From: Clostridium sp. AF37-5
GTDB taxonomy: Bacteria; Bacillota; Clostridia; Lachnospirales; Lachnospiraceae
Direction of reading: 5' to 3'
DNA: 64,000 nucleotides
Assembly (NCBI RefSeq): GCF_003477605.1
Contig: NZ_QUDR01000016.1
Span: 1-64,000 of the forward strand
Part shown: piece after piece, positions 1-64,000 of the stretch
Layout of the letters: every line of letters starts with the position of its first letter
How positions within the stretch are numbered: the stretch's first letter is position 1
Translations under genes and position numbers: made by a program
Notes under the pieces: generated by a model
What the model was told of the DNA's origin: nothing
The model's input: only the letters and a program-made list of their open reading frames with translations
The model's database searches: none

Positions 1-16
1 GGACAGTCCCTTTGTT

Positions 17-466
17 TTACAGCATTTTATTTTGCTTATAACATTCAAATAAATAGGATGGATTTTCATAATAAACGCTGCTATTATAATCGTCAATTTT
101 ATTACTTAAAAACGAACGATAAACCTGAACCAATGCATCTACAACATCGATTTTTTCATCTTCTGCCACTTGTTTGATTAAGCGCTTGTACACTTTTCCA
201 ATATCCCAATATGTAGGAATTGAATATTGGCACTCACCTACGTTGTCAAAATCACCCTGCTCAATTTTGGCTTCTTTAATAAAATCATCTGCTACTCTGG
301 AAATATTGTCACAGTGATATACATCCGCTAAGTCGTAAATTTTTTGAATTCTCTCTTTGCCTAATTGGTTCACAACATCCACACGTTTATTCTTTGTTTT
401 ACGAGCAATATAATCAATCAAACTACATGTATACATTATCTTTTTTCGGTTCTCTGCCTTCACCAA
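17..466 (-). CDS. Conserved partner protein of the DUF3990 ADP-ribosyltransferase-like gene
   Basis: A soluble 149-residue protein with no signal peptide or membrane segment. It is mostly charged and looks helical, with aromatic-rich stretches such as TYWDIGKVYKRLI around residues 83-95. It directly follows the DUF3990 gene (stop at 471-473), so the two are probably co-transcribed. Proteins like this sit next to DUF3990 genes in gut Firmicutes, which suggests an antitoxin or accessory role; that is inference from context. The start is uncertain: the frame opens at TTG (464-466) or GTG (461-463), and a nearby ATG (468-470) is out of frame. It could instead be a DUF3791-related antitoxin. Confidence 0.6.
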   Translation of the reverse strand: MVKAENRKKIMYTCSLIDYIARKTKNKRVDVVNQLGKERIQKIYDLADVYHCDNISRVADDFIKEAKIEQGDFDNVGECQYSIPTYWDIGKVYKRLIKQVAEDEKIDVVDALVQVYRSFLSNKIDDYNSSVYYENPSYLFECYKQNKML

Positions 467-470
467 TCAT

Positions 471-932
471 TTATAATACCTCCTCAAAGTTTCGATATTC
501 TAAACACTTCAAAGCCTCTTCCGAACAAAAAGCAATTTGATGTGTTGGATACTTAAATTTAGCCAATACCCAAAATTGTTCCCTCGTAATTACCCCATCC
601 ATATAATCTGAAATAAAATTGTAAATTTGGTCATCTGCCATTGCCCCAATAACAATATCATAATCGTGCATTTTCCCGCTGCGGCATGCCACTATAAAAT
701 CAAGCCATTTTTCTGACATTTCTTCAAATTCCAGAATATTTAACTTAGGATTTAAACAAACATCATAGGTAGACACAATTTTAGTATCGTACCGCTTTGC
801 CCACCTTTGCGCCTGTTCTTTAATGATAGTACAATAAAATCCATTACCAAAGTCTTTCGTATTTCTTCCTATACGAATTTCCGGTTCTTTTACTGGCTGA
901 TATCCACCATGATAAACTGTCATTTTTGCCAT
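471..932 (-). CDS. DUF3990 family protein (ADP-ribosyltransferase-like)
   Basis: A 153-residue protein. The N-terminus has the DUF3990 signature: YHGG, then IRIGRNTKDFGNGFYCT and QAQRWAKR around residues 5-45. This pattern resembles the NAD-binding part of the ADP-ribosyltransferase fold. The family is often paired with small antitoxin-like genes and is thought to act as a toxin; no activity can be shown from sequence. The start at 932 is chosen because GGAGG lies about 10 nt upstream; a longer frame to 965 would read through this ribosome binding site. The downstream partner begins within a few bases of its stop. Confidence 0.75.
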   Translation of the reverse strand: MAKMTVYHGGYQPVKEPEIRIGRNTKDFGNGFYCTIIKEQAQRWAKRYDTKIVSTYDVCLNPKLNILEFEEMSEKWLDFIVACRSGKMHDYDIVIGAMADDQIYNFISDYMDGVITREQFWVLAKFKYPTHQIAFCSEEALKCLEYRNFEEVL

Positions 933-997
933 ATCATAACTACCTCCTGCCTTTTTATAATACACCAGTTAGAAGATAGGTTTCAATCTTTATTTTT

Positions 998-2164
998 TCA
1001 TCCTATTCTCACTTTTACATTTTTACATTTCCGAAACACCTTTTTATAATATGATTTTAGGTGTCTATTTACATAAACGGTGACTTTAGACTGCAAATCA
1101 AGGGCATCACAATTCACAAATTTAACTTTATTTTTCCCCGGTATATAAAATTTCCTCAGGTACCCTTCTCTCACCGGCAGATAATTTCCATTTACATACC
1201 TCACATTTTTAGATAACGTAAATTTGTTAATATAGGAAGTACACCAGTATGTCTTTTTCGTAATCTTCTTAATACTTTTTGGTAATACCGGGTCTTTTGA
1301 TTTATTTGCGTAATACAGTAATTCGCCTGTTTTTTTCAAATAAACGAATCCATTGTCTGCCCCAAATACTTTATTCTTTTTGTGGATAAACACTTTTATG
1401 CCACGAGCCAGCGCACCGATGTTATTTGTAACTTTATGGCTCTCCGAATTAACAATTTGTCTCACTTTTGCATCTATAGTTATTGATTTTACTTTACCAT
1501 AAATCAAATAAAGACTTTTACCATTTTTAGAATAAATTACATTCTTTTTAGCTTTAAATGTTTTATTCTCGGCAGCAATATTTACTTTTTGTAACTGATT
1601 GTCTTTGTAAAACACATTATGCTCCAATGTTGTTACAGACTGTGGCAAACTTACACGCTTAAGATTTTTCATGTGCGCAAATGTATTTTGACCAATAACT
1701 TTCACTCCCTCAGGTACAACAATTTTTGTAATATTTCTACCATCACGATAAGCCGGCGCACTCATTTTATCTTCCTCATAAGGAAATCTCTCAAAAATAC
1801 TGCAATAATCCGCGTTAAAATCATATGCACCTATCTTTGTAACTTTAATACCATTTATTTCAGATGGAATTCTCACCTCAACCGTATCTGCCGAAATCTT
1901 TATTCCGTTAATCCAAAATGCCTTTTTATCATTTGATAAAAAACCTGTATAATCTCCGCATTTCCAAACTTCATGACCCCATCCTCGAAATGTTTTTATT
2001 TTGTCCCATTCTTCTTTTTTCAGTTTATCTCCTGCATCAGTCAATTCACCTAAAGACCTCATTTCAACGGACTGCGTCTCCTGCGCAAATACTTGCGCTC
2101 CCGGCATGATAACTGACACCACCAAAACCATAGTTACTAATGTTCTAATTATTCTTTTTTTCAT
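998..2164 (-). CDS. Secreted BspA-like leucine-rich-repeat (LRR_5) protein
   Basis: A 388-residue protein with a Sec signal peptide (MKKRIIRTLV start, hydrophobic core, AQVFAQ cleavage region near residues 24-29). The mature part has LRR_5 repeats of the form I-x-x-x-x-F-x-x-x-x-x-L-x-x-V-x-x-P, for example around residues 145-185. It ends in a YVNRHLKSYYKKVF-type C-terminus usual for this family. The signal peptide and the 5' leader are closely related to those of the LRR gene at 3449-4495, so the two are paralogues from a duplication. It is the last LRR gene of the Agr-linked operon. A role in surface attachment or binding is known for some family members; the ligand here is unknown. Confidence 0.85.
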   Translation of the reverse strand: MKKRIIRTLVTMVLVVSVIMPGAQVFAQETQSVEMRSLGELTDAGDKLKKEEWDKIKTFRGWGHEVWKCGDYTGFLSNDKKAFWINGIKISADTVEVRIPSEINGIKVTKIGAYDFNADYCSIFERFPYEEDKMSAPAYRDGRNITKIVVPEGVKVIGQNTFAHMKNLKRVSLPQSVTTLEHNVFYKDNQLQKVNIAAENKTFKAKKNVIYSKNGKSLYLIYGKVKSITIDAKVRQIVNSESHKVTNNIGALARGIKVFIHKKNKVFGADNGFVYLKKTGELLYYANKSKDPVLPKSIKKITKKTYWCTSYINKFTLSKNVRYVNGNYLPVREGYLRKFYIPGKNKVKFVNCDALDLQSKVTVYVNRHLKSYYKKVFRKCKNVKVRIG

Positions 2165-2189
2165 AGTTATAGTCCCCCCTCACAGTAAA

Positions 2190-2229
2190 TTCGTTGCCTC
2201 TTTGTAAATAATACGATTGAGACAGCAAA
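2190..2229 (-). promoter_or_regulatory. Leader hairpin A, upstream of LRR gene 998-2164
   Basis: On the minus strand, TTTGCTGTCT pairs with AGGCAACGAA across a 20-nt loop, with G-U pairs and one mismatch. It is preceded by the conserved ATGCAACTTATT. The same arrangement occurs at 4521-4560 before the paralogous LRR gene. It may be an RNA processing or stability element in the operon; the function is inferred only from conservation and position. Confidence 0.5.
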
Positions 2230-2259
2230 TAAGTTGCATAACACATTTACTAAAATTCA

Positions 2260-2460
2260 TCAAACAATACTATAAGTAAAACCTTTACTTACCGCATACG
2301 ACTGCATAAATGGATTCTTTTTTCCCTGCAAAATAAAATTTGTACAATTCTTAAACGGCTCCCACTTACCATCATAAGAATCATTTTCACTTCCTATTGC
2401 CGGATTCACCACAACATCAGGTAATACCACAGTCAAATTGCGGCACTCATAAAAATCCTA
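2260..2460 (-). pseudogene. In-frame 65-codon continuation of the LRR gene after an amber codon
   Basis: The LRR frame at 2458-3423 stops at TAG (2458-2460). In the same frame the sequence continues for 65 codons to TGA at 2260-2262. The continuation keeps the LRR_5 pattern through the stop (IMG, stop, DFYECRNLTVVLP) and ends with a family-typical tail (NPFMQSYAVSKGFTYSIV). The true 3' end of the gene is therefore probably 2260, and TAG is a single nonsense codon. The leader hairpin of the next gene begins only about 30 nt beyond 2260, the same layout as before the paralogue. This is either a nonsense mutation or a readthrough site. Confidence 0.8.
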
Positions 2461-3423
2461 CCCCATTATACTATCTTTTGCATACACAACCTTTTTCAGG
2501 TAACGACAATTAGCAAAACACAAGCCGCCGCCATTTACACCAGCCGGAAATTCGTAAGAATCCTCCTGCTTCGCTGCCGGATAGCATTTCATATATGTTT
2601 TTTCTTTATCTTTATAATAAAGAACATCATTTACTGCATAATATCCGATTTCCTTTTTATCTGCCTTAAACTGTTTTAAACTTGTACAGCCGATAAAAGG
2701 AGTGTTAATTTGTTCCACCTTATCTCCAAGTGTCACCTTTTGAAGTTTCGTACTGTAAGCAAACGCATACAACCCAACATTAGAAATATTCTTTGCAAGC
2801 TCCACACTTCTTAAACCAGACGCAAAAAATGCCCCGTCTGAAATATAAAATAATTTTTTACCGTATGAAATCTTCTGCAAATATTTAGCATACTCAAAAG
2901 CCGCCTCGCCAATCTGCGTTGTCTTTCCCTGAATCGTATAAGACTTCTGAGTTCGCCCTGCCGGATAAACCAAAAGCGTCTTCTTGTTTTTTGTATACAA
3001 AACACCTTTAGCAGAGCAAAAATATTTATTTCCCTTTGCCACTTTGATATTTTTTAACTTACCGCATCCGGTAAATGGTGTAGAAAATATATTCTTTTTC
3101 TTAACGATATTTCCCCATGCATAATCTGCCTGTTTTTTTTCGATTGTTTTCAAGTACTTTGGTAATACAACCGTTTGAACCTTCGATGATTTCTTCCATA
3201 CATTGGCACCGAGTGATGTCACTTTTTTCCCTGCAATCTTGTTCGGAATCACAATTCGTTTCTGATTCTTACTGCATGAAACGATTTTAACCTGATTTTT
3301 TGTTATCTTGTAGGTAAAACCATTTTTTGTCTTTGCACCTGCCATTGTGCCGGCAGATGCAAGGGACAGCGTTAATAATAATGCTGTAAATACTGTTATT
3401 TGGATTATCTTTCTTTTTTTCAT
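2458..3423 (-). CDS. Secreted LRR_5 protein, C-terminus cut by an amber codon
   Basis: The 321-residue product starts at MKKRKIIQIT, where AGGGAGGAG lies just upstream; the frame is open to 3471 but that part overlaps the preceding gene. A signal peptide ends near LASAGTMAGA (about residue 27). LRR_5 repeats follow, such as IGEAAFEYAKYLQKI around residues 170-185 and VGLYAFAYSTKLQKV around 215-230. The frame ends at TAG inside what should be another repeat, so the product lacks the usual last repeat and C-terminal cap. It lies between two other LRR genes in the same operon and probably shares their secretion route. Without readthrough it may be non-functional or partly functional. Confidence 0.8.
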   Translation of the reverse strand: MKKRKIIQITVFTALLLTLSLASAGTMAGAKTKNGFTYKITKNQVKIVSCSKNQKRIVIPNKIAGKKVTSLGANVWKKSSKVQTVVLPKYLKTIEKKQADYAWGNIVKKKNIFSTPFTGCGKLKNIKVAKGNKYFCSAKGVLYTKNKKTLLVYPAGRTQKSYTIQGKTTQIGEAAFEYAKYLQKISYGKKLFYISDGAFFASGLRSVELAKNISNVGLYAFAYSTKLQKVTLGDKVEQINTPFIGCTSLKQFKADKKEIGYYAVNDVLYYKDKEKTYMKCYPAAKQEDSYEFPAGVNGGGLCFANCRYLKKVVYAKDSIMG

Positions 3424-3448
3424 ATTTTTCTCCTCCCTTGCGTTATCC

Positions 3449-4495
3449 CTATTTATTTTTTCCGAAATCATATTTCCATTCCGGATGCTTTTTATTGTAA
3501 ATCACTCCGCCTTTTACCACCAGTTTTTTGTTACCCTTTTCAAGTTTTATCTCTGTCAGCGACTTCCAATTTTTCATATAGTACACAGATGTAAATTTCT
3601 TTGGCACATAAAGTTTTTTCATAAAAATGTTATCCGGCACATAATCCATTGTTTTCACAGTCTTTGGGATTCTAAAACTTGTGTTCTTTTTACCCATTGG
3701 ATACTCAAGCAATGTAGTCATTTTCTTATTGTATAAAACTCCATTCTTTGAGGCAAGCACCTTATTCTTTTTAGAAACACTTATTTTCTCAAGTTTTTCC
3801 GCATTTGCAAAACTTACATTCTTTGATTTTATGTTTTTTGAAATAGTCACAGATTTAAGATTGTGAACATTCTCAAAGGCGTAATATCCAATCTTTCTGC
3901 ATTTTGCCGGAATTTTATAGTTTTTCCCCGGTCTGTTTGCCAAGTACATAACTAATTTCTTTCCATCTTTTGAAAAAATAACGTCATTCGACACCCTATA
4001 ATACTTGTTATTTTTCGAAATGGAAACCTTCTTTAATTTAGGAAAACACTGATTTAATTTTTCTTCAATGCAATTGCCCCAATCATGTGAATATGGCTTT
4101 ACAAAATCGGAAGAAAACTCAATTTTTTCAATACCCGTTTTATCTGCTGATTTCAAATAATCCTGACCTGTAATTTTATCATCCAGTTTGTCTCCTGTAT
4201 CCGGCTTTGTCTTAAACGCAACATACTTGACTCCCTTTGCAAATTTCAAAACCTTTGCATTTTTAAACTGCGCGAGTTTTCGCATATCTACTGTTACACA
4301 CTGTAATTCCGCAGTATTGCCTGAATTTGCTTTTCCCTCAATAACAACCGTACTCTGCCCCTTATAATCACTGTCGTTACTTCCCGTATATGTAAATTCA
4401 GCGCTTGTATTCTCCTGTGCAAAAGCTCGCGCTCCCGGCATGATAACCGACACCGCCAAACCAAAAGTTACTAATGTTCTAATTATTTTTTTCAT
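3449..4495 (-). CDS. Secreted LRR_5 protein
   Basis: A 348-residue protein. The start at 4495 (MKKIIRTLVT) has AGGAGGT upstream; the frame is open to 4570 but that part is the conserved leader hairpin. The signal peptide ends near ARAFAQ. The mature part has LRR_5 units separated by short beta-rich pieces (for example IGYYAFENVHNLKSVTI around residues 210-226) and repeated NNKYYRVSNDVIFSKDGK-like loops. It ends KYDFGKNK with TAG followed one codon later by TAA. Its signal peptide and leader match those of the gene at 998-2164. It follows the ABC ATPase gene by 81 bp in the same operon. Confidence 0.85.
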   Translation of the reverse strand: MKKIIRTLVTFGLAVSVIMPGARAFAQENTSAEFTYTGSNDSDYKGQSTVVIEGKANSGNTAELQCVTVDMRKLAQFKNAKVLKFAKGVKYVAFKTKPDTGDKLDDKITGQDYLKSADKTGIEKIEFSSDFVKPYSHDWGNCIEEKLNQCFPKLKKVSISKNNKYYRVSNDVIFSKDGKKLVMYLANRPGKNYKIPAKCRKIGYYAFENVHNLKSVTISKNIKSKNVSFANAEKLEKISVSKKNKVLASKNGVLYNKKMTTLLEYPMGKKNTSFRIPKTVKTMDYVPDNIFMKKLYVPKKFTSVYYMKNWKSLTEIKLEKGNKKLVVKGGVIYNKKHPEWKYDFGKNK

Positions 4496-4520
4496 ACTTA
4501 GACCTCCTATTTGTAATTTA

Positions 4521-4560
4521 TTCACTGCCTCTATGTAAACAATACGATTTAGGCAGCGAA
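4521..4560 (-). promoter_or_regulatory. Leader hairpin B, upstream of LRR gene 3449-4495
   Basis: On the minus strand, TTCGCTGCCT pairs with AGGCAGTGAA (one G-U pair) around a 20-nt loop, 17 nt after the ATPase stop codon. It is preceded by ATGCAACTTATT, as in leader A at 2190-2229. The differences between the two copies largely keep pairing, which supports a structured RNA. Confidence 0.5.
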
Positions 4561-4576
4561 TAAGTTGCATTTTTTA

Positions 4577-5245
4577 TTATTCGGACAACACTTCTCCGTC
4601 TTTTATCTCAATCACCCTCTGGCATCTGGCAGCCACACCATTATCATGCGTGACTATGATAACCGTATGCCCATTTTTATTTAACTCCTCAAACACATCC
4701 ATGATGTCATCCGATGTATTGCTATCGAGTGCCCCTGTAGGCTCATCTGCCAAAATATACTCCGGAGAATTAATAAGGGCTCTGGCAATCGCTACTCTTT
4801 GTTTCTGCCCGCCGGACAATTGATTGACCCGTTTATCTTTCAATTCCGCGATGTTTACCTTTTCCAAAACATCCATAATCTTTTTACCTTGCTCTCTTTT
4901 TTTCACCTTACCAAAAATAAGCGGAACCAGAAGATTTTCCTGCACGGTATATTCCTCTATCAAAGCGAAATCCTGCATAACCATTCCAATACTTTTATTT
5001 CGAAACTCCGCCAATTGTTTTTCCGACATCTGTCCCACATCTTGGTTTCCAACGTGGTAACTGCCGCTCTCAAAACTATCAATCCCTGCCAAAACATGCA
5101 GCAAAGTGGATTTACCGGCACCGGATTTTCCAATAACCGCTACCAGTTCTCCATCCTGAACCTGAAAATCAATTCCTTTTAAAGCCTTATATTCATTTCC
5201 TTTTCCTTTATTATATATTTTCACTAAATTCTTAATCGAAATCAT
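4577..5245 (-). CDS. ABC transporter ATPase, LolD/MacB type
   Basis: A 222-residue ATPase. It has Walker A (GKSGAGKST near residues 39-47), a Q-loop (VMQDF), the signature LSGGQKQR, Walker B (YILADEPTGALD) and the H-loop (VTHD). These are typical of ATPases that energise FtsX-like permeases for export, peptide resistance or sensing. The start at 5245 (MISIKNLV) is preceded by AGGAGA. The gene lies 1 bp after the permease gene at 5247-6470 and belongs to the same operon. The transported substrate is unknown; the neighbouring LRR proteins and the pheromone system suggest a cell-surface or peptide role. Confidence 0.92.
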   Translation of the reverse strand: MISIKNLVKIYNKGKGNEYKALKGIDFQVQDGELVAVIGKSGAGKSTLLHVLAGIDSFESGSYHVGNQDVGQMSEKQLAEFRNKSIGMVMQDFALIEEYTVQENLLVPLIFGKVKKREQGKKIMDVLEKVNIAELKDKRVNQLSGGQKQRVAIARALINSPEYILADEPTGALDSNTSDDIMDVFEELNKNGHTVIIVTHDNGVAARCQRVIEIKDGEVLSE

Positions 5246-5246
5246 T

Positions 5247-6470
5247 TTATTCTCCTTTCCTATCCCGAAAAACTTCAACCGGCTGCTTTCTGCATAAAAT
5301 AATATATGGAACAATCCAATGCACAAAACATAACACCACCAGCATAACCACTATAGAAACAACTGTTATCCAGTCCAACTTAATCAGTAAATATTCTGTC
5401 AAATTTAATTTTTGAACCGTTGCAAACAAAACAAAAAACATTACCACGGAGAAAAATGCGGTTAAAAAACTTTGTATTACCGAGAAAGATACACATCGTC
5501 TCCACGGAAGCCCAAGCAGACTAAATATCGCATTGTGATATAAATCATCTGACATATTTAGGGCGCATACATTAACAATACTAATAATCGTGATAATCAG
5601 CACACATATCAACACCGGCAAATACATCATTGATTCTTTTTGCAAATGATGTTTTGTATTTTTCATAAACTCTTGTAACGAGCTGTCAATCGTAGTTCCA
5701 TCATTTCCCGTCCCCAGAGTTCTTTTCAAAGCATGACTATTAGAACTCATTTCGTATTTTGTTATATCATCCTGATACACGATAAAATGATCCTGATTAA
5801 ATGTATAGGTAACACCATTTTCTTTTGCCTTCTGTTCCCCGATCAAAATCAGAACACTCTTCTCCTGCTCATAGCGGTATGTGGAATAAATATCTCTGTA
5901 ATCGTTCTGCAAAACTTGCCCCTGACCAAAATCATGCCCAATTACATTTGTTCCTTCTTCCATGACGCCAACAACTTCCGCTTTTATGTTCTTTGTTTTT
6001 CCGCTTTCATCGATTTGTTGAAAGTTCAACACACTCCCTGTTCTCCACCCATATGAATTTTCCGAAATCACGACCGGCAGAACACCTTTTTTATCGTCCG
6101 CATCCGTCAGCCACTTTCCCTCTGATAAATCGGGTGCATAATCATTTAAAACATCTTCCGGATAAACAGCCGTAATCATATCCGCATTTTCACCTTGATT
6201 AGCTAACGTGGTACTCCCCCACGAATAAACGGATTCAACCTTTTTCATGCCGTTTGCTATATCCTTTGCATTTACTCCATGATAACCAAAAGATGTTACA
6301 TAAATTCCTTTTTTATCCGCCATGTGCTGTACCGGTTTATATGCCCTGAATATTGTCGCCAACATGGTAACTGACACACACAATACAAGCAGCAGCACGG
6401 AAATCTGTATAACAACAAAAACATTTCTTTTCCAATGCTTGATATATTCACCAATTGCTAATATTCCCAT
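5247..6470 (-). CDS. FtsX-like ABC transporter permease
   Basis: A 407-residue membrane protein: one N-terminal transmembrane helix (about residues 14-40), a large extracellular domain (about 40-280), then three helices near 285-305, 325-350 and 370-390. This is the MacB/FtsX permease layout. It overlaps the start of nothing downstream but abuts the ATPase gene, and its start codon shares one base with the stop of the second permease gene. The two permeases probably form a heterodimer with the ATPase at 4577-5245. Confidence 0.85.
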   Translation of the reverse strand: MGILAIGEYIKHWKRNVFVVIQISVLLLVLCVSVTMLATIFRAYKPVQHMADKKGIYVTSFGYHGVNAKDIANGMKKVESVYSWGSTTLANQGENADMITAVYPEDVLNDYAPDLSEGKWLTDADDKKGVLPVVISENSYGWRTGSVLNFQQIDESGKTKNIKAEVVGVMEEGTNVIGHDFGQGQVLQNDYRDIYSTYRYEQEKSVLILIGEQKAKENGVTYTFNQDHFIVYQDDITKYEMSSNSHALKRTLGTGNDGTTIDSSLQEFMKNTKHHLQKESMMYLPVLICVLIITIISIVNVCALNMSDDLYHNAIFSLLGLPWRRCVSFSVIQSFLTAFFSVVMFFVLFATVQKLNLTEYLLIKLDWITVVSIVVMLVVLCFVHWIVPYIILCRKQPVEVFRDRKGE

Positions 6471-7552
6471 TATAATTCCCCCCTTTTAAAATCCAGGATA
6501 CTTTTTCTGGTAATAGAAAATGACAAAGCATACCCAATAAGCAATACGACAAAAAGAAAAATTCCTATAATCGTGCCGTATTCTTTTATGCCGTATATTC
6601 GGTCCACATACTTAAACCAAGTAAGCATTTGTGGGAAAACCACAAACCGAAACAAGCCTGTTGCCACAATTACAACGCATAACATATTACATAAAATTTC
6701 AGTAAAAAATAACATCCGGGCACGTTTCTTGCTGCAGCCACATAATAAAAAAACAGCAAGTTTCTTTCGTCTTTTCTTAAAAATAAAACGATAAATCATA
6801 TACATATTAACGCCTGCTAAAATTGCGAGTAACGCACTAACCACAAGCATCGAATACTCTTGTCTTAAATCCGCATTATTCGAGACATAAAATTCTGCCG
6901 GTTTACAGCCATACGATAAAAGCAAATCACGGAATGTTTCATACTGAGCTCGTGTCGGCAATTGAGCCAACCCAAAGTTTAATCGTATCCATACACAATT
7001 CTTAGGAAACGCAGTAAATGGAATTTCATACTCGCCCGGATCATTTATATCATCTTTGCCAATAATATCAAATGTTTCCTCTCCTAAAACAATCGTATCT
7101 CCTACATCTTTTTTATCTTCTCCATTGATTACAACAACTTTATTTTTATTTCTGTAGTCTTTATCTTCATAATAGCTTCCCTGTAATCCGTACTTCATAT
7201 TTTCATAGACCGAATCACTATAACCATATTTACCATTTTTATATTGAGCACGATCTAAAAATGACTTTTTCCCATCTTTGCTTTCCGCTTCCACATAAAA
7301 ATAATCAATCGGTATTTCTTCTTCTACCATGGTCATAAAAATCTTATTTATATCATCACTCGTTATTTTTTGATTATCAATTGTCGCCTCTAAAGACTTC
7401 GAGTCATGGTTATCGCATAACTCATACAAATTATTTTGAAAAACTCCAAAAACAAAAAAGATGCTAAGCAGCGCAAAAATCTGTGAAATCAGCAAAATAA
7501 CAAAAAGCGCTGTATGCCTTTTCATCAAATCCGTTACATTCTTAAAAACCAT
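6470..7552 (-). CDS. FtsX-like ABC transporter permease, second subunit
   Basis: A 360-residue protein with an N-terminal helix (about residues 15-37), an extracellular domain, and three C-terminal helices (around residues 232-252, 280-305 and 330-348). The layout matches the permease downstream, but the extracellular domains differ strongly. Its stop codon overlaps the ATG of the next gene by one base, and its start directly follows the stop of the membrane LRR gene. This tight packing supports co-transcription and a joint complex. Confidence 0.82.
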   Translation of the reverse strand: MVFKNVTDLMKRHTALFVILLISQIFALLSIFFVFGVFQNNLYELCDNHDSKSLEATIDNQKITSDDINKIFMTMVEEEIPIDYFYVEAESKDGKKSFLDRAQYKNGKYGYSDSVYENMKYGLQGSYYEDKDYRNKNKVVVINGEDKKDVGDTIVLGEETFDIIGKDDINDPGEYEIPFTAFPKNCVWIRLNFGLAQLPTRAQYETFRDLLLSYGCKPAEFYVSNNADLRQEYSMLVVSALLAILAGVNMYMIYRFIFKKRRKKLAVFLLCGCSKKRARMLFFTEILCNMLCVVIVATGLFRFVVFPQMLTWFKYVDRIYGIKEYGTIIGIFLFVVLLIGYALSFSITRKSILDFKRGEL

Positions 7553-8110
7553 TTATGCTCCCTCCTTTGGTTTTCCGTACGCATACTTAATTTTATGCTT
7601 TTTTGCCCATTTTTCTGCGTAAGAGTGTTTTTTTACATAAAGAGTAACTTTATCTTTGCAATCTCTGAACTCGTACTCGTCTAGTTTCTTTACACTGTCA
7701 GGAATTATAACCGTCTTTAAATTCGGACATGACACAAAACCATATTCAATCGTTTCAATTCCCTCTTCAATTTCTACATATGTAAGATAATTGGAAAATG
7801 TCCCCTCACTGCATGTAACATCCAACGACCGAACTTTCTCTCCTTCATAGACAGCCGGAACAACCAGTTTACTCTTTTTCTTTAATTCCGTATCCGAGAA
7901 AATACTTAAACGCCCTTCAATAACGGACCATCTGTCTGCCTCAACTTTTTTGTTTCCAGGCGCATCATTCTCCACTTCTGTCACAGTATTCTTTTGAGCA
8001 TTCTGCAAGTTCTGAGCACCACCTGAAAAATCAATAAGAAACAGGCAGCCAATTCCCAGTATCAACGTGATAACAACAAAGATTATTATGATTCGTGAAC
8101 TTCTAGCCAT
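7553..8110 (-). CDS. Membrane-anchored small LRR_5 protein
   Basis: A 185-residue protein. A single transmembrane helix lies at about residues 7-27 (IIIIFVVITLILGIGCLFLI). It is followed by a short linker and one or two LRR_5 units ending in YVKKHSYAEKWAKKHKIKYAYG, a family-typical C-terminus. It has no cleavage site, so it probably stays in the membrane facing outward. It is the first well-supported gene of the operon containing the two permeases, the ATPase and three secreted LRR proteins, and it may be a sensor or docking component of the transporter (inference). AGGGAGGAA lies upstream of the ATG. Confidence 0.82.
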   Translation of the reverse strand: MARSSRIIIIFVVITLILGIGCLFLIDFSGGAQNLQNAQKNTVTEVENDAPGNKKVEADRWSVIEGRLSIFSDTELKKKSKLVVPAVYEGEKVRSLDVTCSEGTFSNYLTYVEIEEGIETIEYGFVSCPNLKTVIIPDSVKKLDEYEFRDCKDKVTLYVKKHSYAEKWAKKHKIKYAYGKPKEGA

Positions 8111-8325
8111 ATATAATTCCTCCCTATAAAATATGTTTCAGAATAAAAACGCTTGCTTTTTGCAATATTTGTAACGGTAGTACTTGCTGTATTACCATTT
8201 CCTTCTGCTTCCATTTTCGCAATAGTTTTTGATTTTGTGTATGTGTAATTCTTTTCGGTATTCCGCTACCATATGAAAAGAACGCTTTTTTCAATCATTA
8301 CTCTGTAAATCATATCTGAATACAT
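8086..8325 (-). pseudogene. Small reading frame interrupted by an amber codon
   Basis: A strong ribosome binding site (GGGAGGTGA, 4 nt spacer) precedes ATG at 8323-8325. The frame runs 19 codons to TAG (8266-8268). It then continues 59 codons in the same frame to TAA at 8086-8088, overlapping the start of the next gene. The part after TAG is Thr/Ser/Asn-rich and protein-like (YTYTKSKTIAKMEAEGNG). It is the first frame after the LytTR-type promoter. I do not recognise it. It may be a decayed gene, a 19-residue leader peptide, or a readthrough product. Confidence 0.45.
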
Positions 8326-8348
8326 TCTGTCACCTCCCTTACACTCTT

Positions 8349-8418
8349 ATCATAGCATATAACCCTTCGCAAAAACCAAAACCGGCACGAATGGTCATTT
8401 TTCATCCTTGAACGGTCA
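8349..8418 (-). promoter_or_regulatory. LytTR-type promoter of the LRR/ABC operon
   Basis: Minus-strand direct repeats TGACCGTTC (8410-8418) and TGACCATTC (8389-8397) have a 21-bp period. They are followed after exactly 34 bp by a -10 hexamer TATGAT (8349-8354). LytTR regulators of the AgrA/ComE type bind paired 9-bp repeats with 12-bp spacers, so this is a likely target of the regulator at 10554-11285. The same architecture occurs at 8666-8735 and 11324-11393. Confidence 0.8.
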
Positions 8419-8423
8419 AAATC

Positions 8424-8469
8424 TTCTCCGTTTGAAGTATCTATTTACTATAACGTTCCAAACGGAGAA
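8424..8469 (-). terminator. Inverted repeat after agrD, possible attenuator or terminator
   Basis: TTCTCCGTTTG (minus strand 8459-8469) pairs perfectly with CAAACGGAGAA (8424-8434) around a 24-nt loop. It lies between the agrD stop and the output-operon promoter. It is not followed by a long T-run, so it may act in RNA processing or partial termination rather than as a classical terminator. Confidence 0.4.
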
Positions 8470-8489
8470 AATCTGACAAAATATTCGAT

Positions 8490-8642
8490 TTATTTTTCAC
8501 CAAGAAGTTTTTTCATTTTATCCGGCATTGCCGGCTGATGCAAAACAAATCTGCAAGCAGTACTGGATGAGATTACTCCTGCAATTAAAGCAAGAGAAGC
8601 AAGATGATTTAAGAATTTTTTGCCGAAACCTTTTTTTCTCAT
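8490..8642 (-). CDS. agrD: AgrD-like autoinducing peptide precursor
   Basis: A 50-residue precursor. It has a basic amphipathic N-terminus (MRKKGFGKKFLNHLASLALI), a small-residue middle, a conserved-type Cys at residue 30 (SSTACRFVLHQ), then Pro and a charged tail (MPDKMKKLLGEK). This is the layout of cyclic lactone autoinducer precursors: amphipathic leader, Cys-containing pheromone core, and a charged recognition tail cut by AgrB. AGGGAGGCG lies 8 nt before the ATG. It sits directly downstream of agrB and has its own LytTR-type promoter. The exact mature pheromone boundaries cannot be read from sequence. Confidence 0.88.
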   Translation of the reverse strand: MRKKGFGKKFLNHLASLALIAGVISSSTACRFVLHQPAMPDKMKKLLGEK

Positions 8643-8665
8643 AACTTTCGCCTCCCTTCTTTCCT

Positions 8666-8735
8666 ATCATAACATAGAATCATCCTCAAAAACCAAAATC
8701 GGCGCGAACGGTCATTTTTCGTCCCTAAACGGTCA
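8666..8735 (-). promoter_or_regulatory. LytTR-type promoter of agrD
   Basis: Minus-strand repeats TGACCGTTT (8727-8735) and TGACCGTTC (8706-8714), period 21 bp, then 34 bp to TATGAT (8666-8671). The distal repeat overlaps the agrB stop codon. This gives the pheromone gene a separate, probably autoinduced promoter inside the agr locus. Confidence 0.8.
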
Positions 8736-9302
8736 AATTTTTAATTTTTTATGCAATTCTATAAGAATTGTGGCACTAAAATACACTAAAATAAGCCAGA
8801 TTTCCAACAAATACTCACTCATTTTCATAAACAAAAAAGCCATAAAAAGCGCACCGAGCAATAAAATAATTACTTTGGAATATGTTTGACACCGTTTTTT
8901 CTGATTTCCTATAAATGGTTTATTCTTACATTCAACAGGAGCAATTATCCACAATAAGACTTCTAGAATAATAAAACTAAAGCTAACAATCCATACCGAT
9001 ATCCCTGTGAGATAAAAAGGAAGCAAAACACAGCCAAAAAGAACGCTTAGCGACAATACAAAACAAGCCCCTGCCGTTTTGGCATGACACCCACCTAATA
9101 CACTTCTCCCCGGAATTACAACCATTAAAAACAATAGTGTCATCGGCAATTTATGAAAAAGCACGCCAATTAGAATAGAAAATATAATATTACCCGCCAT
9201 TTCAAATAAAGCATTCAAAGAATATTGATATAACTCATATTCATCCACTGCTATAACATAATTTTTCTGCATAACATCGGCAAAATATTCACTTGGCTTC
9301 AT
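8733..9302 (-). CDS. agrB: AgrB-like pheromone-processing membrane protease
   Basis: A 189-residue integral membrane protein with about five or six hydrophobic segments. The motif RSVLGGCHAKTAGACF (around residues 65-80) contains the His and Cys, seven residues apart, that form the AgrB cysteine-protease dyad. AgrB cuts the AgrD tail and helps form the thiolactone. It overlaps the kinase gene by 14 bp, so the two are translationally coupled. AgrD follows about 90 bp downstream. Confidence 0.92.
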   Translation of the reverse strand: MKPSEYFADVMQKNYVIAVDEYELYQYSLNALFEMAGNIIFSILIGVLFHKLPMTLLFLMVVIPGRSVLGGCHAKTAGACFVLSLSVLFGCVLLPFYLTGISVWIVSFSFIILEVLLWIIAPVECKNKPFIGNQKKRCQTYSKVIILLLGALFMAFLFMKMSEYLLEIWLILVYFSATILIELHKKLKI

Positions 9303-10557
9303 TTTCTTCCTCCCCTTCGCTTACATACGGAATCAAAATCATATTTTCAAATTCTTCTTGTTTCTTATTATACTCTGCACAACCACCATATTGTTCCACC
9401 ACAGATGTAACATTCTGCAATCCAAGCCCATGAAACCATGGATTCTTTTTCTTATGCCTTTCTTTGCTAACAGGATTTTTTGTATAAATCAAAAATTCAT
9501 CTTCAGTCGTTTCAATTCGTATATATACATTCGCATTTTTCTGTTCTTTTACCGCCTCTGAAATATTATCTGCCAAATTACCAAGCACCGTAACCAAATC
9601 ATAATCGTCCAACATAATTTTTGCTGAATCCACGTGCAATTCCAAGACAAGAATATTACCCTGCTCATCCAATTGATTTTTTAAATTACTCAAGATAGAA
9701 TCAATTACCACGTTGCCGCAATTAACAACATGGAAATTTTTATACATAGCATCCTCAATACGTGCAATATAGTCCAATGCATCCTCCCATTTTTTTGCTT
9801 CAAGCAATGCTCCGACCTGACGCAAATGCTTATTCACATCATGCATAAGTTTATTTCCCTGCTTAAATGATTGTGATAGTTTCTCATAATTTTCTCTTTG
9901 ATTTCGAATCTGTTCTCCCAACATTTCATCACGTGCCTCATTGGCAGCAAAACTAGCCAGCAAATATAGCAAATAATAGGCAATTATATTTAGCGCTAAT
10001 ATTGCCAGAAGTGAAAAACTGAGAGCAATCCCCTGTCCATTCGCCAAGCCATAAACAACAAACAAACTCATAAATGGAACCAGCGAAAAATAAAGCAAAA
10101 ATCGCGTCGGCATAATTTCTTGTTGTTTTCGAATTGTCAATACCAAAATAATAAACACAAAGAAAAATAGTTTTGAAATAACTAATTCGACCGATTGCGC
10201 TTCAAATTCCCCTTCTGGGAGCATTCCCGGAATCAACTGGCCGATAAAAACCGCAACAAGTTCAGACACCATAGCTAAAACCTGCGTAAATATTACATGA
10301 AAAATATGGCTTCCAAGCTTTCCCTCAAAAGCACAGGAAAGAAAAAACAGCGACAGAAGACTGGCTATTACTACTCCTATCTGTAAATGATAAACGGACA
10401 AAAAGTATGAAATAACAAACCAAATTGCAGACACCACACCAATTGAAACATAAGTACCCCGTGCCCATTTCTTTTTAAAAATTCCACAAAAATAAATTGC
10501 TATCACTAACGTATCAAAAATTCCGGCTAACGCAAACATTAATTCACTCATTCTCAT
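9289..10557 (-). CDS. agrC: GHKL sensor histidine kinase, AgrC-like
   Basis: A 422-residue kinase. The N-terminal half has about six or seven transmembrane segments (up to about residue 200), the usual pheromone-sensing part. A coiled linker leads to the His box (KLMHDVNKHLRQ, His near residue 239), the N box (VLGNLADNISEA near 325-337) and the glycine box (WFHGLGLQNV near 378-387). No separate DHp/HATPase split is seen, as is normal for this family. It overlaps both neighbours, and the system order is regulator-kinase-agrB-agrD. It probably senses the cyclic peptide made from the 8490-8642 precursor. Confidence 0.9.
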   Translation of the reverse strand: MRMSELMFALAGIFDTLVIAIYFCGIFKKKWARGTYVSIGVVSAIWFVISYFLSVYHLQIGVVIASLLSLFFLSCAFEGKLGSHIFHVIFTQVLAMVSELVAVFIGQLIPGMLPEGEFEAQSVELVISKLFFFVFIILVLTIRKQQEIMPTRFLLYFSLVPFMSLFVVYGLANGQGIALSFSLLAILALNIIAYYLLYLLASFAANEARDEMLGEQIRNQRENYEKLSQSFKQGNKLMHDVNKHLRQVGALLEAKKWEDALDYIARIEDAMYKNFHVVNCGNVVIDSILSNLKNQLDEQGNILVLELHVDSAKIMLDDYDLVTVLGNLADNISEAVKEQKNANVYIRIETTEDEFLIYTKNPVSKERHKKKNPWFHGLGLQNVTSVVEQYGGCAEYNKKQEEFENMILIPYVSEGEEENEAK

Positions 10558-11285
10558 CTCTCCAGTATCGCATATCTCATAAACTGCTGTTTCAACTCTT
10601 TTTCTTTCCGTCTGCTAATCGGAACCAAATTCCCATTGGATAAAACCAAATCATTTTTCTGAATTCTCCGAATATGTTTCATATTTACCAGATAGGAACG
10701 ATGTGTCCGCATAAAATGCTGTTCCAGCAACTGATTTTCAATTGCACTCAATACCCCTTTTGCCACTACACATTTATCCTCCAAATACACCAGAAATTGT
10801 TTGGAACTTTTCTCTTTTTCAATATAATAAATTTCGTTTGTAAAAAAGACAACATTATCCTCATCTATTTTTAATACTACACGATTTTTATCATCTTTTT
10901 CCAAGTATTTTCTAGCTGCATTAAACTTTCTTTCAAACTCATCAAATTGAACCGGTTTAATCATATATTGAAATGCCCTTACATCAAAACTATTTTGCAT
11001 ATACTTCGGATAGTTTGTCAAAAACAAAATCAAACAGTCACTATGATAATTCTGCCGGATTTCTTTTGCCAGATCCAAGCCGCTTTTCTCATCCATATCC
11101 ATATCCAAATACACCAAATCAAATGGATTTTTTTCACTTTGAAACCTTTCCAGCATAAAATTTCCCGACAAAAAATATTCAACATTTAATTTAATATCCT
11201 GACGCATTTCAATATTCGTAAACATCGTTTTGTATAATTCCAACTGCTGCTTTTCATCATCACAGCATGCAATTCTTATTTTCAT
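10554..11285 (-). CDS. agrA: LytTR response regulator, AgrA-like
   Basis: A 243-residue regulator. The receiver domain (about residues 1-125) has the acidic pair DDE (residues 9-11), the phosphorylation Asp in LVYLDMDMDEKSG (near residue 60) and a conserved Lys in MIKPVQ. The LytTR DNA-binding domain follows (about 140-240), with the RTHRSYLVNMKHI motif. The start at 11285 (MKIRIACCDDE) has AGGAGAGGAG upstream; the frame is open to 11363 but reads through the promoter. It is the first gene of the agr operon and has a LytTR-type site upstream, so autoregulation is likely. Confidence 0.93.
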   Translation of the reverse strand: MKIRIACCDDEKQQLELYKTMFTNIEMRQDIKLNVEYFLSGNFMLERFQSEKNPFDLVYLDMDMDEKSGLDLAKEIRQNYHSDCLILFLTNYPKYMQNSFDVRAFQYMIKPVQFDEFERKFNAARKYLEKDDKNRVVLKIDEDNVVFFTNEIYYIEKEKSSKQFLVYLEDKCVVAKGVLSAIENQLLEQHFMRTHRSYLVNMKHIRRIQKNDLVLSNGNLVPISRRKEKELKQQFMRYAILER

Positions 11286-11323
11286 TTCTCCGCTCCTCTC
11301 CTTTACTATCTGTAAGCAAACCA

Positions 11324-11393
11324 AGTATAACACAAAATAACCGCTCACGCACAAAATTGGCATGAACGGTCATTTTTTGTCCCTGAACGGTCA
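11324..11393 (-). promoter_or_regulatory. LytTR-type promoter of the agr operon
   Basis: Minus-strand repeats TGACCGTTC at 11385-11393 and 11364-11372 (period 21 bp), then 34 bp to TATACT (11324-11329). The geometry is identical to that of the sites upstream of agrD and of the output operon. The distal repeat begins only a few bases after the stop codon of the GH115 gene. Confidence 0.8.
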
Positions 11394-11398
11394 AAATC

Positions 11399-14239
11399 CT
11401 ATCTCACAACCCCACTCTCGGTCGGTCCAAAGTAAGATTCTTTGACATCTCCCTCATGACTAAGCACAAGTTTCTGCAAAACCAGACCGGATTCCATACA
11501 ATAGATATGAATTGTATGTACGCCCTTATCCAATGTTACCTTCGTTTCTCCATAGTGGCAGTTATTTAAAACACCCTCTGCCCAGTCTCTGGCACGGCTG
11601 TGGCCGCCACCAATGTTATAATGCTCATCAAGAACAGTCTTAACTTCACTCGCACTGCCGTCATCAAAAGAAACGGCATACCGCATATTGCGTCCATCTT
11701 CCAAGCTGTTCGTCGGTGCTGTAATCACACGCAGTGTGTACTCACCGCCCTCACGAATCAAAACGGAATACGAAAGACTTGGTCCCTCGCCCGGTTTGTC
11801 AAAGTTTGTTCCCATCGGATACACTTTCATAGAAGAAAGGGTTTTACCATATTCTTTCAGGCATTTCCATTCCTTGCCATCCTTTGATTCATTCGCTGCA
11901 AAATGTTCTGCCTCCATCGAGACAATACCATCGCGCTCTACAAATGTCATCGATGGCAGCTTCTCCGTTACTACAACTGCTTTAACTTTTACTTTCACTT
12001 CACAGCCTGCTGCCTGAACAAGGATTTCAGACTCTTTTGTCCCGGTAAGTTTTGAGAAGTCAACGGACACCTCAAAATTACGGACAGACTGTGGACCACA
12101 GGATAATTCACGAATCGAAACAAAATCATCCTCGCATGTAAGTGTCACATCAAGCAAAGCATCTTTGGCATTTGCAGCCTGAAGCAGATATGTTTCTTCA
12201 CCAACAGAAGTAAACTCAGGAAGAGAAACCTCCCCTTCCGATACAAAGCAATCGGAATCGGCTGCATGAACAAGCAGCTTATTCTCATCCGATACAGCTC
12301 CCTGAACGGTCTCCGGGTACTTCCAGTCCTCATCATTCCAATGCGTAAAACCGATGTGTGCCGAAAGCATCATGCCATCCCATTTGCCATCTGCCATTTC
12401 TTTATTATAATAATTTGTCAGTTCTTCATCATATGTAATGCATTGTTTTACTTTTTCTGCATAATCTTTTGCTGCTGCCACACCATACTTCGCATAAAAT
12501 TGATTCTTCGCTGCATACAGATTCATCAACTGAACATTTGCCCCTGCAACTGCCGGATAATAAACAAGTCCATAATAACTTGCCTTTGCTTCTTCCGGAA
12601 GTTTGCCATCAATGTCGTCTGCCATCTTTTTAATGCGGTGGCAGAGATGAATCATTTTACTGCTTTCACCGTAGTGTGTCACATGATAGGTATCCGGATA
12701 TGTTACTTCCGGACGGCGGTTACCATGCATTCTTGTATATGCTTTCAAAACAGAAACAATTTCTTCTTTGACATCGTCATCTTCTACAACGCCGCCAAAC
12801 TGCTCTTCTACCCAGCCGCGGATGAAATCATCGGTTTCATTTGGATGATTGATTCCCATTCCCTCATAATCATAAGCAAGTGCCATGTAGTAGGAAAGAG
12901 GAAGTTCCTGCGGACGGATATCTCCGACATTGACAATCCACAAATCTTTAATACCGTACTCATATGCCATGGTAAGCTGCTCCCATACTTTTGGAAGCGG
13001 TGTCGAATTAACCCATTCATAGGAAACCGGCGAACCATGATAATCAAAATGATAATACAGACCAAAACCGGCTTTTCTGTCGCGGTTTTCCTTGGTTGGC
13101 AGTGTACGCACATTTCCAAAGTTATCGTCCGACAAAAGAAGAATCGTGTCATCAAGTGCAGCCCAGTCTTTTAAACCTTCTACGCCATCGCCACCGTAAT
13201 AATAATCTTCTACCTCTTTGTAAAGGGCAAGCATCTTTGGCATGTCACCGCAGCCTTTTGCCTTAATAATCTCTAACTGGTCTGCAATAATCTTGCGAAG
13301 CAGTTCCACATTTTCCTGAATCGAGGAACCTTCCGGAAGCATTGTCGTATCACGCTCACCACGCATACCAATCGTAATCATATGTTTAAAGTCTTTGTTT
13401 CTCTCTACGCCATCTTCCCAGTAACGGTACAAGCCTTCGCCATTGGTATAATAATTCCAGTCTTTTCCATAACCGACATTATTCGTATCGGTCTTTACTT
13501 TATCCCATTCTTCACTGGAGCGCATCAAAGGTTCATGATGAGAATTTCCAATCGTGATACCAAGGTCTGTCGCTAATTTTACATTTGCCAGTGGATCCTC
13601 TTTGCTTCCATCCAAGCACAAAGAAGCAGACCACATCGCCGGCCAGAAATAATTGCCCTTTAAACGGAGCAAAAGGTCAAATACCCGGTCATAAAATTTC
13701 ACATTAAAATCACCAAACGTATTCATGACAAAGTTGCCGAGAGACGGCCACTCATCATTCATAAAGAATCCACGGAATTTAACCGAAGGCTCTTTTGAGG
13801 TAAATTCGATGCTCTCATCCCAAACAATTTCTGCCTGTTTGCGCGGAATAGCATCTCCCCAGTACACCCATGGCGACACACCAATTTTTTCAGAAATGTG
13901 ATACATACCATGCAGGGTTGCCACAGTCTCTGTTCCGGCAATCACCAGTTTATCGCCGTCCACAAGACAAAGAGCATAACTCTCCCGTTTTCCGTCTAAT
14001 TGAGAAACATTCAGTTTCCCATTTGCAATCATTTCATCAATCACCGGATTTTTTCCAATGGTACCCGGAATTATCGAATATCCCTCCGGCATCGCATCAC
14101 AAATTTTCGGCGCCACACCCGTGACAAGTTCAATATCTTTCTGAATTTTTTCTGCCACGTGGGAAAGTCCCGCAAAATCATCCGCCTCTTTTGCAATGTA
14201 AAGGCTCGCAGCCTGTGTTCCTTTTACCAATTCAAACAT
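11399..14239 (-). CDS. Glycoside hydrolase family 115 alpha-glucuronidase
   Basis: A 946-residue enzyme. GH115 enzymes remove (4-O-methyl)-D-glucuronic acid side groups from glucuronoxylan. The sequence has the GH115 layout: an N-terminal mixed domain (1-160), a TIM-barrel with FRGFFMNDEWPSLGNF and LKGNYFWPAMWS, a helical domain (about 500-620), and a C-terminal beta-domain with GPSLSYSVLIREGGEYTLRV. No signal peptide is present (MFELVKGTQAAS), so it probably acts inside the cell on imported oligosaccharides. It follows uxaC by 16 bp, which matches a uronate-using operon. Its stop lies just before the agr promoter. Confidence 0.9.
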   Translation of the reverse strand: MFELVKGTQAASLYIAKEADDFAGLSHVAEKIQKDIELVTGVAPKICDAMPEGYSIIPGTIGKNPVIDEMIANGKLNVSQLDGKRESYALCLVDGDKLVIAGTETVATLHGMYHISEKIGVSPWVYWGDAIPRKQAEIVWDESIEFTSKEPSVKFRGFFMNDEWPSLGNFVMNTFGDFNVKFYDRVFDLLLRLKGNYFWPAMWSASLCLDGSKEDPLANVKLATDLGITIGNSHHEPLMRSSEEWDKVKTDTNNVGYGKDWNYYTNGEGLYRYWEDGVERNKDFKHMITIGMRGERDTTMLPEGSSIQENVELLRKIIADQLEIIKAKGCGDMPKMLALYKEVEDYYYGGDGVEGLKDWAALDDTILLLSDDNFGNVRTLPTKENRDRKAGFGLYYHFDYHGSPVSYEWVNSTPLPKVWEQLTMAYEYGIKDLWIVNVGDIRPQELPLSYYMALAYDYEGMGINHPNETDDFIRGWVEEQFGGVVEDDDVKEEIVSVLKAYTRMHGNRRPEVTYPDTYHVTHYGESSKMIHLCHRIKKMADDIDGKLPEEAKASYYGLVYYPAVAGANVQLMNLYAAKNQFYAKYGVAAAKDYAEKVKQCITYDEELTNYYNKEMADGKWDGMMLSAHIGFTHWNDEDWKYPETVQGAVSDENKLLVHAADSDCFVSEGEVSLPEFTSVGEETYLLQAANAKDALLDVTLTCEDDFVSIRELSCGPQSVRNFEVSVDFSKLTGTKESEILVQAAGCEVKVKVKAVVVTEKLPSMTFVERDGIVSMEAEHFAANESKDGKEWKCLKEYGKTLSSMKVYPMGTNFDKPGEGPSLSYSVLIREGGEYTLRVITAPTNSLEDGRNMRYAVSFDDGSASEVKTVLDEHYNIGGGHSRARDWAEGVLNNCHYGETKVTLDKGVHTIHIYCMESGLVLQKLVLSHEGDVKESYFGPTESGVVR

Positions 14240-14255
14240 AAAACTGTTTCCTTTC

Positions 14256-15665
14256 TTATTTTAAGTCAAAGCCAAAATAATTTACTGCATTGTAATATGA
14301 AATATTTTTCACGATTTCTCCTAAGAGGTCATAATCCTCCGGATACTCGCCATTTTCCACAAGATTTCCGATATAATTACATAAAATACGACGGAAATAC
14401 TCATGACGTGGATAAGAAATAAAACTTCTCGAATCCGTCAGCATACCAACAAAATTGCCAAGAAGGCTTAAAGAAGCCAGTGATTTCATATGCTCTTCCA
14501 TACCGTATTTGTGGTCATTGAACCACCAGGCAGCACCCTGCTGGATTTTGCCGCGCACGCCATCTCCCTGGAAACATCCAATCATCGTTCCAATCAATGC
14601 ATTGTCGGTTGGATTTAAGGAGTAAATAATCGTTTTTGGAAGATTTCCCTCGCGGTTTAAGGCATTCATAAAATCTGCAACTTCAGCAACAAATCCTTTT
14701 GGATTAATGCAGTCGATTCCGGCGTTGGCACCGGCGCTCTTAAATACCAGTTCATTATTCTCGCGCTTTGCACCATAGTGAAGCTGCATAACCCAGTTTC
14801 TCTTTTTGTACTCAGCACCTAAAAACAGCATGCACATTGTGCGGTACTGTTTTAATTCCTCTTCGGTCAAAGTCTCACCGGCAAGACTTTTCTTTACCAG
14901 TGCATTTTCTTCTTCCTCACTAAGCGGACAAAACTCTGCATAATCCAAACCGTGGTCAGAAACTACACAGCCTCTCTCTGCGAAATAATCCAAACGTTTA
15001 ACAAGTGCTTCTTTGAGCGTTGTAAAATCCGTAATGGTAACGCCGCTTACTTCACCAAGTTTCTGAATGTAAGAAACAAATCCTTCTTTTTCCGGACTCA
15101 TCGCAAGATCCGGACGCCATGCCGGAAGAACCTGCACATCAAAATCCGAATCTGCGGCAATCTGCTCATGGTAATGCAAATCGTCAATCGGATCATCAGT
15201 TGTACAAACAAGTGTGACTCCTGACATACGAATCAGATTTTTTGCGGACATCTCCGGCTTTTGCAAAATTTCATTGCATTTATCGTAAATTTCTTTCCAA
15301 TTCTTCTCAGATAAAGTCTCATTTATGCCGAAATATCTTTGTAGTTCCAAGTGACACCAATGATACATCGGATTACCAATGCAGTTTGGCAGGGCTTTTG
15401 CAAAAGCATGGAACTTTTCTTCATCGGAGGCATCCCCTGTGATGAAGCGTTCATCGACACCATTCGAGCGCATGACGCGCCACTTATAATGGTCAGCTCC
15501 TAACCAAAGTTCTGTCATATTTTTAAAATGTATATCATCTGCAATTTCCTTTGGAACAAGGTGACAATGATAATCTAACACCGGCACCTGTTTTGCATAA
15601 TCATGATACAGTTTTTTTGCCGTATCTGTTTGTAGTAAAAAATCGCTATCCATAAATGGTTTCAT
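14256..15665 (-). CDS. uxaC: Glucuronate isomerase
   Basis: A 469-residue isomerase that converts D-glucuronate to D-fructuronate (or D-galacturonate to D-tagaturonate), the first step of uronate catabolism. The N-terminus has the metal-binding motif VLDYHCHL (near residues 27-34) of the amidohydrolase-like fold. Other family motifs are MRSNGV, WCHLELQRYFG and MLTDSRSF. The start at 15665 is chosen because AGGAGG lies 7 nt upstream; the longer frame to 15695 lacks a site. It heads a two-gene operon with GH115, which supplies its substrate. An extended -10 (TGCTAAAAT) lies upstream in the minus strand. Confidence 0.95.
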   Translation of the reverse strand: MKPFMDSDFLLQTDTAKKLYHDYAKQVPVLDYHCHLVPKEIADDIHFKNMTELWLGADHYKWRVMRSNGVDERFITGDASDEEKFHAFAKALPNCIGNPMYHWCHLELQRYFGINETLSEKNWKEIYDKCNEILQKPEMSAKNLIRMSGVTLVCTTDDPIDDLHYHEQIAADSDFDVQVLPAWRPDLAMSPEKEGFVSYIQKLGEVSGVTITDFTTLKEALVKRLDYFAERGCVVSDHGLDYAEFCPLSEEEENALVKKSLAGETLTEEELKQYRTMCMLFLGAEYKKRNWVMQLHYGAKRENNELVFKSAGANAGIDCINPKGFVAEVADFMNALNREGNLPKTIIYSLNPTDNALIGTMIGCFQGDGVRGKIQQGAAWWFNDHKYGMEEHMKSLASLSLLGNFVGMLTDSRSFISYPRHEYFRRILCNYIGNLVENGEYPEDYDLLGEIVKNISYYNAVNYFGFDLK

Positions 15666-15769
15666 GGTCTTTCCTCCTAAATATTGCGTTACCATTTATT
15701 TTAGCATATAATCGTATTAGGGTCAAAAGGTAATACACCAAAAACCAAAGAAATTGAAAGGAGAACGCT

Positions 15770-17527
15770 ATGCCAATTATCAGTAATTCCATTCAGAACA
15801 ATGGTGGTTCCTCGCAGGGAATCCGTTCCCAGACAAGAACCTACCGCTCCGGAAATTCCACACTGCACCTGCGTGAGGGGCAGACACTGCGGGGTGTCAT
15901 TAGTGATATCCACGGAAATGACATTACCCTTTCCATGGAAGACGGATCATCCTTTACCGGCCAGCTTCCCGATGCCAATCAGTATTCCATCGGACAAAAG
16001 GCTGCTTTTCTGATTACCGGTCTTGAAAATAACACCATTTACATGAAAGCGACTACAGGAGCTTATTTGTTAAATATGGAAGATACCATTGCCCAGGCAC
16101 TTGAGGAAGCGCTGCTTCCACGCTCTCCGCGTAATCTGGATGTGGTGCGCAGTCTTCTTAGCAATAGCCAGTCCATCAGCCGTGAAAACATTATGGCATC
16201 GATTCAGTTGTGTGCCCAGTACCCGGAAGCCGACGTCCACTCCGTCATCACGATGAAATGTCTGGGACTGCCAATGACAAACGAGTCCGTTCTCCAGTTT
16301 GAGAACTATCAGAACCAGACACACCAGTTATTATATAAAATGGATGCGCTCACCGATTCGATTGGTGATATGCTTCACGCAATCGGCAGTCAGGTTCCTG
16401 CATTGGCAAAAGAAACTGCTTCCGCTCTCTTAGACTTAGCGTTAGAGGGTGTGACCGTGCCGAAAATGACTGAGCAGGCAAACGAGACCGCTGCCGTATC
16501 CGCCGAGGAAAATTCAGAAGCACCTATCCCGGAAACCGGTGAAGAAGCTGCAAACACCATGGGAAATCCCGTTCAAGATGGCAGCAATGGCACAGCGGGC
16601 GCAGAAACTTCCACCCCTTTTTCGCGGGTAAAAAATCTGATTAATAATTTGACCGAATCCGTGGGATCAAAAAACACGCCGGAACCGGAAAATCCCACTT
16701 TTTCCAAAGAAGAAGTAGGTGCCTATCTCCCGGAGGAAGAACGCGCAGCAGTCCACGAGCAGTTACGTGACCTTCCTTTTTCCGAAGCCGCAAAAAAACA
16801 GCTTGCCGATGGTACACTTTCGGTCAGCCGTTTTCTAACCGAGATAAAACAAATGCTTCCTAACCTCACCGATGGGCAGGCAGGAAAACTTATATCCTCG
16901 GACGCCTTTCGAAAACTTGTTAAGGGACAGTTTCTTTCCAACTGGACGATTTCGCCAAAACAGCTAAAAGAGCCCGGTGCGCTCACGGAAACATATGAGA
17001 AAATGGCAAAAGAGTGGGAAACGCTCTCTCATTTCAGTCAAACCGTGTTAGGCAAAGATGTCTTTAGCAAACTTTCATCTTCTGCCTCCGATATGACAGA
17101 AAACCTAAACTTTATGAAAACGCTAAATGAGACATTTCCTTATATTCAGCTTCCGATTAAACTGCAAAATCAGAATGCACATGCAGATTTGTATGTGATG
17201 ACACGCAAGGAAGCCTTGAAAAAGAACCCGGATAGCTTAAAAGTTCTTCTCCATCTCGACATGGAGCACCTTGGCACCTTAGATATCCGAATTGCTAAAG
17301 AAAACACTACGGTTTCGTTAAACTTTTTTGTTTCTGAAAAAGATACACTTCATTTATTCGAGCGCAATGTAGAACTTTTGCAGGATGCCATTAACGCACA
17401 GGGTTATGCCTGCACCTCCGAACTTTCGCTCAAAGAAAAAGAAGTCGATATTGTCAATGATTTTCTGGCAACAAACAAGGCACCAATCGGTGATATGAAA
17501 CGATACAATTTTGACCTGCGGGCGTAA
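15770..17527 (+). CDS. FliK-like flagellar hook-length control protein (probable)
   Basis: A 585-residue protein with no signal peptide. The N-terminal ~100 residues contain a small beta-rich domain (LREGQTLRGVISDIHGNDITL). The middle is low-complexity and acidic, with Ala/Glu/Thr/Asn-rich stretches (about 230-310). The C-terminal part resembles the FliK Flg_hook domain (LHLDMEHLGTLDIRIAKENTTVSLNFF around residues 485-515). No other flagellar gene lies nearby, so this is an orphan locus. It is divergent from uxaC, with AAAGGAGA upstream of the ATG. Assignment rests on the C-terminal pattern and could be a related Lachnospiraceae-specific family. Confidence 0.6.
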   Translation: MPIISNSIQNNGGSSQGIRSQTRTYRSGNSTLHLREGQTLRGVISDIHGNDITLSMEDGSSFTGQLPDANQYSIGQKAAFLITGLENNTIYMKATTGAYLLNMEDTIAQALEEALLPRSPRNLDVVRSLLSNSQSISRENIMASIQLCAQYPEADVHSVITMKCLGLPMTNESVLQFENYQNQTHQLLYKMDALTDSIGDMLHAIGSQVPALAKETASALLDLALEGVTVPKMTEQANETAAVSAEENSEAPIPETGEEAANTMGNPVQDGSNGTAGAETSTPFSRVKNLINNLTESVGSKNTPEPENPTFSKEEVGAYLPEEERAAVHEQLRDLPFSEAAKKQLADGTLSVSRFLTEIKQMLPNLTDGQAGKLISSDAFRKLVKGQFLSNWTISPKQLKEPGALTETYEKMAKEWETLSHFSQTVLGKDVFSKLSSSASDMTENLNFMKTLNETFPYIQLPIKLQNQNAHADLYVMTRKEALKKNPDSLKVLLHLDMEHLGTLDIRIAKENTTVSLNFFVSEKDTLHLFERNVELLQDAINAQGYACTSELSLKEKEVDIVNDFLATNKAPIGDMKRYNFDLRA

Positions 17528-17550
17528 TCAGTCCGCAGGCTTTTTCTTTT
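17515..17550 (+). terminator. Terminator at the convergent FliK-like/OPT junction
   Basis: CCTGCGG (17515-17521) pairs with CCGCAGG (17533-17539) around an 11-nt loop, followed by CTTTTTCTTTT. The two convergent stop codons lie inside the hairpin loop, so the element ends the plus-strand gene within the coding junction. Confidence 0.75.
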
Positions 17551-19408
17551 CTCTTGCAGAAATCAGGATACAGGCAGCAATCACAAACACAAGTGCCGCG
17601 GCACCGAAAATTCCGGTATCCATCCAATGCGACAAATCAATTTTATCACTTTTTCCAAAGACCGCCAAAAGAGCAAGAACAATTCCCATCAGCCCCTCTC
17701 CCGCAATCAGACCGGAGCAAAATAAAATTCCTCCTTCGTCATCTTTCTTTTTCCCAGATGAAACATAACGCAAAATTCCTCCCACCAAAATCGAAGCCGA
17801 TAATTCAAACGGCAGATACAGTCCAATTGCCACCGGAAGAACCGGAACGCCCATAAATTCAACCGCCACGCCGATAAAAACGCCAATAAAAATCAGTGTC
17901 CACGGAAGATTTCCCTCCATGACACCCTCGGTAATCATTTTCATAAGAGTTGCCTGCGGTGCCGCTAACGCCTCACTGCCAAACTGCCACGCATGATTTA
18001 AAAGCATCATCACACCGCCGATTGTAACCGCTGACACAGCCACGCCAATCAACTCGCCAATTTGCTGGCGTCTCGGGGTTGCCCCCAGTAAAAAACCTGT
18101 TTTTAAATCCTGCGAGGTATCACCAGCAAGAGCCGCCACAATGCAGATTACCGAGGCAATCGAAATTGCTGCTATCATCCCCGGCATTCCGATGGTATTT
18201 GTCGCCTTTAACCATGCCGTCACGAGTAATAAAGTAGCAATCGTCATACCGGAAACCGGATTGTTACTGCTGCCCACCAGTCCGACCATGCGCGAAGATA
18301 CGGTTGCAAAGAAAAAGCCAAATAAAATGACAAGCCATGCCCCGGAAAACGAAATCGGAAGTGCCGGAACAAGCCAGATGAGTAATGCAAACAGAACAAT
18401 TCCTCCAATGACAACCCGAATATCTAAATCTCTCTCCGTGCGCTTTTCGCTTTTTTCTTTACCACTCCGTGCTGCCTTCACCGCTTCATAAAAAGTGGAA
18501 AATAAAAGTGGCAGAGTTTTCACCAGACTAATAATGCCTCCTGCCGCCACAGCTCCCGCTCCAATATATCGGATATAAGAGCTCCAGATAGCACTTGCCC
18601 CGCCCTCGTTATAAAGAGTGGCGATTGGCACCGTACCGGGATACAAAATACTTTCACCGCCAAAAGACACAATTGCCGGAATCAAAACAAACCAGCCAAG
18701 AACCGCTCCCGCAAACATATACGAGGCAATTCGGATTCCACAAATATATCCCACTCCCATAAGTGCGGGATATACCTGTACGGAAAACAATGTTTTTAAG
18801 GAATTAACGGGCACCATAACCGCTCCCGGAATTACCTTCATCCCATCGACAATATACTTAACCAGAGCAGCAATACCCATGCCAAAGAAAACAGTTTTTG
18901 CGCCGCTTCCACCCTCTTCACCGGCTAGCAGCACATCCGCACACGCCGTTCCTTCCGGATATGGAAGCACCCCATGTTCTTTTACAATTAATGCTTTGCG
19001 CAGCGGAACCATAAAAAGCACGCCAAGAACGCCTCCACACAAAGCAAGTGCTGTGATGGTAAACAAATCCGGCGTCTCCGCCTTCCCTTCTTCTGCCCAC
19101 AAAAATAACGCAGGCAGCGTAAAAATGGCACCTGCCGCTAATGACTCTCCTGCCGAGCCAATTGTCTGCACCAGATTACTTTCTAAGATAGAATTGCGGC
19201 GCAGCAAACCGCGCAGAATCCCCATTGATACAACCGCCGCCGGAATTGACGCTGACACCGTCATTCCCACACGAAGTCCAAGGTATGCATTTGCCGCACC
19301 AAAAACAACGGCTAACAAAACACCAACAATCACAGCGGTTATGCTAAATTCTTTCATCTCTTTTTCCGCCGGAACAAAGGGCTTAAACTCTTCTTTTTCC
19401 TTTTCCAA
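17528..19408 (-). CDS. OPT family oligopeptide transporter
   Basis: A 626-residue integral membrane protein with about 14-16 hydrophobic segments over its whole length. The N-terminal cytoplasmic stretch EEFKPFVPAEKEMKEFSITA and the following AANAYLGLRVGMTVSASIPAAV are typical of the bacterial OPT (oligopeptide/metal-chelate) family. It probably imports peptides or peptide-bound metals. The start is TTG at 19406-19408, with GGAGG 7 nt upstream. Its stop codon abuts that of the FliK-like gene on the other strand. Confidence 0.9.
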   Translation of the reverse strand: MEKEKEEFKPFVPAEKEMKEFSITAVIVGVLLAVVFGAANAYLGLRVGMTVSASIPAAVVSMGILRGLLRRNSILESNLVQTIGSAGESLAAGAIFTLPALFLWAEEGKAETPDLFTITALALCGGVLGVLFMVPLRKALIVKEHGVLPYPEGTACADVLLAGEEGGSGAKTVFFGMGIAALVKYIVDGMKVIPGAVMVPVNSLKTLFSVQVYPALMGVGYICGIRIASYMFAGAVLGWFVLIPAIVSFGGESILYPGTVPIATLYNEGGASAIWSSYIRYIGAGAVAAGGIISLVKTLPLLFSTFYEAVKAARSGKEKSEKRTERDLDIRVVIGGIVLFALLIWLVPALPISFSGAWLVILFGFFFATVSSRMVGLVGSSNNPVSGMTIATLLLVTAWLKATNTIGMPGMIAAISIASVICIVAALAGDTSQDLKTGFLLGATPRRQQIGELIGVAVSAVTIGGVMMLLNHAWQFGSEALAAPQATLMKMITEGVMEGNLPWTLIFIGVFIGVAVEFMGVPVLPVAIGLYLPFELSASILVGGILRYVSSGKKKDDEGGILFCSGLIAGEGLMGIVLALLAVFGKSDKIDLSHWMDTGIFGAAALVFVIAACILISAREKKKPAD

Positions 19409-19474
19409 AGCTATGCCTCCAGTACTTGTTTTCTTGTTAGCATACCCAAATTACTAATGTTTCTATTCCTGACG

Positions 19475-19520
19475 GCAAAAAAACTGCTGCCATAGTATTT
19501 TTTTCTAAGACAGCAGTTTT
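19475..19520 (-). terminator. Terminator of the DUF1002 gene
   Basis: On the minus strand, AAACTGCTG (19511-19519) pairs with CAGCAGTTT (19481-19489), followed by a T-run. It lies about 35 bp after the DUF1002 stop codon. Confidence 0.8.
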
Positions 19521-19554
19521 ACATATTACAGTTTTAAATTTTTCCTGATTTTAC

Positions 19555-20457
19555 TTAGAACAAATTCGAGAAGAAGTCAGCAATTGCCTTTCCTATCATG
19601 ACAAAGAAATCACAGATTTTCGCCCAGATTCCTTTGGCATCATCCAAATCAATTCCCATGTCTTTAATTTTATCATAGACATTCTGCGCCTGATTCTGAA
19701 TTTTACCAAGGTCTAAATCCAGTCCGCCAATCTTTTTCATCAACGAAACCATCTTGGTTTTCATCTCATCATCAATGGAAACATTCAATTCTTTTTCTGC
19801 TTCATTAATTGCGTCTTTTATTTCATCTTCCGATGTCAAATCGCCGCTGACTACTTTGTCTTTCAAAAGTGCCACAAACTGAGCAGCCTTTTCCTTACCG
19901 ATGTCGTTTGCCAGCTCACTCGTTGCTACCAGCTCATTGGTCGCTGCATCGGAACTCGCCTCATCGACTCCTTCGCCGGTCATTTCACCGTAAGCCTTCA
20001 TCGCACCAACCAAAGCAGCTGTACCGGAAATCGGAAATGGTCCGGCAACCGTCACTTTGGCATCCGAAATTCCGGCGGTCACAAGGGCATTCGTATACAT
20101 TTCCTTGCTGCAGAAAGAAATATTATGTGTCTCTACCTCGATTCCGCTGCCGGCATCTGCCTCTTCAATCATAACCGACGATAACGCTCTCGTTCCAATT
20201 ACTTTGGAAGCAAGATATTCATCCAGATACTGATGCTCTTCCTTGTTTGTCACTGTGATTGTCTGATAATCTGCGAGTTCTTCATTTGTAATTCCAAACT
20301 GCTTCATTACCTGCGCTTTTTCTTTCGTTGATAAATCTGCACCAAATGCGAGAAATGGTTTTACCGACACCGAATCGGCAAACGTATATTTTCCCGGCAC
20401 AAGGCACAAAACTAATGCAAGGGCACTAACCAGTGCCAAACGAATGGATTGTTTCAT
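19555..20457 (-). CDS. Secreted DUF1002 (YpuA-like) protein
   Basis: A 300-residue protein. A signal peptide (MKQSIRLALVSALALVLCLVPG, cleavage near YTFADS) is followed by the DUF1002 region with FGADLSTKEKAQVMKQFGI and SSVMIEEADAGSGIEVET. The C-terminus ends in a hydrophobic amphipathic segment (IWAKICDFFVMIGKAIADFFSNLF), which may hold the protein at the membrane. The start at 20457 has AGGTGA upstream; the longer frame to 20544 overlaps dapL's end region. The family is of unknown function and is found in sporulating Firmicutes. A terminator follows. Confidence 0.85.
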   Translation of the reverse strand: MKQSIRLALVSALALVLCLVPGKYTFADSVSVKPFLAFGADLSTKEKAQVMKQFGITNEELADYQTITVTNKEEHQYLDEYLASKVIGTRALSSVMIEEADAGSGIEVETHNISFCSKEMYTNALVTAGISDAKVTVAGPFPISGTAALVGAMKAYGEMTGEGVDEASSDAATNELVATSELANDIGKEKAAQFVALLKDKVVSGDLTSEDEIKDAINEAEKELNVSIDDEMKTKMVSLMKKIGGLDLDLGKIQNQAQNVYDKIKDMGIDLDDAKGIWAKICDFFVMIGKAIADFFSNLF

Positions 20458-20491
20458 CGTATCACCTATCTTCCTTTCCCCGGTCTGCTTT

Positions 20492-21709
20492 TTACAAAGC
20501 TTTAATTCGCTCCAATGCTTTTTTCGTATTTTCAGCTGAACCAAAAGCAGTCAGTCTGAAATATCCTTCTCCACTTGGTCCGAATCCGGAACCAGGTGTT
20601 CCTACTACATTTGCTTTCTCCAACAGCATATCAAAGAAATCCCATGATTTCATGCCATCCGGTGTCTGAAGCCAGATATATGGGGCATTTACACCGCCAA
20701 ATACAGTATATCCCATACCGGAAAGTGCGTTTCTGATTTCTTTGGCATTATTCATATAATAAGCAATCTGCTCTTTTGTCTGTGCTTTGCCTGCTTCGCT
20801 GTACACTGCTTCACCGGCACGCTGAATGATGTATGGTGCACCATTGAATTTTGTTCCATGGCGTCTTGCCCAAAGGCTGTTAAGCATCGTTCCATTGCTG
20901 TCAACAAGCTGTTTTGGCACAATTGTAAATCCAAGACGGGTTCCGGTAAATCCGGCATTTTTTGAGAAACTTCTCATCTCAATCGCACAGGTTTTTGCGC
21001 CGTCACACTCATAAATGCTGTGTGGCACATCCGTTTCAGAAATGTATGCTTCATAGGCAGCGTCATAAATGATAACTGCTTTCTTTTCGTTTGCATAATC
21101 AACCCACTTCTGAAGCTGCTCTTTTGTCAGCGTCGTACCGGTTGGGTTGTTCGGGCAGCAGATATAAATAATATCCGGTGTCTTCTCCGGAAGTTCCGGC
21201 ACAAAATTATTTTCTGCCGTACATGGCATATAAATTACATTTGACCAGCACTCTTTATCTTTCAGATATTCTCCGGTCTTTCCTGACATTGCATTACTGT
21301 CAACATAAACCGGGTAAACCGGGTCTGTAACGGCAATTACATTGTCCTGAGAAAATATATCAACAATGTTTCCGGAATCACTTTTTGCACCATCGCTGAC
21401 AAAAATCTCATCAAGTGCAATGTCAACACCGCGGGATTTGTAATCGTTATCAGCAATTGCACGGCGCAGAAATTCATATCCAAGATCCGGTGCATAGCCG
21501 TGGAATGTTTCTGCTTTGCTCATCTCATCTACCGCACTATGAAGAGCATCGATTACCGCCGGTGCCAAAGGCTGTGTTACATCGCCGATTCCTAAACTAA
21601 TGACTTCTTTGTCGGGATTCGCTTCCTTGTAAGCGGCTACTTTTTTTCCAATCGTAGAAAAAAGATAACTGCCCGGCAGCTTTAAATAGTTATCATTTAC
21701 TTTAAACAT
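20492..21709 (-). CDS. dapL: LL-diaminopimelate aminotransferase
   Basis: A 405-residue PLP enzyme that makes LL-2,6-diaminopimelate directly from tetrahydrodipicolinate in lysine and peptidoglycan synthesis. Fold-type I motifs are present: [19 protein letters not shown] and the Schiff-base Lys in [18 protein letters not shown] (near residue 250). The N-terminus [38 protein letters not shown] is typical of DapL, and the length fits the family. AGGAGG lies 8 nt before the ATG. A large hairpin element lies about 110 bp upstream. Confidence 0.96.
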
Positions 21710-21822
21710 TTTTATGCCTCCTGTCTGTAGTTATGTCATTGACATTTTACACGAAAACGCCTGCTAATGCAAGCGCGGGAGAGTGTAAGTTTGCGTCAAG
21801 TGGGTGTTGGCACTTTTTTGTT

Positions 21823-21968
21823 TTCCGTAATTCCGTAGAAAAGCTTTGCGTCTCGTGGGCACTCCCGTTTGTTGAGTGCGTAGCGGTATGGGCACTGAAA
21901 CTACCAGCGTCACATACCGACGTACTCAAACCCACGAGTCACAAAGTTTTTCTACGGAATTACTGGAA
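21823..21968 (+). repeat. Long covarying hairpin element, copy 1
   Basis: A 146-nt imperfect palindrome. The outer arms TTCCGTAATTCCGTAGAAAA and TTTTCTACGGAATTACTGGAA pair, the middle arms CTCGTGGG and CCCACGAG pair, and the inner stem GAGTGCGTAGCGGTATG...GCACTG pairs with CAGTG...CATACCG...GTACTC around an AAACTAC loop. It shares core sequence with copy 3 (33201-33348, opposite strand) and structure with copy 2 (32680-32880). The rest of the 480-bp gap between dapL and the DUF6465 gene holds only the terminator at 22111-22180. Confidence 0.85.
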
Positions 21969-22110
21969 TCCAAATAAATTGGCAATACACATTGATACAA
22001 ACTTATATTTTCTGCTCTTAATTGGTCGCAACCGTTCCATTCACATTTATATAAAGTTACCGCCTAACTATCATCACAAATATTTCTCCCCCCTATTGCC
22101 ACTATGAAAC

Positions 22111-22180
22111 AAAAAAATCCAACGGGGTATGAGACTATAACGCGAAGCGTTATCCCGTCTCGTAACCCGTTGGATTCCTT
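22111..22180 (-). terminator. Strong terminator of the DUF6465 gene
   Basis: On the minus strand a stem of about 27 bp (AATCCAACGGG...ATAACGC paired with GCGTTAT...CCCGTTGGATT), with a TTCG tetraloop and a few internal mismatches, is followed by TTTTTTT. It starts 11 bp after the stop codon at 22191. Confidence 0.92.
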
Positions 22181-22190
22181 TTTGTAATCT

Positions 22191-22649
22191 TTATAAATCT
22201 ACAGCACCTGTAGAACCGTTTTTCAAGCCTTCATTTACTACATAATAAGCTTTTCCTTCTTCCGGTTTTACATACAATTTTGCTCTTTTAATAGATGTAA
22301 TTTTCTTTCCTTCTGCTTCCCATGCTGCCACAACTTTTTCCATAATTTCCTGCTGGGAAAATTCCTGTCCGTAAATCTGAACAAAAACTTCTGAGTCAAC
22401 AGTAGCTGCTGTCTTGCGAATCGTAGCTTTACTTGTTTTTCTCGGTTTTCTTGTTGTCTTTCTGACCGTCTTTGCAGCCGTTGTTTTTGCTACTGGTTTT
22501 TCTTCCTTAGCAACCGGCTTTACTGCTTCTTTTTTCGGCTCTTCTTTTGCAGGAGCTGCTGTTGTTTTTACTGCCGGTTTCACAGCTGGCTTTGCTGCAG
22601 TTTTTGCTGTTGTTGTTTTTGATACTTTGTTTGCCTTGTTCGTAGTCAT
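22191..22649 (-). CDS. DUF6465 protein with a Lys/Ala-rich histone-like tail
   Basis: A 152-residue protein. Residues 1-75 are low-complexity Lys/Ala/Pro/Thr (repeats such as KPAVKPAVK and KPVAKEEKPVAK), like histone H1 or AlgP tails. Residues about 88-150 form a compact domain (VFVQIYGQEFSQQEIMEKVVAAWEAEGK, YYVVNEG). I recognise this as the DUF6465 family found mainly in Lachnospiraceae. The tail suggests nucleic-acid binding, but this is not shown. The start at 22649 has GGAGGG upstream. A very strong terminator follows, which suggests high expression. Confidence 0.8.
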   Translation of the reverse strand: MTTNKANKVSKTTTAKTAAKPAVKPAVKTTAAPAKEEPKKEAVKPVAKEEKPVAKTTAAKTVRKTTRKPRKTSKATIRKTAATVDSEVFVQIYGQEFSQQEIMEKVVAAWEAEGKKITSIKRAKLYVKPEEGKAYYVVNEGLKNGSTGAVDL

Positions 22650-22879
22650 CTGAATCCCTCCATTACTTCTGATAAAACATTGTATCATAATATGTAAAAT
22701 ATTATACATGTTTTATTAATTCTTTACAATTGCTATTATGACTAAAAAAAAGCTGTTTGTCAAATAAATACATACACTTTCACCAAAAACTCTTTACTTT
22801 TTTTCTTCTATCACGTAAAATAAGGATAAATACTAGCGCAATGGATATAATAAATGCGTAAGAAAGGAAGGATATTAAA

Positions 22880-23122
22880 ATGAAAAAATTTGTAAAATTC
22901 CTCCTTGGTCTGACTGCAGTTGCAGCAGCAGTAGGTGGTATATTGTATTTCTTGAAAAATGTTCTGATGAAAGATTATCTGGATGATTACGATGACGACG
23001 ATTTTGACAATGACCTTTATGATGAGGACGATGATGACCGCGACTACGTGACACTCTCACCGGATGAAGAATCAGAAGAAGCAGACGATACATTAGTTCC
23101 TGATGACATGGAAGAAGAATAA
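22880..23122 (+). CDS. Small membrane protein with an acidic tail
   Basis: An 80-residue protein with one N-terminal transmembrane helix (about residues 5-28, FVKFLLGLTAVAAAVGGILYFL). The rest is extremely acidic (DDYDDDDFDND, DEDDDDRDY, EESEEADD). AGAAAGGAAGG lies upstream. It is a single-gene unit ended by the hairpin at 23141-23177. The function is unknown; similar small acidic membrane proteins occur in Lachnospiraceae. Confidence 0.78.
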   Translation: MKKFVKFLLGLTAVAAAVGGILYFLKNVLMKDYLDDYDDDDFDNDLYDEDDDDRDYVTLSPDEESEEADDTLVPDDMEEE

Positions 23123-23140
23123 AAATTCATCATAACACAA

Positions 23141-23177
23141 AGAACTCATAAACCAGATGGTCTATGAGTTCTTTTTC
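23141..23177 (+). terminator. Terminator after the small acidic membrane protein
   Basis: AGAACTCATA (23141-23150) pairs with TATGAGTTCT (23163-23172), followed by TTTTT. It may work in both directions, since pfkA converges from the right. Confidence 0.85.
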
Positions 23178-23190
23178 TATACCATACCAA

Positions 23191-24168
23191 TTATCGTGAA
23201 AGGCGTTTTGTCATACTATACAAGTGCTCGTCAATATCTTTTGTCATCTGCAATGCATAGTCAATATCAAAATCAGTAAATTCGCCATTTTTATATGCAA
23301 CTACACGATTTGTTTGACCTTTCAATAAAAGATCAACAGCTCTTGCTCCCATTGCTGATGCGTATACACGGTCACGACAAGAAGGATTTCCGCCACGCTG
23401 GATATGCCCAATCACCGTTGCACGCGTCTCAATGCCGGTTGCAGCTTCAATTCGTTTTGCCATTTCATGAGAATGACCAACACCTTCTGCATTTACAATA
23501 ATATGATGTTTCTTTCCGATACGACGCTTTGACATAATCTTTTTAATAATTTCCTCTTCATCGTTTTCCTCAGCACGCTCCGGAATCAAAACATACTCGG
23601 AACCGTTGGAAATACCACACCATAATGCAATGTGTCCGGCCGTTCTTCCCATTACCTCAATGATACTGCATCGCTCATGGGAAGCGGAAGTATCACGAAC
23701 CTTATCAATGGCTTCCATTGCCGTGTTGCAGGCAGTATCAAATCCAATCGTGTATTCGGTGCAGGCAATATCCAAGTCAATGGTTCCCGGGATACCAATT
23801 GTGTTAATTCCATTTGCAGAAAGTTTCTGAGCTCCACGGAAAGAACCGTCACCACCGATTACAACCATACCATCAATGCCATGTTTGCGGCAGATGTCAG
23901 CAGCTTTCTGCTGGCCTTCCGGTGTCATCATCTCTTTACAGCGGGAAGTAAATAAAATTGTGCCGCCACGCTGAACGATATCAGTAACGCTCATCGTGTC
24001 CATATCAATAATATCCTCTTCCAAAAGTCCTGCATATCCACGACGGACACCCTTTACTTTCAGACCACTGGAAATACCGGCTCTGACTACTGCACGAATC
24101 GCAGCATTCATTCCCGGTGCATCGCCACCACTTGTTAATACACCAATTGTCGTTACCTTTTTCGCCAT
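23191..24168 (-). CDS. pfkA: ATP-dependent 6-phosphofructokinase
   Basis: A 325-residue glycolytic enzyme that phosphorylates fructose 6-phosphate. Motifs are GVLTSGGDAPGMNAAIRA (ATP site), GGDGSFRGA, GTIDLDIACTEYTIGFDTA with the catalytic Asp region, and EVMGRTAGHIAL. GGDGS (with Gly rather than Asp) favours ATP over pyrophosphate use. The start at 24168 has GGAGGA upstream. It lies downstream of dnaE, a common clostridial order. Confidence 0.96.
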   Translation of the reverse strand: MAKKVTTIGVLTSGGDAPGMNAAIRAVVRAGISSGLKVKGVRRGYAGLLEEDIIDMDTMSVTDIVQRGGTILFTSRCKEMMTPEGQQKAADICRKHGIDGMVVIGGDGSFRGAQKLSANGINTIGIPGTIDLDIACTEYTIGFDTACNTAMEAIDKVRDTSASHERCSIIEVMGRTAGHIALWCGISNGSEYVLIPERAEENDEEEIIKKIMSKRRIGKKHHIIVNAEGVGHSHEMAKRIEAATGIETRATVIGHIQRGGNPSCRDRVYASAMGARAVDLLLKGQTNRVVAYKNGEFTDFDIDYALQMTKDIDEHLYSMTKRLSR

Positions 24169-24235
24169 AATCCGATTTCCTCCAATTTTATGTTTTATCT
24201 GTTTCATTTATCATTTCTCATACATGTATATTTTA

Positions 24236-27200
24236 CTATGCCCGGAATTTTTTTTCAATACTCTTTTCCGTGACTTTCACATTATCCTCGCCAAATTTAG
24301 TATACAATTCCGACAGCAATTCTTTGCATACTTTCGTGCACCGGCTCTTTGGCAAAAGTTTTCTCGCACGGTCTTTCGACAAATAAATATAAACATTTTC
24401 CGTGCCATCGTAATTTCCAAGAATGGCAAATAAAGTCTGCTCTGCTTCTTCATAATCCGCACGTGTTGGAAATTGAATCCACAGTTCTTTTTCCACGGCA
24501 TCAAATGGCACAACACCGGAGCAAATAAGTTTCGCAGGCTTGTCCTCTTCAACAGTCACACGGCCTTGAATAAATACTTTTGCATCTTCCTCTAAAAGTG
24601 TGCGGTATTTTTCATAATCGCGTGGAAAGACAATGACTTCTACCGTTCCATACAAATCTTCTACCGTAAGAAATGCCATCATGTTATTCGTACGGGTTGC
24701 TTTTACCGTTCGTCCGGTAATCATACCGCCGATAACCGCTCTCTCCTGGTCTTTCACTTTCGGCTCCGTCTCGCCGTCAACCACTTCGAAGTCAGCCGTC
24801 GTACGTGTAATATTTTTCTCTAATGTTGCCACATATTCTTCCAGCGGATGGCCACTGATATACACACCCAGCACTTCTTTTTCAAAACCTAAAATTTCTT
24901 CTTTTTCGTATTCACCTACATCCGGCATTTTTACTTCTAACTCTTTTTGTTCCTCCGGACTGGCAAAATCAAACAAGGACATCTGACCGGAAAGCGTTCC
25001 TTTCTTCTCCTGATTTACACCATCCATAATGCTGATGTAAGAATACATTTTCTGCTTTCTGGTCCCCGGCAGGCTGTCAAGTGCGCCCGACTTAATAAAA
25101 CTTTCAACAGTTCGTTTATTCACCGATTTTCCAGATAAACGCATGCAGAAGTCTTTCAACGAGCGGTATCTGCCGCCAAGCTTGCGCTCTGCGACAATTT
25201 CATCAATAACCGGTCTGCCGACTCCCTTGATAGCAGCAAGTCCATAGCGGATATTTCCTTCATACGGCGTAAAACGATACTCTCCCTCGTTGATATCCGG
25301 TGGCAGAATTTCAATTCCCATTTTACGGCAGTTCATAATGTACTCCGTAATTTTCCCGGTATGCTCCATAAAAGAAGTCATCAACGCCGCCATAAAATCA
25401 ACCGGATAATGACATTTTAGATACGCTGTCTGATATGAAACGACAGCGTAAGCCGCCGCATGCGATTTGTTAAACGCATATTTCGCAAAATCGGTCATAT
25501 CATCAAATATTTTAATTGCCACTTCTTCCGGGATTCCTCGCTTAATGCAGCCTTCCACGCCAATTTCTTCATTGCCATAGATGAAATAATTCTTTTCTTT
25601 CTCCATGACATCTGCTTTTTTCTTAGACATGGCGCGGCGCACCTGGTCGCTTCGCCCATAACTGTACCCGGCCAGATCACGCACAATCTGCATAACCTGC
25701 TCCTGATAGACAATACAGCCATAGGTCGGTGCTAAAATCGGCTCTAGTTCCTTGCAGTCATACTGAATATTATCCTGATTATTTTTTCCCTCTATATATT
25801 TCGGAATAAAATCCATCGGTCCCGGACGATATAAAGAAATTCCGGCGATAATATCTTCCATGCTGTGCGGCTTTAACTCTTTCATGAAGTTTTTCATCCC
25901 CGCACTTTCTAACTGGAACACGCCTTCTGTGTGTCCGGAACTTATCATATCAAATACTTCTTTATCATTATAGTCAATGTCGTGTACATCAAACGCACCA
26001 TGAATCGCATTCTGGATTACCGTCAGCGTACGAAGTCCCAGAAAATCCATTTTCAAAAGACCTAATTCCTCTAACGTTACCATCGTGTACTGCGTCGTAA
26101 TGTTGCCATCCGAAGCCCTTGATAGCGGAACGAATTCATCGACCGGTTTTGGACTGATTACAACACCCGCCGCATGAACAGAAGTATGTCTGGGAAGTCC
26201 CTCTAAACGCATTGCCATATCAATCAGTTTCTTCGCTGAATCATCCGTTTCATACATCGTGCGCAGTTCCGGATTCATTTTCATCGCTTTTGCAATCGTA
26301 ATACCAAGCTCCATTGGAATCGCCTTTGCCACACTATCTACATATGCATACGGAAGGTCTAACACACGTCCGACATCGCGGATTACCATACGCGCTGACA
26401 TCGTACCAAATGTTACAATCTGCACCACGTGGTCGGCTCCGTATTTTCTCGTTACATAATCAATAACTTCCTGACGTCTTTCATAGCAGAAGTCAATATC
26501 AATATCCGGCATCGTCACACGTTCCGGATTTAGAAAACGCTCAAACAAAAGGTTATATTTAATCGGATCAATCAAATCCGTAATATTCAAAGAATATGCC
26601 ACCAAAGAGCCGGCTGCAGAACCACGTCCCGGACCTACCGGAATTCCATGGTCTTTCGCATATTTAATAAAATCCCAAACAATCAAAAAGTAATCAACAA
26701 ATCCCATCGTAGAAATGGTATCAAGCTCATAATTTAACCGCTCTTCCAACTGCTCTGCCTGCTCCTTTGGATAACGTTTATAAAGCCCCTCTTTGCAGAG
26801 TTTTCGCAGATAGCTTTCAGAAGTCTCTCCCTCCGGCACATCAAAGTGCGGCAGTTTATAATCACCAAACTCAATTTCAACATGACATCTCTCGGCGATT
26901 TTATGAGTGTTTTCAAGCGCCTCTTTGGCATACGGAAATAATGCCTCCATCTCCTCAGCAGATTTCAAATAATACTGTCCGCCCTCGTAGCGCATACGGT
27001 CGGTATCACTGACTTTCTTTCCGGTCTGAATGCATAAAAGAATGTCGTGTGCTTCTGCATCCGAATCGTAAATGTAGTGGACGTCGTTCGTCGCCACCAA
27101 ATCAATCCCTGTCTCCTGATGCAGACGAAGCAGTCCCTGATTGACCGTCTTCTGATCCGGAATACCATGATCCTGAAGTTCTAAAAAGAAATTATTTTCA

Positions 27201-27703
27201 CCAAAAATCCCCTGTAACCGGTACGCTTCCTGCTTTGCCTCTTCATACAGCCCACGGCGTAGAAAACTTGGAATTGAACCTGCGAGGCATGCACTCAGCG
27301 CAATAATTCCCTCATGATATTTTTCTAACACATCATAATCCACTCGTGGCTTATAATAAAATTCTTCTGTAAAACCACGGGAAACAATTTTAACAAGATT
27401 TGCATATCCTATATCATTCTCTGCTAAAAGCACCAGGTGATGATAACGGCTTTCTTTTGCATTTCCTGCTTCCCTGTCAAAGCGTGAACCGGGTGCCACA
27501 TAAATTTCACATCCCAAAACCGGATTAATTCCTGCTGCTTTTGCCGCACGGTAAAAATCAACCACGCCATACATCACGCCATGGTCGGTAATTGCCAGAC
27601 TGTCCATTCCCAATTCTTTGGCACGACTCACAAGCTCCTTGATTTTACTGGAGCCATCTAACAAACTATATTCCGTATGTACATGCAAATGCGTAAATTC
27701 CAT
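24236..27703 (-). CDS. dnaE: DNA polymerase III subunit alpha (DnaE)
   Basis: A 1155-residue replicative polymerase subunit. It has an N-terminal PHP domain (HLHVHTEYSLLDG, LAITDHG), the catalytic region with PDIDIDF (near residue 400) and SVHAAGVVIS, helix-hairpin-helix segments (YGLAAIKGVGRPVIDEIV), and a C-terminal OB-fold (AFLTVEDLYGTVEVIVFPRDY). There is no inserted exonuclease, so it is DnaE-type rather than PolC. The start at 27703 is preferred because GGGGG lies 5 nt upstream. Only a short intergenic gap separates it from pfkA. Confidence 0.97.
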   Translation of the reverse strand: MEFTHLHVHTEYSLLDGSSKIKELVSRAKELGMDSLAITDHGVMYGVVDFYRAAKAAGINPVLGCEIYVAPGSRFDREAGNAKESRYHHLVLLAENDIGYANLVKIVSRGFTEEFYYKPRVDYDVLEKYHEGIIALSACLAGSIPSFLRRGLYEEAKQEAYRLQGIFGENNFFLELQDHGIPDQKTVNQGLLRLHQETGIDLVATNDVHYIYDSDAEAHDILLCIQTGKKVSDTDRMRYEGGQYYLKSAEEMEALFPYAKEALENTHKIAERCHVEIEFGDYKLPHFDVPEGETSESYLRKLCKEGLYKRYPKEQAEQLEERLNYELDTISTMGFVDYFLIVWDFIKYAKDHGIPVGPGRGSAAGSLVAYSLNITDLIDPIKYNLLFERFLNPERVTMPDIDIDFCYERRQEVIDYVTRKYGADHVVQIVTFGTMSARMVIRDVGRVLDLPYAYVDSVAKAIPMELGITIAKAMKMNPELRTMYETDDSAKKLIDMAMRLEGLPRHTSVHAAGVVISPKPVDEFVPLSRASDGNITTQYTMVTLEELGLLKMDFLGLRTLTVIQNAIHGAFDVHDIDYNDKEVFDMISSGHTEGVFQLESAGMKNFMKELKPHSMEDIIAGISLYRPGPMDFIPKYIEGKNNQDNIQYDCKELEPILAPTYGCIVYQEQVMQIVRDLAGYSYGRSDQVRRAMSKKKADVMEKEKNYFIYGNEEIGVEGCIKRGIPEEVAIKIFDDMTDFAKYAFNKSHAAAYAVVSYQTAYLKCHYPVDFMAALMTSFMEHTGKITEYIMNCRKMGIEILPPDINEGEYRFTPYEGNIRYGLAAIKGVGRPVIDEIVAERKLGGRYRSLKDFCMRLSGKSVNKRTVESFIKSGALDSLPGTRKQKMYSYISIMDGVNQEKKGTLSGQMSLFDFASPEEQKELEVKMPDVGEYEKEEILGFEKEVLGVYISGHPLEEYVATLEKNITRTTADFEVVDGETEPKVKDQERAVIGGMITGRTVKATRTNNMMAFLTVEDLYGTVEVIVFPRDYEKYRTLLEEDAKVFIQGRVTVEEDKPAKLICSGVVPFDAVEKELWIQFPTRADYEEAEQTLFAILGNYDGTENVYIYLSKDRARKLLPKSRCTKVCKELLSELYTKFGEDNVKVTEKSIEKKFRA

Positions 27704-27725
27704 GGTATCCCCCATTCACTAAAAT

Positions 27726-27780
27726 AAAAAGGCCGCTATACAAACCGTAACATCCCGGTTCGGACAGTAGCCTGTAACCA
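27726..27780 (-). terminator. Possible terminator after crh
   Basis: An imperfect stem (AGGCTACTGTCCGAACC with GGTTTGTATAGCGGCCT) precedes TTTTTATTTT on the minus strand, between the crh stop and the dnaE start. Pairing has mismatches, so the call is moderate. Confidence 0.5.
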
Positions 27781-27797
27781 TTACTATTTCTTATCTG

Positions 27798-28049
27798 CTA
27801 ATTTCCGGTCAGGTAATTCTCCATCTCTTTCATAGCAGTCTCTTCGTCTTCCCCATCAATAAGAAGCTCCAGCTTTTGTCCCTTTGCGAGTCCCAGTGTC
27901 ATCATGCCCATAATACTTTTTGCATTTACTGTCATAGTATCACGATGGATTTCAATGTTACTCACATACTGGCTTGCTAATTGAACCAGCATAGCAATTG
28001 GTCTTGCTCCATCCTCGCCTAAACTGACGTCAATGTTCTTCCTTATCAT
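27798..28049 (-). CDS. crh: Crh-like HPr paralogue lacking the PTS histidine
   Basis: An 83-residue HPr-fold protein. The normal active-site sequence GLHARP is replaced by EDGARP, so the phospho-accepting His is Gly (residue 14). The regulatory serine is kept (NAKSIMGMM, Ser45). This combination matches Crh, which is phosphorylated by HPr kinase on Ser and works with CcpA in catabolite repression but cannot carry PTS phosphate. The Bacillus subtilis order rapZ-yvcK-whiA-crh is largely preserved here, without yvcK. It overlaps whiA by 20 bp. Its kinase gene hprK heads the same gene cluster. Confidence 0.85.
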   Translation of the reverse strand: MIRKNIDVSLGEDGARPIAMLVQLASQYVSNIEIHRDTMTVNAKSIMGMMTLGLAKGQKLELLIDGEDEETAMKEMENYLTGN

Positions 28050-28965
28050 GTTTTCCTCCTTGTAATCGCAGTCCTTGTGCTATCTCACTTAATTTGCGCA
28101 ATCGGTGGTTCACCCCGGATTTTCCAATTGGCGGTTCTAACATCTGTCCCAATTCTTTCAGCGAAACATCCGGATTCTCCAAACGTAATTTCGCAATCTG
28201 CGACAAATTCTCAGATAAATTACCAAAGCCTATCGTATCATGAATATAACGGATGTCTTCCGTCTGTCTTGCTGCTGCCGAAACCGTCTTCTTAATGTTT
28301 GCGGTCTCACAATTTACCTGACGGTTAATGGAATTTCGCATTTCTTTCAAAATGCGAACATTTTCAAATTCCATCAGTGCCTTGTGCGCACCGACAACAT
28401 TCAAAAAATCAACAATCGCCGCTCCTTCTTTCATGTATACGACAAAATTATGCTTTCTTTCTATCGTTTTTGCCTCAATTCCAAAAATACCCATAATCTC
28501 CAAAATCCGAGCAGCATGTTCTCTATCTCCAGCTGCGATTTCCAAATGATACCCACTGTTTGGGTCGGTAACGGAACCACTTGTCAAAAAGACTCCCCTT
28601 AAAAAAGCCCGGTTGCAACAGGCTTTTTGTCCAATACACTCCACCGAAAATGGCGAATATTCCTGCACTCGAATTGCTTTCATAAAGTCCCTTGCATCTT
28701 CATCTTCCAATAGAAAAAGTGAATATTGATGATGTCCGCTTACGGACACATCCGGCACAATATGAAAGACTCTCTTAACTAACATATAGCATTTCTTCGC
28801 AACTGTCAAGTTTTCTGTCACAAACTTAACCTGACATTCACCTTCTTCATTCATGTAAATCTGCCCACACACGGCAAAAAACGCCGCCAGTTCTGCTAAC
28901 TGGCAATGTCTGGCTTTTCCCATTTGCCCAAGCAGTTCTTCTTTTACTTTTCCTGCGAACGACAT
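28030..28965 (-). CDS. whiA: DNA-binding protein WhiA
   Basis: A 311-residue protein with two N-terminal LAGLIDADG-like domains (about residues 1-190) and a C-terminal helix-turn-helix (LSQIAKLRLENPDVSLKELGQML and GVNHRLRKLSEIA). WhiA is involved in division and chromosome segregation in Firmicutes. The start overlaps the end of rapZ by 22 bp and the stop overlaps crh, so the three genes are translationally coupled. Confidence 0.95.
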   Translation of the reverse strand: MSFAGKVKEELLGQMGKARHCQLAELAAFFAVCGQIYMNEEGECQVKFVTENLTVAKKCYMLVKRVFHIVPDVSVSGHHQYSLFLLEDEDARDFMKAIRVQEYSPFSVECIGQKACCNRAFLRGVFLTSGSVTDPNSGYHLEIAAGDREHAARILEIMGIFGIEAKTIERKHNFVVYMKEGAAIVDFLNVVGAHKALMEFENVRILKEMRNSINRQVNCETANIKKTVSAAARQTEDIRYIHDTIGFGNLSENLSQIAKLRLENPDVSLKELGQMLEPPIGKSGVNHRLRKLSEIAQGLRLQGGKHDKEEH

Positions 28966-29837
28966 ATATATCTTAACCGGTCCTTCTCTATATCTCTATG
29001 CTCTTTTTTGCAGCCATATTCCGTGTTTGCATACTCCTCATACATCGCATTGGTTAATGTCACGGAACGATGCTTGCCGCCCGTACAGCCAATTGCAATC
29101 ACCAACTGCGTTTTTCCCTCCGCAATGTAGTTTGGAATCAGAAAATCAAGCATATCTTTCATTTTGTTTCTAAACTCAACTGCCTTTGGTGAACTCATAA
29201 CATAATCGTATACCGGCTTGTCATCTCCGGTAAGTGGTTTTAATTCATCCACATAAAAAGGGTTCGGTAAAAATCTCACGTCAAAAACCAAATCGGCATC
29301 CGAAGGAATTCCATACTTAAATCCAAAAGAAACAAATGTGAGATAAAAGTTGCAAAAATCCTCATGCTCCACAAAAATGCGGTCAATCTCCTGTTTCAAT
29401 TCACGTATCAAAAGTGTCGTTGTATCAATGATGTAGTCCGCCCTTTTTTTCAGTTCGGAAAGAAGTGCTCTCTCATCTTCAATTGCTTTATCCATGCGGC
29501 CGCCCTGTGCCAGCGGATGCATTCTTCTTGTCTCTTTATAGCGCTTTACAAGAACTGACGTTGACGCTTCCAAAAATAAAATTTCCAGCGTATAACCTCT
29601 GCTTTTTAAATCATCCAGTACATGAGCGGCTTCTTTTAACGAACGATATCCGCCACGGATGTCAATGCCAAGTGCCACCCGCTCAATTTCCTCGCTGGAA
29701 TCCTCCGTCAATTGAATCAACGTAGGCAGTAAAGACAACGGCAGGTTATCCACACAGAAATATCCATCATCTTCTAATATTTTCATTACGGAACTCTTTC
29801 CGGAGCCACTCATCCCGGTTACTATGACAAATCTCAT
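28944..29837 (-). CDS. rapZ: RapZ-like nucleotide-binding protein (YvcJ)
   Basis: A 297-residue P-loop protein. Walker A is TGMSGSGKSS (residues 7-16); the conserved LPLSLLPTLIQL, TRRMHPLA and C-terminal CTGGKHRSVTL (near residue 250) motifs are present. RapZ controls small-RNA decay in Escherichia coli; in Firmicutes the YvcJ homologue is a nucleotidase linked to competence, and its precise role is less clear. It sits between murB and whiA in one operon. Confidence 0.94.
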   Translation of the reverse strand: MRFVIVTGMSGSGKSSVMKILEDDGYFCVDNLPLSLLPTLIQLTEDSSEEIERVALGIDIRGGYRSLKEAAHVLDDLKSRGYTLEILFLEASTSVLVKRYKETRRMHPLAQGGRMDKAIEDERALLSELKKRADYIIDTTTLLIRELKQEIDRIFVEHEDFCNFYLTFVSFGFKYGIPSDADLVFDVRFLPNPFYVDELKPLTGDDKPVYDYVMSSPKAVEFRNKMKDMLDFLIPNYIAEGKTQLVIAIGCTGGKHRSVTLTNAMYEEYANTEYGCKKEHRDIEKDRLRYICRSQEK

Positions 29838-29858
29838 GCAAAGTTCCCCCTTTTCTTA

Positions 29859-30728
29859 TTATTCAAAACCAATCATGCGGACTTCCGGCTCTAACTTAAC
29901 GCCAAATTCATCCATCACACGATTCTGCACATCACTTATTAACTGCGCCACATCTTTGGCAGTCGCCTCACCGCGGTTTACCACAAAGCCGCAATGCTTT
30001 TCGGAAACCTGCGCGTCACCCACACGGTATCCCCTAAGTCCTGCATCTTCAATCAGTTTTCCGGCAAAATATCCCTCCGGACGTTTAAATGTGCTGCCTG
30101 CACTCGGGTACTCTAACGGCTGTTTTTCGCGGCGTCTTTTATTTAACTCTTTGATTTCTTCCTGAATTTCTGCCGGATTTCCCTTTTCAAAAGAAAATGT
30201 TGCCTCTAAAACCAAATAGCCTTTTTGAAGAATCACACTGTTTCGATAGGAAAGCTGCAATGCCTCTTTATCTAAGACAATTCTTTCACCCTCTTTAGTC
30301 AATATTTTGGCACTTACAATACAATCTTTGATTTCTCCACCATAGGCACCGGCATTCATCGCAACACCTCCGCCTAATGTTCCCGGAATTCCTCCGGCAA
30401 AGGCAAACCCCTTTAACCCTTTTGAAGCCAATCGAGATGCCATATAAGCTAACGAAACACCAGCCTGTGCCGTCACAACACCATCATCTGAGATTTCTAT
30501 TTTTTCCAATCCCTTTCCAATTTCAATGATAACACCATCAAAACCGTCATCGGAAAAGAGCATATTACTTCCCTTTCCAATCACATAGTAAGAAAGTCCT
30601 TTTTCTTTTGCAAAATCCAGTGCCTCAATAATTTCTTCTTCTCGCTCCGGTATGAAATAGTACGCTGCCGGTCCGCCAATCCGAAATGTCGTATGAGTCC
30701 GCAGCGGTTCCTGTTCCAGTCGAATCAT
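29859..30728 (-). CDS. murB: UDP-N-acetylenolpyruvoylglucosamine reductase
   Basis: A 289-residue FAD enzyme that makes UDP-N-acetylmuramate for peptidoglycan. FAD-binding motifs are IGKGSNMLFSDDGFDG and GFAFAGGIPGTLGGGVAMNAGAYGGE. The type II MurB C-terminus has YPSAGSTFKRPEG and KHCGFVVNRGEATAKDV. AAGGAGAG precedes the ATG. It lies 13 bp after glcK in the hprK operon. Confidence 0.96.
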   Translation of the reverse strand: MIRLEQEPLRTHTTFRIGGPAAYYFIPEREEEIIEALDFAKEKGLSYYVIGKGSNMLFSDDGFDGVIIEIGKGLEKIEISDDGVVTAQAGVSLAYMASRLASKGLKGFAFAGGIPGTLGGGVAMNAGAYGGEIKDCIVSAKILTKEGERIVLDKEALQLSYRNSVILQKGYLVLEATFSFEKGNPAEIQEEIKELNKRRREKQPLEYPSAGSTFKRPEGYFAGKLIEDAGLRGYRVGDAQVSEKHCGFVVNRGEATAKDVAQLISDVQNRVMDEFGVKLEPEVRMIGFE

Positions 30729-30740
30729 TTTTCTCTCCTT

Positions 30741-31664
30741 CTATTTAAAAAGCACCATTCGCACAGCACCATAAATGCCGGCATCATTGCCAAGTTCTGC
30801 CAAGTGGAAACTCTTGTTTTTCAAGGCAAACATGGAATTTTCATTATAATATTTTTCTACTACATCTAAAAGAATCTGTCCTGCTGCTGATACCCCGCCG
30901 CCGATAACAAAGGCTTCCGGATCTACCACATGAGCAACATTACTTAATGCAACGCCTAAATATCTGCCAAATTTCTCAACCACTTCCATGCAGTAAGCAT
31001 CGCCCTCTTTGGCACCATCAAAAACAGCTTTTGCCGTAACTTTTTTATCTGCTAAGTAAGAACCTTCCGGTACATTTTCTTTTGCCATATTCACAATTCC
31101 GGTTGCCGAAGCATACTGTTCCAAACAGCCTTTGTTTCCGCATCCGCAGACACGAGTTTCATCCATATTAACTTTCATATGACCGATTTCTCCACCGGCA
31201 CCTTTACAGCCGGTCAAAATTTTTCCCTGTAAAATGACACCGCCGCCAACGCCGGTACCAAGTGTCACCATGACAATACTGTCATAGCCTCTGCCACCGC
31301 CTTTCCACATCTCGCCAAGCGCAGCTACATTCGCATCGTTTCCAACTTTTACATTGCCAACGCCGGTTAAACTTGCCAGTTTGTTAGAAACCGAGAATAC
31401 ATCCCATCCCAGATTGGCACATTTTAATACTGTTCCGTCAGCAGTAACCGGTCCCGGAATACCAACACCGATTCCTTTGATATTCCCCTCAAAGGTTTCT
31501 CTTTTTTCTTCGATACTATCTACAATATCTGACAGAATATACTTTCCATTATTTTTTCGTCTCGTCGGAATTTCCCATTTATCCAAAAGTTCTCCGGTAT
31601 CTGAGAACATTCCCATCTTTACGGTCGTTCCTCCCACATCAACCCCAACATAATACTGTGCCAT
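30741..31664 (-). CDS. glcK: ROK family glucokinase
   Basis: A 307-residue sugar kinase. It has the ATP-binding DVGGTTVKMGMF (residues 8-19), GIGVGIPGPV, the catalytic region GNDANVAALGE, and the ROK zinc motif with Cys and His (GHMKVNMDETRVCGCGNKGCLEQYAS, given in part here: CGCGNKGCLEQ). It probably phosphorylates glucose. It lies between hprK and murB, linking sugar entry to HPr-Ser control. Confidence 0.93.
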   Translation of the reverse strand: MAQYYVGVDVGGTTVKMGMFSDTGELLDKWEIPTRRKNNGKYILSDIVDSIEEKRETFEGNIKGIGVGIPGPVTADGTVLKCANLGWDVFSVSNKLASLTGVGNVKVGNDANVAALGEMWKGGGRGYDSIVMVTLGTGVGGGVILQGKILTGCKGAGGEIGHMKVNMDETRVCGCGNKGCLEQYASATGIVNMAKENVPEGSYLADKKVTAKAVFDGAKEGDAYCMEVVEKFGRYLGVALSNVAHVVDPEAFVIGGGVSAAGQILLDVVEKYYNENSMFALKNKSFHLAELGNDAGIYGAVRMVLFK

Positions 31665-31678
31665 ATCATCCGTCCTTT

Positions 31679-32605
31679 CTATGCCTTACCAAAGTTATTA
31701 CTCGTCACACGGTTGTACAATTCTCTCGCTGCATTATATCCCATCTTCTTCTGTCGGTAATTAACCGCCGCCGACTCGCAGATAATGGCTACATTTCGTC
31801 CCGGTCGAATCGGAATCGAATGACAGACTACTTTATTTCCAAGGTATTCAATGTACTGCTCTTCCAATCCCATGCGGTCATATTCCTGCTCCTTGTTCCA
31901 CTCTTCCAACTGAATGACAAGGTCAATCGACTGTGTGTTTTTTACACTTTCTACACCAAAGAGTGTCTTGGCATCAATAATTCCAATGCCTCGCAGTTCA
32001 ATGAAATGTCTTGTTATATCCGGAGCTGAACCAATCAGCGTCTCATCACTTACTTTTTTGATTTCTACCACATCATCTGAAACCAATCGGTGTCCTCTGT
32101 GAATCAATTCCAGCGCAACCTCACTTTTACCGATACCGCTCTCACCGGTAATCAGTACGCCCTCGCCGTAAATGTCAACAAGCACGCCATGAATACTGAT
32201 TCTAGGTGCCAGTTCTACTTTCAGCCATCTCGTAACCTCAGCGGAAAATGCAGAAGTGTCAGCGTGCGACTGTAAAATCGGAATCTCATATTCGTTCGCC
32301 AACTGCAAAAACTCTTCCGGCACCGGCAAATCACGGCAAAAAACAATGCCCGGAACTTTGTAAGAGAGAATTCGTTTCATCTGCTTAAGACTTTCCTCAA
32401 TTCCCTGCTTTTCCATATACGTATGTTCTACCTGACCGATAATCTGGATTCGGTGATGGTCAAAATAATCAAAAAAACCCGCAAGCTGTAACGCCGGACG
32501 GTTTACGTCTGACTGCGTAATTTCAATCGCCGAAATATCAACATCCGGTGTAAGATTTTTAACTTTCATTTTCTGGATAAATTTTTCTAAAGACACTGTA
32601 TACAT
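31679..32605 (-). CDS. hprK: HPr kinase/phosphorylase
   Basis: A 308-residue enzyme that phosphorylates and dephosphorylates Ser46 of HPr (and the equivalent Ser of Crh). The P-loop is GVLITGESGIGKSEVALEL (near residues 150-168). The HPrK signature includes RGIGIIDAKTLFGV, and the C-terminal RPGRNVAIICE is present. It is the first gene of the hprK-glcK-murB-rapZ-whiA-crh cluster, so its Crh substrate is encoded in the same transcription unit. An extended -10 (TGGTATCAT) lies about 40 bp upstream. Confidence 0.96.
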   Translation of the reverse strand: MYTVSLEKFIQKMKVKNLTPDVDISAIEITQSDVNRPALQLAGFFDYFDHHRIQIIGQVEHTYMEKQGIEESLKQMKRILSYKVPGIVFCRDLPVPEEFLQLANEYEIPILQSHADTSAFSAEVTRWLKVELAPRISIHGVLVDIYGEGVLITGESGIGKSEVALELIHRGHRLVSDDVVEIKKVSDETLIGSAPDITRHFIELRGIGIIDAKTLFGVESVKNTQSIDLVIQLEEWNKEQEYDRMGLEEQYIEYLGNKVVCHSIPIRPGRNVAIICESAAVNYRQKKMGYNAARELYNRVTSNNFGKA

Positions 32606-32636
32606 GGCAGTACTTCCTTCCCTGATATTCTATTGT

Positions 32637-32652
32637 GATGATACCATATTGG
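32637..32652 (-). promoter_or_regulatory. Probable promoter of the hprK operon
   Basis: On the minus strand the extended -10 TGGTATCAT lies about 30-40 bp before the hprK ATG. No clear -35 is seen, as is common for extended -10 promoters. Confidence 0.45.
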
Positions 32653-32679
32653 GGGGCGTTTTTCAACGGTAGTTTGTGG

Positions 32680-32880
32680 GAAGTGTTCGTTGCTAGTTTT
32701 TTAGGTTCCGTAATTTATCAAGAAAAGTTTGTGTTTCGTGGGTGCTCTCGCTAAACAAACGCGTAGGGGTATCGGCATGCCAACTACGCATGCCAGATAC
32801 CCACGTGTTTGTACCCACTCTCCACAAATCTTTTCTTGATAAATTACTGGAATACTAAAAAGACTAGTAACGAACACTTC
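32680..32880 (+). repeat. Long covarying hairpin element, copy 2
   Basis: A 201-nt imperfect palindrome. The outermost arms GAAGTGTTCGTT and AACGAACACTTC pair, then TTATCAAGAAAAG with CTTTTCTTGATAA, then an inner stem ACAAACGCGT...GGTATC...GGCATGC with its complement around a CAACTAC loop. The stem sequences differ from copy 1 but the structure and the AACTAC loop are kept. It lies in the 760-bp gene-free gap between hprK and the gene at 33367. Confidence 0.85.
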
Positions 32881-33142
32881 GCATATTTCTGCGGTGAGAT
32901 TTTTGTTTTTTGGGGAGGTGAAGAGGTACATACTTTCTAGACAACTCTTTTCACCTAATTTTACCTAAATGGTTGCATTTTCACCTGATTATCTGACTTT
33001 ATTCGGACAAATCACACGAAAAACACAACCCTTTCTTCTCATTTCCTGCTTTTAGGTTGCTTGCAGATGCATCTTTTCAAAATTCATGCAACTCTTTTAT
33101 CTTTTTATAAAGGTTAAGGTTGCATAAGGCTCTGCCCTCATC

Positions 33143-33197
33143 AAAAAAAGCCTTCAAATGGCCAATTTTTAACAATTAACAGCTTGGAAGGCTTTTG
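33143..33197 (-). terminator. Terminator of the 33367-33954 gene
   Basis: On the minus strand AAAAGCCTTCCAA pairs with TTTGAAGGCTTTTT around a long A/T-rich loop and runs into TTTT. It lies beyond hairpin copy 3, about 170 bp after the stop codon. The stretch 32881-33142 between this site and copy 2 is A/T-rich and shows no gene. Confidence 0.7.
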
Positions 33198-33200
33198 GAG

Positions 33201-33348
33201 TTTCAGTAAATCATCAAGAAAAGATTTGTGGAGAGTGGGTTTTGAGTACGTCGGTATGTGGCACTGGTAGTTTCAGTGCCCATACCGCTACGCACTCAAT
33301 GAGCGCAAGCGCCCACGAAACGCAAACTTTTCTTGATGACTTACAAAG
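33201..33348 (-). repeat. Long covarying hairpin element, copy 3
   Basis: Inverted relative to copies 1 and 2. On the minus strand its core GAGTGCGTAGCGGTATGGG and CACTGAAACTACCAGTGCC is nearly identical to copy 1. Its outer arms (ATCAAGAAAAG / CTTTTCTTGAT) match copy 2 instead. Copies 2 and 3 thus flank a 320-bp non-coding stretch as inverted repeats. Confidence 0.85.
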
Positions 33349-33366
33349 CCAAAATCCGCCCACTGC

Positions 33367-33954
33367 TCATCCTTCGGTACTTTTTGCGATTACCTCATCC
33401 ACACTTACAACCTCCGGTGCTTCAAGTGATGTTTCTTTTGCATCCGCGGCTTCTATAGGGTCTTCCAATTCTTTTTTCTCCTCATCGTCCCACAACGAAT
33501 CATACTTTTTCCGTTCTTTAAGCTTTGCCATCATCTGTGCGTTTTTCGCCATCTGATACAAATCACTGTCGAATTCCATAAGTTTTTTCTCGTCCGAGCC
33601 GGGAACGATATCCCCGTGGAACATGCGCATTGCCACCGCAAGAATTTTACCCATTTCCTTATAATAATCCCCTTCTGCTTCGGCATTTTGCTTTGCGCTT
33701 ACCATCTCACGCTCAGCATCCCATTTGTCCATAAACTGGTGAATGAAATCATCATAAATCTTCTGCTGGTCTTTCACCGCATTGTACTGGAGTTCCAAAA
33801 CCGCTGCCTGTTCCCCAAACAGTTTGTCTCCTTCGGGAACACGCTTTATCAATTCCTTCGTCTCATTTAGTTTTTTAGACAATTCAAACGCCGTTGAATT
33901 GTACTGCTTATGTACTGCACTGAATTTATTCCGCAGTTCTCCTAACGTCGTCAT
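33367..33954 (-). CDS. Hypothetical coiled-coil protein
   Basis: A 195-residue soluble protein I do not recognise. It is highly charged and helical. Residues about 1-75 look like a coiled coil (FSAVHKQYNSTAFELSKKL and AVLELQYNAVKDQQKIYDDF). A second helical part (about 85-150) contains KILAVAMRMFHGDIVPGSDEKKL. The C-terminal 45 residues are acidic and probably disordered. AAGGAGGTG precedes the ATG. It is transcribed divergently from mrp, has its own terminator, and looks like a single-gene unit. Confidence 0.75.
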   Translation of the reverse strand: MTTLGELRNKFSAVHKQYNSTAFELSKKLNETKELIKRVPEGDKLFGEQAAVLELQYNAVKDQQKIYDDFIHQFMDKWDAEREMVSAKQNAEAEGDYYKEMGKILAVAMRMFHGDIVPGSDEKKLMEFDSDLYQMAKNAQMMAKLKERKKYDSLWDDEEKKELEDPIEAADAKETSLEAPEVVSVDEVIAKSTEG

Positions 33955-34108
33955 GCAAACACCTCCTTGTGTTCTTTTCGCAAATCCATTTACAACATAT
34001 CTGTAAGTATATTATCGGCAGTTTTCCCTCATAATATTACAACTTGACAAATCTGCCCCTTTCGTACTAGAGTAAGCATAGAAATATTTTTATTAAGGAG
34101 AAATTAAA

Positions 34109-34942
34109 ATGAGTGAAGAATGTACGCACGACTGCTCCACCTGTAGCAGCAATTGCGGTTCAAAAGACCCAAAAAGTCTCTTAGTAGCACCACATCCAAA
34201 TAGCAAAATCGGCAAGGTTATCGGTGTCGTCAGCGGAAAGGGCGGCGTAGGAAAATCAATGGTTACCGATTTGCTTGCGGTTGAATTTGCGCGTCGTGGA
34301 TACCACTGCGGTATTTTGGATGCCGATATTACCGGTCCTTCGATTCCGAAGGCATTTGGTATCACCGAAAAAGCGCAGGGAAATGAAACAACGATTTTCC
34401 CTGTAAAATCAAAAAAATACGGCGTGGATATTATGTCCATTAATGTTCTTTTGGAAAATGAAAGTGACCCGGTTGTATGGCGTGGTCCGGTGATTGGCGG
34501 AACGGTTCGCCAGTTCTGGTCTGACACCCTTTGGGATAATGTCGATTATCTGTTTGTCGATATGCCGCCCGGAACCGGTGATGTTGCACTTACCGTATTC
34601 CAGAACATTCCGATTGATGGCATTGTCGTTGTTACAAGTCCGCAGGATTTGGTTTCTATGATTGTTGGTAAAGCAATGAAAATGGCTTCTCTTATGAATA
34701 TTCCGGTTCTTGGTCTTGTGGAAAATATGAGCTATGCACTCTGCCCTGACTGCGGTAAGAAAATTCATGTATTTGGCGAGAGCCACATCAGTGAAATTGC
34801 TGAAGAATACCATGTACCGGTACTCGCCCAGATGCCAATTAACCCGTCACTTGCTTCTGCCTGCGACAACGGCACGGTAGAGGATTTGGATTGCTCCTAT
34901 CTGGAGGATGCTGCGCTTGTTATTGAAAGAGGTCAGAGATAG
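34109..34942 (+). CDS. mrp: Mrp/NBP35-type iron-sulfur cluster carrier ATPase
   Basis: A 277-residue P-loop protein. The N-terminus has a Cys cluster (CTHDCSTCSSNC, residues 5-16). The deviant Walker A is VSGKGGVGKSM (near residues 40-50). Other motifs are LDADITGPSIPKAFG, VDMPPGTGDVALT and the C-terminal cluster motif CPDCGKK. Mrp proteins load or carry Fe-S clusters. AAGGAG lies before the ATG. Its TAG stop overlaps the GTG start of thiN by one base. Confidence 0.93.
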   Translation: MSEECTHDCSTCSSNCGSKDPKSLLVAPHPNSKIGKVIGVVSGKGGVGKSMVTDLLAVEFARRGYHCGILDADITGPSIPKAFGITEKAQGNETTIFPVKSKKYGVDIMSINVLLENESDPVVWRGPVIGGTVRQFWSDTLWDNVDYLFVDMPPGTGDVALTVFQNIPIDGIVVVTSPQDLVSMIVGKAMKMASLMNIPVLGLVENMSYALCPDCGKKIHVFGESHISEIAEEYHVPVLAQMPINPSLASACDNGTVEDLDCSYLEDAALVIERGQR

Positions 34943-35580
34943 TGGATACAAAAGTCTGTTATTTATTTGGGGCAGGGGAACAATCCCCCTGCCATATCGA
35001 ATTAGGAAAAGATGATTTGGTCATCGCTGTTGATGGCGGCTTTGACTATTTAGAAAAAATCGGGCTGCGTGCCGACTATGTGATTGGTGACTTTGATTCC
35101 GTTTCGGCATCCAGCCATCTGCCATCCGACTGCATCCGACACCCAAAAGAAAAAGATGATACGGACATGATGCTTGCCGCACGACTTGGTTTGGAAAAAG
35201 GATACACAAATTTTGAAATTTATGGCGGTTTAGGCGGCCGCTTAGACCACACATTAGCTAATATTCAGACGCTTACATTCTTAAACCGGCATAATGCCGT
35301 CGGAACCTTAATTGGAGATGACTATGCACTAAAAGTTGTCACAAACGGCGTCATTACATTCGGAAAAGATTTACCGGAAAATACCACCGGAAATATATGT
35401 TCCGTCTTTTCTTTGAGCGACGTGAGCACAAATGTCACCATTCAGGGATTTCATTATGAAGTAGAAGGGGCGACCCTCACAAATTCATTCCCTCTTGGTG
35501 TCAGCAATGAGTTTACCGGCAGAAAGGGAAGCATCAGCGTGTCAAATGGCACATTAGCTGTTTTGTGGAATCGCCCTTAA
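34942..35580 (+). CDS. thiN: Thiamine diphosphokinase
   Basis: A 212-residue enzyme that converts thiamine to thiamine diphosphate. Motifs are VIAVDGGFDYL, VIGDFDSV, KDDTDMMLAARLGLEKG and GGLGGRLDHTLANIQTL, with a C-terminal beta-rich thiamine-binding part. The start is GTG overlapping the mrp stop (TAGTG), with AGAGGT about 10 nt upstream. Coupling to an Fe-S carrier may reflect shared cofactor metabolism, but this is only context. Confidence 0.93.
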   Translation: MDTKVCYLFGAGEQSPCHIELGKDDLVIAVDGGFDYLEKIGLRADYVIGDFDSVSASSHLPSDCIRHPKEKDDTDMMLAARLGLEKGYTNFEIYGGLGGRLDHTLANIQTLTFLNRHNAVGTLIGDDYALKVVTNGVITFGKDLPENTTGNICSVFSLSDVSTNVTIQGFHYEVEGATLTNSFPLGVSNEFTGRKGSISVSNGTLAVLWNRP

Positions 35581-35597
35581 ATTTTCTATTTATATTT

Positions 35598-37694
35598 CTA
35601 TTTTATTGAATCAAGTCCGAGTTTTACGGCAATCATTTTGTCAATCGGACAGGTACTCTGACCCTTGCCATCCGTTCCTTCCAGATACGTGGTGGCAGCG
35701 GATTCAAATATCATATACACTTCATCTCCCACAACTTCTACTTCCTCTACCATTGGCGGCAGTGCTACGGCAAGTTCTAACTCGCCAAGCATCGTATCAT
35801 CGGTCGCATCTGCACGGTTATACACCTGTAATTCGGATAAAAATCTCTTCTTTGTACTGTTTCTTCCATAGGAACAGCTAAAGATTGTACGGTCTCCGGA
35901 AAATGTAATTCCCTGCACATAATTCGGTGTGCTGCGGTACAACACATTGCCACGGACATCCAAAATAATTTTTCCTGTCAAAATCTGCTCTGTCGGCTCC
36001 GCACCTTCGTTTTCTGCTGGAATTGTACGGTGAATTTCCAGCGTTACTGCAGTTCCTTTCGTACATTTTTCCAGTAATTCCGAAAGCTGTTTTGCACTTG
36101 TAATCAGCTCATTATTAACCGAGTAAATAACATCGCCTTTTTTCAGCTTTTCTTTTGCTGTAGCAGAGCTTCCTTTTTCCGCAAGTAAAACAGAGGAAGA
36201 AGAGTACACTGTTGCAACCTGAACACTTGTCTTTGCCTCATTTTCTGCGGTTGCTTCTGTCTGTACTTCTTTTGTCTGGATTCCCAGATAATCCTCTTCG
36301 GCAGGATTCGTAACAATACGAACCTGATTTAATTCGTTTGTCTTTGCATCGTACTCATATGCATACATACGCGGTGCACTGGTATCATTTTCCTCTACTT
36401 CTTCGTCCGAATCTTCATCCTCCGAAGTGTCACCGGCAACCGGTGCCACACTAAACTGTGCCACCCACAGATAACCGTCCTTTTTATTGTAGGAAATCGT
36501 CGATGGTTTTGTTGGAATCTGATGCAGTTCCACTTTACCGGATGATGTATATTCTTTTTTGCCTGTCGCATATTTCACCAAATCCGACAATGTAATGCGC
36601 TCAAGTGAATACATTCCTGTCGTTTTATCTTTGTTTGAGTGGCAGACCCAGATGTTTTTATTTTTCTCATCATAAGTAATTCCACCCACGTGGCTCTTCT
36701 GGTCTTTTAAAACTAGCGTCTTTAAAAATTCGCCCGTCTTGTTGTTGTAAACGAAAATGCAGCTGTTGTGCAAATCATCCATACAGTATGCTGTCGTAAG
36801 CATATAATTTCCTGCCATGCAGACACCCTGCGGACAGAGATTGTTACACTGAATATAATTTTTTGTCCAGTCCTCATCAGCAGTCGGTGCAAGCCCTGGC
36901 ATCTGATACTTATCCACAATTGTCCATTTTAAATCTGTCAGTTTTTTATAATTAGTAAATCCCGGAGACAGTGGACTCTTCGACGGATAGCTGTATTTAT
37001 TAATACTGTCATAGGTACTGAAAACACGTACCGGTTTTTTGTTAATCGTAACGGTAACGGAAGTCGAAGCTGCCTTATAATTTGTTGTTGCTGGCACACT
37101 CATGGTTACCTTTGTCGAAACTTTCTTAATCGTATCTTTTGTCTGCTTGGACAATGTTTTACATGTCTTATCAAACGTTTTAACAATCGTAACCTTACCG
37201 GCTTTCGTGACTTTGATCACATCGGCTGTCGCACAGGCATATGTTACCGTTCCACCGCCTTTCGATGGTTTAGCTACAATCGAAAATGAACCATCTCCTT
37301 CAACGGCTGAATATGCTGCTTTGTCCGGTACTAGCAGACGACTTGCTTTTTTTATCTTAAAAGTTTTGCTTTTGCTGCCCTTATATTTGGCTTTTTTCCC
37401 TTTTTTAGCCTTCTTAGCTTTAATTGTAACTTTCGCCGTTCCGGCATTTTTATTTTTTGTATACTTGACCGTATAATCCCTGTTTTTTTTCAGTTTTTTC
37501 TTGCCAAGTTTTACGGTAACAGCTGGTTTTTTGGCTTTTCCATTATATGTATAACTGCTCTTTGCCAAAGTAATCTTTGCTTTTTTCAATGACTTTGGCT
37601 TCGTCTTTTTCTTTGCCTGAACATTCATCCCACCAATTAATACAGTGGAAAAAAGTAACAGCGCTAACAATAGTATTCTTTTTTTACACTTCAT
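35598..37694 (-). CDS. Secreted propeller-like protein with an inserted PDZ-like domain
   Basis: A 698-residue protein with a signal peptide (MKCKKRILLLALLLFSTVL, cleavage near NVQAKK). Residues about 35-120 form a very Lys-rich Ig-like module of the YNGKAKKPAVTV / DYTVKYTKNKNAGTAKVTI type common in Lachnospiraceae surface proteins. A second Ig-like part follows (about 120-225). From about 270 a beta-propeller-like region begins (CPQGVCMAGNYMLTTAYC, GGITYDEKNKNIWVCHS, KKDGYLWVAQF). An acidic linker (about 415-435) leads to a PDZ-like insert at about 500-550 (KLKKGDVIYSVNNELITSAKQL), after which propeller blades resume. The function is unknown; a scaffold or substrate-recognition role on the cell surface is plausible. 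Confidence 0.75.
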   Translation of the reverse strand: MKCKKRILLLALLLFSTVLIGGMNVQAKKKTKPKSLKKAKITLAKSSYTYNGKAKKPAVTVKLGKKKLKKNRDYTVKYTKNKNAGTAKVTIKAKKAKKGKKAKYKGSKSKTFKIKKASRLLVPDKAAYSAVEGDGSFSIVAKPSKGGGTVTYACATADVIKVTKAGKVTIVKTFDKTCKTLSKQTKDTIKKVSTKVTMSVPATTNYKAASTSVTVTINKKPVRVFSTYDSINKYSYPSKSPLSPGFTNYKKLTDLKWTIVDKYQMPGLAPTADEDWTKNYIQCNNLCPQGVCMAGNYMLTTAYCMDDLHNSCIFVYNNKTGEFLKTLVLKDQKSHVGGITYDEKNKNIWVCHSNKDKTTGMYSLERITLSDLVKYATGKKEYTSSGKVELHQIPTKPSTISYNKKDGYLWVAQFSVAPVAGDTSEDEDSDEEVEENDTSAPRMYAYEYDAKTNELNQVRIVTNPAEEDYLGIQTKEVQTEATAENEAKTSVQVATVYSSSSVLLAEKGSSATAKEKLKKGDVIYSVNNELITSAKQLSELLEKCTKGTAVTLEIHRTIPAENEGAEPTEQILTGKIILDVRGNVLYRSTPNYVQGITFSGDRTIFSCSYGRNSTKKRFLSELQVYNRADATDDTMLGELELAVALPPMVEEVEVVGDEVYMIFESAATTYLEGTDGKGQSTCPIDKMIAVKLGLDSIK

Positions 37695-37712
37695 ATTTTA
37701 CGCTTCCTTCCT

Positions 37713-37750
37713 AAAAAAATGTAACTGTCCTTTACCGAACAGTTACATTT
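37713..37750 (-). terminator. Terminator after the DUF6273 membrane protein gene
   Basis: On the minus strand AAATGTAACTGT (37739-37750) pairs with ACAGTTACATTT (37717-37728) and runs into TTTTTTT. It separates this gene from the propeller protein gene. Confidence 0.9.
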
Positions 37751-37782
37751 AATCATGCAATCGTGGCAAAACATAGGCATCC

Positions 37783-38820
37783 TTACTTCAAATTTACCCA
37801 CATCGTCGGACGTATGCAGGCACCATTTTCGTCCACCGGGAAACCATAGGTAATAATATCCCCCAGTGCAGAAACATACGTCGTTGCCGTGGCATCTTTG
37901 CCCGGTGTACGCAGCCGCATTGTCTTTGCCTTTGCTTTCAGTTTCTTCTTATATTTGGCAAACTCCGGCTCATTCATCAAAAACACTTTATCTTGCGTAT
38001 TCTTGCCACCGTCCGTCCCAAACTCTTCATTTGCAACATTTTCAACATTTGTAGTCAAAATCATCGCCAATTCCCCTGGTGTAAATTTACCGTCCTCAAG
38101 GAATTCACCATTCAGATACTTTCGCAGTGCACAACTCTCCCATGTAACCTTTTCTGATTTATCATGGTATGGATGTTTATTATCTGCCATATATTTTGTA
38201 AGCAGAGCTTTACCATCTGTACGCTCCAAAACCATCCAGTCACAAGTTCCAAACTTCACAACACCACCAATTTTCACTTTTTCGATGGCTTTTTTCTCAA
38301 GCAAAACAATCTGATTTTTACAATCTTTATAATCGCCCAGTTTTTCGTATGTGGACGATGCCCATTTATCAAAACCAACTTTTGCAGAAAGTCCGGCTAA
38401 CTGATAACGGGTTGCCGGAACATTATAGCAGACAATCATTGCAACAATAACCGCAAGAACAATCCATTTTACAATTCCTTTTTTCTTGTTGTCATCTTCT
38501 TCCTGCTTTTTCACTGTTGTCGTAACAGTTCGTGAAATTACTTCTTTTTCTGCCGGCAGTTTCTTTTTCCATTCTTTTGCAAGAGCTGCACACTCTTCAC
38601 TTAACGCAGCACATTCCTCGCATCCTTCAAATGGAGTTTCTTTGCCTAACGCATCCATCTGTGCAAAATCTTTTGTAAGGCGCACATAGATACGATAAAC
38701 ATCTTCATCTACTAAAAGGCATCTTGTCGCTCTCTTTAATGTCTTTAACTGGACAAACCGTTCCGCCGGCGTCAGTTCAATGACCTCTTTTTTCTTTTTC
38801 TTTTTATCTCCCTTTGCCAT
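37783..38820 (-). CDS. Membrane protein with a C-terminal DUF6273 domain
   Basis: A 345-residue protein. It starts with a lysine-rich stretch (MAKGDKKKKKKE) and a cytoplasmic region with two CxxC-like Cys groups (CEECAALSEECAAL near residues 68-81). A single transmembrane helix lies at about 115-138 (GIVKWIVLAVIVAMIVCYN). The extracellular DUF6273 domain follows (KFGTCDWMVLER, SEKVTWESCALRKYLNGEF, KVFLMNEPEFAKY). The start at 38820 has GGAGGA upstream. The function is unknown. Confidence 0.78.
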   Translation of the reverse strand: MAKGDKKKKKKEVIELTPAERFVQLKTLKRATRCLLVDEDVYRIYVRLTKDFAQMDALGKETPFEGCEECAALSEECAALAKEWKKKLPAEKEVISRTVTTTVKKQEEDDNKKKGIVKWIVLAVIVAMIVCYNVPATRYQLAGLSAKVGFDKWASSTYEKLGDYKDCKNQIVLLEKKAIEKVKIGGVVKFGTCDWMVLERTDGKALLTKYMADNKHPYHDKSEKVTWESCALRKYLNGEFLEDGKFTPGELAMILTTNVENVANEEFGTDGGKNTQDKVFLMNEPEFAKYKKKLKAKAKTMRLRTPGKDATATTYVSALGDIITYGFPVDENGACIRPTMWVNLK

Positions 38821-38919
38821 GCACTGGAATCCTCCTTTGTCTCTTATGCGGGCTGTATTGGTAGTATAACATAGATTGTGCTTAATTATCAACTTTTTGA
38901 CATCTTTTGTTCGTCATAC

Positions 38920-38980
38920 GAAAAAGAAGAAACTATCATTCGCATGAACATTACTGTTTTCCGATTTGTAGTTTCTTCTT
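38920..38980 (-). terminator. Terminator of secDF
   Basis: On the minus strand AGAAGAAACTA (38969-38979) pairs with TAGTTTCTTCT (38925-38935), with TTTT following, shortly after the secDF stop codon. Confidence 0.8.
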
Positions 38981-39009
38981 TTCTTGTTCCAATATTTATT
39001 CACAAAGAA

Positions 39010-41283
39010 TTATTTTTTCTTCTTAGAATAAGTGACTGCTTTCTGCTCTTTTTCTCCCTTTCCGGAAAGAACATACCACAATGGTGATGCTACACATACG
39101 GATGAATAACATCCGGAAATAATACCTACAATCAACGGAATTGCAAACTGACGTACAGAATCCACACCGAATACAGCTAACACAAATACCATGATAAAGG
39201 TAGTTACCGAAGTATTAATGGAACGAGACAATGTCTCTGTAATACTCTTGTTGATAATTTCTGCAAGACTTGTTCTTGATGTAGCCTTAGCTTTATTCTC
39301 GCGAATACGGTCAAATACTACGATGGTATCGTTGATGGAATATCCGACAATCGTAAGCATACATGCAATAAAGGTACTTCCGACCGGAATAAACGCGCTT
39401 GCCACTACATAAACAGTCAGCACAGCAATTACATCATGAATAAGTGCCAAAACAGCACTGATACCGGTTGAAAGTTTACGGAAGCGAATCCAGATATAAA
39501 GCAACATACAAAGTGTCGCAATCAGAGTTGCTACAGCTGCATCCACTTTCATTTCATCACTGACAGAACCACTGATGAACTCGGACTCAATTTTGGTAGA
39601 TTCATCCACGCCAAATGTTTTCGCCATCGTTGCTTTCAATTCTTCCGACTTCTGCTCACTGAGTTCCTCAGTACGAACAACAATCTTTGTATTATCAGCA
39701 ACCGAAATTTCAACACTCTTACCGCTTCCAATAACAGATTTTGCAGTATCTTCTGCTTTCTGTTTATCTTCATCGGTTACAGTCTTAGATAAGTCAACAG
39801 ATGTTGAGTTACCACCGGCAAAATCTAAACTATAGTTAAATAATGGACCACCGGAAGCAGCACGGACAACAAGTCCTGCCACACAGATTACAACAACAGC
39901 TCCGGAAATAACAACATATTTCTTCCAGTTACCAATAAAGTTAATTGTCTTACGCTCTTTCTGAATACCATACATTGAAGTATTTGTCATACCCAGTGCA
40001 CAGAATGCTTTCATCAAAAGTTTTGTAATAAACAAAGCAGTAAACATAGACAACACAATACCAATACCAAGTGTCATCGCAAAACCTTTTACCGTACCGG
40101 AACCCTTGAGATACAGTACCAAAGCAGCAATCAAAGTTGTCACGTTACCATCGACAATGGCGGACATTGCTTTGGAAAATCCATTATCAATCGCAGACGC
40201 TACCGTCTTGCCGGTTGCCAATTCCTCGCGGATACGTGTAAATATAATACAGTTTGCATCCACCGCCATACCAATACTCAGGATAATACCCGCAATACCG
40301 GGCAGGGTCAATGTTACATTCAAACCATTCAGTGCAAGCAGCATAGCACCTACATAGAAAATCAATGCAATGCTGGCTGCCACACCGGAGATGCGGTACA
40401 TAACAATCATGAAAATGATTACGAGAATCAAACCAACAACGCCGGCAAACAAACTGGATTTCAATGCCTGACTTCCCAGTGTTGCTCCTACTACGTTACC
40501 ATGAATATTTTCAAGTTCCAACGGAAGAGCACCGATACGTACGGTAGAAGCAAGCTGCTCTGCGGACTCAGAAGTAAAGCTTCCCGAAATCCAGCACTCA
40601 CCGCCGGAAATCTCTTCTTTCAGGTTTGGTGCAGAAACTAACTTCTCATCATATACGATGGCAAGCTGCTCACCAACATGCTCTCCGGTAATCTTAGCAA
40701 ATTTCTTAATTCCTTTGCCTGCGAACTTAATAGAAACACCATATTCAGTCTTTCCGGTGCCTTCCTGCTGTCTGCTGCCGGAAGTTGCCTCACCAATCAT
40801 GTCACCGGTCAAAAGGACTTTCGATTTGTCGTAAACGACTTTATCACCTTCGTTTGGTGTGCCGCCTTTTTCAGTCTTCAGATCTGAATACAAAATGAAA
40901 TAAAGCGCTCCAGCTTTACCAAGTTCCTTCAAAACCTCTTCTGAATCACTGGCACCCGGAATATCGATTGTGACACGGTCACTACCTTCCTGATATACTG
41001 CAGCTTCCGTGCTCTCTAATGTTTCCACACGTTTCTGCATCTTGTAAATCGTGTCTGCCATGTCTTTATCGGTTGGCTGTTCACCGGTTCTCTTACCGGT
41101 ACTATCAGTCTTGTAAGCCTGATATGTGACACTCACGCCACCTTCCAAATCCAATCCAAGACGAATGTTCTTTGCGCTTCCTCTGTGTGCGCCACCAATT
41201 CCCCTTGCTGCTACAAACGCAAACGCTGCAATCAGCACAAGAACCAGTAAGACCTGTAAAACGCCCTTTACTTTACTGTTCAT
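39010..41283 (-). CDS. secDF: Protein translocase SecDF fusion
   Basis: A 757-residue fusion of SecD and SecF, which use proton flow to aid late Sec export. The SecD half has the first transmembrane helix (residues 7-27), a large periplasmic-type domain (about 40-255) and five helices with GLDLEGGVSV and SIGMAVDANCIIFTRIREEL. The SecF half begins at about 445, with FAGGNSTSVDLS and the conserved VGYSINDTIVVFDRIREN. The C-terminus is basic. A fused SecDF is usual in many Firmicutes. AAAGGAGAT precedes the ATG. Confidence 0.96.
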   Translation of the reverse strand: MNSKVKGVLQVLLVLVLIAAFAFVAARGIGGAHRGSAKNIRLGLDLEGGVSVTYQAYKTDSTGKRTGEQPTDKDMADTIYKMQKRVETLESTEAAVYQEGSDRVTIDIPGASDSEEVLKELGKAGALYFILYSDLKTEKGGTPNEGDKVVYDKSKVLLTGDMIGEATSGSRQQEGTGKTEYGVSIKFAGKGIKKFAKITGEHVGEQLAIVYDEKLVSAPNLKEEISGGECWISGSFTSESAEQLASTVRIGALPLELENIHGNVVGATLGSQALKSSLFAGVVGLILVIIFMIVMYRISGVAASIALIFYVGAMLLALNGLNVTLTLPGIAGIILSIGMAVDANCIIFTRIREELATGKTVASAIDNGFSKAMSAIVDGNVTTLIAALVLYLKGSGTVKGFAMTLGIGIVLSMFTALFITKLLMKAFCALGMTNTSMYGIQKERKTINFIGNWKKYVVISGAVVVICVAGLVVRAASGGPLFNYSLDFAGGNSTSVDLSKTVTDEDKQKAEDTAKSVIGSGKSVEISVADNTKIVVRTEELSEQKSEELKATMAKTFGVDESTKIESEFISGSVSDEMKVDAAVATLIATLCMLLYIWIRFRKLSTGISAVLALIHDVIAVLTVYVVASAFIPVGSTFIACMLTIVGYSINDTIVVFDRIRENKAKATSRTSLAEIINKSITETLSRSINTSVTTFIMVFVLAVFGVDSVRQFAIPLIVGIISGCYSSVCVASPLWYVLSGKGEKEQKAVTYSKKKK

Positions 41284-41408
41284 GTTACTTATCTCCTTTA
41301 CTATAAATCCTTACCAGGGTCTCTTACTGTAAAAATCCCCCTTATCGAGCACTGCTCGAGATTAGATTATATCACAAAACAATTGGTTCTTCAAGTATAA
41401 AACAAAAG

Positions 41409-41605
41409 CGGCTCGCGCCCTCTTCTCTTTGCTCCAAGCCTTGCCCCATTCGCCCTAGCGGGCTCATGGACGGCTCGCGCCCTCTTCTCTTTGCTCCAAG
41501 CCCTGCCCCATTCGCCCTGACGGGCTCATGGACGGCTCGCACCCTCTTCTCTTTGCTCCAAGCCTTGCTCCATTCGCCCTAGCGGGCTCATGGACGGCTC
41601 GCGCC
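41409..41605. repeat. 62-bp GC-rich tandem repeat, three units plus a partial fourth
   Basis: Units begin CGGCTCGC at 41409, 41471 and 41533, with a partial fourth at 41595, giving an exact 62-bp period. Units differ at only a few positions. Since 62 is not a multiple of three, it is not protein-coding. Each unit holds GCCCGCTAGGGC-like short palindromes. It is clearly more GC-rich than its surroundings and lies between the secDF promoter region and the rubrerythrin terminator. The gap 41284-41408 shows nothing else. Confidence 0.92.
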
Positions 41606-41607
41606 GT

Positions 41608-41672
41608 ATATAAAAATAAAAACAGCCCTTCATTTGTGAGTGAACTCACAATGAAGGGCTGTTTTTATTTTT
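41608..41672 (-). terminator. Long terminator of rubrerythrin, possibly bidirectional
   Basis: A near-perfect stem of about 27 bp (AAAACAGCCCTTCATTGTGAG with its complement) and flanking A and T runs lies 17 bp after the rubrerythrin stop. Confidence 0.92.
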
Positions 41673-41688
41673 ATGCATGGCTTGGAGC

Positions 41689-42231
41689 TTAGCCAAAGTA
41701 TCTCTTTAACAATCCCTCGAATGCTTTGCCATGTCTTGCTTCGTCTTTTGCCATTTCATGAACAGTGTCATGGATAGCGTCTAAGTCTGCTGCTTTGGCA
41801 CGTTTTGCAAGGTCGAATTTGCCCGCTGTTGCACCATTTTCAGCGTCAACACGCATCTGCAGGTTTTTCTTTGTGGAATCAGTTACTACTTCACCAAGAA
41901 GTTCTGCGAATTTTGCAGCATGCTCTGCTTCTTCCCAAGCTGCTTTTTCATAGTAAAGACCTACTTCCGGATAGCCTTCACGATGAGCCACTCTTGCCAT
42001 AGCAAGATACATTCCTACTTCTGAACATTCTCCTTCAAAGTTTGCACGAAGATCAGCTACGATGTCTTCGCTGACACCCTTAGCAACTCCTACTACATGT
42101 TCTGCTGCCCATTCTCTTTCGCCAGTCTGCTCTTTGAATTTTTCTGCCGGTGCCTTGCAAACCGGGCACTGCTCCGGTGCACTGTCTCCTTCGTGAACAT
42201 ATCCACATACGCTGCATACAAATTTCTTCAT
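41689..42231 (-). CDS. rbr: Rubrerythrin with an N-terminal rubredoxin domain
   Basis: A 180-residue peroxide-detoxifying protein. The N-terminal rubredoxin-like domain has two CxxC pairs (CSVCG at residues 6-10 and CPVCK near 21-25) for one iron. The ferritin-like diiron domain follows, with Glu and ExxH ligands ([29 protein letters not shown]). The rubredoxin part is N-terminal, unlike classical rubrerythrin. It lies 47 bp downstream of the PerR-type repressor gene on the same strand, so peroxide control is likely. AAAGGAGAG precedes the ATG. Confidence 0.94.
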
Positions 42232-42278
42232 ACTAATACACTCTCCTTTTGATAAATTAGTTTAACCACTTTTGTGAT

Positions 42279-42659
42279 TTATAAACATTTTTTACAGATG
42301 CCGTAAAAATAGATTTCATGTCCTTCTATTTTTCCGGGAAACTCGTCATCCATCTTGGTATCCAATTCAAAATCCCAGTCGGCTTCCAAATCGATTACCT
42401 GTCTGCAACGACGACAAATAAAATGATTGTGTGGGGTGGTCGTTGCATCAAAATGCTCTACCCCGTCACCACAGTTCAATCGCAAAATCTCACCACAGTC
42501 TGCTAATAAGTTTAAATTTCGGTATACCGTTCCTAAACTTATCTTAGGAAATTCTTCTCTGATTTTCTGATATACCTGCTCCGCAGTCGGATGAGACTTT
42601 GTTGAACGCAGATAGACTAACACAGCTTCCCGCTGCCTGCTATACTTGAGTCCAGCCAT
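42279..42659 (-). CDS. perR: Fur-family peroxide repressor, PerR-like
   Basis: A 126-residue regulator with an N-terminal winged helix (SLGTVYRNLNLLADCGEI) and a C-terminal metal-binding part. The sequence HFDATTTPHNHFICRRC has the Asp typical of PerR and the first CxxC; the second (CKKC) is at the C-terminus. PerR represses oxidative-stress genes until iron-dependent oxidation of His. The neighbour is rubrerythrin, and a 27-bp palindrome lies just upstream (42676-42702), which fits autoregulation. Confidence 0.9.
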   Translation of the reverse strand: MAGLKYSRQREAVLVYLRSTKSHPTAEQVYQKIREEFPKISLGTVYRNLNLLADCGEILRLNCGDGVEHFDATTTPHNHFICRRCRQVIDLEADWDFELDTKMDDEFPGKIEGHEIYFYGICKKCL

Positions 42660-42675
42660 ATCTCACGCTCCTTTT

Positions 42676-42702
42676 TGATAATAGTAACTGTTACTGTTAT
42701 CA
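42676..42702. promoter_or_regulatory. Palindromic operator upstream of perR
   Basis: TGATAATAGTAAC T GTTACTGTTATCA is a 27-bp palindrome with 12 of 13 positions matching. Its A/T-rich TGATAAT ends resemble Fur/PerR boxes. It lies 16 bp before the perR ATG and is also positioned to affect the divergent cotJ promoter region. Confidence 0.75.
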
Positions 42703-42812
42703 CTATATATCATTTATCTTTGCTTGTCAATACTTTTTCTCAATAAATTTTATTTTTTTCACATTCGACATTTTTCTACATAATATATAGTAAAAACAAA
42801 AAAGGAGTTTCT

Positions 42813-43061
42813 ATGAATCTTTCAAAGAAACCATTAGCAATGGCATATGTCCCATGGCAGACTTTTGAAAATGTCATGGAGGGCGAATGTGCCTTAAGAC
42901 ACGGCACCATTTTCGAAGATTTAGTTTTTCCGTTTGTTGGTGCACAGGCTGCCTGCCAGGCAGACCGCAGTCAAAACCACTCCCATTCCGGTTCTTGTGG
43001 CTGCCATAACCGACAGCCCTATATGCAAAACAACTCCTGTGGAAGGCGAGGTGTTTATTGA
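42813..43061 (+). CDS. cotJA: Spore coat protein CotJA
   Basis: An 82-residue protein. The N-terminal region (LAMAYVPWQTFENVMEGECALRHGTIFEDLVFPF) matches CotJA of the inner spore coat. The C-terminal half is rich in His, Cys, Ser and Asn. AAAAGGAG precedes the ATG. Its end overlaps cotJB by 4 bp. A possible sporulation-sigma -10 (CATAATAT) lies upstream at about 42780, but this is weak. Confidence 0.88.
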   Translation: MNLSKKPLAMAYVPWQTFENVMEGECALRHGTIFEDLVFPFVGAQAACQADRSQNHSHSGSCGCHNRQPYMQNNSCGRRGVY

Positions 43062-43327
43062 TGAATCAAAACAGACATTCAAAGCATCAGAAAATGACCG
43101 CTGTACGTGAGGCCGGATTCTGCATGATTGACGCCGGTATGTATCTGGATACTCATCCTTGCGATGGCAAGGCAATGGATTATTTCAACCGTTACCAGCA
43201 GATGTACAAAGAAGCCGTCTGCGATTACGAAAAACACTGCGGACCGTTATTTTTAACCGGTATTGATACAAACGATGGCTGGACCTGGACCGATGAACCG
43301 TGGCCATGGGAAGGGGGGTGCAGCTGA
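43058..43327 (+). CDS. cotJB: Spore coat protein CotJB
   Basis: An 89-residue protein with AGFCMIDAGMYLDTHPCDGKA and FNRYQQMYKEA, as in CotJB. The C-terminus is Trp-rich (DGWTWTDEPWPWEGG). It overlaps cotJA by 4 bp, and its TGA shares its last base with the ATG of cotJC, so all three are translationally coupled. Confidence 0.9.
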   Translation: MMNQNRHSKHQKMTAVREAGFCMIDAGMYLDTHPCDGKAMDYFNRYQQMYKEAVCDYEKHCGPLFLTGIDTNDGWTWTDEPWPWEGGCS

Positions 43328-43425
43328 TGTGGACGTATGAACGACGACTGGAATACCCAGTCAATATCAAAACGCCGAATGCAAAATTGGCAAAAGTAAT
43401 AATCAGTCAGCTGGGTGGACCGTAG
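43327..43425 (+). pseudogene. cotJC: CotJC, 5' fragment (32 codons) cut at the prophage junction
   Basis: The frame encodes MWTYERRLEYPVNIKTPNAK and ends KVIISQLGGP, then TAG (43423-43425). This is the conserved N-terminus of CotJC, a manganese-catalase-like coat protein normally about 190-220 residues long that continues after the GGP. Nothing of the rest of CotJC follows; prophage lysis genes begin instead. The most likely reason is prophage insertion within cotJC, with the 3' part lying beyond the other prophage end outside this window. Excision would restore the gene. Confidence 0.85.
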
Positions 43426-43511
43426 TGCTGAGAGTTATAAAAAGATTTTTTCACTTTAGATTGTCCTTAAAATAACATAGAATTCACTGAAAGTAAAGGG
43501 ATTTCAGACTT

Positions 43512-44216
43512 TTAAATTTCTTTCACCTTTTTCAAACTAATCCATTGCCATTTGTCATTCTTTTTGTTCAACAAACGCCCCCAGGCACCAACCACCTTAG
43601 AAATCTTGACAACCTCTCCCGGATTTATGCTGCCAATTTTATTTGTAGGTTTTACACCCTTAGATGAGCGGATAGCTGCTGCCTTTGTTACTTTGGCTCT
43701 GTACTGATAATTATACATAATTTTGTTGTAAAGATGCTTCCATTTCAAGTTACCTTTACCGACCATTGGCTCTGGACACGCTTTGCCGTTGACGTCCCAA
43801 TGTCTAATGATAGTTTTTGCATTCGGACATCTCTTCTGAATATACAACACCAGCTCACGAATAGCAAGCATCTGTTCCCAACTTACACCTTTTTTGCAAT
43901 CACATAATTCAATGGACACACTGTTATCATTCGTGCACTTCTTATAATACGATGCAGCCCCGTTCTTACGAGTAAAGAAGTGACCAACCGCCCAGGCAGT
44001 ATATTCCATTGGCACGGACTCCCAAATCTCAGATTTTTTATCTACAAAGAAATGCGCACCTGCTTCCCTCGTGTTGCCAGTAGCGTAGAAATCAGCATTA
44101 TTCTTTGCTGTATCCCCTTTGTTCCCGGTGAAATGAATTACAATGTACTTTATGTCCTTTAAACTCCTTTTGCTCCCATAACTGATTGATTTTGCTCTTC
44201 TTTTTTTAATCTCCAT
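43512..44216 (-). CDS. Phage endolysin: N-acetylmuramoyl-L-alanine amidase with SH3-like domain
   Basis: A 234-residue lysin. The amidase_2 domain (about residues 20-150) has the zinc ligands in YIVIHFTG, AGAHFFVD and IIRHWDVNGKACPEP. The C-terminal ~65 residues look like a bacterial SH3 domain (INPGEVVKISKVVGAWGRLL, KWQWISL). No signal peptide is seen, so release depends on the holin encoded upstream. The start at 44216 has GGAAGGTGA upstream and lies inside the 3' end of the holin gene. Confidence 0.92.
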   Translation of the reverse strand: MEIKKRRAKSISYGSKRSLKDIKYIVIHFTGNKGDTAKNNADFYATGNTREAGAHFFVDKKSEIWESVPMEYTAWAVGHFFTRKNGAASYYKKCTNDNSVSIELCDCKKGVSWEQMLAIRELVLYIQKRCPNAKTIIRHWDVNGKACPEPMVGKGNLKWKHLYNKIMYNYQYRAKVTKAAAIRSSKGVKPTNKIGSINPGEVVKISKVVGAWGRLLNKKNDKWQWISLKKVKEI

Positions 44217-44640
44217 TCGTTTCACCTTCCTTATCTGCTTTCTGTTGCAATACCTCAATGGACTTTGTAATTACCGACGGAAGTTTAATTCCCATCAACC
44301 CCGCCTTCTCTACAACGGAAATTAATTCATTTGTTATAAACGCTATGACTACAGCATCTCGAAAATAATCGGTTCCAATTACCAAATCAACGCGATGTGC
44401 CACAAGAACAAATACAAACGACATTCCTTTTCGGCATAATCCTTTCCAGCAGGCACGAGATTCCAGTTTTCCCGTTGATGTCTTATTGCTCTTCTTAAAC
44501 ACACCCGCCACAAGCAATCCTGATACATAATCCACTGTCATAAAAATGAGAAGCGTTGTCATTCCGGAAGTCCATCCTCCAAAAAACGTTGCCACGCTAC
44601 TTCCAATCAACCCGCAAATCGTACAAATCATCTGTTTCAT
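44206..44640 (-). CDS. Phage holin
   Basis: A 144-residue membrane protein of the holin_4/TIGR01593 type. Hydrophobic segments lie at about residues 5-20, 25-45 and 75-95, with the conserved MTVDYVSGLLVAGVFKKSNKTSTG. The C-terminus is charged. The start at 44640 is chosen for the strong GGGGGA site upstream. Its 3' end overlaps the amidase gene by 11 bp. Confidence 0.88.
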   Translation of the reverse strand: MKQMICTICGLIGSSVATFFGGWTSGMTTLLIFMTVDYVSGLLVAGVFKKSNKTSTGKLESRACWKGLCRKGMSFVFVLVAHRVDLVIGTDYFRDAVVIAFITNELISVVEKAGLMGIKLPSVITKSIEVLQQKADKEGETNGD

Positions 44641-44668
44641 TCTATAAGTCCCCCTTTGTTTTTTTCTC

Positions 44669-44707
44669 AGTATAGCAAAGGAACTAGAAGTTTTACCCCC
44701 TAGTTCC
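44669..44707 (-). promoter_or_regulatory. Hairpin followed by an extended -10, before the lysis genes
   Basis: On the minus strand GGAACTAG (44700-44707) pairs with CTAGTTCC (44680-44687), then TTTGCTATACT gives a TGnTATACT extended -10 (44669-44674). It lies between the giant gene stop and the holin start, so the lysis genes may have their own promoter. Confidence 0.45.
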
Positions 44708-44719
44708 CATGCGAACCAC

Positions 44720-47700
44720 CTATTCCTCATTCCATTTTTTAAACGTATCGCTTGTATAGATGCATTTACCCTTTATTTTGAGCTTATACAGTTTCTGCAT
44801 AATAAGCTGTTTCTCATGCGTATTTTTAGCACTTCGAAACTTGTCTTTATACTCAGAGGATAATTTCGATCGAATGGACGCAAATGCTTTCTTCTCTTTC
44901 TTACTGGCACTAAGTTCATGCTTTTCATCGTCCTTTTCAATTTTCGTCATTGCTTCCTCGTACATCTGTTGTAATATTTCTTCGTAACCTTTTCCCTCCT
45001 CAATGGCAGCAACCAAATCATCGCTCTTGTAAAAAGAAAGATAATCATGTGCATCCTTTGCACCGGATTCCGTTTTGTCCTGCATCTTATTTAATGCACT
45101 GTTGGTAGCCGCTACAATCTCATAATGATTAAATCCCATTTTTATAAGTTTGTTATAACATTCCATATAACCATTATGATTTTTTGCAAGACGATACTGT
45201 GCCGCTTGCTTTACTAAATCATTTCGACTTGCCAGCTGGTCCTTTACCGCTGTTTCCACATCACCTTCACCTTTCTTCCCATTTTGTTTCATCTTCTCAC
45301 GGTATTGAGCAGCCGTCTTTTTGTCATCATCCATAAGTGCATCATAAATTTTCTTTCCATACACATTCGCTTTCGGCTCCTCTTTGTCCGTCGAAAACGA
45401 AAACAAGCCTTCCCCGGATGTCACATCCTCAACATTCTTCCAAATACCAACCGCTACATTTTTTACGTTGTCAACCGGAATACCGCACATTTTCGCCACT
45501 ACTCCAGCCGCATCAAAAAATGCATTCTTTATCGCATCCTTTCCATTCTCAGCCTCCTCGTCTGAATCGCTGAATGCATCAATTACTCCATTCCCCATTT
45601 TCACGATTGATTCACATAAAGAAGATATCTCACTAAACAGGGATACTTCAATTCCATAATACTTTTCCTTTGTAATTGCCGAATAGACAAGGTTATACAA
45701 TTCATTACCGCCTATAAAACTACCGGACAACGAACCCAACACCCCATTCATCCACTCAGACATAACACTCTCCGTTGTTAGTTCATTTTCATCATCACGA
45801 TAAGGATTTACCTTATGCAAAAGACCTCTTGCCAAAAATGTCATCGTAGAAAGCACTGCTGCCGATACCAGCTGACTGGATACTGCCCAAGCGAATTCCT
45901 TTCTTGCCTGTTTCTTCTGCTCCTTGGTTCCATTTTGGTTTTTCGCATGCAGATTGCATGCTGCATCATATAAAATACCGCCATTTTGCATACGCTGTGT
46001 CATAAACATAAACATGACTTTTTTAATTTTACTTGGATCACGCAAATAATCCGGTCGCTGCATAACCGTATAATTTGGCTGTGTGTCTTCCACGCATCGA
46101 TTAAACACTTCTGCCACTTGTCGATAATACGCATCGGTTTCCTTTTTCAAATCCTTATAATTTGCATCCACATAATATTGTGACGCATACCAAAGTCTGC
46201 CAACCGTAGCAACATCAACCTTTTGTATCATGTTCTTTACTTCTTTTACCACCGGCATACGATTGGTAAGGCTATTCAAATTATCAATATCAGCCATTTC
46301 CTGTGTTGAATTTCCTTTATTTCGATACCATAAAAGTGGCGTATATTTTGCAATCAGTTCTCGGTCAGCACTACTAATCGGAAGTCCGTGTTTACCTCCC
46401 TTTGCAAGAGCTTTCATCACCGGCTCCCAGCCAAGGGTGGCAACTGCTGTCGGATAAGATGCCGCCTGTTTCATAATAACCGACCAGTTCCCGGTCAGAA
46501 CAGAACCCGCAAAATTTCCACGGAGCATATCAAAGACCGTTGATTCCCCGGTTCTCGCATTTTGCAAATCCGAAATCAGGTTATCAATATAATTAGACGC
46601 CATCCTGCCCCACACATCCTGCATTGCCTTATGAACCGTATCGTCTTGTACTAATACCGATTTAGTGGATACATCTTCACTGTCTACATCTGTTACCTTC
46701 CACGTAGACCCATTATATACCTTGTTAAAATTCCTGATTGGAATGGCAAGACCACCAAACTCTGAGGTAATCTTCAATGACCTCTGTGCTGTATCAATGA
46801 TACTTTCCAATACCAATGGTTTTGTCGATTGTACACGCTCCTTCAAAAAGCCGGCACCTTCCAAAGTTTTATCCATTTTCAAACCGGTAATATCCGCAGC
46901 AACATAATTTTGGTCAACCGAAATCGGATAATAATTCTTCTCGTTTGCCTTTTTAAACCCATACAATTCCATCGAGGTCTCATTAATTACACGCCCCGTA
47001 TACTCATGAAATAACTTTTTAAAAGCACGAAGAACTTTCTTCTCTTCCGGCGACATGGCATCTTCCATCGCCTGAATCTTTGCGGACGTTACTCCTACAG
47101 CCTTTTTCGTTTTGTCATAGGCACCCTTTTTATCTCCCTTTAAATATAATTCCATGTTCGGCATCGTAACACCGCCATAAATCATATGTCGCAAGTTGTC
47201 CTTATTCATTCCATGCATAACAAGAGCCATACGCATTCCTTTCGTCACTTGTACCTTCTTGCCATCCTCATAAACAAGACCGGTGTCAACCATCCCCTGC
47301 TTCTTATCAAAAGTTTTCATCAATTTTACGACATTTTCGTCCTCCATCACATCCGCAAGAATAGCTTCACCATCTTGCTGGATTTTCAGCATTTTTCGCT
47401 GTCCTTCATTTAACTCACGCCATTCCTGCATAAACTCTCCATCCGCATATCCGGTAATCCGACGGAATGCTCGATAAGAGTTTAAAGATTTCAAAGTAAA
47501 CTCCGGAAATTTTCTCAAAACTTTATGTGTACTCATAAAGGAACTTACTCCTTTTGCCGAACGCACCTCATGAATGACTCGTTCTGCTGCCTTTCTGGCA
47601 TTTGTTTCCCCTTCTTTGCGAATCAGCTCAGTTGCCCTTCGAATCGTTTTATACACCATTTTCATCGCATCATATACTTCATCCAAATCCGCAGATGATA

Positions 47701-50700
47701 AATCATAAATGCTGTTTCCATTATTCTTAAACCTATTTGCAATACGCTGTAATTCATAGTCAATATCCTCATCATATTCCGATGCAAAATTGTAATCCGG
47801 ATCATTTTTCATTTTCTCAAAATACTGCCTTGCATCATCTAACGCATTATATAATTGCGTTCCTTCTTTCGCACCCAAATTGACAGCCTCGCACACATCA
47901 ATTACAGACCGAACCAAATCTTGTGGCACATACATCCCCTCTTTTGGTTTCATCAGCATTTGTCTCATCTGCTTATGCAAACGACGAATCTTATTCTTTG
48001 CTTCTGTCTGTTTTTTCTGCTCAGATAAATTCTTACGGTACTGACGATTCTCAATCTTCATTTCCGCAATCTTTTTATCCTGTCCTTTTTTTAATCTCTC
48101 GATGTACCTTTTTTGCTTTTCAATCTCATGCTGATACTTACGAATCAGTTCTCCGTTTTGTGTCGTCTCAATCACATTTGCATAATCATGTATCTTAGCA
48201 TACGCCTCTCGGATTCTCTGATTCTTGTTTTTTATCTGGTCATTCATACTCACCTTTAATCCTTCAAGGAATTGCTTTTCACATTCCTTGCGATAATCCT
48301 GGAGCATGGCAAGATACACTCGGTTTGCTTCCTTCCACTCACGCTCTACGGCGGCATCCGCCTTATCCTTAAACGTTTGTCTCTGTGGTATCATACTCAT
48401 TTCCTTGTAAATATTTAAGGCAAGGTCATAAGATGCCTGCTCAATATCTTCCCCATAAGCATTTCGATAAGTTGGTCGCAATCCGTCCAATACCGTCATT
48501 ACCTCTGCTATCATATCACCGTCATTGGTATCCGCCTTAAATAACTCCGGATACTTCTCGCTTAACTCTCCCCAGACCTGATCAAGAGTCGTCCCCTCCG
48601 AAACAATTCTAAGCCGTCCGAAATTACTCTTGCGAAACTCTCCCATACTTCCATACATGTAATTTACTTCACTTTTCTGGGCTTCCGACAACGCAAGTTT
48701 TGTTTTACGGAAATACTCTCGTAAATCTTTGTACTCGTTATACAATGTCATATCTTTTGCTGTGCTTTTTTCAAGGACACCTCGTGCAATCTCAGAAGTA
48801 ATCTTTAATGCCTCTTTATAATCCGCACCCTCTTCATTCATATAAGCATACAGTTTTGTCAGGTTATCCCGAAATGTTTCTGCATCAAAGGACGAATGAT
48901 ATTTTTTCAATATTTTTTTACATACTGCCTCTACACGTGCCGGTTCCGGAATGGTTTTCTTTCCCGGCTTAAATTCACTCTGAAGCATCTCCACAACTTT
49001 CTTTAATTGCTCATTTTCTTCTACCAGACTTTCCTCTGTTGTCATAGTTTCTGCCAATGAATGACGCAGTTTTTCTGCACGCTCTGATACATGAAGGGAA
49101 TATTTTTCGCCTTCACCGGATATAATGTTCTTGACAATCTCTTTGTATCGTGCTAGATTGTTACTATAATCCTGATGAAGTAAGCCCCCATGGGATTGGC
49201 CCATGGGCCACACTGCTTCATCAGGATTTACTTTTATTATCCGGTTTTCTTTACGAGCACTTTCAACATAATTCTGTATTGATTTCTTCCCATACAAACT
49301 GAGCATAACATTAGCAATCGTATGTTCACCTTTAACACGTCCACTACCATTGGGTTTAATTGCTGCAATAACAACATTTCCCTGATTGTCCTTTACATTT
49401 GTTACCAAAATTACATCCGCATTATTTTCATTTGTATTTGATTTTATAATCATTGCTGGTGTTTCTAATTGCTTCTGTAGTTTTGTAAATAATCCTTTTC
49501 CCAAACCATGATAATTTGTTTTTGGTTTAAAACGATTTTCTTTTTTTGCCTCTTCTTGCGTTTTTATTGTCGAATACACATGTTGGTTCGTCATAAGCAT
49601 TGGAAGATCATTCCAGCCTAGTTCCTTCAACGCTTTTGTTGTTTCTCCCAGATAAACATGCGTGTAATCTTTTGGTACGGTATCATTTAGCACATCATCT
49701 ATCTGCTTATCTAGATCAACACTAATAGAGTAGCGAATGTCCTTGTTTTCTCCACTATTGGCTTCTCTACTATTTTCTGCACGTTTCGATACACGAGTGG
49801 AATATTTTTCACCTTCACCAGATATAATGTTCTTGACAATCTCTTTGTATCGTGCTAGATTGTCCTTATAATCCTGATGAAGTATGTTCCCTCGGAATTG
49901 GACCGTTGGACCCACTGCTTTATCAGGATTTACTTTTATGATACGGTTCTCCCTTCCAGCTTTTTCGACATAATTATGCAGAGACTCTTTTCCATACATG
50001 CTTAACATAATATTAGCATCTAGCGTTGCTGTTTTCTTTCTTCCTACCCCATTTGGTTTAACTGCTGCAATGACAACATTTCCATTCTTATCAACAACAG
50101 AAGATACCATTACCAAATCTGCATTATTTTCTTTGTTATTGGATTTAATTATCATCCATGGGCTTTCAATGTCTTCCAATACATGCATAAACTTTTCTTT
50201 GCCTAAATTATGATAATTTCTTATTTTCTTATATCTTGCACCCTTATCTTCCTTCCCATTAATCACACTATACACGTGTTGGTTTGTCATAAGCATCGGA
50301 AGGTCATTCCAGCCTAATTCTTTCAAGGCTTTCGTTGTTTCTCCCAAATATACATGCGTATAATCTTTTGGTACGGTATCATTTAGCACATCATCTATCT
50401 GCTTATCCAGATCAACACTAATAGAGTAGCGAATGTCCTTGTTTTCCTTTGTTGGTTTTTCATTTGTCATTTTACTATCTTTGTTCTTGACATTCCCCAC
50501 AATGTTGGTTAGAATTTCTTCAAGAGATGGATTGTTGCTAGGGTTGCTTATAACTTTGTTATAGGTCCTAGTCTTGAACAACAATTCATCTCTTTTTATG
50601 GTTGCTACTTCATGCATATAAAATCTTTGCTTCGCATTTTCCCTACGCAATACAACAGCCATTATATATTTGCCACATATTTTTTCCTGACTTCCAACAA

Positions 50701-53700
50701 TTTCTATTGGTGCCGCAATTACAACTCTCGCATGACCTTTTCCTTTATAGTTACTGCTATAATTCACTATTTTCCCGTTCTTAATAATATCAGGAATTGC
50801 TTTAAAGGAAATTGCCTTCGCACGACCAATCCCATGTGATATATCATCTTTTACTCCTTTGCGGCTTAACTCAACATCCCCTAACATTTCATTATAAACA
50901 TTATTGCCGATATCATCGAAAAATTCTGCAACTTGGTCAACAAGTTTTATTTTCCCCTTTGAAAATTCCGTTTCTTTCACATTACTCACCGTCGGCATAT
51001 TTGCAACATCTTTTAGGTTCGTTTTAATATCATCTTGTATTGTATCCGGAATTACCTTGACCGAATACTTCCCTCTTTTCTCTTTTTCTTCACCCTTATT
51101 ATTACTATCCAATTTCTTGTAGTTCTCCCCCGCTTTATCCACGGCATCCATGAACATCTGCTGAATCTTTTCCTTCTGTTCCACGTTGAGTTCTGCTGCC
51201 AGTCTGGCCGCTTTTGTCATAGGAGTATCATCAATATATTTTTTTATCTTTTCAAATACATGCTTTACCAAATCTGCGATTTTCTGAAATACATTTTTCT
51301 TTGCATTCACATCCAGCTTCGCATCTTTCATTACCCAGTCAATAAAGTTTTTTGCCCCGGCTTCATCATAAAACACACCACTGACAGCATCGTTGATTAA
51401 CTCTCCTGCAGCATCCTCATAACTTTTTTCACCTTCCACCTGCTCATAGGCTCTTTGATAAGATTCAATTAAGGCGTGGATATCCTCTGCTCCATGTTTC
51501 TCTACCAGGTAATTAAGCATCACTCCCATTAATTTCTGATACTCTTTTTCCGACATTACCGATGCAAATTCCAAAGATTCATGTATCACTACACCAAATT
51601 TATTTTCTGCATCTTCCGCAAATGCCATCTGTCCTCTATCCATATTCAATAAACCATTTACCGTATCTGCATCTTTATCTGTGAGGGTATTTAAATCCAA
51701 TACATCCAATCCGGTTTTCTTTGCCAATTCTTTTTTCACGCGAACAAAGCTATCCTTATCCTCCGAAGCATAGCGGTAATCTTCATATTCACCTTTTCCT
51801 TTTTTTTGCGCCGGTGCAACTTTGTTTTCTGCCTCTGCTGCCTTTGCGTTTTCTCCATGTACCTTTCCTAATTCATACACAAGACGCATTGCTCCCTTGT
51901 CACTCATTATACGAAATGACTTAGACGCCTGCATCATTTTATCAAAACTGATACTTCCCAATCTTCCCATACGATATGCCATACGGAAATTATTTGCATA
52001 AACACCGGCATTATCCTTACCATTGTAATAATCCACAAGTGCCGTTGCCGCAGCCGCATTATCCATCTTTGATGCAATGTTAAACAAATTCTGTGTACCT
52101 TCATCCTGAAAAGACAAGTCTGCAAGATTTACTACCTCACCATCCGTAGTCTCTACTGTAGCCGATTCTTTCCCAATTTCCCGAAATCCTTTTACCTTTA
52201 CTTGTTCGTCAGATGCCGTAAATGCCGCATTCTCTGTCTTTCTAAAATTAGCATTCGTAACATTTTCTGACGGTGCATCATTCTGCTTTGTCTTTTCCGG
52301 CTGTAGTTCTTGTACCTCAACCGGTCGCTGATTCCGTTCCATTCCCTCGTCAAGATTCACACGATCGAATGTAGTATCTATATTAGCAGTAGCATCTTCC
52401 TCCTGCTTCGACACAGACTCCTTCTGCATCATCTCGCTTTTCTGATTCAGAGATACTGTCCTTTTCATTGCATTTGAAACAGAGGCATCCATAATGTCAT
52501 ACAATGCCTGCCGCTCGGATTCGAATTTTGCATATTTACTCTTTTTAGCTAACTCCTGTGCTTTCTCGCGTGCCATCTGGTCGATTTCTACTCCCAGACT
52601 ATCCGGCACACCACGAATGGCATCTTCATACGCCCTTGCAAGTTCTCCGCTCGTTCTTGCTTCTGTAAAATTATTTTCAGCATTTTCCATGATGTCTACT
52701 GAAATTTTACCGTATTTTTCCGTATCATCTTTTGCCTTCTCGTAAGTGTCCATACCTCTTTTTGCAGCATATGCAAGTAAATCTGTGCCTTCATTTCCCT
52801 CTGTAATCGATGTCCCATTCTTTTTCACTAATGACTCATACTGTGCTTTCGAATACACATTTGCATAGGTACCAAAAAGACCACCTGAAAAAGCCCCTGC
52901 TGCCGTGTCCTCTGCTACTTGTATCAAGAAGTCTTTCCGTGCATTTTTCTTTGCCTCATCCTTTGACATTCCCTGCTGGATATAATTTTTAACATTTTCA
53001 TTATACTCACTTTTACTTCCATTAACTGCACGGTCGACAAATGCATTTGCAAAGTCCGAAGCAAGTTCTTCTGATCCTTCTACCGCCCCCTGTTTTACAA
53101 GATTCTTTGCAAAATCGCGAAACTGTTTTGGATTTGTTGTTTTTAACGCCTCAAAACTATCCAGTGAAAACTTTTCGCTTGCCCACTCTGCCAAACCGGC
53201 TCCCAATCCGGTAATCAAAGACTGTCCGGCACTTCCTGTTCTCTCATAGGTGTCCATGTACGATTGATTTGCCGCATTTGCTCCCATCAACGCACTAGCT
53301 GCCCCACCTGCTAGCTTGGTTCCCTTAACCCCTTTCGTCACAAGAATATCCGCAGCAGAATCAACCGTGGACATTCCAGCATTGTAAACAAATTTACCGA
53401 TATCATTATCGATGCCTTCTGACACGGTCTGTCTTACATTATTCGTATAAGAACTGTATGGATGGCTGGCATGATTAATGGGATAAGACTTATCCGATGA
53501 CAGGTTTTTAACCGCATGATTTACATCCTCTGCAAGTTCCAACGGTGAAAGCAAGTTTGACCCCACACTTAACGCACTAGATACTACCGGATGTTCGTCT
53601 GCTATTTTTCTTGTCCCTTCATCCCATGCCTCCTGTTCTTTATTATCTGTGTTAATGTTCTCGCTGTCGATAATGTAATCTACATCAATTCCTTTTTCCT

Positions 53701-54658
53701 TTAATTCCTTCAACTTAGGAAATTTCTCATATGCTTGTGACAAATAATCCGGATTACTGCTTACTTCCAGCTTGTCCTGTATCGTCGGAACTAAATGATT
53801 TTTATCTGCACTGTATTTTCTTTTCTCTACCCACACATAATCTGCTGCCTTTTTTACTAACTGCTTATCGGTATCCCCCAACTTATCGTATTCATGCTCC
53901 AGCTCTACACGTGGTTGATTACTCTCCAGTTCTTTCATATACTCAACATTATCCTGGTACTTATTCCACAAACTGGTGTATTCCTTGTAATCTTCCCACG
54001 ATACACCTTTTTTTCCTAACTTTTCCTCAAAATCTTTTGGCTGAACTTTTTCCCATTCTCCCGAAAATCCCCGTTTAAACAAACCACTATCTGCGATTCT
54101 GGACTTAAACAAGTCTTTATTTTCCTTTACATTTGCAAGCGCAGTTTGAATTTCATCATAGTTCATTTGTGATGGATTTCTGTATGTATTACCAGATGAA
54201 GTCCGAAATAACTGGTTTGTCTTTTCCGCATTATTATTGCGAACATTACTTCCATTTGTACTCTGCTGTTCTCTCTGCTTTCTTCTCTGCTGTTCCTGTT
54301 TTTCCCTTTGTTCCCGTCTCGGAATTTCCGACAGCATATTATTTTCTGCCTTTGCTGCATTGCGAATCAGCGTATTGGTTCTCTTATACTTTTCGCTGTT
54401 CTTTTGCGTTCTTTCTTTAATTTCTACTGCTTTCTCTGCCAATCGGCGATAGCGGGATTCTGACTGATTCGTATAGTCGGTATCCGAATACTTTTTATCC
54501 TCACCATAATAAGAATCAGCCTTTGCTCTGGTCTCACTTGCTATTTTTTGTCCCTGCATATCTCTTTCATACAACTTGTCCTGACTCTCAAAATAATTTG
54601 ATATAATACTCCCGGAACCGGATGCATGATTATTCTGTTTCTTTTTCTTATTTGCCAT
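44720..54658 (-). CDS. Giant phage polyvalent protein, probably ejected with the DNA
   Basis: A 3312-residue protein. The N-terminus is Gln/Arg/Lys-rich and coiled (1-145). Around residue 1025 a zincin-like segment reads VVIHESLEFA, where the usual HExxH is degenerate. At about 1265-1345 lies a region resembling LPD3 (SHGIGRAKAISFKAIPDI, HARVVIAAPIEIVG, QRFYMHEVATI). Residues 1405-1636 and 1637-1868 are two tandem copies of a MuF-C-terminal/BECR nuclease-like domain (VYLGETTKALKELGW, MIIKS, NGNVVIAA). Long coiled coils follow (about 2090-2250). The C-terminal third has features common to large phage internal proteins (NFAGSVLTGNWSVIMKQAASYP near 2720-2745). The place in the gene order and size suggest an ejected virion protein; no polymerase motifs were found. 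Confidence 0.8.
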   Translation of the reverse strand: MANKKKKQNNHASGSGSIISNYFESQDKLYERDMQGQKIASETRAKADSYYGEDKKYSDTDYTNQSESRYRRLAEKAVEIKERTQKNSEKYKRTNTLIRNAAKAENNMLSEIPRREQREKQEQQRRKQREQQSTNGSNVRNNNAEKTNQLFRTSSGNTYRNPSQMNYDEIQTALANVKENKDLFKSRIADSGLFKRGFSGEWEKVQPKDFEEKLGKKGVSWEDYKEYTSLWNKYQDNVEYMKELESNQPRVELEHEYDKLGDTDKQLVKKAADYVWVEKRKYSADKNHLVPTIQDKLEVSSNPDYLSQAYEKFPKLKELKEKGIDVDYIIDSENINTDNKEQEAWDEGTRKIADEHPVVSSALSVGSNLLSPLELAEDVNHAVKNLSSDKSYPINHASHPYSSYTNNVRQTVSEGIDNDIGKFVYNAGMSTVDSAADILVTKGVKGTKLAGGAASALMGANAANQSYMDTYERTGSAGQSLITGLGAGLAEWASEKFSLDSFEALKTTNPKQFRDFAKNLVKQGAVEGSEELASDFANAFVDRAVNGSKSEYNENVKNYIQQGMSKDEAKKNARKDFLIQVAEDTAAGAFSGGLFGTYANVYSKAQYESLVKKNGTSITEGNEGTDLLAYAAKRGMDTYEKAKDDTEKYGKISVDIMENAENNFTEARTSGELARAYEDAIRGVPDSLGVEIDQMAREKAQELAKKSKYAKFESERQALYDIMDASVSNAMKRTVSLNQKSEMMQKESVSKQEEDATANIDTTFDRVNLDEGMERNQRPVEVQELQPEKTKQNDAPSENVTNANFRKTENAAFTASDEQVKVKGFREIGKESATVETTDGEVVNLADLSFQDEGTQNLFNIASKMDNAAAATALVDYYNGKDNAGVYANNFRMAYRMGRLGSISFDKMMQASKSFRIMSDKGAMRLVYELGKVHGENAKAAEAENKVAPAQKKGKGEYEDYRYASEDKDSFVRVKKELAKKTGLDVLDLNTLTDKDADTVNGLLNMDRGQMAFAEDAENKFGVVIHESLEFASVMSEKEYQKLMGVMLNYLVEKHGAEDIHALIESYQRAYEQVEGEKSYEDAAGELINDAVSGVFYDEAGAKNFIDWVMKDAKLDVNAKKNVFQKIADLVKHVFEKIKKYIDDTPMTKAARLAAELNVEQKEKIQQMFMDAVDKAGENYKKLDSNNKGEEKEKRGKYSVKVIPDTIQDDIKTNLKDVANMPTVSNVKETEFSKGKIKLVDQVAEFFDDIGNNVYNEMLGDVELSRKGVKDDISHGIGRAKAISFKAIPDIIKNGKIVNYSSNYKGKGHARVVIAAPIEIVGSQEKICGKYIMAVVLRRENAKQRFYMHEVATIKRDELLFKTRTYNKVISNPSNNPSLEEILTNIVGNVKNKDSKMTNEKPTKENKDIRYSISVDLDKQIDDVLNDTVPKDYTHVYLGETTKALKELGWNDLPMLMTNQHVYSVINGKEDKGARYKKIRNYHNLGKEKFMHVLEDIESPWMIIKSNNKENNADLVMVSSVVDKNGNVVIAAVKPNGVGRKKTATLDANIMLSMYGKESLHNYVEKAGRENRIIKVNPDKAVGPTVQFRGNILHQDYKDNLARYKEIVKNIISGEGEKYSTRVSKRAENSREANSGENKDIRYSISVDLDKQIDDVLNDTVPKDYTHVYLGETTKALKELGWNDLPMLMTNQHVYSTIKTQEEAKKENRFKPKTNYHGLGKGLFTKLQKQLETPAMIIKSNTNENNADVILVTNVKDNQGNVVIAAIKPNGSGRVKGEHTIANVMLSLYGKKSIQNYVESARKENRIIKVNPDEAVWPMGQSHGGLLHQDYSNNLARYKEIVKNIISGEGEKYSLHVSERAEKLRHSLAETMTTEESLVEENEQLKKVVEMLQSEFKPGKKTIPEPARVEAVCKKILKKYHSSFDAETFRDNLTKLYAYMNEEGADYKEALKITSEIARGVLEKSTAKDMTLYNEYKDLREYFRKTKLALSEAQKSEVNYMYGSMGEFRKSNFGRLRIVSEGTTLDQVWGELSEKYPELFKADTNDGDMIAEVMTVLDGLRPTYRNAYGEDIEQASYDLALNIYKEMSMIPQRQTFKDKADAAVEREWKEANRVYLAMLQDYRKECEKQFLEGLKVSMNDQIKNKNQRIREAYAKIHDYANVIETTQNGELIRKYQHEIEKQKRYIERLKKGQDKKIAEMKIENRQYRKNLSEQKKQTEAKNKIRRLHKQMRQMLMKPKEGMYVPQDLVRSVIDVCEAVNLGAKEGTQLYNALDDARQYFEKMKNDPDYNFASEYDEDIDYELQRIANRFKNNGNSIYDLSSADLDEVYDAMKMVYKTIRRATELIRKEGETNARKAAERVIHEVRSAKGVSSFMSTHKVLRKFPEFTLKSLNSYRAFRRITGYADGEFMQEWRELNEGQRKMLKIQQDGEAILADVMEDENVVKLMKTFDKKQGMVDTGLVYEDGKKVQVTKGMRMALVMHGMNKDNLRHMIYGGVTMPNMELYLKGDKKGAYDKTKKAVGVTSAKIQAMEDAMSPEEKKVLRAFKKLFHEYTGRVINETSMELYGFKKANEKNYYPISVDQNYVAADITGLKMDKTLEGAGFLKERVQSTKPLVLESIIDTAQRSLKITSEFGGLAIPIRNFNKVYNGSTWKVTDVDSEDVSTKSVLVQDDTVHKAMQDVWGRMASNYIDNLISDLQNARTGESTVFDMLRGNFAGSVLTGNWSVIMKQAASYPTAVATLGWEPVMKALAKGGKHGLPISSADRELIAKYTPLLWYRNKGNSTQEMADIDNLNSLTNRMPVVKEVKNMIQKVDVATVGRLWYASQYYVDANYKDLKKETDAYYRQVAEVFNRCVEDTQPNYTVMQRPDYLRDPSKIKKVMFMFMTQRMQNGGILYDAACNLHAKNQNGTKEQKKQARKEFAWAVSSQLVSAAVLSTMTFLARGLLHKVNPYRDDENELTTESVMSEWMNGVLGSLSGSFIGGNELYNLVYSAITKEKYYGIEVSLFSEISSLCESIVKMGNGVIDAFSDSDEEAENGKDAIKNAFFDAAGVVAKMCGIPVDNVKNVAVGIWKNVEDVTSGEGLFSFSTDKEEPKANVYGKKIYDALMDDDKKTAAQYREKMKQNGKKGEGDVETAVKDQLASRNDLVKQAAQYRLAKNHNGYMECYNKLIKMGFNHYEIVAATNSALNKMQDKTESGAKDAHDYLSFYKSDDLVAAIEEGKGYEEILQQMYEEAMTKIEKDDEKHELSASKKEKKAFASIRSKLSSEYKDKFRSAKNTHEKQLIMQKLYKLKIKGKCIYTSDTFKKWNEE
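49055..50446 (-). repeat. Two 696-bp tandem units inside the giant gene
   Basis: Units 49751-50446 and 49055-49750 each encode 232 residues. The first ~60 residues of each unit are identical (from ENKDIRYSIS to NQHVYS), the middle is diverged, and the end (NLARYKEIVKNIISGEGEKYS) is identical again. The pattern points to duplication followed by recombination or replacement of the middle. Confidence 0.9.
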
Positions 54659-54672
54659 AATATATATTCTCC

Positions 54673-55869
54673 TTACTTTTTCTTTTTGCTTTTCTTTGAG
54701 GACTGTTTCTTTTTGTTTTTATTCACCTGTTTTTCCAAATAGTCATTGTAAGAGCCTACTGTCTGTAACTCCCTGCTGCTAGGCAGATTTCGCATAAAAT
54801 CAACATAGGATAATGTAGTCTTCGCATCTGCTCCGGCCGCCACTGCACTGTCATAGGTTGGATATTTGCTTAACCCTCTCGTAGTAGTTCCATCAGAGGT
54901 TATATATGTCGGTAAATCTTTTGCTGTATATCCCAATAAAACACTCCATACATAATTGCTTTGATCAGCAGATAACACGCCACTCTTTTCCATATTGTTC
55001 AAATATTCTGCGATACCCTGCGTGTCATTGTTCTTAGCCAATTCCTTAACCTTCGACTTAATATCCGTTGGAATCTTAATCCCACCGGTTGAAGATGCCC
55101 CTTTGCCCGACGCACTTCGTTTACTAGCGGATGCAGCAGCGGCCTTAGCTTTTTTTGATAACTGGTAATCCTTATTCTGCCAGTAATTGGATGCGTTCTG
55201 CTGCTGTCTCCACTGGCTGTTGCCATTTTGCTGTTCATACTTCCACTGCTGATTAGATACATTCGCAGTATAGTTGTTAAAATCGTTATTATATGCCGCA
55301 TCATATCGATTCGCATAATAGTTTCTGTCATCCTGCCAATCGCCAACCTTGTCCCGATACTTCGCATAATCACTTTCGTCAAGTCCCTGATACATGGACA
55401 AGTCGGATCTCTGATTATCCAAATCCGTCTGATAACGGTTGTACGCTGCCTCGTACAAACTAGGAATTATATTATTCAAGGCTGACATGTTTTCCTGATA
55501 CGCAAGGTTGCCGGCCGTAGCCGCATAAGAGTTTCCATATCCTCCGGACAACGCGGCCGCCTGCGCCGTTGCATTCTGCATCCCTAACTGTGCCTGCCTC
55601 TGATACTGGTCCTTATAATTCTGATACAAAGCATCCTTTGTATAGTCATAGGAAAAACCTTTGCGATTTGCAATCGCATCCGCCAATCCGGTTATCTGTG
55701 TTCCATACTTACTGGTATAAGCTGCCGGCCTTGCCTTCTCCGTCTTTTGCAACGTACTCTTTGCGGCGTTTACTGCTTTCGATGGCGTATAAGACTTTAT
55801 TGTCGGTGTCTTCACAGTTGTTGCTTTGGTGATTGTTATTTTACTGCTACTGCTCTTCTTTTTCGCCAT
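54673..55869 (-). CDS. Phage structural or DNA-injection protein, low-complexity
   Basis: A 398-residue protein rich in Ala, Gln, Asn, Tyr, Lys and Ser. The N- and C-termini are Lys/Ser-rich (MAKKKSSSSK and KKKQSSKKSKKKK). The middle has long helical Tyr/Gln/Asn stretches (NYANRYDAAYNNDFNNYTAN-like) and a Gly/Ala segment (AALSGGYGNSYAATAGNLA). Between the fibre genes and the giant gene, such proteins are usually internal virion proteins; that is inference. It overlaps the small gene upstream by 23 bp, with the ATG inside that gene. Confidence 0.65.
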   Translation of the reverse strand: MAKKKSSSSKITITKATTVKTPTIKSYTPSKAVNAAKSTLQKTEKARPAAYTSKYGTQITGLADAIANRKGFSYDYTKDALYQNYKDQYQRQAQLGMQNATAQAAALSGGYGNSYAATAGNLAYQENMSALNNIIPSLYEAAYNRYQTDLDNQRSDLSMYQGLDESDYAKYRDKVGDWQDDRNYYANRYDAAYNNDFNNYTANVSNQQWKYEQQNGNSQWRQQQNASNYWQNKDYQLSKKAKAAAASASKRSASGKGASSTGGIKIPTDIKSKVKELAKNNDTQGIAEYLNNMEKSGVLSADQSNYVWSVLLGYTAKDLPTYITSDGTTTRGLSKYPTYDSAVAAGADAKTTLSYVDFMRNLPSSRELQTVGSYNDYLEKQVNKNKKKQSSKKSKKKK

Positions 55870-56125
55870 AATCCTCATCCTCCTCTTCTATGATGGGTTC
55901 CTCTACCACCGGTTCCGAACCCCATATTGCAAACACGGCATTTACCACATTTTCTGTCTGCTCCTTCAACAATTCTTCTCTTCCGGATACGGAATTGAGA
56001 TAGGTTCGTCTATGATTCTCTCCAACCTGAGATTTCACTTCTCCATCAATTAGTACCTTTCTTGTTAAGATGCTCACACTCTCTGTCGACAACATATCTA
56101 CCGTTTTTTCTTCGTTAATTTCCAT
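55847..56125 (-). CDS. Small acidic phage protein
   Basis: A 92-residue protein, acidic at the C-terminus (EEPIIEEEDEDYGEKEEQ). The middle includes VLIDGEVKSQVGENHRRTYLNS. I do not recognise it. It lies between the fibre gene and the gene at 54673-55869, with short spacing, and is probably a structural accessory or chaperone. Confidence 0.65.
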   Translation of the reverse strand: MEINEEKTVDMLSTESVSILTRKVLIDGEVKSQVGENHRRTYLNSVSGREELLKEQTENVVNAVFAIWGSEPVVEEPIIEEEDEDYGEKEEQ

Positions 56126-56140
56126 TTCAATTCCTCCTCG

Positions 56141-57139
56141 TTAAGCCTTTCTATACCAACCGTATACATACCAATCGCTATATGTTTTTCCGGACGCGTA
56201 TGCCCCATTCTGGACATAATATGAACCACTGCCGCTAATTAGATTAAATGGTGAATTAGTTCCATTGCCACTCGACACAATTCCAATCGGATAGACATTT
56301 GATGGACGACTATGGTCAGGTTCATATGGCAGTCCGCTTATATGATGACAAGCATAACTACTTGTTGTTAATATCATTGCCTCTATAAATACAATGTCTC
56401 CCAGTCTATAATAATTTCCCGTAGCCGCTGCAATTGACGTTTTAATCTCATTACTTGCTGTATTAAACAGTCTAGGAGTCCATGTTCCTTTTTCGTATTT
56501 TGCTGTGTATTTTGTATAATTACTTGAATCCAGCAGCGTCTTCCATGTGTCCCAAGTTCCACTTGACATGGCTCTATGCTGCAATATTCCATTATTAAGC
56601 ATGGCCAGTTGTGAATCCCAACCACTCGTATTATCCCAATTCATTTGCAGTATCTTTGCATCACCCCCGGGCTTTCCCGTTGTCATCTTAGAACTGGCAA
56701 CAAATGCTTCTACTGCTCCCATCCTATCGGATGTACTCGATTTATCTGCAGATGCCGGACGCGTTGCAATATAATTAAGCAATGTGCTTATTCCTGCCGG
56801 CCCCATTGGTCCTTGCGCCCCAGTATCTCCTTTTGGTCCCTGAACACCTTGAATCCCTTGTGGTCCAGTTTCTCCCTGTGGTCCTTGTGGCCCTTCCGGT
56901 CCCGTTGCTCCGGTGTCTCCTTTGGGTCCTTGTGGTCCCGTTGCTCCGGTATCTCCTTTAAGGCCTTGTGGTCCCTGTGCTCCGGTGTCCCCCTTCGCAC
57001 CAGTATCACCCTTTTCCCCTTGTTCTCCCTGCGGTCCCGTTGCTCCAGTATCTCCTTTAGGTCCTTGCGCCCCGGTATCTCCTTTCTCTCCTTTAAGACC
57101 TTGCGGCCCCTTAAAATTTCCAATCAAAAATTTTGCCAT
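56141..57139 (-). CDS. Collagen-like phage fibre protein with C-terminal receptor-binding-like domain
   Basis: A 332-residue protein. Residues about 11-118 are G-x-y collagen repeats ([17 protein letters not shown]). The C-terminal part (about 130-332) is beta-rich, with [14 protein letters not shown], a trimer-forming or receptor-binding-like domain and a Tyr/Trp-rich end ([13 protein letters not shown]). Collagen-like triple helices are used as stalks in phage fibres. It lies 15 bp downstream of a second collagen-like gene. Confidence 0.85.
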
Positions 57140-57154
57140 TGTATCACTTCCTAT

Positions 57155-58036
57155 CTATTCATCCGGTAATATTAAATAAATGTCTCCAGTAGAATCTATT
57201 TCAAATTGAGGCGGTGTCTCATCATCTGTAGTAACCGCATATAGGTTTCCGTCAGCGTCTCCCATCAGATAAAAGAATCCATTAATTGGATTGATTACAC
57301 CACTGTCACCTCTCTCGCCTTTATCTCCTTTATCTCCTTTTGGACCTCGAATTCCTTGTGGACCTTCTGGTCCGATTTCACCAGTTGCACCTCTCGGTCC
57401 TTGTAAACCTTGTGGTCCGGTTTCTCCGGGTACCCCCTGCAATCCTTGTACCCCGGTTTCTCCAGTATCTCCTTTGTCTCCTTTTACTCCCTGTTCCCCT
57501 TTTGGACCAGGCAGCCCTTGTGTCCCCTGTGGTCCACGCACTCCCTGAATTCCCTTTTCACCTTGCACACCTTGAATTCCTTGTGGACCTTCTGGTCCAA
57601 TTTTTCCTTCCGGTCCAGTCAGCCCCTGCACACCCTGCGGTCCGCAATCACCCTTCTCTCCCTTTTCTCCTTGCACACCGTCTTTTCCTACATCGCCTTT
57701 CTCTCCCTTTTCTCCATCTGCGCCTTTGTCACCTTTGTCACCTTTGTCACCCTTCTCTCCCTTATCACCCTTCTCTCCTTTTTCTCCCCGTAACCCGCCG
57801 CTCTCTAACTGTTGCTTTAACTTGTCTGCAATCTCTTTTGCTTCCTTTGCCATCTTTACAGTTTCCTGCACTTGACTAAATTTCTTTTCTGTCTCCGATG
57901 TCATATTATCGGTCTCTATATTGTTCAATACATAACTTAGATTTTCTATCAAACGAATGATCCAGGAATTTAATTTCTGAATGTTTTTTTCGTCAATTCC
58001 ATCCAGTTGTATTGGATCAAACTGTAACGTAGCCAT
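57155..58036 (-). CDS. Collagen-like phage fibre or stalk protein
   Basis: A 293-residue protein. The N-terminal ~75 residues form a helical, coiled-coil-like attachment part ([19 protein letters not shown]). Residues about 78-248 are G-x-y repeats ([16 protein letters not shown] at first, then GPQG-type). A short C-terminal cap follows ([18 protein letters not shown]). Its N-terminus may dock to the tail and its C-terminus may connect to the next fibre. Its ATG overlaps the stop of the tail gene upstream. Confidence 0.85.
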
Positions 58037-59913
58037 TAGTATCCCCCCTGTTCTAAAACTTTAGAAATGCTATAAATTCTTGCATCTCCCTTACCTCTTA
58101 ACCGTATCCTCATATGGTCGCATCGAATCGGGAATATCGGCACCTCAAAACTTCGCATCGTTACAAAAGAAGGTGTGTCTCTACGACTCTCTTCATATTT
58201 AGACTCCATATGTGCAGCCTCCTCCCATACTCCACAAGAATCATACATTACATCTACATCTAATTCTGAATCTAACGGCAAAGACAACCTCAAACATATT
58301 TTTGATATATACTTGTTATTGGGATAGCTTATCCCTATCAAGCCGGTTTCCGCACTCCACTCAAGTATTGTTTCCAGTCCTTCCTCTGTCGTGTAATCCC
58401 TTGATGTAATCTCCATTACTTTTCTATCATTCATATAAAGCAAAGACCCATCCAGGTTTACGAATTTATCCATACTGCATAAAGATTTCTCATCCTCTTT
58501 GTGCCACATTCCTTTGCTCGAATCATACACAAGTGTCTCGTAACGAGTCGTGCGTATATTTTTCCCGTGCATATAGTATTTTGCCCCCAGTGCGCCTGCC
58601 CTTACCTTTTCGTAGCGTTCTCCACCTAATGCTGCACTAATTGATACCGGAGTACTTCCGTCATACGCACACACATCCTCGCGTGATTTGTAATACAATA
58701 TTTCATTCACAAGCACCAGACTTTCCGAACATCCCTTTTGCACACCACGGCATCGCTGCGTATTAATCTGATAATTTGCCGGATAAGAACCGTATACCTT
58801 ATGAATACAATCCTCTTTGAAAAACAAAACTTGTCCGCCGTATGCTGTACATCCGGTAAATTCTCCATCACTGCCGACCGTTGCCGCATATGAATCTGCC
58901 GCAGTACCCAGATAAGAATACCAATTTGTCATATCTCCCTGCTTACAGCAGTAAATTTCATGTTTCTCCGAAGAACACCCCCATATACGGTTGTCACTTT
59001 CACACACATAATCCATATCCGGAACACTACGTTTCAATGTAATTACTCCAGTTTGTGTCGTATTATTGGTAAGCAGAGCCGTTACAATGATGAAATCATC
59101 CTTTTTATCCCAGATTGCCATATCCTGATTAAACGTATCAGCAATGCTTCCCGTCACACCATCAATCTTCACTACGTCATATTTTTCAAACGGCTTCCCT
59201 ATGCCCGGATTTGATATTTTGGTATAGCTTGTAGCCACTGCCGTCCACTGGTTCTCGGATTCATTCCACAACTTCAATGCATTTGGTGTTGTCCCAGTAT
59301 CCATCCAGTAAATGGCACCATTAGAGCATGTAGTTATCTTTGTCCAGGTAGTCGTATACTTTTTAATCACATGCGGTGTCGATGATGTATCCAGCCACAA
59401 ATCATCTGCCTTCGGTGATTGAGGTGACGCTGCTCCGATAGACGGTGCCTTTGTAATAGGGGTAATATCTGCCCCATCCAGCGTACACATGGAAAATGTT
59501 ACCGTTCCTGCCGTTGCCTTTGATGCCTCCATATCTTTAAGCGTCTTGTCATTTGTATTAAATATCTTTTTGTCCGGCCAAATAGCCACATACGCCCCCA
59601 TACCACACATTACTTTGGGATTTTTCGCAAGCTGACCAATAATCTGCCAATCGTTCATTTCTTTGTCTGTATATACTAAGTTGCCATCCTCCACAAGCAA
59701 AATTCCGTTTTTCGCATACATTCCATAGATTTCTCCGGTACGAAACAACATTCTTCTCTTTCTTCTGGGTGCCAGTGCCGGGTAATAATCGGATGTCATG
59801 TTCTTCTCCATATAAAATTCATTTTCCCCACAATTCATGGTATGGTTGTACCCGCCAAAAGCAGATATCATATCCCTTGTTGTTTCCATTTCTGTAGCTG
59901 GTGTTATTGTCAA
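58036..59913 (-). CDS. Phage tail (nozzle/stabilization-like) protein
   Basis: A 625-residue protein, mostly beta, with repeated propeller-blade-like units ([59 protein letters not shown]). Short-tailed phages carry such proteins as tail nozzle or stabilization proteins. An Ig-like or carbohydrate-binding-like insert may lie around residues 150-260. The start is TTG at 59911-59913, with GGGGGTG upstream. It directly follows the adaptor gene. Confidence 0.75.
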
Positions 59914-59915
59914 GG

Positions 59916-60293
59916 TTACACCCCCGTTCTTTTTGGCTGCATTGGCATATGATTCCGAATATACCAGTTCTTAAAATCCTGATACCCATTACTGAATACC
60001 GCAATCTGGTTATTGTACATTCCCATATCACGGTTATAAAAATCGATTTGAGCCATCAAATAATCAACGTACACTTTCGCGTAGGTATCCGGTATTAATA
60101 GGTCTTCATTCATATGTTCTTCATCATATCCATCAAATACAACGTCCACATTTTCTTCATACCTGCTAATTACCTCATCATAAACTTGTCCATCAAGCAT
60201 CGATAACCATTCAATTTTTTCCATGTCCGAAAATCGGTTTGGTCTTAACCGGTCTGCTTTTTCAATTGCTTCCTGCACTCTCAACTTTCTCAC
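59916..60293 (-). CDS. Head-tail adaptor-like phage protein
   Basis: A 125-residue helical protein, with MEKIEWLSMLDGQVYDEVISRYE and YVDYLMAQIDFYNRDMGMYNNQIAVFSNGYQDFKNWY (quoted in part: QIDFYNRDMGMYNNQI). Its size, helical pattern and place between capsid and tail genes suggest a head-completion or adaptor role like P22 gp4. The start is GTG at 60291-60293 or an in-frame TTG nine bases later. Confidence 0.7.
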   Translation of the reverse strand: MRKLRVQEAIEKADRLRPNRFSDMEKIEWLSMLDGQVYDEVISRYEENVDVVFDGYDEEHMNEDLLIPDTYAKVYVDYLMAQIDFYNRDMGMYNNQIAVFSNGYQDFKNWYIRNHMPMQPKRTGV

Positions 60294-60301
60294 CTCAACC
60301 T

Positions 60302-60333
60302 AAAAAAAGCGGGGAAGGTCACTGCTTCCCCGC
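60302..60333 (-). terminator. Terminator between capsid and tail genes
   Basis: On the minus strand GCGGGGAAG (60325-60333) pairs perfectly with CTTCCCCGC (60309-60317) around a 7-nt loop, followed by TTTTTTT. It lies inside the late gene block, downstream of the capsid gene and the small gene at 60356. Confidence 0.93.
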
Positions 60334-60355
60334 AACTTTCCTCTTATCAGGGGAA

Positions 60356-60595
60356 CTAATTGCTTTCATTTTTGGCTACTAACTCAGAAATCTTTGTTTC
60401 TGTCTCCTCGTCTGCTTTTTCAGAATTACGCAATACCTCAGCCACATAATATGGCACCTCAACTTCCACTCCGCGCTGAATGCGGAATGTAGTTCCATTT
60501 ACAACTACGGTAACGTCTTCCGAATATTTATCCTTGTCTTTAAACAATTTAATCTTAACCAAACGCGTAATATCGTCCTTTTTTGCTGTTGCCAT
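60356..60595 (-). CDS. Small phage head protein, possibly a capsid accessory
   Basis: A 79-residue protein (MATAKKDDITRLVKIKLFKDKDKYSEDVTVVVNGTTF..., key part VTVVVNGTTFRIQRGVEVEVPYY). The beta-rich core and the place just after the capsid gene suggest a head decoration or accessory protein. The start at 60595 has GGAGGA upstream. Confidence 0.7.
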   Translation of the reverse strand: MATAKKDDITRLVKIKLFKDKDKYSEDVTVVVNGTTFRIQRGVEVEVPYYVAEVLRNSEKADEETETKISELVAKNESN

Positions 60596-60647
60596 GATTC
60601 TTCCTCCTTTTTCAAATGGGTTCCCCTCGAAAAGAGAACCCATCCTC

Positions 60648-61664
60648 TTAGTTTGCTGTTACTGTGCCGGCTTTAAAACCACACGACTCAATACGAATCA
60701 TGTACTGTTCCACCAGACGCTCTGCCGTCTTAATAGCTTTCCAGCCAACCGTTGAACGCTGATTCAACGGGTCTTCTCCCGAACCCAGCTGTTTGACAAT
60801 ATGCTGTAATCCGCCACCTTCTACTTCAGTTACACCGTAGGCGTGTGCTGCAATTACCATTGTGCAGTAAACCGCCAAACCTTCCGGACAGGTTTCGTCT
60901 TTCAGAATTTTGGCTTCTGAATTCTCTACGAAACGAATATTTCCAATGCGTCCGATTTCACCCTTCCACATCTTATCCGGTGTCGTGTACTTATTCCATT
61001 CCTCAAATCCCTTTGATGTTTTCACATCATAAGCAGCGTTCGGATGAATAACACATACAAAGGCATCCTCTATTGTTTCCGCGTTTACACTTCCAAGATA
61101 GGCTGCTGCCTGCAAAAAGATATCTACATTCAATTTGCAGGTTCCATCCAATGTCTTTCTTGTAAGGACCTCTGTGCCGTCCGATTTAGGTGCATACATT
61201 ACATTGGTGCCACCGCTAATTACATCACGCGTAATGGTATCTAACGTACGTCCAGCCTGCGAACCACTTAACTTTGTAGCCTGCACCACATTGTTATCAA
61301 TTGCTGTGAGTTCCAGCACATCCGTAAGAGTGATATAATCACCGTACTGCTGTACCTCGGATTTAACCGTGGTCACCTTCATCTTACTACCATCCGGCGT
61401 TACGCCTTCCACCAAAGGGGTGGTGTTTTTCGGTAACGAATCATACTTTCTAAATTCGATTACCTTACCACCGTTTTTTGGAATTGGATATTTATCACCA
61501 AACTGGTCAAACACCAATTTTGGCTCTGCCATCGTAATCAGAGATTTTTCATAAAACTCTTTCATCTCGGCAGTCATTCCCGAGTCGCCTGTTGTATTTG
61601 GATTTAAATTCCCTGCAAACATCTGTAAAGACATTCGTTTTGCCAATTTTCTTGCTTTGTTCAT
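60648..61664 (-). CDS. Major capsid protein, N4-gp56 family
   Basis: A 338-residue capsid protein. The N4-gp56-type pattern includes VIEFRKYDSLPKNTTPLVEGVTP, QQYGDYITLTDVLELTAIDN and LSGSQAGRTLDTITRDVISGG (in part). It starts MNKARKLAKRMSLQMFAGN, so residues 13-17 are LQMFA, a Prp-type cleavage motif. Removal of the N-terminus by the phage protease at 62676 is likely. The start at 61664 has GGAGG upstream. Confidence 0.9.
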   Translation of the reverse strand: MNKARKLAKRMSLQMFAGNLNPNTTGDSGMTAEMKEFYEKSLITMAEPKLVFDQFGDKYPIPKNGGKVIEFRKYDSLPKNTTPLVEGVTPDGSKMKVTTVKSEVQQYGDYITLTDVLELTAIDNNVVQATKLSGSQAGRTLDTITRDVISGGTNVMYAPKSDGTEVLTRKTLDGTCKLNVDIFLQAAAYLGSVNAETIEDAFVCVIHPNAAYDVKTSKGFEEWNKYTTPDKMWKGEIGRIGNIRFVENSEAKILKDETCPEGLAVYCTMVIAAHAYGVTEVEGGGLQHIVKQLGSGEDPLNQRSTVGWKAIKTAERLVEQYMIRIESCGFKAGTVTAN

Positions 61665-61691
61665 TTTGCTTACCTCCATTCTGCACATCGG

Positions 61692-62549
61692 TCAGAATGT
61701 AATTTTCTCACCGCGTGCGGCTCTTTTTGATAACTCATCGATATCTTTTGCTGTCAACTTGCTTATGTCAATTTTCTGTTCTACCGGCTTTGAAGAAGTA
61801 TTCGTTCCATTCTCAGCCGGACGCAAACCTTTCGCGCGAATACCATCCGTCACGCGCTCCGCTGTTTTAGCTGATGCCATCTGCATAGCTCCTCGCATGA
61901 TTTCTTCATGATGCGCTACTTCGTACGCCGTTCTTACATCAATGCCATTCTGCAGCAACTGCAGGAAGTCTTTATTCTCAACCTCCTCATCAAAGCTAAA
62001 ATTCGGATAAATTTCCTTTAATGCGTCTGCCTCTGACATCCACTTGCTATACGTTTCATCTGCCTGACGAATTCTCTGCGTTTCCTCAGCCGCTCGTCTG
62101 AATTCTTCATTCTGTTTTTCCAAACGATAGAATTCACGATACTGTTCCGTGGACATTCCCTTTGCCATGGCACGCTCTTCGAACATGGAATCATCCTCTT
62201 CCAATGCCCTTAACATGTCATCCGCATCTGCGGTCTTGTCCAATCCATAGCGCTGTGCCACAAAATCAAGGACTTTCTGCGATGATGATAACCGCTCTTC
62301 CATTTCCTTGGTCTGCTTAAATCTGTCGTTAATCACCTTCTGAACACTCTGGTTATATTCATCTTTGAACTCCCCTTTAATCATGTTCTTCCACTTGGTT
62401 CCTCTGTCCTCTGTACTTTCCTCACCGGTGTCTGTCTGTACCTGGACAGTCTGCTGGTCGTTCTGACCCTCTAAGCCAGTCTCAACTTCTGCGCCTCCTG
62501 CTTCTCCTGCGCCCTCTGCAAACAACTGCAAATAAATTTTGTTTTTCAT
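61692..62549 (-). CDS. Phage scaffold protein
   Basis: A 285-residue acidic, coiled-coil-rich protein (FKQTKEMEERLSSSQKVLDF, LEKQNEEFRRAAEETQRI) located just upstream of the capsid gene, as scaffolds are. The preferred start at 62549 gives MKNKIYLQLFAEGAGEAGG; LQLFA (residues 7-11) is a Prp-type site. Another ATG three codons upstream lies too close to the GGAGG. The C-terminus is basic and helical (AKDIDELSKRAARGEKITF), a common capsid-binding tail. Confidence 0.88.
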   Translation of the reverse strand: MKNKIYLQLFAEGAGEAGGAEVETGLEGQNDQQTVQVQTDTGEESTEDRGTKWKNMIKGEFKDEYNQSVQKVINDRFKQTKEMEERLSSSQKVLDFVAQRYGLDKTADADDMLRALEEDDSMFEERAMAKGMSTEQYREFYRLEKQNEEFRRAAEETQRIRQADETYSKWMSEADALKEIYPNFSFDEEVENKDFLQLLQNGIDVRTAYEVAHHEEIMRGAMQMASAKTAERVTDGIRAKGLRPAENGTNTSSKPVEQKIDISKLTAKDIDELSKRAARGEKITF

Positions 62550-62563
62550 AGGTTTCATTCCTC

Positions 62564-62633
62564 CATCGTCTTTCCGAAGTGTCGCTATCATCGTCTTTCC
62601 GAAGTGTCGTTTCCATCGTCTTTCCGAAGTGTC
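62564..62633 (-). repeat. Three 25-bp direct repeats upstream of the scaffold gene
   Basis: The 20-bp sequence GACACTTCGGAAAGACGATG (minus strand) occurs three times at an exact 25-bp spacing, the last copy ending at the scaffold ribosome binding site. It may be an operator, an RNA element or a slippage product. Confidence 0.9.
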
Positions 62634-62675
62634 AGTGCTTTTCACACCACTACCTTATCATGGATTAAATTTGGT

Positions 62676-63011
62676 TTACCCCCAAACTCCCATGGTTTTT
62701 GAAATTAAAATTTTTATGTACTCCGGATACTGTTCTTCCAAATCCAGCAAAGCATCTACAAGCATGCCAAACACTATGTTCGCTCGTAACTTACTTCTGT
62801 ATGTTGTATGAATCATAGCAAGTCCATTCTTTACTTCCACCTGCTGCCCCGGATACAATTTCTCATGATTTTCAATCTCACTTGCAAACATTCCTACAAT
62901 CACGGATACCGCCGCACACACGATATCCTTTCCATGCTCCGCATAGCCTGCATGTCCTACCACATCTAATTCAAATGTTTCCTTTGCCCAATCAATCCGT
63001 ATACTTAACAT
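62676..63011 (-). CDS. prp: Prp-type cysteine protease
   Basis: A 111-residue protein of the Prp family. The His-Cys dyad is visible in GHAGYAEHGKDIVCAAVSVI (His near residue 19, Cys near residue 31). In host cells Prp cuts the N-terminal extension of ribosomal protein L27 after an LQxF motif. A phage copy beside scaffold and capsid genes that both carry LQxFA suggests a prohead protease. The start at 63011 has GGAGAG upstream. It lies between portal and scaffold. Confidence 0.92.
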   Translation of the reverse strand: MLSIRIDWAKETFELDVVGHAGYAEHGKDIVCAAVSVIVGMFASEIENHEKLYPGQQVEVKNGLAMIHTTYRSKLRANIVFGMLVDALLDLEEQYPEYIKILISKTMGVWG

Positions 63012-63021
63012 GTCAACTCTC

Positions 63022-64000
63022 CTATACACTTGCCATACTGTTTGCCTGTTCCTTTGCTCCATCTAAGCGCTCGCTCTTTGTCATTGCTCCACCTAGAGTA
63101 TCATTTTTCATTGTCTGCTTCGAATCCTGTCCCGGTGGATTTGGGTCTCCACCATTTACAATCTCCTGCCCCTGTACGCCTACCATCTGCATAAGTTGCT
63201 GTACCTGCTGTTGCAATGCCATTAACTGTTGATACATCGTTCCGTTATTCTGTATTTTCATAATAATTTTTTCCTTACCTTCAAACTCCATCATATCAAG
63301 GCAGGCTAACGATGCATCGGCATTTCCCGGAGCAAAGAATCCTTTGTCGTAAAACTGAAGTGCAAGTTCATTCTGGGCCATTCGTGAGTAAGTTGACTTT
63401 TTCGCTGCGGAGACAGTTACATCAAAGATAGGCAGTCTATCTCCAACCTCCACTCCCATTTCGTCTCCCATATTCTGTGGAATCATCATCCCGTTATCAA
63501 ATGTGGCGAATTGCTGTTCCCCCTTATCCCCTAAGATTCTAAATTTACGCGGTTCATCGTAAAACTGACGTATCAGTTCAATCACCATATAACATTCTTC
63601 CATGTAGGCGCGATAAGTTCCACGTATCATATCTCTGGATAACTTACTTCCCGCTTCCTGCAAAGCTGCAATTGCAGTTGCGGCCGTAACACCGCTTTGT
63701 GTACTTCCCTGAGAAAAATCACGATTACCGGAGGTTTCTTTCAATTCGTTTATCTTTTCCTCTTTCACATTGATACACTGGGTCGGTGGAACCACCTGCT
63801 GCATCGGCTGAATATCATCCGGATTTCCTGTGTAATGAACAATTTCTTTTGTCCAATCATTAAATTCCTCCTCATTGATGCCACCGGTATCTTTTGAAAG
63901 ATATCTCGCTTTACTTGCTTTGATGGCAGAATCCAGGATAACCTGATCTAATTTATCAATGTAGAGCTGTGGATCTTTCATGATATCGATATAGCCAAAT
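63022..64000 (-). CDS. Phage portal protein, C-terminal part (cut by window end)
   Basis: The frame runs off the window (codons before MKDPQLYI read FGYIDI). The visible 326 residues include helical segments typical of portals (STQSGVTAATAIAALQEAGS, TYRAYMEECYMVIELIRQFYDEP) and a Gln/Met-rich C-terminus (MYQQLMALQQQVQQLMQMVG). Its position at the head of the capsid block supports the call. The N-terminus is outside the window. Confidence 0.8.
   Translation of the reverse strand, partial: FGYIDIMKDPQLYIDKLDQVILDSAIKASKARYLSKDTGGINEEEFNDWTKEIVHYTGNPDDIQPMQQVVPPTQCINVKEEKINELKETSGNRDFSQGSTQSGVTAATAIAALQEAGSKLSRDMIRGTYRAYMEECYMVIELIRQFYDEPRKFRILGDKGEQQFATFDNGMMIPQNMGDEMGVEVGDRLPIFDVTVSAAKKSTYSRMAQNELALQFYDKGFFAPGNADASLACLDMMEFEGKEKIIMKIQNNGTMYQQLMALQQQVQQLMQMVGVQGQEIVNGGDPNPPGQDSKQTMKNDTLGGAMTKSERLDGAKEQANSMASV

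What the first reader, a model, noticed from the sequence alone, without database searches (positions are those of the whole stretch)
43327..43512. Prophage inserted in the spore-coat gene cotJC
Seen: cotJA and cotJB are intact, and cotJC is intact for 32 codons up to the conserved GGP, then stops; phage lysis genes begin within about 90 bp. Known: in several spore-formers prophages interrupt sporulation genes (sigK, spsM and others) and are removed in the mother cell by a site-specific recombinase. Inference: this is such an element, and precise excision would rebuild CotJC. Lysis genes at this end predict the recombinase gene and cotJC 3' part at the far end.
Basis: partly seen in the sequence, partly recalled or inferred. 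Interest (0 to 1): 0.82.

Follow-up and report, generated by a model that had tools for sequence, protein, structure and literature searches.

The report
Prophage splits a spore-coat catalase gene
A virus has inserted itself at an exact spot inside a spore-coat gene of a gut bacterium; relatives show that this gene is a favourite landing place, sometimes cut by two elements at once yet still kept by natural selection, which implies that cells cut the inserts out and rebuild the gene, probably when they make spores.

Summary
Confirmed, and larger than reported. cotJC in the window reads 32 codons (43327-43422) up to a GGTGGACC core in the GGP codons; phage lysis genes follow. The far prophage end lies outside the window and no genome is held for it. 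The nearest relative, G001, has a homologous prophage at the same base. There both ends are seen: phage arms that are exact inverted repeats around the core, a large serine recombinase (LSR) near the far end, then cotJC from the next codon. A second element cuts that gene further on; the three pieces rejoin to a 202-aa CotJC.

cotJC is a recurrent target in Lachnospiraceae: 64 of 244 sampled genomes with any Mn-catalase match hold it in two or more pieces, broken at three recurrent places (SpoIIP control: 0 of 80, contig-end breaks aside). LSRs sort by site on a tree. Six species share a cotJC cut in three; the split gene shows dN/dS 0.00-0.09, like the intact paralogue. A gene in pieces under such selection must be reassembled. 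Mother-cell timing is inferred from skin and SPbeta: a sporulation-type promoter precedes some LSRs, but none of the 14 checked in the window's genus. I found no printed report of cotJC as a target.

The parts
42779..42786 (+). CATAATAT, sporulation-type -10-like element 34 bases before cotJA
   Evidence: read; function inferred, not tested
42813..43061 (+). cotJA, intact
   Evidence: Pfam CotJA
43058..43327 (+). cotJB, intact
   Evidence: Pfam CotJB
43327..43425 (+). cotJC 5' part, 32 codons and a stop that begins in phage DNA
43414..43421 (+). attL core GGTGGACC (cotJC nt 88-95)
   Evidence: shared by window and both ends of the G001 element
43426..43440 (+). phage arm of attL, TGCTGAGAGTTATAA
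   Evidence: G001 arms TTATAACTCTCAGCTA and TAGCTGAGAGTTATAA are exact inverted repeats around the core
43512..44258 (-). endolysin (N-acetylmuramoyl-L-alanine amidase)
   Evidence: Pfam Amidase_2 E 3.1e-22, PHROG endolysin
44206..44730 (-). holin
   Evidence: Pfam Phage_holin_4_1 E 2.1e-32
44720..54658 (-). 3312-aa phage protein, homologous to G001 prophage
   Evidence: 73% over 1687 aa
58036..59913 (-). internal virion protein-like
   Evidence: phrog_511 E 1.7e-58
60648..61688 (-). major head protein
   Evidence: Pfam Phage_capsid_4 E 1.8e-7, phrog_1357 E 1.9e-79
63022..63999 (-). portal protein, cut by the window end; prophage continues beyond
   Evidence: Pfam P22_portal E 8.2e-23

Best explanation
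A temperate phage with a P22-like portal is integrated by a large serine recombinase at an attachment site made of the Gly-Gly-Pro codons of cotJC, the spore-coat Mn-catalase gene. Shown: attL in the window; both ends, arms, recombinase and the remaining codons in the sister lysogen G001; purifying selection on cotJC genes cut by similar elements in the same genus. Inferred: in the sporulating mother cell the recombinase, probably with a directionality factor, excises the phage between attL and attR and rejoins cotJC in frame, while the spore keeps the prophage. The element thus uses a gene needed only in a dying cell as a harbour. In this family cotJC is a hub for such elements, with at least three recurrent sites served by distinct recombinase lineages, sometimes two in one gene.
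For: Junction, inverted-repeat arms and LSR in G001; homologous phage; G001 pieces rejoin to 202 aa, 93.6% identical to the intact gene of G434. 64 of 244 sampled genomes with two or more cotJC pieces (my count). 33 of 36 rejoined elements give 185-247 aa and the same 33 keep five presumed metal ligands. LSRs sort by site with 2 changes on the tree against a shuffled mean of 34.3. Split gene dN/dS 0.000-0.088 in 15 pairs of six species, intact paralogue 0.004-0.061, elements homologous where compared. Complete attP of the commoner site-1 kind in two viral contigs.
Against: No excision was observed. The window's own right end is unseen. The sporulation-type promoter before LSRs is found in 25 of 75 but in none of 14 LSRs checked in the window's genus, G001 included. 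No directionality factor was identified. Some elements look decayed, with only LSR fragments (L202, L234, broken LSR copy in L219). Several relatives have a second intact cotJC, so loss of this copy might be tolerated.
Confidence: 0.78

Rival explanations
1. Ordinary inactivating lysogeny: the recombinase happens to recognise cotJC, a dispensable gene, which is simply lost in the lysogen; the phage leaves only on induction.
For: Prophage-size element with lysis and head genes; some species keep a second intact cotJC; no LSR in the window's genus shows the promoter; a few elements look decayed.
Against: Split copies in six species stay under dN/dS 0.00-0.09 with elements that are homologous between species where compared; this copy's nearest relatives G001, G002 and G466 show no intact copy (draft assemblies).
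Confidence: 0.15
2. Decayed duplicate: the window copy is a pseudogene that broke by chance next to phage genes.
For: Some relatives carry a second, intact cotJ operon.
Against: The break is at the exact core used in G001 and other genomes, with inverted-repeat phage arms; cotJA and cotJB are intact.
Confidence: 0.03
3. Assembly artefact: a chimeric join of phage and host contigs.
For: Many of the genomes are draft or metagenome assemblies.
Against: The same junction with the same arm occurs in G001, and both ends of other elements lie in order on long contigs, e.g. G286:C1 of 2.86 Mb and G142:C1 of 2.92 Mb.
Confidence: 0.02

Closest known systems
skin elements in sigK (B. subtilis, C. difficile)
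   Same: Large serine recombinase, sporulation gene split in frame; excision in the mother cell is shown there (PMC5025042, passages).
   Different: Other target gene; here three recurrent sites in one coat gene, double insertions, and full-size phages as well as small elements.
SPbeta prophage in spsM (B. subtilis)
   Same: A phage inside a spore-envelope gene, removed in sporulation to rebuild it (PMC4191935, passages).
   Different: Other gene; excision not observed here; no directionality factor identified here.
gin element in gerE (B. cereus)
   Same: Non-phage element with serine recombinases (PMC5595907, passages), as in the small cotJC elements such as L003 and L388.
   Different: The window's element is a prophage; cotJC is a coat catalase, not a regulator.
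yin element in yabG (C. botulinum) and vfbin, vrin in spoVFB, spoVR
   Same: Prophage-like elements in sporulation genes (passages of PMC4191935 and PMC10747680).
   Different: Single reported targets; YabG family gave no match in 120 Lachnospiraceae genomes.
phi027 beside cotG (C. difficile)
   Same: A prophage at a CotJC-like catalase gene.
   Different: It lies next to a 678-bp gene downstream of attR and is not said to split it (PMC11222575, PMC12122855, passages).

Membership tests
Sporulation gene-intervening elements (skin, SPbeta, gin, yin kind) | Element lies inside a sporulation gene whose two parts are in order and frame | tested here: met
   5' part in the window; both parts in order in G001 (across contigs) and in 36 elements, 33 of 36 rejoin to 185-247 aa. 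For the window's own 3' part: not testable.
Sporulation gene-intervening elements (skin, SPbeta, gin, yin kind) | Element encodes a site-specific serine recombinase near an end | tested here: met
   Met in G001 and for 111 junction-LSR pairs, duplicates included; the window's own recombinase is outside the window.
Sporulation gene-intervening elements (skin, SPbeta, gin, yin kind) | Attachment site: inverted-repeat phage arms around a short core shared with the gene | tested here: met
   G001 both ends; window has core and one arm.
Sporulation gene-intervening elements (skin, SPbeta, gin, yin kind) | The interrupted gene remains functional over evolution | tested here: met
   dN/dS 0.000-0.088 in six species with doubly split cotJC; not tested for the window's own gene.
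Sporulation gene-intervening elements (skin, SPbeta, gin, yin kind) | Recombinase or directionality factor under mother-cell control | tested here: inconclusive
   CATANNNT at -60..-18 in 25 of 75 cotJC LSRs, 1 of 27 and 3 of 19 controls; 0 of 14 in the window's genus; no directionality factor sought by experiment.
Sporulation gene-intervening elements (skin, SPbeta, gin, yin kind) | Precise excision during sporulation rebuilds the gene | not testable with these tools
   Needs sporulating cells.
Temperate phage integrated by a serine integrase | Lysis, head and portal genes with an att site | tested here: met

The most novel reading that the evidence does not exclude
cotJC of Lachnospiraceae is a programmed split-gene hub: at least three codon sites, served by distinct serine-recombinase lineages, host a changing cast of prophages and small elements, some with defence-like genes, so that in many species one coat gene must be rebuilt by one or two excisions in each sporulating mother cell, an arrangement kept under strong selection across species.
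Probability: 0.68. Interest if true: 0.88.

Novelty: new variant of a known kind. Interest (0 to 1): 0.8.

Why it matters
The sporulation intervening elements that I could find in print are single cases in scattered genes. Here one coat gene is hit again and again, at codons that lie between its presumed metal ligands, by recombinases that sort by target site, and doubly split copies are kept across species without decay. If excision is shown, programmed DNA rearrangement would be a common trait of gut Lachnospiraceae. It also offers many natural recombinase and attachment-site pairs with defined cores, and makes testable why a coat catalase gene is so tolerant a harbour and whether two excisions in one gene must be ordered.

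Tried and rejected
Exact attL pattern in viral contigs: 0 hits; window/G001 att-arm pattern: 0; full attP version: 0. Megablast of the phage part against phage records: no match. Endolysin relatives in viral contigs: 1. Of 52 viral loci with a related capsid, the records of 12 were searched for CotJC pieces: 0 of 12, so this capsid lineage as a whole is not tied to cotJC. YabG as a control gene: 0 of 120 genomes. SpoIVA as a second control did not complete and not asked again.

dN/dS across the family failed because synonymous sites are saturated: 9 usable split pairs, median 0.27, maximum 0.395; only G003/G004 has a low dS (0.28) and gives 0.061. The genus set replaced it. That scripts found no stops inside pieces means nothing, since pieces were taken from stop-free frames; I do not use it. 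A first set of other LSRs is no clean negative control, because most are relatives of the G001 LSR with unknown targets; LSRs of the same genomes were used instead.

Dropped before counting: G022 and G130 (weak matches, E 4e-4 and 8e-4) to stay within 80 handles; G041 (frameshift), G224 and G357 (intact), G020 and G347 (unclear), and G061, G212, G232, G310, G346, G352, G383 (one piece only; a contig end was not excluded, and in G383 is close by). In five counted genomes (G044, G078, G118, G177, G342) a further piece is counted by the tool but fell below the end of its listing.

Full report
What is in the window. The cotJ operon is on the plus strand; genes that look like a Fur-type regulator, a rubrerythrin and SecDF lie before it on the minus strand (names from recall, not tested). 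cotJA and cotJB are complete. cotJC begins at 43327 and gives 32 codons ending in GGP, then TAG. Eighty-seven bases after the stop the endolysin ORF ends, and lysis, virion, head and portal genes follow on the minus strand to the window edge. The window ends inside the prophage and no genome is held for it, so the far end had to be sought in relatives.

The sister lysogen. A scan of genome contigs with CotJB found 22 stretches, 4 of them relatives; in all 4 cotJC is broken. The nearest, G001 (MAG Eubacterium sp. SUG160, CotJB 74%), has at the same core a prophage whose endolysin, holin and 3312-aa protein are 71-73% identical to those of the window. Its left junction reads CAGTTCGGTGGACC|GTGTAGCTGAGAGTTATAA, the window's CAGCTGGGTGGACC|GTAGTGCTGAGAGTTATAA. 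On another contig of G001 stands TTATAACTCTCAGCTATTC|GGTGGACC|CGATGGAGAG: the exact reverse complement of the left arm, then the core, then the next cotJC codons. So the two contigs hold the two ends of one element with an attP of the serine-integrase kind. About 1.1 kb inside that end is a 498-aa LSR (Resolvase and Recombinase domains), with an Abi_2/AbiD-like gene between. The cotJC piece runs on to codon 62 and is cut again by a second element; the rest is on a third contig. The three pieces rejoin to 202 aa, 93.6% identical to the uninterrupted gene of G434, which forms one clade with G001 and the window in a CotJB/CotJC tree (SH-aLRT 95).

How common. In a sample of 397 genomes of the family of G002, 244 had a Mn_catalase match. 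Of these, 78 had a best match weaker than 1e-41; 76 of the 78 were searched again with a CotJC profile, together with G001, G003 and G004. By my reading of that listing 67 of the 79, that is 64 of the 76, have two or more separate cotJC pieces with breaks near codon 32, 65 or 136; 7 more show a single piece that ends there; 5 do not count (G041 frameshift, G224 and G357 intact, G020 and G347 unclear). So at least 64 of 244. Genomes with an intact copy besides a split one were not searched again, so this is a lower bound. Where pieces share a contig they lie on one strand and in order in all 25 single-locus cases rejoined. As a control SpoIIP matched in 80 of 120 genomes with no internal split; G101 has two pieces, one ending at a contig end, and G052 an extra fragment at a contig end. 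Fisher p is 2e-9, or 3e-8 if G101 counts as split. IMG/VR gave 68 loci with CotJC matches.

Sites and recombinases. For 36 elements with both ends in hand the bases shared at the junction are GGNGGNCC (site 1), GGNACNGAAG or GAACTNGCACA (site 2) and GCAGCAGA (site 3). 27 of 36 share at least 5 bases; 33 of 36 rejoin to 185-247 aa, and the same 33 keep E35, E65, H68, E136 and H169, which I take from recall to be the metal ligands. One of the 33, G263, covers codons 26 on only, since its 5' side is itself an element end. Failures: G102 (5' part elsewhere), G286 (no core found by the script), G227 (3' piece short). Two hundred and four junction rows, duplicates included, gave 111 with an LSR within 1.5 kb (95 within 300 bp, median 119) and 93 without; each element needs one at one end only. 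In a FastTree of 83 LSRs (a few from the same genome) the 36 of site 1 and the 10 of site 3 each form one group (support 100) and the 37 of site 2 need two changes; in all 2 changes, the least possible, against a shuffled mean of 34.3; the tool warned of a possible long-branch join among site-2 rows. The G001 LSR sits in the site-1 group beside L254, a viral contig that also runs into cotJC; 7 of 76 new viral loci with relatives of the G001 LSR carry a cotJC piece. A middle piece with an LSR close by on each side is seen in L210, L283, L290, L294 and L312.

Selection. In the genus of G001, 25 of 39 genomes have a CotJC match. Tree rows fall into an all-intact cotJ type (11 rows) and a second type of 24 rows, 14 split and 10 intact, that holds the window; G464's intact copy lies outside both. 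Six species (G445, G453, G465, G457, G458, G452) have the second type cut at sites 2 and 3 and the first type intact (the 5' piece of G458 is not held). The site-2 element is homologous among the four species compared (78-99% of length, 81-91% identity) and the site-3 element among four (67-100%, 81-95%); G452 was not compared, G457 only at site 2, G458 only at site 3. This points to ancestral insertions, though repeated insertion of like elements is not fully excluded. Over up to 186 codons away from the junctions, dN/dS of the split gene is 0.000-0.088 in 15 pairs, against 0.004-0.061 for the intact paralogue in the same pairs; G465-G452 has 30 synonymous and no other change. The LSRs of these elements give 0.10-0.22 in 12 pairs. 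A gene in three pieces would not be kept so unless it is reassembled. Outside this genus G003 and G004 share the DNA before the 3' piece (91% over 890 bp) and give 0.061 at dS 0.28.

Timing. A sporulation-type -10 element, CATANNNT, stands 18-60 bases before the start of 25 of 75 cotJC-element LSRs (site 1: 9 of 32; site 2: 16 of 35; site 3: 0 of 8), 9 of them with a T-rich box upstream, against 1 of 27 other LSRs of the same genomes and 3 of 19 others (Fisher p 0.002, relatedness ignored). But in the window's genus it is absent from all 14 LSRs checked, the six-species elements, G002 and G001 among them. So mother-cell control may act there through a directionality factor, as in C. difficile skin (PMC5025042, passages), or not at all. 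Complete attP of the commoner site-1 kind occurs in two viral contigs, so a joined phage form exists.

Print. Eight searches of the open library (listings, several cut at 15-40 rows) showed no report of cotJC split by an element. Passages were read in PMC5595907, PMC4191935, PMC11222575, PMC12122855, PMC10747680 and PMC5025042. Known targets there are sigK, spsM, spoVFB, spoVR, gerE and yabG; phi027 lies beside a CotJC-like gene. Subscription papers and preprints are not covered.

Verdict. The kind is known; the target, its several sites and recombinase lineages, and doubly split genes under purifying selection make a new variant. Excision in the mother cell remains to be shown.

Noticed in passing
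L331 (G032:C41:4392-7694), ORF 404-871 minus and LSR 853-2487 minus: An LSR with the same T-rich box and CATACAAT element ends at a truncated gene with a peptidoglycan-binding domain, perhaps a cortex-lytic enzyme: possibly another sporulation gene cut by such an element.
   Followed up: partly
L194:3197-4150; L212:3618-5012; L003:5341-7570: Defence-like cargo next to cotJC junctions: AbiD-like, AbiL-like ATPase, and a Schlafen-group helicase with a MazG-like gene.
   Followed up: partly
L388:2365-16428: The elements in doubly split cotJC of G445 carry no obvious phage genes but what look like a LytTR regulator, a large sensor kinase, an SGNH hydrolase and a chemoreceptor-like protein (names from recall, not tested).
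   Followed up: no
window 44720-54658: A single 3312-aa phage ORF of nearly 10 kb; an internal block seems to be repeated (RYSISVDLDKQIDDVLNDTVPKDYTHVYLGETTKALKELGWNDLPM occurs twice).
   Followed up: no
window 56141-58036: Two neighbouring phage proteins with long collagen-like GXX repeats.
   Followed up: no
LSR upstream regions, e.g. L248, L198, L078: A near-palindromic box like GTATTTTTTATAC shared before LSRs of different clades may be an operator of an unknown regulator.
   Followed up: partly
G064:C68 (L231): Two cotJC 3' parts (codons 57-199) lie in tandem about 3.5 kb apart on one contig.
   Followed up: no
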